The position numbers were made by a program, and so were the translations under genes. From a virus, in the IMG/VR virus record IMGVR_UViG_3300000557_000765, positions 308 to 20,859 of that record: a stretch of DNA of 20,552 nt. One strand, given 5' to 3'. Of this stretch, positions 1 through 20,552 are shown one piece after another (position 1 is the first letter of the stretch; each line of letters opens with the position of its first letter). The notes beneath the pieces were generated by a model. That model was not told the origin of the DNA. It was given only the letters and a program-made list of their open reading frames with translations, and did no database searches.

Positions 1-1
1 T

Positions 2-136
2 GATACCCCTGTTTGGCTGCACGAGTTAATCGAAGCAATAGATTTTCCAACAGGCGGAACGTACTCAATTAATAAACAAGTACTTGAGTTAAATATGGGG
101 GGAAATCATGTAAAGCTATCTCCCTTTGAAGATTAA
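2..136 (+). CDS. C-terminal end of a truncated gene (unknown phage protein)
   Basis: An open frame enters from the left edge and stops with TAA at 134-136, giving the last 44 residues of a protein that begins outside the window. The visible tail runs from DTPVWLHELIEAID to KLSPFED and has no recognisable motif. It lies 35 bases ahead of the next gene on the same strand, so it probably belongs to the same virion-protein operon. Reading frame and stop are clear. The function is unknown. Confidence 0.6.
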   Translation, partial: DTPVWLHELIEAIDFPTGGTYSINKQVLELNMGGNHVKLSPFED

Positions 137-171
137 ATTTGGTAAAGTAGGTTTATAAAGGAGGTATTGCA

Positions 172-585
172 ATGGCGTGGACTGAAATTGGCAAGAAAGT
201 GCTTTTTGAAGGTTTCGCAGAGTCTCTGGCCTGGTGGAATGTTTGCAATGAAGCTGGAGTTGCTTTAGATATGAAACAAGTGGGCTTTAAGTTTAAAGAA
301 GAATTAACGCAACAAATAGAACCTGGCGAATTTGGTATGGACCATACTGACGAGAGCCTTCCAGCCGAATTTACCATTCCTGCTGGTGAAAATGTAAGAT
401 ATGTAACTTTAACCTCTCCCTCTACCGTCATTGGTGAAAGTGGGGACGAATTAGCTATCTTTGATTTAACAGACGAAGGCAGCGTAGAGGAATTTCCTAA
501 TGGTGGAACCTTTATAATAGATTCTATTAAGTTTGATTTAAACCAGCCCGAAGGTACGCACACTGAACCTGAATTGCCGGATTAA
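172..585 (+). CDS. Hypothetical phage virion-associated protein (137 aa)
   Basis: This is a small acidic protein of 137 residues that I do not recognise. The ATG at 172 follows a strong Shine-Dalgarno sequence (AAAGGAGGT, about 157-165), which fixes the start. The N-terminal half (MAWTEIGKKVLFEGF, then an aromatic stretch with LAWWNVCNEAG) looks partly helical. The C-terminal half alternates hydrophobic residues and ends in IIDSIKFDLNQPEG, which suggests a beta-rich fold such as those of small tail or baseplate decoration proteins. It has no signal peptide or membrane segment. It sits just before a probable adhesin-like protein and ahead of the ejection-type proteins, so a structural or tail-associated role is inferred from position only. 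Confidence 0.7.
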   Translation: MAWTEIGKKVLFEGFAESLAWWNVCNEAGVALDMKQVGFKFKEELTQQIEPGEFGMDHTDESLPAEFTIPAGENVRYVTLTSPSTVIGESGDELAIFDLTDEGSVEEFPNGGTFIIDSIKFDLNQPEGTHTEPELPD

Positions 586-587
586 AA

Positions 588-605
588 TTCCCTCTGGGGA
601 GGGAA
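588..605 (+). promoter_or_regulatory. Hairpin enclosing the ribosome binding site of the 436-aa gene
   Basis: A perfect 7-bp inverted repeat (TTCCCTC at 588-594, GAGGGAA at 599-605) closes a 4-base loop. The purine-rich 3' arm with its adjoining Gs is the Shine-Dalgarno sequence for the ATG at 610. The 5' arm begins three bases after the stop of the preceding gene (583-585). Ribosomes finishing that gene would open the stem, so it may couple translation of the two genes. Confidence 0.55.
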
Positions 606-609
606 CTAA

Positions 610-1920
610 ATGAGTTATGAAATATCAGGAACTATAGTAAACGAACACAATGCTCCCATTGAAGGTGTAGAAGTAACCATCACTGGACACGACAGCGAAT
701 ATACCGATAGCAGTGGGGAATGGTCTGCCACGGTAGAGGGAGAGGTTAGTGTTACTCCTGAAACCTTTGGGTGGGTATTTACTCCTATTAGCCGTACGGT
801 TAGCTCTCCTGCTAGTGATTTAGATTTTGAAGGTAGGAATATGACTCGGCATGAATATGTTGAGGGGCCGTTCTTCGGAGTAGAAGATATTGGTTGGAGC
901 TATGAAATATCGGGAACGGTAACTGACAACGATGGGAACCCGCTTCAAGGGGTGAAGGTGAATTTTGATTGGCCCGGTTGGGGGCACTGCCCTTTAACTC
1001 CTGAATATACTGACTCTGATGGGAATTTTGTTAAAACTCATTGTTATGGAAATGATGTTAAGATTTGGTGCGATGATAAAGAAACTGCCTGGCCCGGTCC
1101 GACAAAGCCCTATCACATATTTGCCCCTGAATATCATACTGTTTCCGAAGCCGACAGCGAGGTTAATTTTCAATCTACTACCGAAACCCACGAATGGGAA
1201 GAAGAGGAACCCACAGAAACTTTAGAGCCAACATTTGGGGTTGTAGATATAGAATGGTATGAAATACAACCAGAGCCAATGGAGCCTGAAGAAATTTTAG
1301 AACCAACCTTTGGGGTAGAGGATATAGAATGGCAGGAGATACTTGATGTAGAAGAAGAGGTAACGGAAACGCTTGGCGGAGCTACCTTCGGTGTAGAAGA
1401 TATACAATGGCAATTTATAGTTACTGCCCCTCCCTATGAAGTTACTGGAGTAATAAGAGATGTTCAACATAATCCTATTGTTGGAGTTAAGGTAACAGCG
1501 ATCAGAGTGGCAGATAATCACAGCTATCCTTCTGTTCATACTAACGCTGCTGGAGAATACTTAATACAAAATATCCACCACGAGTGTCAAATTGTTGCTG
1601 CTAAAGAGAATTGGGAATTTACTCCGGGAGCCCATTTAGTTGACTATTACGAAAGCGGTATAAATTTTGAGGGGCTTCCTGTAGGCTTTGAAGAGCCTAT
1701 GCTGCCCGAAGTAGTGGGCTATTCGATCTACGGCATAGGCATAGATTTTCAAGTGTTAAATAATTACGATAACAAGGTGGGCAATTTAGGGCCAACACAT
1801 AACATAGATATAATATTCCCCGATAAAGCAAGAGAGCCCAGCCAGAAGTTGTATGGTATAGGTATAGACTTCCAGGTGATAAATACTTATCAAACAGGTA
1901 TTTTAAGGAGGGATAAGTGA
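610..1920 (+). CDS. Multi-domain beta-sandwich protein with carboxypeptidase-regulatory-like domains (probable virion surface/adhesin protein)
   Basis: This 436-residue protein has three copies of a carboxypeptidase regulatory-like (CarboxypepD_reg/Ig-like) beta-sandwich at about residues 2-78, 97-198 and 276-356. Each opens with Y-E-[IV]-[ST]-G-x-[IV] followed by P-[IL]-x-G-V-[EK]-V. Four copies of a short motif, [FT]-F-G-V-x-D-I-x-W, lie at residues 88-96, 208-216, 233-241 and 259-267, the last three about 25 residues apart in a Glu/Pro-rich linker. The C-terminus carries another repeat, YGIGIDFQV plus [LI]N[NT]Y, at residues 374-386 and 415-427. Such domains are common in phage tail fibres, capsid decorations and other surface proteins. 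I infer an adhesin or decoration role, not an enzyme. The start is set by GGGGAGGG just upstream, which lies inside a hairpin. No signal peptide is seen. Confidence 0.75.
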   Translation: MSYEISGTIVNEHNAPIEGVEVTITGHDSEYTDSSGEWSATVEGEVSVTPETFGWVFTPISRTVSSPASDLDFEGRNMTRHEYVEGPFFGVEDIGWSYEISGTVTDNDGNPLQGVKVNFDWPGWGHCPLTPEYTDSDGNFVKTHCYGNDVKIWCDDKETAWPGPTKPYHIFAPEYHTVSEADSEVNFQSTTETHEWEEEEPTETLEPTFGVVDIEWYEIQPEPMEPEEILEPTFGVEDIEWQEILDVEEEVTETLGGATFGVEDIQWQFIVTAPPYEVTGVIRDVQHNPIVGVKVTAIRVADNHSYPSVHTNAAGEYLIQNIHHECQIVAAKENWEFTPGAHLVDYYESGINFEGLPVGFEEPMLPEVVGYSIYGIGIDFQVLNNYDNKVGNLGPTHNIDIIFPDKAREPSQKLYGIGIDFQVINTYQTGILRRDK

Positions 1921-2006
1921 TGCCCGGGCCTAAGATAAAGTATAGAGTGGTAAAGAATAAGCCTAAAGAAAATAAAGAAAAGCCGGAGAAGAAAGAAGAG
2001 AAGTAA
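1920..2006 (+). CDS. Small lysine-rich ORF (28 aa), translationally coupled
   Basis: The ATG overlaps the preceding stop codon (TGATG at 1918-1922) and lies just after a good Shine-Dalgarno sequence (AAGGAGGG, about 1905-1912). The ORF encodes a 28-residue, very basic peptide (MPGPKIKYRVVKNKPKEN, then a Lys/Glu run) and stops at 2004-2006. It fills exactly the gap before the next gene. The ribosome binding site and coupling argue that it is translated. Its charge would suit binding to nucleic acid or to an acidic virion protein, but no family is recognised and no function can be assigned. Confidence 0.5.
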   Translation: MPGPKIKYRVVKNKPKENKEKPEKKEEK

Positions 2007-2024
2007 GAAAGGAGGGGAAGAGTT

Positions 2025-2603
2025 ATGCCCTGGGGACAGCTGATAGGAATGGCGGCGAGTTATCTAGCCCCACGAGCTTTAGATGCTTTATTCGGTGGCC
2101 AGCAGCAGATAGACCACCAGCAGGCAATGAAGCAGGCCCGTGCAGCCCTTGATCCACAGTTTCAGCGGACTTTAGATGATACCTTAGCTGGCTTAGATAG
2201 GCAGGCTATGGGAAGAGGGTTTTATGGCCAAATGCCCGCAGATGCTTTAAGAAGATCAACCGCAGCAGACCTGGCTATGCAACATCAGGGGCAGTTAGCT
2301 CAGTATGCTCATGGGATGCACGACAGGCAATTACAGCAGGCACAGATGGCTTTACAAGGCTGGCAGGGGATAGGGCAGTATGCAGGGCAGGCTGTTCCAG
2401 AAGTTATGGACGCTATACAGCAGAGAGATACTCCCTGGCCCTGGCAAAGACAGACTAATCCATTAGACCATTCTCCTGAAAGCCCTGCCTTAGAAGCTCC
2501 GGGAACTACAGGGCCCCATAGCGGAGGAGCAGCAGGAACTCTGTTAAGAGGTTCTCCAGTGAGGCCTCCAGGTGTTCCTGGCACTGGCAGGTATGGGTAT
2601 TAA
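2025..2603 (+). CDS. Gln/Ala-rich helical protein, probable DNA-ejection (internal virion) protein
   Basis: This 192-residue protein starts at an ATG preceded by GAAAGGAGGGG. Residues 4-24 form a hydrophobic/amphipathic segment (LIGMAASYLAPRALDALFGG). Residues 26-130 are Gln-, Ala- and Met-rich and look helical. Residues 135-192 are Pro/Gly-rich and probably disordered. Small proteins with a hydrophobic N-terminus and a Gln/Ala-rich helical body are typical of podovirus ejection proteins such as T7 gp14 (about 196 aa). The two following genes continue the small-to-giant order seen for T7 gp14-gp15-gp16. The role, helping form the channel that carries phage DNA across the host envelope, is inferred from composition, size and order. 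No residue-level homology is claimed. Confidence 0.6.
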   Translation: MPWGQLIGMAASYLAPRALDALFGGQQQIDHQQAMKQARAALDPQFQRTLDDTLAGLDRQAMGRGFYGQMPADALRRSTAADLAMQHQGQLAQYAHGMHDRQLQQAQMALQGWQGIGQYAGQAVPEVMDAIQQRDTPWPWQRQTNPLDHSPESPALEAPGTTGPHSGGAAGTLLRGSPVRPPGVPGTGRYGY

Positions 2604-2621
2604 GCGGAAGGAGGTGAGGAC

Positions 2622-4343
2622 GTGGTTGTGCATAGCTTAGGGGCTTACCTGGGAGGAGTAGCCCAGGTGGACCCGTTTCAAAGACAACGAGATATACAGG
2701 ACCAGAGAACTCAAAGAGAACAGCAGGAGAAGCTATTTAACCTCCAAAGGGCAATGCAGGAATTAGACCTGGAGAGGGCCCAGCACGATTTTGATTATAG
2801 GACAAGCCCTGAATATCTAGAACGGCAGGCGATTGACGCAGGGTTTTTGCCTTATGAAGATATTGAAGGGATAGACCAAGATAGATTTAGATTAACTGAA
2901 TTTCCAGGGCTGGAGGGTTTTCACCGCAAAGAACAACGCCCTGGCTGGGAGGACCCCCGGGAGCATATGGCTCGTGCTTTACAAGGCCAGGCAGTCCCCC
3001 TGGACCCTGCCGATGTTAAGCAATACGAACAGGAAGGATTAATTGTAGCAGAGGACCCCTACGCCGAAGGAATGTTCCACGTTAGTTTTCCGCCAGGGTA
3101 TGTTGATCCTGCTTCTTTATATGAAGGTGGCTGGCGGCAATATACAGATGATTATATGCGAAGGATGCAAGAGGCTGGAGAAGCGATATATCACCCTCAC
3201 CCTCAAAAAGAAGGTTACTGGCTGGAAGAAAGGTTAGGCCCTACCCCAGAAGAACAGTTGCAAATAATGGGGCAAATGGGATACCAGCCTATCACACAAG
3301 AGGAAGCTGCCTTTATACAAGAACAAGGCGGGCATGTTGAATGGTCCGGGTTTGATTATGAGGGGATACCTTTTGGGAGAGTTACTGAACCTTTAGGCCC
3401 AACACCAGAAGAACAGATGAGATTCGATTTAGATTTAATGGCGAATTATAATATTCTTAGCCCTGAAATGGCAGAAGCCTACGGTTATGAAGAAGATCAA
3501 TTGATGCCCTTAGAGGGGAACTTAGAAGGCTATTATATGCCTATAATGACTCCTGAAATGGAAGCGGAAATGGGGATGGAGACCTTTTTAGAGGACCCCG
3601 GCTCTTTTGGGGATTGGCTAATTTCCGAAGGAGTACCCCCAGATGCTGCACTGCAATTAGTTGCAGGCTACGGGGATAGATATGATATGGGAGATATACT
3701 CCAGCAGATCAGACATTTTGGAGAAGAGCCGGAAGGGATACCAGGAGTAGATACTCCAGAGGGGCCATTAGGGGGTATTCCCATGCCTGGAACTATAGGA
3801 TCAGGGTACCAATATACAAATTATTCCTATTTTGATGGCCAAAATTTTTGGCCTGTTGTTTCAAGGGTAGAAGAACGACCCGTTCCAGGAACAGCTTTAG
3901 GAACTGAGATGGTAGAAGAATACTATGCAATAGACCCAAACCAAAAAGAACCTATATTAATCCCACAAGATAGAGTTTTTGAGCAAACGCCTGAAGGCGG
4001 CTGGCAGCCTGTTGGTATGGGAGAACCTGTTGTTGATGAGGATGGAGATGAGCCTGGTTTTTGGGAAAGACTTTGGGCCTCTATTGCAGGCGGAGAAGCC
4101 TCTCCAGAACCAGAGGGAAGAATAGGGCAATTACAGGATGCTCGCACGGCAGCAGAAGGGGATATTCCTGATGAAATATTAGAAGATTATGCTGGAGAAT
4201 TTGCAGAGCAAATGTTGGAGCAGGGCCATTCGGTTGAGGACTTAAACCGTATTAGACGGGAAGATTTGAAACAGACAACAGGACTTACTGATAGAGAAAT
4301 AGATCGGTTGTTGGAAATGGTAAGAGCAATTATGCTTCAGTAG
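2622..4343 (+). CDS. Acidic internal virion / ejection-type protein (573 aa)
   Basis: The GTG start at 2622 follows AAGGAGGTGAG (about 2608-2618); an in-frame GTG at 2628 is an alternative. Residues 10-70 are Gln/Arg/Glu-rich and predicted helical (QRQRDIQDQRTQREQQEKLF), suggesting a coiled coil. The middle is acidic, aromatic and Pro-rich and contains two copies of LGPTPEEQ at residues 205-212 and 258-265, so part of it may be an internal duplication. The last 50 residues (SVEDLNRIRREDLKQTTGLT, then DREIDRLLEM) are helical again. No catalytic motif is visible. Its place between the Gln/Ala-rich small protein and the giant polyvalent protein suggests the middle component of an ejectosome, analogous to T7 gp15. 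This is an inference from synteny. Confidence 0.6.
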   Translation: MVVHSLGAYLGGVAQVDPFQRQRDIQDQRTQREQQEKLFNLQRAMQELDLERAQHDFDYRTSPEYLERQAIDAGFLPYEDIEGIDQDRFRLTEFPGLEGFHRKEQRPGWEDPREHMARALQGQAVPLDPADVKQYEQEGLIVAEDPYAEGMFHVSFPPGYVDPASLYEGGWRQYTDDYMRRMQEAGEAIYHPHPQKEGYWLEERLGPTPEEQLQIMGQMGYQPITQEEAAFIQEQGGHVEWSGFDYEGIPFGRVTEPLGPTPEEQMRFDLDLMANYNILSPEMAEAYGYEEDQLMPLEGNLEGYYMPIMTPEMEAEMGMETFLEDPGSFGDWLISEGVPPDAALQLVAGYGDRYDMGDILQQIRHFGEEPEGIPGVDTPEGPLGGIPMPGTIGSGYQYTNYSYFDGQNFWPVVSRVEERPVPGTALGTEMVEEYYAIDPNQKEPILIPQDRVFEQTPEGGWQPVGMGEPVVDEDGDEPGFWERLWASIAGGEASPEPEGRIGQLQDARTAAEGDIPDEILEDYAGEFAEQMLEQGHSVEDLNRIRREDLKQTTGLTDREIDRLLEMVRAIMLQ

Positions 4344-4353
4344 GGGTGAAAAA

Positions 4354-7300
4354 ATGGACTGGACGAAGTTTATCCAAAAACCTGAAGATAAAGAGGGAAT
4401 AAGCTGGACTGATTTTATTCGTCCTGATGATGAGGATAGGGACTATGCTGCTGAGCTTAGGCGGATTAGGGGTATTGCCGAGCCTCCCGAGGAAGCTCCA
4501 GATATAAGTTTTACTGATATAATGAGAGGAGCCCTTGCCTTCCCTCAAAGAGCAGGGCACGAGGCTGCCCGGGTTATAATGGGGATGGGAGGCCCGGAAG
4601 CGGCCGATGAATGGTTTGGAGCCGAGCATCGTCAGCCTCCAACAACTGGCTGGGAAGCGGCTGATATTACCGCTGATATTTTAGGAGAATTAACAGGGCA
4701 CGTAACCGGATTAAAGATGATAGGCGGGGTAACAAGACCTGCTGTTAGTTTATTGGGCAGAGGAATTACTACTGCCGCCCCTACTTTAACCAGGACCCTA
4801 CAACCATTTACTGCTCCCTTAGCTCCAGGAGTGCCTTTTGCAACAACAATGGCTGCAAGGACCGGAGTAGAACACCTTGCAGGAGAAGAGAAAGAAGCTG
4901 TTGATTACTTAGCCTCTGCTGCCTGGGGATTTGGGGCAGGAGTTACTTCTCCATTGGCGAGCAAATTAATAAGAGATATGCCTACGCAATTTAAAGGGAA
5001 CCCTTATGCAGCAGCTGAAACCGTATTAAGCGGAGCTGCTGCTGGTTTAGGCGGGGAAGTGGCTCAATCTATAGCAACAGGAGAAGTCTCCTCCCCTGGC
5101 GATATAGGTATGAGTATGGCTATGATGGCCTTATTCAATCTTTCAAGCATTATAACTAACCCTGCACAAAAAGCGGCTGTTATTGGAGCCCGTGATAAAG
5201 TTTTAAGGGATAGAGCAGCCTATGATGAATGGCTTAGAATAATAGGAGCATCACGTAAAGATTCACAACAAGACATTTTTAGAAAAGAAAGAGAGTTTTG
5301 GAAAGCACAAGAACAACGCTATGATGCAGAAAAGGCAGAACAAGCAAGGAAATTAGAAGCTCATATGAAAGAAATGATTAAAAAGTATATAGATTTACCC
5401 CCAGATGCTACTGATAGACAAATTAAAAACGCATTATATAAAACCTTCCACCCGGATATAGCCAGGGACAAGCCGAGTTTTACCGATTTTGGTAGGGCAA
5501 TCAAAGTAGCAAAACAAGTTATTCGGGCTACCCCTATGCCTGAAGGGGCTAAAAAGACTGCAGAACAGATGGTAACGAAATCACAAAAGACTTTGTTCCC
5601 TTCTCTTACCCACGGGGCCCGCCCTGTTATTTCGGTAGGCGATGACGGCAAAGTAAGAGTAACGGGCTTTGGAGAGGACGTTCGCTCTCCAAGAGATATT
5701 GATTTAGCTAAAGTACCGACAGTTTACGAGGAAACTCCTGCAATTACCGGAGATAGACCAACAACAGCAGAAGAAAGACAATTACAAAAAGATATGGTTA
5801 GAGATGCAGGGATTAAATATATTGCAGACCAGCTAAGAACCGCTGAGAGAGCAACCTTTACGACTGACGTGAGCCTTGAACCTGATATGCACGGCAAAGT
5901 GCGGCGAATAGGGGAATTTGAATTTTCCAGAAGTGATGAAGGGAAACCGTTTAAGGTTATTTCTTATGACTATGAAACAGGCGAGCCTGTGCCACGCATT
6001 AGACATAAATTTGATAGATTAGAGCAGGTTGCTGAATTTATACACTATTTGACGCCACATCCTTCTTATAAGGAAGTGAAAGAGTTAGAAACAGCACCGA
6101 GAGAGGTTGAGCCGTTTACTGTTCCTAAAGATAAGGTTTTAAATCAGTTAGAAGGTATTATTGAAAATTGGAAAGCAACCGGAATAGAAAAGATTTCTCC
6201 TGATGACCCCAGGAAAGGGGCGGCTGAAGAAAGGCAAGTCTATGATCAATTAAAAAGTTTGGTTAGAAAGCTAAAAGACCCCAGGGTTGCTGCGGAATAT
6301 ATTGGACCAAAAGAGGAATATTTAAAGTTACGAGGAGATCTAGAGAGATTTACAATTGGTACAGCAGAAAAGTTTGTTGAAAATTTGGTAGCAAGACAAA
6401 AAACTCCAGAAGAAGTTGCGGCAGACCAGATTCGGGAAGAAAGAGAAGCTATTGCTGAACCAGAACCTACTCCTGCCCCAGAACCTACTCCAGAACCTGT
6501 TGCTGAACCCGTGCTTACAGTAGAAACAAAAGATGATACCTTTGAGCTTAAAGTAGGCGATTGGGTGCAGCTTCCTGATAGAGCTGCTCCTGTTAAGGTG
6601 GTTGATGATACAGATACCGCCACGCTATCTTTAGAAACAGAACACGGGGCCGTGATGAAAAGGGGTAGAGGGGCTTTAGAGGGAGCACAAAAGATTGAAG
6701 AACCTCCCGCTGAGCCTGCTGCTCCAGAACCTGTTGAGGACCCCCCGGCAACAAAGGAAGCCCCTGGGCCTGAAGATGCTCCTGCCCCGGGTCCACTTGA
6801 ACAGAGGGTCCACCAGGAGATTACTGAAAAGGACACCGAGTTAGCAGATTATATGGTTCAAAGGGCTATGGACTGGTTAGGGAAAGAACCATTATCTAAA
6901 TTACAAGAAGCAGGTCCTGATGACGATATTATTGGCGAGGTTAATGCCCCGCTTTTAATTAACAAAATTGGTATAGCAGCCACCGGAACTACTCAGTTAA
7001 ACAAGGCCAGAGAAGCAGGAGTTATGAGGTTAATGTTGGAGAAAGGGGATATTACCCAGGAAGAATGGGACGACTACCTTAGCGGCTTAGGATTAAAAGA
7101 ACCGGAGAAGGAAAAGTTTATACAACGCAGGGTTGATGCTGAGGCTTTTGAGCGGACGATGAAACACTTTGGGTATGAAAGCCTTTACGACAAGGAAAGA
7201 GCCGAACAAAAGAGGCCTATGGTAGCCAAATCAGATTTTAAGTTATGGGAAGAGAGGTATCTGGAAGAAGTAAAAAAAGATGAACCCTTTTTAAAAAGAC

Positions 7301-10300
7301 TAACTGACGAATGGGAGGGCCAGGTTGCGGAAACTGAAAGGGCACGGATAATTGACGAGAGCTTCGGCAAAGAGGATTGGGAGGTCCCTCAATGGGTAAT
7401 AGTTGAAAGAAGTGGGGGAGCCCGAAACGTGGTTATAGAAAGACACCAGGCCGAGGTGAAAAAAGCCCTGGAAGAAGGCAAACCCGTTCCCCAGGAAGTA
7501 TTAGAAGAATACCCTGATTTAGTTCCAGAAGCTCCTGAACCAGAGGTAGCACCCACAAAAGAGCCTCCTGCTCCTGAGCCCGCCCCTCCCAAGCCTGATA
7601 TAGAATTAGACGTTAAGGGGAAAACCTCAAAAGCAAAAGCTGAAAATATCGAAATCGGAACTCAATTCGCCCTGGTAGAAGCTGACAAATTAATATCTTC
7701 CCACGATATTATGTTAAGAGAGGACCCCAGGTTTCCTGAAGAATTGCAGCCCCGGGAAAGAACTGAAAGAATGGCTACCGAAGCACAAATGTATGAGATC
7801 ATTCAAAAACTGGACCCTGAAAGATTAGGAGAAAATATCATAGCCGCACACGGCAGTCCGATAATAGGTAAAGATGGCATAGTTGAAACAGGGAATATAA
7901 GGACTATTTCTTTAAAAAGGCTTTACAACGATGAGCACCCCAATGCAACTAGATACCGTCAATGGCTGAGCGAGAACGCTGAGCAATTTGGCTTGTCTAA
8001 AGATCAGTTAGATAAGATGGAGAAGCCCATTCTTGTAAGGGTAAGAACTTCTGAGTTAAGCAGTGAAGAGCGAGTAAATTTTGTAAGGACCGCAAATAAA
8101 GAAGAAACTGCAGCGATGAGTGCTACCGAGCAGGCTATGGTTGATGCTGATAGGGTAGATGCTAACCTGATCAGACTTTTTGTCCCTTATGAAGACGGGA
8201 GGATAGATCACCCGGCTAATCGTGATTTCATTACTGCCTTTTTAAATAAGGTAGTTGGTGTAGCTAAAAAGGGAGAATATATTGATAAGACTGGCCGGAT
8301 TTCCCAGGCAGGGATAAAGAGAATACAGAACGCTATCTTTGCCCGGGCTTACCGGGACCCTGCAACCCTGGAAAGACTGGCTGAGGACCCGAGTAGTGAA
8401 ATTAAAAATATTACAACTGCTATGCTGAATGTTGCTCCCAGGGTAATTCAATTACAGGAGAAAATTAAGAAAGGGCTTGCGTATGACCTTGATTTAAGCC
8501 CTGAGATGAAAGAAGCAGCGAAGAAAGTATTGCATATGAAGGCGGAGAATTTAACTCTTGATGAGTTTTTAAAGAAAAAAAGTCTATTCGATGAAGGAAG
8601 AACCGACCCATTAGTAGCTGATATTCTTATTATGATGGATAATTTTAAGCGGTCTGCCAAGAAGATGACAAAGGTTTTCAATAACTATCTGGGAGCAATG
8701 GAAAAAGCCCCGGACCCCAGGCAGCAAACATTTATTGGCCTGGATAAGAAGTTTGAAAGACAACGGCCCGATAGAAGAGAGGTTCTTAGAGGGGCTGTAT
8801 ATGATGTAGAAGGGAGGAAATACGATGACCCGTCATTATTCGATGAGAAGAGAGCCGAGGCCGTACGTAGTGAGGAGCATCCAAAAACGGATAGAGACCC
8901 AACGGCAGGTGAAACAACAAGCCCGAGATTCCTTAGAAGAAGGCCGACAGAAGAAGAAGCCTTTAAGCCCGAGGACCGACACAAAATAATAGAAGAGCCC
9001 ATTGACCCGGACGCTGAGCCTGCTTCTGCCAGGGATATTCGCAAGTATATTACAGATGAAATAGGAATTTACGTAGGCAAGAAGCGGCTGTTCACCCCAG
9101 GAGCTGAAGGGGAATACAGGCCTTTTGAGCGAGTTATGAGGGTTAAAGATACTACCGACCTGCACACCATTGCCCACGAATTTGGCCACGATGTTAGAAA
9201 ATATCTTAACTTAAATCTTGAAAAGCATAGGGCTGAATTAATACAGGCCTTTGCACGGTCTGACCTGGACGAGACAAAATATAAACCAGAGGAGCTCCCC
9301 TATGAAGGGGCCGCTGAAGTAGTCAAGGCCTATCTATTGAAAGGCCGGACTGGAGCTATTGAAATGGCCCCCAGCTTTACTTTCCACATTGAAGATCAGA
9401 TGACTAAGGATAAGGAGTTTGAGGAAAAGTTTGAGGGCCTGGTGGATTTATACCAAAGGTTTAGAACCCAAAATGCAAAAGAATATTTAAGGGGATTTCT
9501 TGTTTCCGGCTTTAAGAAGAAAGAGCCCCAGCTTACCACTAAAGCGGAAAGGCTTTATTTTTACTGGTGGGATGATTTAATGTTTTTATACAAAATCCCA
9601 TCGGAAGTTTTGGGATTAGACCCCCGCAAGCTAGAAATGCCTATGGTAGAAAACCCCTATCATCTTGCACTTTCTACTAGAGTTTTAGGGCCGCCCCTTG
9701 AAACAATGTTTTCTAAATGGGCTTACGACCCCTACTATCGTGATGCAGGGCCGCCTCTCAAGAAAATCCTGGAGCCTGTAAAGGATTATCTTTCTGATGG
9801 AGAAAAGGTTGGAGATTTCTCATTATATATCTTTGCAAAAGCAGCACAGGAACGGCAAGAGTTAGGTATTAGAGTAGGGCCTGACCAGGCAGCCCTTAAC
9901 AAAGTAGTAGCGGAAATTGAAGCAGAACACCCGGACTGGATTGAGGTAAATAAACAGCTGCAGGACTTTAAGAAACTCCTTCTTGATTGGGCAGTTTGGG
10001 GGGACCTGATCGCTCCAGGTGCAAAGAAGAGAATGACCGATAAGTACGAATGGCATATGCCTCTATATGTTTTCCTGGGAGAAGAGCAGCCCATTACTCA
10101 GCTAACAGCAGGAAATAGGTTTGTGAACCTTCCAGAATCGTTTAAGAGAGCGATTGGAACTAATGCTGAACGCCTGGACCCGATTGAGTCAATAGTTAAA
10201 GATTTTGTTTATATAATGAACAATGTTTACAGAAACAAATCAGCATTAAAATTTCTGGATACTTTATATAAATCTCCAGAATTAGGGAAAATGGGGCATA

Positions 10301-12051
10301 AATTACCTAAACCGACTGTTGTTGATGAAGTTTCCTTAAAGGCATTAAAAGGTGATCTGAAGAAAGCTGGATTAACCGATGAAGAGCTGGAAGAGTTGGA
10401 CCTTGATACAATGGTAAAGACCTATTCAAAGGTGCACTATGCACGAATGAAAGAGCATCGAGAAAATATTGTTACCGTAAGAAGAAAAGGAGAAGTTGAG
10501 TTCTGGCAGGTTCACCCGGAGATATACGATACTTTAATGAGTATAGGATCAAGACCCGAAACCAGCCAGATAATAGATAAGTTGGTTGCTCCCTTCACTA
10601 AACTTTTTGCTAAAGGCTCCTTGCTTTCTCCAACATTTAGCCTGGTTAGAAACCCCGTTCGAGATGCAGTCATAGGATTTACTCACGGCGGGGATTTAGG
10701 TGTTAAACCGTTTGTTGATTTAGCCAGAGGAATTACTCTTATTGCTAAAAAAGATCATAAGGTAGATTTGTTTAATGCGGCCAAAGGAGCACGTTCTGGT
10801 ATTTCCAGAATAATAAGCCAAGCAGATGAGTTTACTGTTGATAAGTTAATGAAAGAGCCAGGCATAGGCGAGAAGGTAAATCCTGTTAAATTCTTAGAGA
10901 CCTTGTTATCATCAGTCGAGCACGGCTCCAGGATAGGTTATTTTGCTAAAAGAATTGATCAAGTAGATAAAGACTCTTTAACTAAAGAAGAATGGCAGGA
11001 ACACGTTTTAAGAGCAGCAGCAGAGGCTAGAGGATTTATAAACCAGGATTATGCAATAAAAGGTAAATGGGCAAGTAAAGCAGACAAGGTTAGCCCCTTC
11101 TTTACTTCAACTGTAGGAGGACCAAGAACCACTTATGAAGCTATAAGAAGGGACCCCTGGGGACATGCCTGGAGGACTTTTGTGTCATTAACTTTGCCCT
11201 CTATGATCCTTTATCTCTTTAATCGCAACGACCCCCGTTATCAGGAACTGGAACAATGGAAAAAAGATTACTTCTGGACTTTCCTTACTCCTAATGGGAT
11301 GTTCCATCTCGTCAAACCATTTTTACCCGGCCTCTTATTCGCCTCTGGCCCCGAACGAGTTATGCAGGCGATTGATGAACAAGACCCTTCTGTTTTAACA
11401 GAATGGGCAAAAAATGTAGTGAAGTTTGGAGGCCCGGGCTGGGTTATTCCCTTACTAATGCCTACAATGGAATACTTAGCTAATCATAGCTTTTTTACAG
11501 GACGGTCAATAGTGCCACGATCTGAAGAGTATTTAATGCCAGCCGACCAGTATGGACCTGGTTCCAGCCTGGCAGCAAGAGTAATAGGTGCAAGAACAAA
11601 TCTTTCCCCACGTAAATTAGATCAGTTTACCAGAAGTTTAGGTAGCACATTATCTACGAATATATTAGATACCATTGACTTAATAGCTGGAGAAATGCCC
11701 CTTTCAGAATACGCTGCTTCTTTAGCAGGTTCCAGGCAAACAGATTATGCTGGAGCCAGGAGTGTTGATGAATTTTATGATGAGTTACGAGAATTGGAGA
11801 CTATTGAAAACACCATTCAGTTAAGGCACGTTCGGGGGCAGCCTATAGGCGACTTGCAATTAGACAGGCAAAGACTTGATCTGTTACGGAGATACAATGA
11901 TAGGATGACCACTATTCGTGGAAGGATAAGAGATATTCAGAACGACCCCAACCTTGACGATACTATAAAAGAGAGGCATTTGGAAGAGCTCAGGCTTATG
12001 ATGGTTAATTTAGCAAGAGAAGCTATGGGCCGGGAGCTCATTCAGCCTTAG
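4354..12051 (+). CDS. Giant polyvalent phage protein with J-domain-like, DdrB/ParB-like, metallopeptidase and LPD38-like regions
   Basis: This 2565-residue protein is the largest in the window. It starts at ATG 4354 after AGGGGTG. Residues 60-285 are Gly/Ala-rich and hydrophobic, perhaps membrane-inserting. Residues about 345-400 look like a J-domain, with HPD at 366-368 in ALYKTFHPDIARDK. An SH3-like segment lies near 724-780. Pro/Glu linkers at about 701-720, 782-815 and 1058-1082 separate modules. Residues about 1095-1460 resemble the DdrB-type ParB-like domain. HEFGH at 1608-1612 is a zinc metallopeptidase motif, and E1655 is a possible third ligand. Residues from about 2088 (GSLLSPTFSLVRNPVRD) resemble LPD38. 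Phage polyvalent proteins of this kind are thought to be packaged and delivered with the DNA. Last in the 192/573/2565-aa series, it may also be the gp16-like ejection protein. Domain calls are by eye. Confidence 0.8.
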   Translation: MDWTKFIQKPEDKEGISWTDFIRPDDEDRDYAAELRRIRGIAEPPEEAPDISFTDIMRGALAFPQRAGHEAARVIMGMGGPEAADEWFGAEHRQPPTTGWEAADITADILGELTGHVTGLKMIGGVTRPAVSLLGRGITTAAPTLTRTLQPFTAPLAPGVPFATTMAARTGVEHLAGEEKEAVDYLASAAWGFGAGVTSPLASKLIRDMPTQFKGNPYAAAETVLSGAAAGLGGEVAQSIATGEVSSPGDIGMSMAMMALFNLSSIITNPAQKAAVIGARDKVLRDRAAYDEWLRIIGASRKDSQQDIFRKEREFWKAQEQRYDAEKAEQARKLEAHMKEMIKKYIDLPPDATDRQIKNALYKTFHPDIARDKPSFTDFGRAIKVAKQVIRATPMPEGAKKTAEQMVTKSQKTLFPSLTHGARPVISVGDDGKVRVTGFGEDVRSPRDIDLAKVPTVYEETPAITGDRPTTAEERQLQKDMVRDAGIKYIADQLRTAERATFTTDVSLEPDMHGKVRRIGEFEFSRSDEGKPFKVISYDYETGEPVPRIRHKFDRLEQVAEFIHYLTPHPSYKEVKELETAPREVEPFTVPKDKVLNQLEGIIENWKATGIEKISPDDPRKGAAEERQVYDQLKSLVRKLKDPRVAAEYIGPKEEYLKLRGDLERFTIGTAEKFVENLVARQKTPEEVAADQIREEREAIAEPEPTPAPEPTPEPVAEPVLTVETKDDTFELKVGDWVQLPDRAAPVKVVDDTDTATLSLETEHGAVMKRGRGALEGAQKIEEPPAEPAAPEPVEDPPATKEAPGPEDAPAPGPLEQRVHQEITEKDTELADYMVQRAMDWLGKEPLSKLQEAGPDDDIIGEVNAPLLINKIGIAATGTTQLNKAREAGVMRLMLEKGDITQEEWDDYLSGLGLKEPEKEKFIQRRVDAEAFERTMKHFGYESLYDKERAEQKRPMVAKSDFKLWEERYLEEVKKDEPFLKRLTDEWEGQVAETERARIIDESFGKEDWEVPQWVIVERSGGARNVVIERHQAEVKKALEEGKPVPQEVLEEYPDLVPEAPEPEVAPTKEPPAPEPAPPKPDIELDVKGKTSKAKAENIEIGTQFALVEADKLISSHDIMLREDPRFPEELQPRERTERMATEAQMYEIIQKLDPERLGENIIAAHGSPIIGKDGIVETGNIRTISLKRLYNDEHPNATRYRQWLSENAEQFGLSKDQLDKMEKPILVRVRTSELSSEERVNFVRTANKEETAAMSATEQAMVDADRVDANLIRLFVPYEDGRIDHPANRDFITAFLNKVVGVAKKGEYIDKTGRISQAGIKRIQNAIFARAYRDPATLERLAEDPSSEIKNITTAMLNVAPRVIQLQEKIKKGLAYDLDLSPEMKEAAKKVLHMKAENLTLDEFLKKKSLFDEGRTDPLVADILIMMDNFKRSAKKMTKVFNNYLGAMEKAPDPRQQTFIGLDKKFERQRPDRREVLRGAVYDVEGRKYDDPSLFDEKRAEAVRSEEHPKTDRDPTAGETTSPRFLRRRPTEEEAFKPEDRHKIIEEPIDPDAEPASARDIRKYITDEIGIYVGKKRLFTPGAEGEYRPFERVMRVKDTTDLHTIAHEFGHDVRKYLNLNLEKHRAELIQAFARSDLDETKYKPEELPYEGAAEVVKAYLLKGRTGAIEMAPSFTFHIEDQMTKDKEFEEKFEGLVDLYQRFRTQNAKEYLRGFLVSGFKKKEPQLTTKAERLYFYWWDDLMFLYKIPSEVLGLDPRKLEMPMVENPYHLALSTRVLGPPLETMFSKWAYDPYYRDAGPPLKKILEPVKDYLSDGEKVGDFSLYIFAKAAQERQELGIRVGPDQAALNKVVAEIEAEHPDWIEVNKQLQDFKKLLLDWAVWGDLIAPGAKKRMTDKYEWHMPLYVFLGEEQPITQLTAGNRFVNLPESFKRAIGTNAERLDPIESIVKDFVYIMNNVYRNKSALKFLDTLYKSPELGKMGHKLPKPTVVDEVSLKALKGDLKKAGLTDEELEELDLDTMVKTYSKVHYARMKEHRENIVTVRRKGEVEFWQVHPEIYDTLMSIGSRPETSQIIDKLVAPFTKLFAKGSLLSPTFSLVRNPVRDAVIGFTHGGDLGVKPFVDLARGITLIAKKDHKVDLFNAAKGARSGISRIISQADEFTVDKLMKEPGIGEKVNPVKFLETLLSSVEHGSRIGYFAKRIDQVDKDSLTKEEWQEHVLRAAAEARGFINQDYAIKGKWASKADKVSPFFTSTVGGPRTTYEAIRRDPWGHAWRTFVSLTLPSMILYLFNRNDPRYQELEQWKKDYFWTFLTPNGMFHLVKPFLPGLLFASGPERVMQAIDEQDPSVLTEWAKNVVKFGGPGWVIPLLMPTMEYLANHSFFTGRSIVPRSEEYLMPADQYGPGSSLAARVIGARTNLSPRKLDQFTRSLGSTLSTNILDTIDLIAGEMPLSEYAASLAGSRQTDYAGARSVDEFYDELRELETIENTIQLRHVRGQPIGDLQLDRQRLDLLRRYNDRMTTIRGRIRDIQNDPNLDDTIKERHLEELRLMMVNLAREAMGRELIQP

Positions 12052-12078
12052 CTGGCTTAAAAGGTGGTTGATATATTT

Positions 12079-12357
12079 ATGGAAAACAACAACAAAAAGA
12101 ATAGCGGGTGTACCTTTGGTAAGCTGGTCCAACAGGAATTAGGCTTTATCGGAAAGGATCATAATGACTTGAAGGAAAAGGTGGAGAAGCGAATTGATGA
12201 AGAAATTATGCCCGCAATTGATAAGCAACGACAGGAAATAAGAGAACTAACCAGGGTGATAGATAAATCTTCGTGGGTTCCGCCTGTTATTACCGCTGTT
12301 GTTATGGGTATTGTGATGTGGTTTATTGATGCTATCGCCAACGGGATTGGAGGTTAA
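12079..12357 (+). CDS. XhlA-like membrane protein (lysis-associated)
   Basis: From ATG 12079 this is a 92-residue protein. The first 62 residues are charged and helical, with a coiled-coil look (DLKEKVEKRIDEEIMPAIDK). One C-terminal membrane segment covers about residues 65-85 (WVPPVITAVVMGIVMWFI). This soluble-coil-then-single-TM layout matches haemolysin XhlA-type proteins, which act with holins and endolysins at the host membrane. I prefer ATG 12079 over the in-frame GTG at 12064 because AAAAGGTGG (12058-12066) would serve the ATG while nothing suitable precedes the GTG; the 12-base spacing is rather long. The neighbouring endolysin and holin support a lysis role. A spanin-like or holin role is also possible. 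Confidence 0.65.
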   Translation: MENNNKKNSGCTFGKLVQQELGFIGKDHNDLKEKVEKRIDEEIMPAIDKQRQEIRELTRVIDKSSWVPPVITAVVMGIVMWFIDAIANGIGG

Positions 12358-12361
12358 GAGC

Positions 12362-12832
12362 ATGTTATTAGTTACCTGGGATAACTACAAAACCCTGGAC
12401 TGGGGATTTAACCACTTCAGGCCGGAGGAGTTACTGCGTGTTAGCCATTATAATTGCTTTATCTGGTCCCCTGAATTAGAAGATACTTTAACCGGAGCGG
12501 ATCTGTTAAGAGATGTAGTTGAAGCTCCCTTGATAGTTACCAGTGCCTGTAGATTTAGAGGTAGCGAAACCAGCCAGCATTTTTTCAAACAGTTTAATGC
12601 CCTGGATGTGTATAATCCGGATTTAAATAGTTATGAATTAATGCAGTACGTGGAGAAGTTAAATATTTTTACTGGCCGGGGAGTGTACCCGTATAATAAT
12701 ACAGGCTTTATTCATATAGACACCCGATTTGGACTTCGAGATAAAGAAAACGGGAGGGTGATCAGGTGGTATTTTGACCAAAACGGTGCAGAACATGTAG
12801 TTAATGAATTTTCAGAGGAATTAAACGTCTAA
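12362..12832 (+). CDS. M15-family peptidase endolysin (D-Ala-D-Ala carboxypeptidase-type)
   Basis: This 156-residue single-domain enzyme probably cleaves the peptide stems of host peptidoglycan at the end of infection. ATG 12362 is chosen over an upstream in-frame ATG at 12326 because it follows GGAGG (12349-12353) and only the shorter form fits the preceding gene. Family motifs are SACRFRG (61-67), SQH (71-73), ALDV (80-83) and GRGVYPYNNTGFIHIDTR (105-122), giving candidate zinc ligands H73, D82 and H118. The usual family pattern is SxHxxGxAxD with seven positions between His and Asp; here there are nine and the Gly is absent, so this is a divergent member. It has no signal peptide or wall-binding domain, so it depends on a holin for export. 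Confidence 0.8.
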   Translation: MLLVTWDNYKTLDWGFNHFRPEELLRVSHYNCFIWSPELEDTLTGADLLRDVVEAPLIVTSACRFRGSETSQHFFKQFNALDVYNPDLNSYELMQYVEKLNIFTGRGVYPYNNTGFIHIDTRFGLRDKENGRVIRWYFDQNGAEHVVNEFSEELNV

Positions 12833-12963
12833 GATGGGGCTTTCATTGCCGTTTGTTATGGTTCTTTAAAAGTGTAGTTTGGGCAGGCCTAATCACAAGG
12901 GGCACTATCCTCAAGGCCCTTAAAACGGCTCTGAGGGCCTCTAATAATTAAGGGAGGTAAATT
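12833..12963 (+). promoter_or_regulatory. Intergenic leader with alternative hairpins before the holin gene
   Basis: These 131 bases hold no ORF. Two stems compete: AGGCCCT/AGGGCCT (12914-12920 with 12934-12940) and CCTCA/TGAGG (12909-12913 with 12932-12936), which share bases. No T-tract follows, so this is not a standard terminator. AGGGAGGT at about 12951-12958 is the holin Shine-Dalgarno sequence. A role in timing holin expression is conjecture, and no convincing promoter was found. Confidence 0.35.
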
Positions 12964-13425
12964 ATGTTGGAATCTGTAATGGATTTTATCGGCGGATCAC
13001 TTTTTGAAGCTGTTTCCAGTCTGGCAGTACTCTTAATCACTATTTTATTAGGTTATCTTTCCAGGTGGGCCAAGAGGCAGACTGAAAAAGTGGAGAATGA
13101 AACCTGGCAGAAAACTTTATCCTTCGCAATTATGGAATTACACAACGCAACCGCCCAGGCAGTTAAGGTAGTCCAGGAAACTTATGTGGAGAAACGTAAA
13201 GAGGCTGATGAATGGGATGATGAAGCTAAGCGGGCTGCTCTGGAGAAGGCAAAGGCTAAAGTATGGAATTTGATGAGCGATGCAAGCATAGCGATTTTGA
13301 AAGAAGTTTGGGGTAACTTTGAAGAATGGACTGAGGATTTTATAGAAGGCAAGGTGGCCGACCAAAAAAAAAGCAACGACTACCACGCTTCCCTATATCA
13401 AGGAGCCCAGAACATTCCCCAATAA
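12964..13425 (+). CDS. Phage holin, LL-H family
   Basis: This 153-residue protein has one N-terminal membrane segment (about residues 13-32, EAVSSLAVLLITILLGYLS), a basic patch (RWAKRQ), and a long helical, charged cytoplasmic region. The layout and the helical AVKVVQETYVEKRKEADEW segment fit the LL-H-type holins of Gram-positive phages, which open the membrane so that endolysin can reach the wall. ATG 12964 follows AGGGAGGTAAATT. In frame it ends QGAQNIPQ at 13425. At codons 134-136 it crosses nine consecutive A residues in the phase A-AAA-AAA, and a -1 slip there would replace the last residues with a longer basic tail ending at 13481 (described separately). It is the last gene before the terminator. 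Confidence 0.75.
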   Translation: MLESVMDFIGGSLFEAVSSLAVLLITILLGYLSRWAKRQTEKVENETWQKTLSFAIMELHNATAQAVKVVQETYVEKRKEADEWDDEAKRAALEKAKAKVWNLMSDASIAILKEVWGNFEEWTEDFIEGKVADQKKSNDYHASLYQGAQNIPQ

Positions 13426-13481
13426 CTGATGTAAGAGTTAGAAAAGAAGGTGGATCATACTACCTGGATATAATAAGATAG
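13351..13481 (+). other. Candidate -1 frameshift site and trans-frame extension of the holin
   Basis: A run of nine A residues (13364-13372) contains the heptamer A-AAA-AAA in holin phase (13365-13371). A Shine-Dalgarno-like AAGGTGG lies at 13351-13357, seven bases before it, as in dnaX-type frameshift signals. Slipping back one base gives DQKKKQRLPRFPISRSPEHS, followed by a tail ending VRKEGGSYYLDIIR and TAG at 13479-13481. The -1 frame is open from 13335 and has no ATG, GTG or TTG, so it could be translated only by frameshift or transcript slippage. An ancestral indel is the alternative. Confidence 0.35.
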
Positions 13482-13487
13482 ACTATA

Positions 13488-13515
13488 AGCCCCGATGCCC
13501 CCGGGGTTCTTTTTT
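13488..13515 (+). terminator. Rho-independent terminator after the lysis cassette
   Basis: AGCCCCG (13488-13494) pairs with CGGGGTT (13502-13508), one pair being G-U, around a 7-base loop. A T-rich run follows (13507-13515). It lies 62 bases after the in-frame holin stop and seven bases after the -1-frame stop, and separates the late module from the early module. Confidence 0.85.
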
Positions 13516-13585
13516 CTAGACGCAGATAGCCAATTCATTTTAAAGCAACAACGAGTTAATTAGTAGTAATCAAAGGGTGTAGCCT

Positions 13586-13622
13586 TATACGCTATTTGCT
13601 TTCCGATGGCATATGGCGTATA
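13586..13622. repeat. Imperfect inverted repeat, possible operator
   Basis: TATACGCTAT (13586-13595) is matched by ATGGCGTATA (13613-13622): ten positions with one G-T pair, and 17 bases between the arms. It brackets a candidate promoter upstream of an HTH gene, so it could be the operator for that regulator or a hairpin in the leader. Confidence 0.4.
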
Positions 13623-13624
13623 GT
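13596..13624 (+). promoter_or_regulatory. Candidate sigma-70-type promoter for the early operon
   Basis: TTGCTT at 13596-13601 and TATAGT at 13619-13624 are separated by 17 bases. The -10 is close to consensus and the -35 is weak. The site follows a terminator and precedes the first early gene, where a promoter is expected. The -10 overlaps the right arm of the inverted repeat. Confidence 0.3.
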
Positions 13625-13650
13625 TGAAGAGTCAAGGAGGTGAATGGATA

Positions 13651-13905
13651 ATGAAGAAGCATAGAAGTGATTTTTCCCACCACGTAAAAAGAAAGCTAAA
13701 AAGATTTGACAGGGGAATACCCTGGCTGGCCGCTTATACTGGCATAAGTAAAAATTACCTGTGGGACCTCATCGCAGGAAGAAGGAGGTGGAATGAGGAG
13801 AATATGAGGAAGGTAGCGGATGTGCTGTTGATAGATATTCGCTACGTGGACCTGGAGGATGATTTTGTGTACCAGGCAATTATAGGAGGTGAAGATAAAC
13901 CGTGA
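13651..13905 (+). CDS. Small HTH (XRE/Cro-like) DNA-binding protein
   Basis: This 84-residue protein starts at ATG 13651, eight bases after AAGGAGGTG; an in-frame TTG at 13624 is possible but less suitable. Residues 1-18 are basic (MKKHRSDFSHHVKRKLKR). Residues about 21-60 fit a helix-turn-helix: IPWLAAYTGISKNYLWDLIAG, followed by an RRRW stretch and a helix ending KVADVLLI. It probably binds DNA as a regulator of the early operon, perhaps at the inverted repeat about 30 bases upstream. Its stop overlaps the next start (GTGA, 13902-13905), so it is co-expressed with the recombination genes. An accessory recombination or replication role is also possible. Confidence 0.65.
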   Translation: MKKHRSDFSHHVKRKLKRFDRGIPWLAAYTGISKNYLWDLIAGRRRWNEENMRKVADVLLIDIRYVDLEDDFVYQAIIGGEDKP

Positions 13906-15896
13906 AGTTGTTGGAGTTAAAGCTGGAAAACTTCAAGGGTATTAAAGAGTTTACCCTCAATACAGAGGGCGAGGACGTAGAAGTATTAGGCACGAATGAA
14001 ACGGGCAAGAGCACCCTGTTTGATGCTTTCCTCTGGCTGTTGTTCGGTCGGGATAGCAGGAACCAGGCTAATGCTCAGGTAAAAACTTTAAAAGAAGGAA
14101 ACCCTATTCACGGCCTGGACCATTCGGTTGAGGCCTTGTTGGAGTTAGCTGACGGGAAGAACATCAAGCTGAAAAAGATATATAAGGAAAAATGGGAGAA
14201 GAAACGGGGGCAATCGGAGGCTCAGTTTTCAGGGCACACGACTACTTATGAAATTAATGACCGCCCTGATATTAAGCAGAAAGAGTTTAACGAAAAAATC
14301 TCCGAAATAGCTGGTGATGAACAGGTTTTCCGGTTAGTAACTGATCCTTTGTATTTTAATGAAGGGTTGACCTGGAAGGAACGCAGGAAGCTAATATTTG
14401 AAGTTTGTGGAGATATTCCCCCGGAAGAGATAATAGAAGCTACCCCTGAATTGGAGGGGATCGAGCAGGAGTATATGGACGTGCTGCTTCCTGGGGATTA
14501 TGAGGAGGCACAAAAGGCCCTGGCAGCCAAGAAGAAAAAGACTAACCAACGCCTGGAGGAAATAAGGGTCCGGGTAGATGAGAACAATAAGAATATGCCG
14601 AAGGAAGTAAATTTTAACGAGGGCGAATTAAAAACCATACAAAAACAGATAGATGAGTTAAAGGAGAAACGCTCCCAGGCCTTTTATACTGGCTACGATG
14701 AAGAGCTGAACAATAAGATAACAGAGTTAAAGCAGGAAATATCCGACCTGAGAGAGCAGGCCCGGAAAGAGTTTGAGGAACAGGGAGAAGAGCTAAGGAA
14801 GGCACGTAACGATGCTCAATATACCCAGGATCACCTGAAGAGCCTGATCAACCGCAACAAGAACAGGCTCCAGGAGATAGCGGAAGAGAAAGCGAAGGTA
14901 GAAGATAACTTAAATAAATTAGCCCGGGAATGGGAGCTATTATATCACCAGGAGTTTGAATTAAATGCAGAAGATGATGATACCCACTGTCCTACCTGCG
15001 GCCAGATGTTGCCTTACGATGAAGTTCACGAAGCACAGCAAAAAGCAGAAGAGAATTTTAAGAAGAAGAAGGCCGAGGATCTAGAAGAGAACGAGCAGGC
15101 AGGAAAAGCCTTAGCAGATAAGAAGGCCACCCTGGAAGAAGAAGAGGCCAAGCTGAAACAGGAGAAAGAGCAGAATGAGAAGTCTTTAGGTAGCACCACT
15201 ACTGAGATTTCTCAAATTGAGAAAAAGATAGACGATAACGACAGGCAGCGGCTACAGGTTTCTGATAGCCCTGAGATAAAGAAGATGCAGGAAGAGATTG
15301 ATCGCCTGGTCCAGAAGCAGGGCGAGGCGAAAACTACTGATACCACTGAATACGATGAAAAGATTGCTAAACTACAGGAACGAGAAGAGGAGCTTCAAGA
15401 GGTTGCCAGGCAGCAGAGGCAGCTAGAGGAGATTAAAGATCGGGTTTCTCTACTGTTAAAAGAAGAAAGACACCTGGGAGAATACCTTAATGAGCTGGAG
15501 AAGCAGGAATATCTGATTGAAACATTCATTAAAGAGAAGGTAAAGCTAACAAAGGAGCGAGTGAACCAGTTTTTCAATCTACCACAATTCAAGCTATTTG
15601 AATACCAGATTAACGGTGGGATAAGAGAAACCTGCGAAACACTATATAAAGGAGTGCCGTATTCGGTAATGAATTGGGGGGCCAGGATAAACATAGGCCT
15701 GGATATTATTAACACCCTGAGCAAGCACTATGACTTTAGAGCCCCTATATTCGTGGACAATGCTGAGGCGGTAGCTGAATTGGTAGAAACAGAAGCCCAG
15801 CAAATTCCTCTATATATGAAGCCCGAATACGATAGCCTGGAGGTTGTTGTTAAGGGTGAAGAGAAGAAAGAGGATAAGAAGGCTACTTTATTTTAA
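13902..15896 (+). CDS. SbcC/Rad50-like AAA ATPase with zinc hook
   Basis: This 664-residue SMC-type ATPase starts at GTG 13902, overlapping the previous stop and preceded by AGGAGGTG. The Walker A motif is GTNETGKST at residues 30-38. Coiled-coil arms occupy roughly 200-540 and are interrupted by a CPTC zinc hook (C363, C366), which dimerises Rad50/SbcC proteins. The C-terminal head has NWGARINIGLDIIN (591-604) where an ABC signature is expected, and a Walker-B-like IFVDNAE (D619, E622). It is shorter than cellular SbcC (about 1000 residues), as is usual for phage versions. These proteins tether and process DNA ends with a nuclease partner. No SbcD/Mre11 gene is adjacent, so the downstream MBL-fold protein is a candidate partner (inference). 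The C-terminus is Lys-rich. Confidence 0.85.
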   Translation: MKLLELKLENFKGIKEFTLNTEGEDVEVLGTNETGKSTLFDAFLWLLFGRDSRNQANAQVKTLKEGNPIHGLDHSVEALLELADGKNIKLKKIYKEKWEKKRGQSEAQFSGHTTTYEINDRPDIKQKEFNEKISEIAGDEQVFRLVTDPLYFNEGLTWKERRKLIFEVCGDIPPEEIIEATPELEGIEQEYMDVLLPGDYEEAQKALAAKKKKTNQRLEEIRVRVDENNKNMPKEVNFNEGELKTIQKQIDELKEKRSQAFYTGYDEELNNKITELKQEISDLREQARKEFEEQGEELRKARNDAQYTQDHLKSLINRNKNRLQEIAEEKAKVEDNLNKLAREWELLYHQEFELNAEDDDTHCPTCGQMLPYDEVHEAQQKAEENFKKKKAEDLEENEQAGKALADKKATLEEEEAKLKQEKEQNEKSLGSTTTEISQIEKKIDDNDRQRLQVSDSPEIKKMQEEIDRLVQKQGEAKTTDTTEYDEKIAKLQEREEELQEVARQQRQLEEIKDRVSLLLKEERHLGEYLNELEKQEYLIETFIKEKVKLTKERVNQFFNLPQFKLFEYQINGGIRETCETLYKGVPYSVMNWGARINIGLDIINTLSKHYDFRAPIFVDNAEAVAELVETEAQQIPLYMKPEYDSLEVVVKGEEKKEDKKATLF

Positions 15897-15908
15897 GGAG
15901 GTTCCTGA

Positions 15909-16862
15909 ATGAGTAAAGAGAAGGAAGAAACTCAATTACAAGAGCAGACGGTTTCTGAAAGGTTTGTAAGTATGGTGGAACGGCAATGGAAGGCAGAGAT
16001 CGGCCAGGCCGTGCAGATGGATGATTACAAAAGAACCCTGGCCCAGCATCTGTTCCTGCACGCTGACAGGGTATTGAAAGAACTGAACCAGAAGCGGAAA
16101 ACCAGCCACAAGGAATTGTGCTGGCAGAATGTAAATATGAATAAAACCGCCCTTGATGCAGTCCATAGGGTAAACCTGGGAATTGACGCATTACAGCCGA
16201 ACCACGTAAATGTGATCCCTTACTACGACAGCAAGTTGGAGCAGTATAACCTGGACCTGCGATTGGGTTATGAGGGCAAGCACTACGTTCATAAAACCCT
16301 GGCCCTGGAGCCCCCGGAGCAGATTATATATCAGCTGGTCCACGAAACTGACCTGTTTACGCCTTTGATGAAGAATGAGAACAGGGAAGTAGAGTCGTAC
16401 GAATTTGAGATAAAAAACCCGTTCAACCGGGGAGAGATAGTCGGCGGATTTGGCTACATTGTGCATAAGGAAAAAACCAAGAATAAGCTGGTCCTGGTCT
16501 CCCGAGAAGAGATAGATAAGGCCCGCAAGCAGGCTAAGACAGATGATTTCTGGAACCGGGAATTTGAAAAAATGGCATATAAAACTGTAGTCTATAGGAC
16601 CCTTAAACACGTTCCCCTGGACCCCAGGAAGGTTAATTACAGCAGCTATGCCGTTGTGGAGAGCCAGGATCAGGATATGCAGGTTATAGAAGAGAAACAG
16701 AGGGAGGCGAATAAAACTCACATTGACTTCGGGAGTGATGATATTCAAGATGCGGAGTTTTCTGAAGTTGAAGAAGAGGAACAAGAAGAGCCACCCCCAC
16801 CTTCCGAGGAAGAAGCCCCGCCGGAAGAAGAACCCTCAAAGAAACCGCCGTATTACAGATGA
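15909..16862 (+). CDS. recT: RecT-family single-strand annealing protein
   Basis: This 317-residue protein anneals complementary single strands during phage recombination and end repair. Family features are DALQPNHVNVIPYY (about 93-106), GYEGK (120-124) and the C-terminal core signature FWNREFEKMAYKTVVYR plus TLKHVPL (214-237), matching the conserved 'W..fe.Ma.Kt..r.l.k..P' block of RecT. Residues 270-317 form an acidic, Pro-rich tail ending KKPPYYR. It resembles acidic protein-interaction tails such as that of SSB, but lacks the SSB tip. ATG 15909 follows TTAAGGAGG. Its stop overlaps the start of the MBL-fold gene (ATGA, 16859-16862), which links the two functionally. Confidence 0.9.
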   Translation: MSKEKEETQLQEQTVSERFVSMVERQWKAEIGQAVQMDDYKRTLAQHLFLHADRVLKELNQKRKTSHKELCWQNVNMNKTALDAVHRVNLGIDALQPNHVNVIPYYDSKLEQYNLDLRLGYEGKHYVHKTLALEPPEQIIYQLVHETDLFTPLMKNENREVESYEFEIKNPFNRGEIVGGFGYIVHKEKTKNKLVLVSREEIDKARKQAKTDDFWNREFEKMAYKTVVYRTLKHVPLDPRKVNYSSYAVVESQDQDMQVIEEKQREANKTHIDFGSDDIQDAEFSEVEEEEQEEPPPPSEEEAPPEEEPSKKPPYYR

Positions 16863-17584
16863 AGGTTAAGAGTTTAGCCTCTGGCAGCGGGGGGAATTGC
16901 TATCTATTAGATGATGGTGAAACCTCCCTGCTGCTGGAATGTGGGCTACGCTGGCCGGAAATTCAGAGGGGCCTGAATTTTGAAACCAGTGCGATTAAAG
17001 GTTGTTTTGTCTCCCACGAGCATAAAGACCACTGCAAGGGCATATTAGACCTGCTGAAAAGGGGCTACCAGGTATTTCTCAGTCAAGGGACTGCAGACAA
17101 TATCCCAGAATTAAAGCAGCTAACTTCCCATCACAGGCTGACTATAATACAAAGGATAGAGCCTTTAACATTCGATAAATGGAGGGTAATGCCCTTTGAA
17201 GTGCAGCACGATGCCGGAGAACCCCTGGGATTTTTAATCTTTAATCAAAGGGCCCATAAAAAGATATTATACGCAACCGATACCCATTACCTACGCTACA
17301 CGTATTCAGGATTAACCCATATCCTGGTGGAAACTAACTACAGTGAAGAGATAATAATGGAGAAAGTCAAAGATGGTCAAATGTCGGCAGAGCAGGCAAA
17401 ACGGGTTAGATCAAATCATTTTAGCCTGGAGGGAGTGATGGATTTTCTAAAGGCTAACGATCTAAGCGACCTGGAAGAAACCTGGCTATTACATTTATCG
17501 GCGATTAACAGTGATGAAAAAATGTTTAAAGAGGAGGTGCAAAAGCTCACAGGTAAGCCTGTCTATATTACAACTGAGAGGTGA
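16859..17584 (+). CDS. MBL-fold metallohydrolase, putative nuclease partner of RecT
   Basis: This 241-residue metallo-beta-lactamase-fold protein has the metal motif SHEHKDH (H53, H55, D57, H58), H117 in VQHDAGEP, D141 in YATDTH, and later NHFSLE and LLHLSAIN, a set typical of the YycJ/WalJ-type group. The N-terminal SLASGSGGNCYLL is also characteristic of that group. YycJ-type proteins have been described as DNA exonucleases. Next to RecT and an SbcC-like ATPase, this one may produce the single strands that RecT anneals, replacing a lambda- or RecE-type exonuclease; that is inference. The start overlaps the recT stop by four bases, and the stop (17582-17584) is near the next start, so the genes are co-translated. 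Confidence 0.85.
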   Translation: MKVKSLASGSGGNCYLLDDGETSLLLECGLRWPEIQRGLNFETSAIKGCFVSHEHKDHCKGILDLLKRGYQVFLSQGTADNIPELKQLTSHHRLTIIQRIEPLTFDKWRVMPFEVQHDAGEPLGFLIFNQRAHKKILYATDTHYLRYTYSGLTHILVETNYSEEIIMEKVKDGQMSAEQAKRVRSNHFSLEGVMDFLKANDLSDLEETWLLHLSAINSDEKMFKEEVQKLTGKPVYITTER

Positions 17585-17589
17585 TTGGC

Positions 17590-17874
17590 ATGGCCTGGTC
17601 AAAGGCTCGTGTATTGCAGGAGTTATTGAGGTTAAGCTCCGATGGAATTGCCTGCTCTGCTAATGATCAAAGCTGGTTGTATAGGCAGACGGTGGAGGTA
17701 TTTGGTTCCTGGGAAGTAGGGTGTAGGAATGCGGGCTTATATCCCAGGAACAATTTAAGGAAAGGCGGTGAGAGTGAAGAGGCCAGAAAATTCAAGCTGG
17801 AGCAGAACAAAATGACGCCGAGAATGTGGGAATTTTGTAGAGCTCTAGTATTGGAGGCCCGAAATCAATTATGA
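17590..17874 (+). CDS. Small protein with a homing-endonuclease-associated (HNH) repeat-like domain
   Basis: From ATG 17590 this is 94 residues; GTG 17581 is an in-frame alternative. GAGAGGTG (17576-17583) sits at the right distance for the ATG. Residues 3-52 (from WSKARVLQELLRLSSDG through VFGSWEVGCRNAGLYP) fit the homing endonuclease-associated repeat: a W-s-k opening, a helix, then a second helix ending F-G-S-W-x-x-[AG]-x-x-x-A-G-L. These are DNA-binding repeats usually found in series beside HNH nuclease domains. Here a single repeat stands without a nuclease, followed by a basic helical tail. It overlaps the helicase-loader start by four bases (17871-17874), so it may help recognise a replication origin or recruit the loader. 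That role is inference. Confidence 0.65.
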   Translation: MAWSKARVLQELLRLSSDGIACSANDQSWLYRQTVEVFGSWEVGCRNAGLYPRNNLRKGGESEEARKFKLEQNKMTPRMWEFCRALVLEARNQL

Positions 17875-18758
17875 ATATAATCTCAAAAGCAGATCCAGAA
17901 GTGTTAAAAAAGGTAAAAGAATTGAAGGCGGAAATAGAAGGACAGATTGAGGAAACTTCAGTCCAGGACTACTCCCAAGAGAATTTTCCCAAGTTGCAGC
18001 AATACATAGAAGGGATAGAAAAAGAGCATATACTGTCAAACTATTTCTCCCTGCGAAGTGCTGAGTTGGAGTTTATAGATTGCGAGAACTGCCCTGGGTT
18101 AGAGAGCTGCCCGAAAACTGCCAAAGGAGTTTTGCTGTTGGTCAGATTGTTGGACGGCCAAATAAAACCTTTTGCCAAAAAATGCACCCACAAGAAACGG
18201 GCTGAAATGCTCAATGGAAGCGGCCTGGGCAGCCGATTTAAGAGTCGCACCCTGGAAAACTTTGAAATACATCCCGGGAATAAAATAGCAATGGAAAAAG
18301 TTTCTGAATTTATCCAAAACTTTGAAGCAGATAGGCCCTCTTTATTCCTGGTGGGGCCTACCGGGGTAGGAAAAACTCATCTGGCAGCAGGGGCTACGCA
18401 GAAGATAATAGAGCAGGGTTATGAGGCAATGTTTATGCCCTGCCCGGATATGCTACAACGACTGAGGAATGAGTTTAACGAGGACGGCCCCAGGACCTTG
18501 ATGGGCAAGCTACAGAAAGTGCCTTTGTTGGTGCTGGATGACCTGGGGAGTGAAAATATTACTGGATGGGCTAAAGAAACATTCTTTAACCTGATCAATT
18601 ATCGGTATGAGGGATATAAGCCGATTATCGTAACCACCAACTGTAGCAAAAAAATGCTGGAAGATAAGATAGGGAATAGGACGATCTCCAGGCTTTTGGA
18701 AATGTGTGCCTACAGAGCAGAAATGTCCGGGCCGGACTGGAGAATTAAAAAATTATAA
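17871..18758 (+). CDS. DnaI/DnaC-type helicase loader ATPase
   Basis: This 295-residue AAA+ protein is likely to load the replicative helicase at the phage origin. Walker A is GPTGVGKT (162-169), Walker B is LLVLDDLG (D223, D224), the sensor is VTTN, and NRTISRL supplies a likely arginine finger. The N-terminal third has a coiled, acidic start and a cysteine cluster C71, C74, C80 and C105, a probable zinc site of the kind found in DnaI N-terminal domains that bind the helicase. It overlaps the preceding small DNA-binding gene (ATGA). IstB-type transposition ATPases share the same core, but the N-terminal Cys region and the replication/recombination context favour a loader. The helicase itself is not in the window. 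Confidence 0.85.
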   Translation: MNIISKADPEVLKKVKELKAEIEGQIEETSVQDYSQENFPKLQQYIEGIEKEHILSNYFSLRSAELEFIDCENCPGLESCPKTAKGVLLLVRLLDGQIKPFAKKCTHKKRAEMLNGSGLGSRFKSRTLENFEIHPGNKIAMEKVSEFIQNFEADRPSLFLVGPTGVGKTHLAAGATQKIIEQGYEAMFMPCPDMLQRLRNEFNEDGPRTLMGKLQKVPLLVLDDLGSENITGWAKETFFNLINYRYEGYKPIIVTTNCSKKMLEDKIGNRTISRLLEMCAYRAEMSGPDWRIKKL

Positions 18759-18775
18759 AAAGGAGCGAATGATAA

Positions 18776-19225
18776 ATGGCATCAGGAAGGAATTATATTG
18801 AGCTCCCGGTATTGGCTATCTATGATAAATCGCAAAGGGGAACGAAATCCGGGAGGCAAATGGCTGAAGAATATGGGGTGAGCAAGCAGACTATTTATAA
18901 TCGGATAAAGACAATGGACCAGAATGTAAAGGACCTGATCTGGATTAGAGAAAATGCGAAAAATGTTAATACCCAGCTGGTCGAGGCTTCCCTGGATGAG
19001 CTGGAGTTTTGTGATGAAGCCCTGCAGTGGTTAGGGCATAATCGGGAAACTTTTATCCGGGAGTGCTTCAAGGGGCGATATGGAATGAAGATAGAGGCCC
19101 CCGAAGAAAGCAATCCCTTCTACAGCAGGATACCTGCTAATAATTTTATATATTTAGAGGAAGAACCTCCCCGATCTCTATGGGGCAGGTTTAAAGCTAA
19201 ACTACGCCAGGTAATCGGAGGTTAG
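18776..19225 (+). CDS. HTH-domain phage protein of unknown role
   Basis: This 149-residue protein begins at ATG 18776 after AAAAAGGAG. Residues 24-48 form a helix-turn-helix (SGRQMAEEYGVSKQTIYNRI), so it should bind DNA. The rest is helical to about residue 100 (QLVEASLDELEFCDEALQWL), then Pro-rich, ending in a basic stretch (LWGRFKAKLRQVIGG). It lies one base before the RusA-like gene and is probably co-expressed with it. Possible roles are a transcription regulator, a late-gene activator or a terminase small subunit-like protein. The sequence does not decide between them. Confidence 0.6.
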   Translation: MASGRNYIELPVLAIYDKSQRGTKSGRQMAEEYGVSKQTIYNRIKTMDQNVKDLIWIRENAKNVNTQLVEASLDELEFCDEALQWLGHNRETFIRECFKGRYGMKIEAPEESNPFYSRIPANNFIYLEEEPPRSLWGRFKAKLRQVIGG

Positions 19226-19226
19226 T

Positions 19227-19622
19227 ATGCAACCATTATGGGAAAGTATTATATACGGCAGGCCTGTTCCTAAAAAAAATTCGGCAATTTTAAATACCAG
19301 GGGCAAGAGGCCTATAATCCTACCTAGTAAAGCATATAAAACGTACCGCTCAGACTTCCTCACGCAAGCGAGAAGGCCTTTGAGCCCCATTCAGATACCT
19401 ATATGGGTCAAAGCAATTTACGTGCTCCCAGATCGCCGATGGTGGCCTGACCTGGTAGGATTATTGCAAGCAACCGGGGACTGTCTGGAAGATGCAGGAG
19501 TTATCGAAGATGACAAGCTGATTAGAAGCTGGGACCAGTCAAGGATAGCAGAGTTAGATAAAGATAACCCCCGGGCTGTAATAACGGTATATCCTCTGGG
19601 CGAGGAAATACCCGACGGGTGA
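19227..19622 (+). CDS. RusA-family Holliday-junction resolvase-like protein, altered acidic motif
   Basis: This 131-residue protein has the RusA layout: GRPVPKKNS (11-19), PSKAYKTY (33-40), then RRWWPDLVGLLQATGDCLED (70-89) and AGVIEDDKLI (90-99). RusA enzymes cut four-way junctions as dimers using acidic residues in D-x-D-N and a downstream D-D. Here the first motif reads D75-L-V77-G78, so the second acidic residue and the Asn are replaced by Val and Gly; D85, D95 and D96 are kept. It may be a variant subfamily with a different metal site or a weakened enzyme. ATG 19227 follows CGGAGGT. The stop overlaps the next gene (GTGA, 19619-19622). Confidence 0.8.
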   Translation: MQPLWESIIYGRPVPKKNSAILNTRGKRPIILPSKAYKTYRSDFLTQARRPLSPIQIPIWVKAIYVLPDRRWWPDLVGLLQATGDCLEDAGVIEDDKLIRSWDQSRIAELDKDNPRAVITVYPLGEEIPDG

Positions 19623-19888
19623 AGTTACGCCTCCAGTGTTCTAGGCATTTCTGGGATCGCTGGAATGAATTAGTCGGCCCTGGGGGAAAGGGGGCAAGGG
19701 ATGAAGTTCGCAGGAAGCTGCACGCCTGCCTGAAGGTAGGGATCAAGCCGGATAAGACAGGAGCTTACCATTTACGGGTCCGGTCCCGGGCCTGGGTGGT
19801 AGTCGTCCCTACGAATACAGGATGGCGGGCGGTAACTGTGCATAATGGGAGAAAGATAGAGGAACGCAAAAAAAAGGCCCGGAGATAA
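19619..19888 (+). CDS. Small basic protein of unknown function, weakly BECR/RelE-like
   Basis: This 89-residue protein starts at GTG 19619, overlapping the RusA-like stop by four bases, without a strong ribosome binding site of its own, so it is probably translated by coupling. The order is a basic N-terminus with SRHFWDRWNELVG, a helix (ARDEVRRKLHACLKVG), and then beta strands (AYHLRVRSRAWVVVVPTNTG, WRAVTVHNG), ending in a Lys/Arg tail. This helix-then-strand pattern with a His/Arg start recalls the BECR (barnase/EndoU/colicin/RelE) RNase fold, but I see no decisive catalytic set. It is the last gene of the early module before the convergent gene. Confidence 0.6.
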   Translation: MKLRLQCSRHFWDRWNELVGPGGKGARDEVRRKLHACLKVGIKPDKTGAYHLRVRSRAWVVVVPTNTGWRAVTVHNGRKIEERKKKARR

Positions 19889-19899
19889 TTCCGGGCCTT
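19868..19899 (-). terminator. Strong terminator between convergent genes
   Basis: AAGGCCCGG (19874-19882) and CCGGGCCTT (19891-19899) form a perfect 9-bp stem with an 8-base loop. On the - strand the stem runs into eight Ts (complement of 19868-19875), making a classic terminator for the - strand gene. On the + strand only TTATATAT follows, so it is weaker there. It overlaps both stop codons (19886-19888 on + and 19898-19900 on -). Confidence 0.85.
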
Positions 19900-20551
19900 A
19901 TATATCGTCCAGGGAGCCCTGATTATACCAATCAGTGGGCAGCCAATGGATATGCCGGGATATAGGGTCCCCGCCCTGCCTTTTGATTTCCTCATAGGCG
20001 GTTAATTCTGCTGCCTTTAGGGTCTCAAACGGGCCTACAAAGGGTGTTACATATACTCTCCGGGTGTCGGTGTCCGTGCCCCAGGTAGAATAATAATAAC
20101 CATCGTGGGGCCTGAACTTTATCTCCACAAAACCGTCCTGGGTGTCCGGGTGCGTAAATCGAATATGCCCCACCAGGCGGGAGATCAGCCGGAGCTCCTC
20201 TGCCTCTTGTTCCCAGGCGAATATGGGTATTCCAGGCCCGATCCTTTCATCGAAATCAGGTATTTTTTTTGTGTCAAGGCCCCGGACCATACGGTCCGAG
20301 GCCTCCCCTTTTTCGTGTTGTTGTGCCCGGTCCTTGTGAATGCATTTCTGGGCGTGCTCCGGGGTCATATGAACCTTCCCACAGCATTGTCTCCTGGGGC
20401 CCCAGCAGGTGAACCGCTCATATTCCCAGGAAGGTTTTGTTTGTTCCGGGAATATTTTTTTGTGCGGATAGGCGAAGTTCTTTTGCCTATATTCCTTCAC
20501 CCTTTTTTGAATACGCTCAACCGTGCTGAATACAGGGCCTTTTCGGACCAT
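19898..20551 (-). CDS. Unrecognised Cys/His-cluster phage protein, possibly incomplete at its 5' end
   Basis: This gene reads right to left, ending with TAA at 19898-19900, and has 217 visible residues. Its first ATG (20549-20551) lies at the window edge, so the true start or ribosome binding site may be outside. The N-terminal 45 residues are basic and helical. Residues 49-72 carry C49, C56, C57, H61, H66, C70 and H72 (CWGPRRQCCGKVHMTPEHAQ, then KCIH), a plausible zinc-binding knuckle. The C-terminal half is beta-rich with Trp/Tyr (GYYYSTWGTDTDTRRVYVTP) and a final helix. No family is recognised. It is the only - strand gene, so it probably belongs to a separate transcription unit. Confidence 0.6.
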   Translation of the reverse strand: MVRKGPVFSTVERIQKRVKEYRQKNFAYPHKKIFPEQTKPSWEYERFTCWGPRRQCCGKVHMTPEHAQKCIHKDRAQQHEKGEASDRMVRGLDTKKIPDFDERIGPGIPIFAWEQEAEELRLISRLVGHIRFTHPDTQDGFVEIKFRPHDGYYYSTWGTDTDTRRVYVTPFVGPFETLKAAELTAYEEIKRQGGDPISRHIHWLPTDWYNQGSLDDI

Positions 20552-20552
20552 A

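Follow-up and report, generated by a model that had tools for sequence, protein, structure and literature searches.

Two-component recombinases of phages, such as lambda Exo/Bet, RecE/RecT, and YqaJ/YqaK, place an annealase of the RecT/Bet superfamily beside a nuclease, and the C-terminus of the annealase is the part expected to dock on its partner (PMC7496540; papers are cited here from excerpts of their text). RecT without an exonuclease has been a loose end in Gram-positive phages. A 2021 survey of Bacillales prophages described a "recT-lactamase B2" pair that lacks an exonuclease and interpreted it as the spread of a resistance gene (PMC8093625), and a second paper also takes the metallo-beta-lactamase (MBL) neighbor as resistance related (PMC9341999). 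The locus studied here has the same gene pair, and SMC/AAA ATPases are listed near recT in the survey. The grouping is not novel, since the recT-MBL pair has been in print since 2021, and it is not rare. What is new here is the near-obligate pairing of a Rad50-like ATPase with the MBL protein, their joint divergence, the exchange of the annealase core, and a tail motif that the annealases share; the excerpted part of the survey holds no report of an ATPase-MBL partnership, a range outside Bacillales, core swapping, or a tail motif.

The cassette resembles the two-component recombinases in that an annealase of the RecT/Bet superfamily lies beside a putative nuclease. However, this putative nuclease has the MBL fold and is not of the lambda-Exo, RecE, or DUF3799 type, the pair is nearly always accompanied by the Rad50-like ATPase, and the annealase core is interchangeable behind the shared tail motif.

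Organization of the locus

The window, that is, the whole stretch of 20,552 nucleotides that was analyzed, carries the ATPase, RecT, and MBL genes as one operon on the same strand. A first-pass annotation had placed an SbcC-like ATPase, RecT, and an MBL-fold protein at 13902-17584, which is borne out by the open reading frames and by Pfam and phrog matches; the four-base overlap that it described between the recT stop and the MBL start is also present (ATGA). The features are as follows.

13624..13905, + strand: upstream HTH repressor-like ORF (phrog_1468, 1.5e-7), operon context; 4-base overlap with the ATPase start
13902..15896, + strand: SbcC/Rad50-like ABC ATPase with zinc hook, 664 aa, GTG start (phrog_77 "SbcC-like", 1.9e-73; AAA_23, 1.3e-8)
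13989..14012, + strand: ATPase Walker A, GTNETGKS, residues 30-37; N32 and K36 in 57/57 sequences
14988..14999, + strand: ATPase zinc hook, CPTC, residues 363-366; both Cys in 57/57, window included
15663..15710, + strand: degenerate ABC signature region of the ATPase, residues 588-603; Ser of LSGG replaced by Asn591, N in 56/57
15747..15767, + strand: ATPase Walker B, IFVDNAE, residues 616-622; catalytic Glu replaced by Asn620 (D619 in 57/57, N620 in 52/57)
15909..16862, + strand: RecT-superfamily annealase, 317 aa (PF03837, 4.4e-11; phrog_34753, 2.3e-43; phrog_148, 2.5e-16)
16692..16727, + strand: annealase-tail adaptor motif, E....AN...ID, residues 262-273; A267 and N268 near-invariant in 126 annealases of five core groups
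16845..16859, + strand: annealase C-terminal tip, PPYYR; variant of the usual GPGF, outside the tip pattern used for counts
16859..17584, + strand: MBL-fold metallo-hydrolase, 241 aa, proposed 5'-3' exonuclease (Lactamase_B_2, 1.7e-13; phrog_392, 4.5e-72; YycJ-like)
17015..17032, + strand: MBL metal-binding motif, HEHKDH, residues 53-58; H53, H55, D57, and H58 in 65/65
17581..17874, + strand: 97-aa ORF without an assigned function, no family at E <= 0.01, operon context; 4-base overlap with the MBL end
17871..18758, + strand: DnaC/IstB-like helicase loader (phrog_50, 4.5e-60), operon context
19227..19622, + strand: RusA-like Holliday junction resolvase (PF05866, 4.7e-5; phrog_34, 1.2e-9), operon context

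It had also been remarked that the zinc-hook ATPase has no SbcD partner and that no common type of exonuclease is present. Both remarks hold for the 20,859-base record from which the window is taken: no SbcD-type phosphoesterase, YqaJ, DUF3799, PDDEXK_1, or Cas4 was found in it, and a Pfam scan of the 17 window ORFs gave no nuclease family other than RusA. This negative result is limited to the record, a 20.9-kb fragment of a phage that may carry another exonuclease elsewhere. Among 50 cassette records, which may themselves be fragments, YqaJ, DUF3799, PDDEXK_1, and Cas4 were each found in none, and Metallophos in one, which is not the record of the window. In comparison with SbcCD and Mre11-Rad50, 49 of the 50 records thus have no SbcD/Mre11-type gene, and the MBL gene stands in the place of the nuclease. 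A VRR-NUC gene lies near the cassette in Bacteroides phage BS-TP4, which counts against the mechanism favored below.

Linkage of the ATPase and MBL genes

The co-occurrence of the three genes in phage genomes, which the first-pass annotation had proposed to survey, proved to be that of a widespread cassette. Gene order was identical in 141 of the 148 examined loci (129 non-redundant, some contigs having been reached twice); six loci were incomplete (L008, L044, L046, L047, L078, and L079) and one was not colinear (L038). The ATPase gene was found at 62 of 66 MBL loci in viral contigs, and the other four have just 0.8-1.6 kb upstream. From 564 ATPase relatives we took the best 80: both the MBL and the annealase genes were present in 78, and the two exceptions were cut contigs. 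From 394 MBL relatives in genome contigs we again took the best 80, and every one of these had the ATPase. This reciprocal linkage led us to reject a chance neighborhood, and the ATPase and the MBL protein are near-obligate partners.

The ATPase relatives were gathered by an alignment-based scan, a scan with the single ATPase protein having given one locus; a control scan with RecT as the single query protein likewise yielded just two loci. The window RecT found no match as a tblastn probe in 50,697 phage records or in a scan of viral contigs, and a phrog_2185-type annealase found none in the phage records. At one of the incomplete loci (L046), the annealase was not found in the 1.6 kb upstream. 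In Polaribacter phage Freya_10, the arrangement is DUF1351-RecT-divergent MBL; both the ATPase and the tail motif are missing there, indicating that an MBL gene can adjoin recT alone.

The MBL protein

The metal site, described earlier as complete, is indeed so: H53, H55, D57, H58, H117, D141, and H212 (and H187) do not vary across the 65 sequences, the window included. These counts are for proteins of 200-300 aa, and the RecT set (n = 60) is for proteins of 200-400 aa, with duplicates and row L001 (the window's own locus) dropped from both; loci L038, L049, and L061 were left out of the MBL alignment by choice.

The window MBL matched YycJ of S. aureus in tblastn (3e-9) and, against a tiny database, in blastp (2e-15; 268 columns aligned), and the MBL of a Paenibacillus phage is closer to YycJ (35%, 1e-47). 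At 24.6%, the blastp identity is low, which counts against the exonuclease reading. One row of this comparison, PVL, was out of frame and was disregarded. By these comparisons, the nearest cellular relative found is YycJ/WalJ, which has been reported to be a 5'-3' double-stranded DNA exonuclease (PMC4801191, PMC9836290). The cassette MBL has sequence similarity to YycJ/WalJ and the same metal-binding residues, but the MBL of phage lineage 1 is a divergent branch and is encoded in a recombination operon, not in the walRK operon (the S. aureus gene sits after walRKHI in locus L155, its genes named by reading). We suggest that the label of an antibiotic-resistance enzyme is a mistake and that the MBL protein is probably a nuclease acting on DNA ends. 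The earlier assignment of the exonuclease role to this protein is thus strengthened by its kinship to YycJ, from which the activity itself is predicted.

The ATPase

The ATPase shares with SbcCD and Mre11-Rad50 the Rad50 head fold, the Walker A motif, and the zinc hook; its model (pLDDT 87.8) matched the Rad50 head 3qf7_B with a Z of 16.5 and an rmsd of 3.9 over 239 residues. However, its signature Ser and Walker B Glu are replaced, in the proportions given above (n = 57; duplicates, the row of the window's own locus, and proteins outside 600-760 aa were dropped, and locus L052 was left out of the alignment by choice). Walker B N was also found in 75 of the 80 ATPases at the genome-contig loci, the remaining 5 not having been read. 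The host SbcC of Bacillus spizizenii, taken for comparison, has the LSGGE signature and an LDE Walker B, and the 12 cassette ATPases compared with it lack the switch His. Because the catalytic Glu and the signature Ser are replaced family-wide, the ATPase is no ordinary SbcC deprived of its partner, and an ordinary SbcC that borrows the SbcD of the host is likewise disfavored by the degenerate motifs. This raises the question of how a Rad50-like protein works without the catalytic glutamate and the signature serine.

Exchange of the annealase core

Pairwise identities of the MBL protein and the ATPase were closely correlated (Spearman rho of 0.85, reached in 0 of 300 permutations), whereas those of the MBL protein and the annealase were not (rho of 0.06, reached in 43 of 300). 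Within the largest annealase group, the values were 0.85 versus 0.39 and 0.46, all three beyond the 300 permutations. The 126 annealases (the 129 non-redundant loci minus L037, L133, and L143, which have no middle ORF of 180 aa) comprise five core groups, none of which BLAST could link to another. Different core groups were found in 61 of 156 locus pairs in which the MBL protein and the ATPase are both >60% identical, a comparison that left out 5 of the 126 loci with an ATPase ORF outside 600-760 aa. Judged from these identities, the ATPase and the MBL protein diverge together while the annealase core is exchanged. The proposal that the three genes form one recombination machine is therefore well supported by gene order, linkage, and co-divergence, but not as a constant trio: the lasting unit is the ATPase with the MBL protein, and the annealase is exchangeable.

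The annealase tail

In the first set (n = 126), 118 annealases have a loose AN...[ILVMF] motif after the core, 109 have the strict motif, and 108 have a terminal P.[FWY] tip; shuffled tails gave 0.96 for the strict motif and 0.88 for the tip (maximum of 5 for each). A second set (n = 65) comes from the 80 genome-contig loci, less two duplicates and 13 loci whose middle ORFs were already present in identical form in the first set; it has the loose motif in 63, the strict motif in 63, and the tip in 60. It is not phylogenetically independent of the first set, the median core identity being 83.6%, with 7 of 65 at >=95%. The window annealase itself ends in the variant tip listed above.

Outside the cassette, the motif was absent from all 46 distinct streptococcal Bets of a core group that also occurs in the cassette (from 73 loci without MBL or ATPase, a single streptococcal lineage) and from all 16 separately chosen annealases. 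An HMM search found no ATPase at the loci of these 16, and Freya_10 alone among them has an MBL gene; one of the 16, L160, is the seed of the streptococcal set. The control annealase of Flyfo Tbat2_7, adjoining DUF3799, shares 60% identity with a cassette Bet and has no motif. The RecT of Pasteurella phage Pmp10, encoded beside an annotated exonuclease, has a near-miss, NANIQDAEF. In a second cassette lineage, from Paenibacillus and Lysinibacillus, the motif and the tip were found in 0 of 26 distinct annealases, indicating that the adaptor is not universal to the ATPase-MBL pair. Where the motif does occur, it is apparently this small shared tail that keeps the annealase in the cassette.

A possible recombination mechanism

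On balance, we favor a single-strand-annealing cassette in which the ATPase and the MBL protein resect DNA ends and pass the 3' strands to a tail-docked annealase. The scheme builds on features read from the sequences, namely the cassette and its order, the co-divergence, the core swapping, the conservation of the adaptor, the intact metal site, and the degenerate ATPase motifs. The Rad50-like ATPase would be an ATP-gated clamp whose head dimer and zinc-hooked coiled coil grip DNA ends, with a turnover that may be slow or proceed by altered chemistry. The MBL protein would act as a YycJ-type 5'-3' double-strand exonuclease replacing SbcD/Mre11 or lambda Exo, and the resulting 3' single strands would be loaded onto a RecT/Bet-type annealase recruited through the short tail adaptor, E[IV]..NAN.E.[IL]D with a terminal P.F tip. 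We infer the nuclease activity, its polarity, the formation of a complex, and the binding partner of the tail. Since the contact is proposed to be through the adaptor rather than the annealing core, phages could swap cores and keep the pair.

It is conceivable, although we stop somewhat short of favoring it, that this is a third phage recombination architecture, in which distant annealases are plugged by a portable adaptor into an engine of a rewired Rad50-like ATPase and an MBL exonuclease. If so, annealing cores would be exchanged like cartridges while the engine stays constant, and the pairing would supply the nuclease missing beside RecT. A false resistance call would also be removed, and an ATP-gated alternative to lambda Red would be added. 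In recombineering, the portable tag could let one exonuclease engine serve many annealases, including in bacteria where RecE and Exo work poorly.

Alternative explanations

The MBL protein could instead be an anti-defense enzyme of the Apyc1 kind, which destroys cyclic nucleotide alarm signals and would be a passenger in the early operon. Apyc1 is an MBL-fold phosphodiesterase with HxHxDH (PMC9117128), one deposited relative is labeled "anti-Pycsar nuclease, Apyc1-like", and the Apyc1 structure 7u2r is among the top Foldseek hits of the MBL model (TM of 0.63/0.62). The fold is held in common, but Apyc1 is not the nearest sequence relative found: the window MBL finds S. aureus YycJ and no Apyc1 chain with phmmer at E <= 0.01, and the match of the family profile to Apyc1 is confined to about residues 2-66 and is no stronger than its matches to other MBL enzymes. 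Fixed recombination neighbors, near-obligate linkage to the ATPase and annealase, and co-divergence with the ATPase are unexpected for a defense-evasion gene, and this explanation is improbable. The fold comparison of the MBL model (pLDDT 96.5) would suit an RNase Z/J-like enzyme for phage transcripts, or an endonuclease on replication intermediates, with the host AddAB and RecJ performing resection; YhfI/BA1088, RNase Z, CPSF73, and RNase J types are the best matches and nearly tied at a Z of about 21-23, and the VIA-align rows are too flat to assign a function or to speak against families that they leave out. RNase J and CPSF73 carry a beta-CASP insertion, for which 241 aa is too short, and the neighboring ATPase and annealase suggest DNA as the substrate, which makes such a role unlikely. 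A phage-borne beta-lactam resistance gene, as suggested in PMC8093625 and PMC9341999, deserves practically no credence: we rejected the beta-lactamase reading on the class B core model NF012229, which gave 19.1 bits versus a cut-off of 100, and the YycJ likeness and the fixed recombination context also speak against it.

As for the tail, the motif might dock on the SSB of the host or phage or on the replication machinery, and not on the ATPase or the MBL protein. Acidic tails with a hydrophobic P.F tip resemble the C-terminal tip of SSB. Red-beta, too, binds the SSB tail (PMC7496540). However, an annealase that has a different partner gene would encounter SSB just as well, and yet the motif is absent from both control sets, so that we regard this docking as doubtful. 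The tail could also be kept by DNA linkage alone, if cores are swapped and the 3' end with the ribosome-binding site of the MBL gene is left behind. For 40 of the 61 swapped pairs, the point at which DNA homology resumes does fall in the final 40 nt of the annealase gene, a further homologous block lies inside the gene in 8 of the 61, and the end block begins 71-150 nt before the stop in 3; the inner blocks and long end blocks leave room for linkage at some loci. Against this, the AN motif lies at a median of 138 nt from the gene end, and of the 10 loci whose genes lie >90 nt apart, 8 keep the tip and 8 keep the motif. As a general account, pure linkage or a hidden ribosome-binding site is disfavored and, in our view, very unlikely: the GPGF codons differ at third positions, and only 45 of 126 loci have an SD-like 4-mer ahead of the MBL ORF start (the longest ORF being taken).

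The cassette and its linkage

The window carries three genes in one direction (ORF check of the window), at the positions assigned in the first-pass annotation:

13902-15896, + strand, SbcC-like ATPase (phrog_77, 1.9e-73; AAA_23, 1.3e-8)
15909-16862, + strand, RecT-superfamily annealase (PF03837, 4.4e-11)
16859-17584, + strand, MBL-fold protein (Lactamase_B_2, 1.7e-13; phrog_392, 4.5e-72)

The four-base overlap of recT with the MBL gene noted there was confirmed in the sequence, and four-base overlaps with the outer neighbours are also present at the ATPase start and the MBL end. Family matches of the window ORFs place an HTH gene upstream of the ATPase in this early operon, and a 97-aa ORF, a DnaC/IstB-like loader, an HTH protein and a RusA-like resolvase downstream of the MBL gene. 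The 97-aa ORF (17581-17874), which shares the four-base overlap with the MBL end, had no family match in the scans of the window ORFs. The window spans 20,552 of the 20,859 bases of the viral record. Farther upstream, it encodes a large polyvalent protein of 2565 aa (4354-12051; ddrB-like ParB domain and LPD38 by Pfam), which is presumably injected along with the phage DNA, and a 436-aa protein (610-1920) that Pfam matches to CarboxypepD_reg in three stretches and to Ig-like domains, possibly a virion surface protein.

A search of viral contigs with the MBL protein gave 66 loci, with the ATPase upstream in 62; the other four (L008, L044, L046, and L047) have just 0.8-1.6 kb of upstream sequence, and L046 has no annealase within its 1.6 kb. 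Conversely, MBL and annealase genes accompany 78 of the best 80 of 564 relatives from an ATPase alignment search, and the two remaining contigs end within 228 and 1,096 bases of the ATPase. Named genome contigs yielded 394 relatives of the MBL protein; the best 80, taken as a third set, have the ATPase in 80/80. Because the linkage is reciprocal, the three genes are a cassette and not a chance neighborhood. The survey of phage genomes proposed beforehand thus bore out their co-occurrence: the order ATPase-annealase-MBL is colinear in 141 of 148 loci (MBL set, ATPase set, and window; 129 when contigs reached twice are made non-redundant), six being incomplete and one not colinear.

According to deposited annotation, the cassette is present in Bacillus phage Page, Porphyromonas phage 005b, Cellulophaga phage phi13:2, Bacteroides phage BS-TP4, Listeria phage LP041, and Stenotrophomonas phage BUCT704; in Staphylococcus phage PVL, where it also occurs, the annotation divides the ATPase into two ORFs. 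Among 50,697 phage records, the MBL protein matched 201 and the ATPase 99; at least two of the 201 are YycJ from a bacterial chromosome deposited as phage, and many others belong to the Paenibacillus lineage. Two records submitted as phages, L155 (OR844989.1) and L156 (OR846587.1), resemble bacterial chromosome, each with the gene order walRK-yycHIJ (assigned by reading). The ATPase is split into two or more ORFs in L070, L020, and L043, through sequencing error or decay, and a TnpB/transposase-like ORF (label by reading) lies between the annealase and MBL genes of L061 (8839-9978). The host field of phage vB_LmoS_C996 (L275, MZ361826.1) gives Hydrogenophilus, which is doubtful, since both the phage name and a lin2602 note indicate Listeria.

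The ATPase and the MBL-fold protein

The 57 ATPases compared, that of the window among them, retain both Walker A (N32, K36) and the zinc hook (C363, C366). The Walker B Asp is present in 57/57, followed in 52 by Asn, where Rad50-type enzymes carry the catalytic Glu, and the ABC signature position is Asn in 56. Asn also follows the Walker B Asp in 75 of the 80 genome-contig loci (five were not read). The chromosomal SbcC of Bacillus spizizenii has LSGGE, FFLDE, and ISH at signature, Walker B, and switch, whereas 12 phage-family ATPases, window included, have N-containing signatures (mostly LNNAA), IF[IV]DN, and a switch without His; these motifs were read by eye, the automatic alignment being offset there. 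E622, two residues past the Walker B Asn, is invariant (57/57) and could be an alternative catalytic base. The predicted structure (pLDDT 87.8) best matches Rad50 heads (3qf7_B, Z 16.5, rmsd 3.9, 239 aligned), with SbcC and SMC heads close behind. Judged by sequence, the ATPase is therefore a degenerate one, which has Walker A, zinc hook, and head fold in common with Rad50/SbcC but has the catalytic Glu and signature replaced.

The MBL metal site, described at first pass as complete, is so: all ligands are invariant in 65/65 sequences, window included. The fold neighbors of the model (pLDDT 96.5) are nearly tied (YhfI, RNase Z, CPSF73, RNase J, and Apyc1 types). By sequence, YycJ/WalJ is the closest match found among cellular proteins; S. 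aureus YycJ, recognized from its position after walRKHI in L155, shows 24.6% identity over 268 columns, and 35% to the Paenibacillus-phage MBL protein. RecT/Bet requires an exonuclease of 5'-3' polarity. PMC8093625 gives this requirement, and YycJ is reported as a 5'-3' dsDNA exonuclease in PMC4801191 and in a table of PMC9836290.

YqaJ, DUF3799, PDDEXK_1, Cas4, and Metallophos were searched in the window record and 49 related, possibly incomplete records. The first four were found in 0/50 each, in line with the earlier remark that common exonucleases are absent from the window; Metallophos (SbcD-like) was found in one, the record (G045) of L067, the most divergent MBL locus. BS-TP4 has a VRR-NUC gene close to the cassette, so that the negative result carries less weight there. 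We infer that the MBL protein is a nuclease of 5'-3' polarity acting in a complex. The cassette is a variant of phage annealase-exonuclease systems, likewise coupling an annealase with a putative nuclease, here of MBL fold. It is partly in print already: PMC8093625 describes recT-lactamase B2 in prophages of Bacillales, with no recognizable exonuclease, and proposes that it spreads together with resistance genes, and PMC9341999 places an MBL from a Paenibacillus larvae prophage among sequences related to resistance. In the open-licence text that was accessible, no account was found of the cassette of three genes, of what the MBL protein does, or of the tail motif.

Replacement of the annealase core

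The 126 middle proteins matched phrog_148 (89), phrog_2185 (15), phrog_34753 (15), phrog_2760 (11), phrog_252 (Bet; 11), and phrog_561 (2), counts that overlap since one protein may match several families. With the last 110 residues removed, the annealase cores fell by blastp into five groups (83, 15, 15, 11, and 2), and no core matched one from another group at 1e-6 over 60 residues; a different group means beyond BLAST reach and not necessarily unrelated, and the five are probably distant members of one superfamily.

Over 121 loci, the pairwise identities of MBL protein and ATPase correlate at 0.85 (reached by 0/300 permutations), and those of MBL protein and annealase at 0.06 (43/300). Within the largest annealase group, where the annealase alignment is sound, the values are 0.85 for MBL-ATPase, 0.39 for annealase-MBL, and 0.46 for annealase-ATPase, all beyond 300 permutations. 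Among 156 locus pairs with MBL protein and ATPase both >60% identical, the core groups differ in 61. Such co-divergence and core swapping indicate that the ATPase/MBL pair stays while the annealase changes.

The shared annealase tail

However distant their cores, the annealases have in common the motif E[IV]..NAN.E.[IL]D, located past the core, and a tip at the C-terminus that frequently reads GPGF. Counted over the final 110 residues, the loose motif AN...[ILVMF][DNGES] is present in 118/126, the strict motif AN...[ILVMF]D in 109/126, and the terminal P.?[FWY] tip in 108/126; shuffled tails gave means of 0.96 (strict) and 0.88 (tip), each with a maximum of 5. In the RecT of the window, the AN motif reads REANKTHIDF, and the tip is a variant (PPYYR). 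Seven named cassette phages have the loose motif in 7/7, the strict in 5/7, and the tip in 6/7. The same fixed patterns occur in 63 (loose), 63 (strict), and 60 (tip) of 65 distinct new annealases from the genome set, which phylogenetically is not independent of the first set (its cores match their closest first-set core at a median identity of 83.6%; 27/65 <80%, 7/65 at 95% or more).

MBL protein and ATPase are both missing from 73 streptococcal loci whose Bets belong to a cassette core group, and loose motif, strict motif, and tip each occur in 0/46 of the distinct Bets encoded there. Motif and tip patterns were also found in 0/16 separately chosen annealases, one of which shows 60% identity to a cassette Bet; 12 adjoin an annotated exonuclease, DUF3799, or DUF1351. 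An HMM search found the ATPase in none of these 16 loci, and only that of Polaribacter phage Freya_10 (L163) has an MBL protein. Freya_10 has the order DUF1351-RecT-divergent MBL without the cassette ATPase, and DUF1351 may stand in for it. Counting against the pattern, the RecT of Pasteurella phage Pmp10, beside an annotated exonuclease, has the near-miss NANIQDAEF.

Paenibacillus/Lysinibacillus phages have a second cassette lineage in the same order: an ATPase of ~500 aa (phrog_1499), a phrog_2780 annealase, and an MBL protein (phrog_392), the Paenibacillus one nearer to YycJ. The ATPase is present in 28/32 viral loci; three of the four without it, but not L240, are cut contigs. Of these 28 ATPases, 27 have CxxC and 22 the DN.E Walker B. 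Motif and tip occur in 0/26 distinct annealases from 31 loci of this lineage. ATPase-MBL pairing and the altered Walker B thus reach further than the tail adaptor, whose conservation belongs to lineage 1, the window type.

Selection or linkage of the tail

The tail might simply travel with the MBL gene. Of the 61 swapped pairs, 40 regain DNA homology in the final 40 nt of the annealase gene, 3 do so 71-150 nt ahead of the stop, 10 past the stop, and 8 not at all; eight pairs have an extra homologous block inside the annealase gene. Since the AN motif lies a median of 138 nt from the gene end (range 84-336), the tip could be carried by linkage, but in most pairs the AN motif cannot. Where annealase and MBL genes are >90 nt apart, tip and motif are each kept in 8/10 loci, and the GPGF codons differ at third positions (51 cases). 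We read the tail as kept by selection on a protein contact. We infer that it docks on a partner protein, with SSB as one possible candidate.
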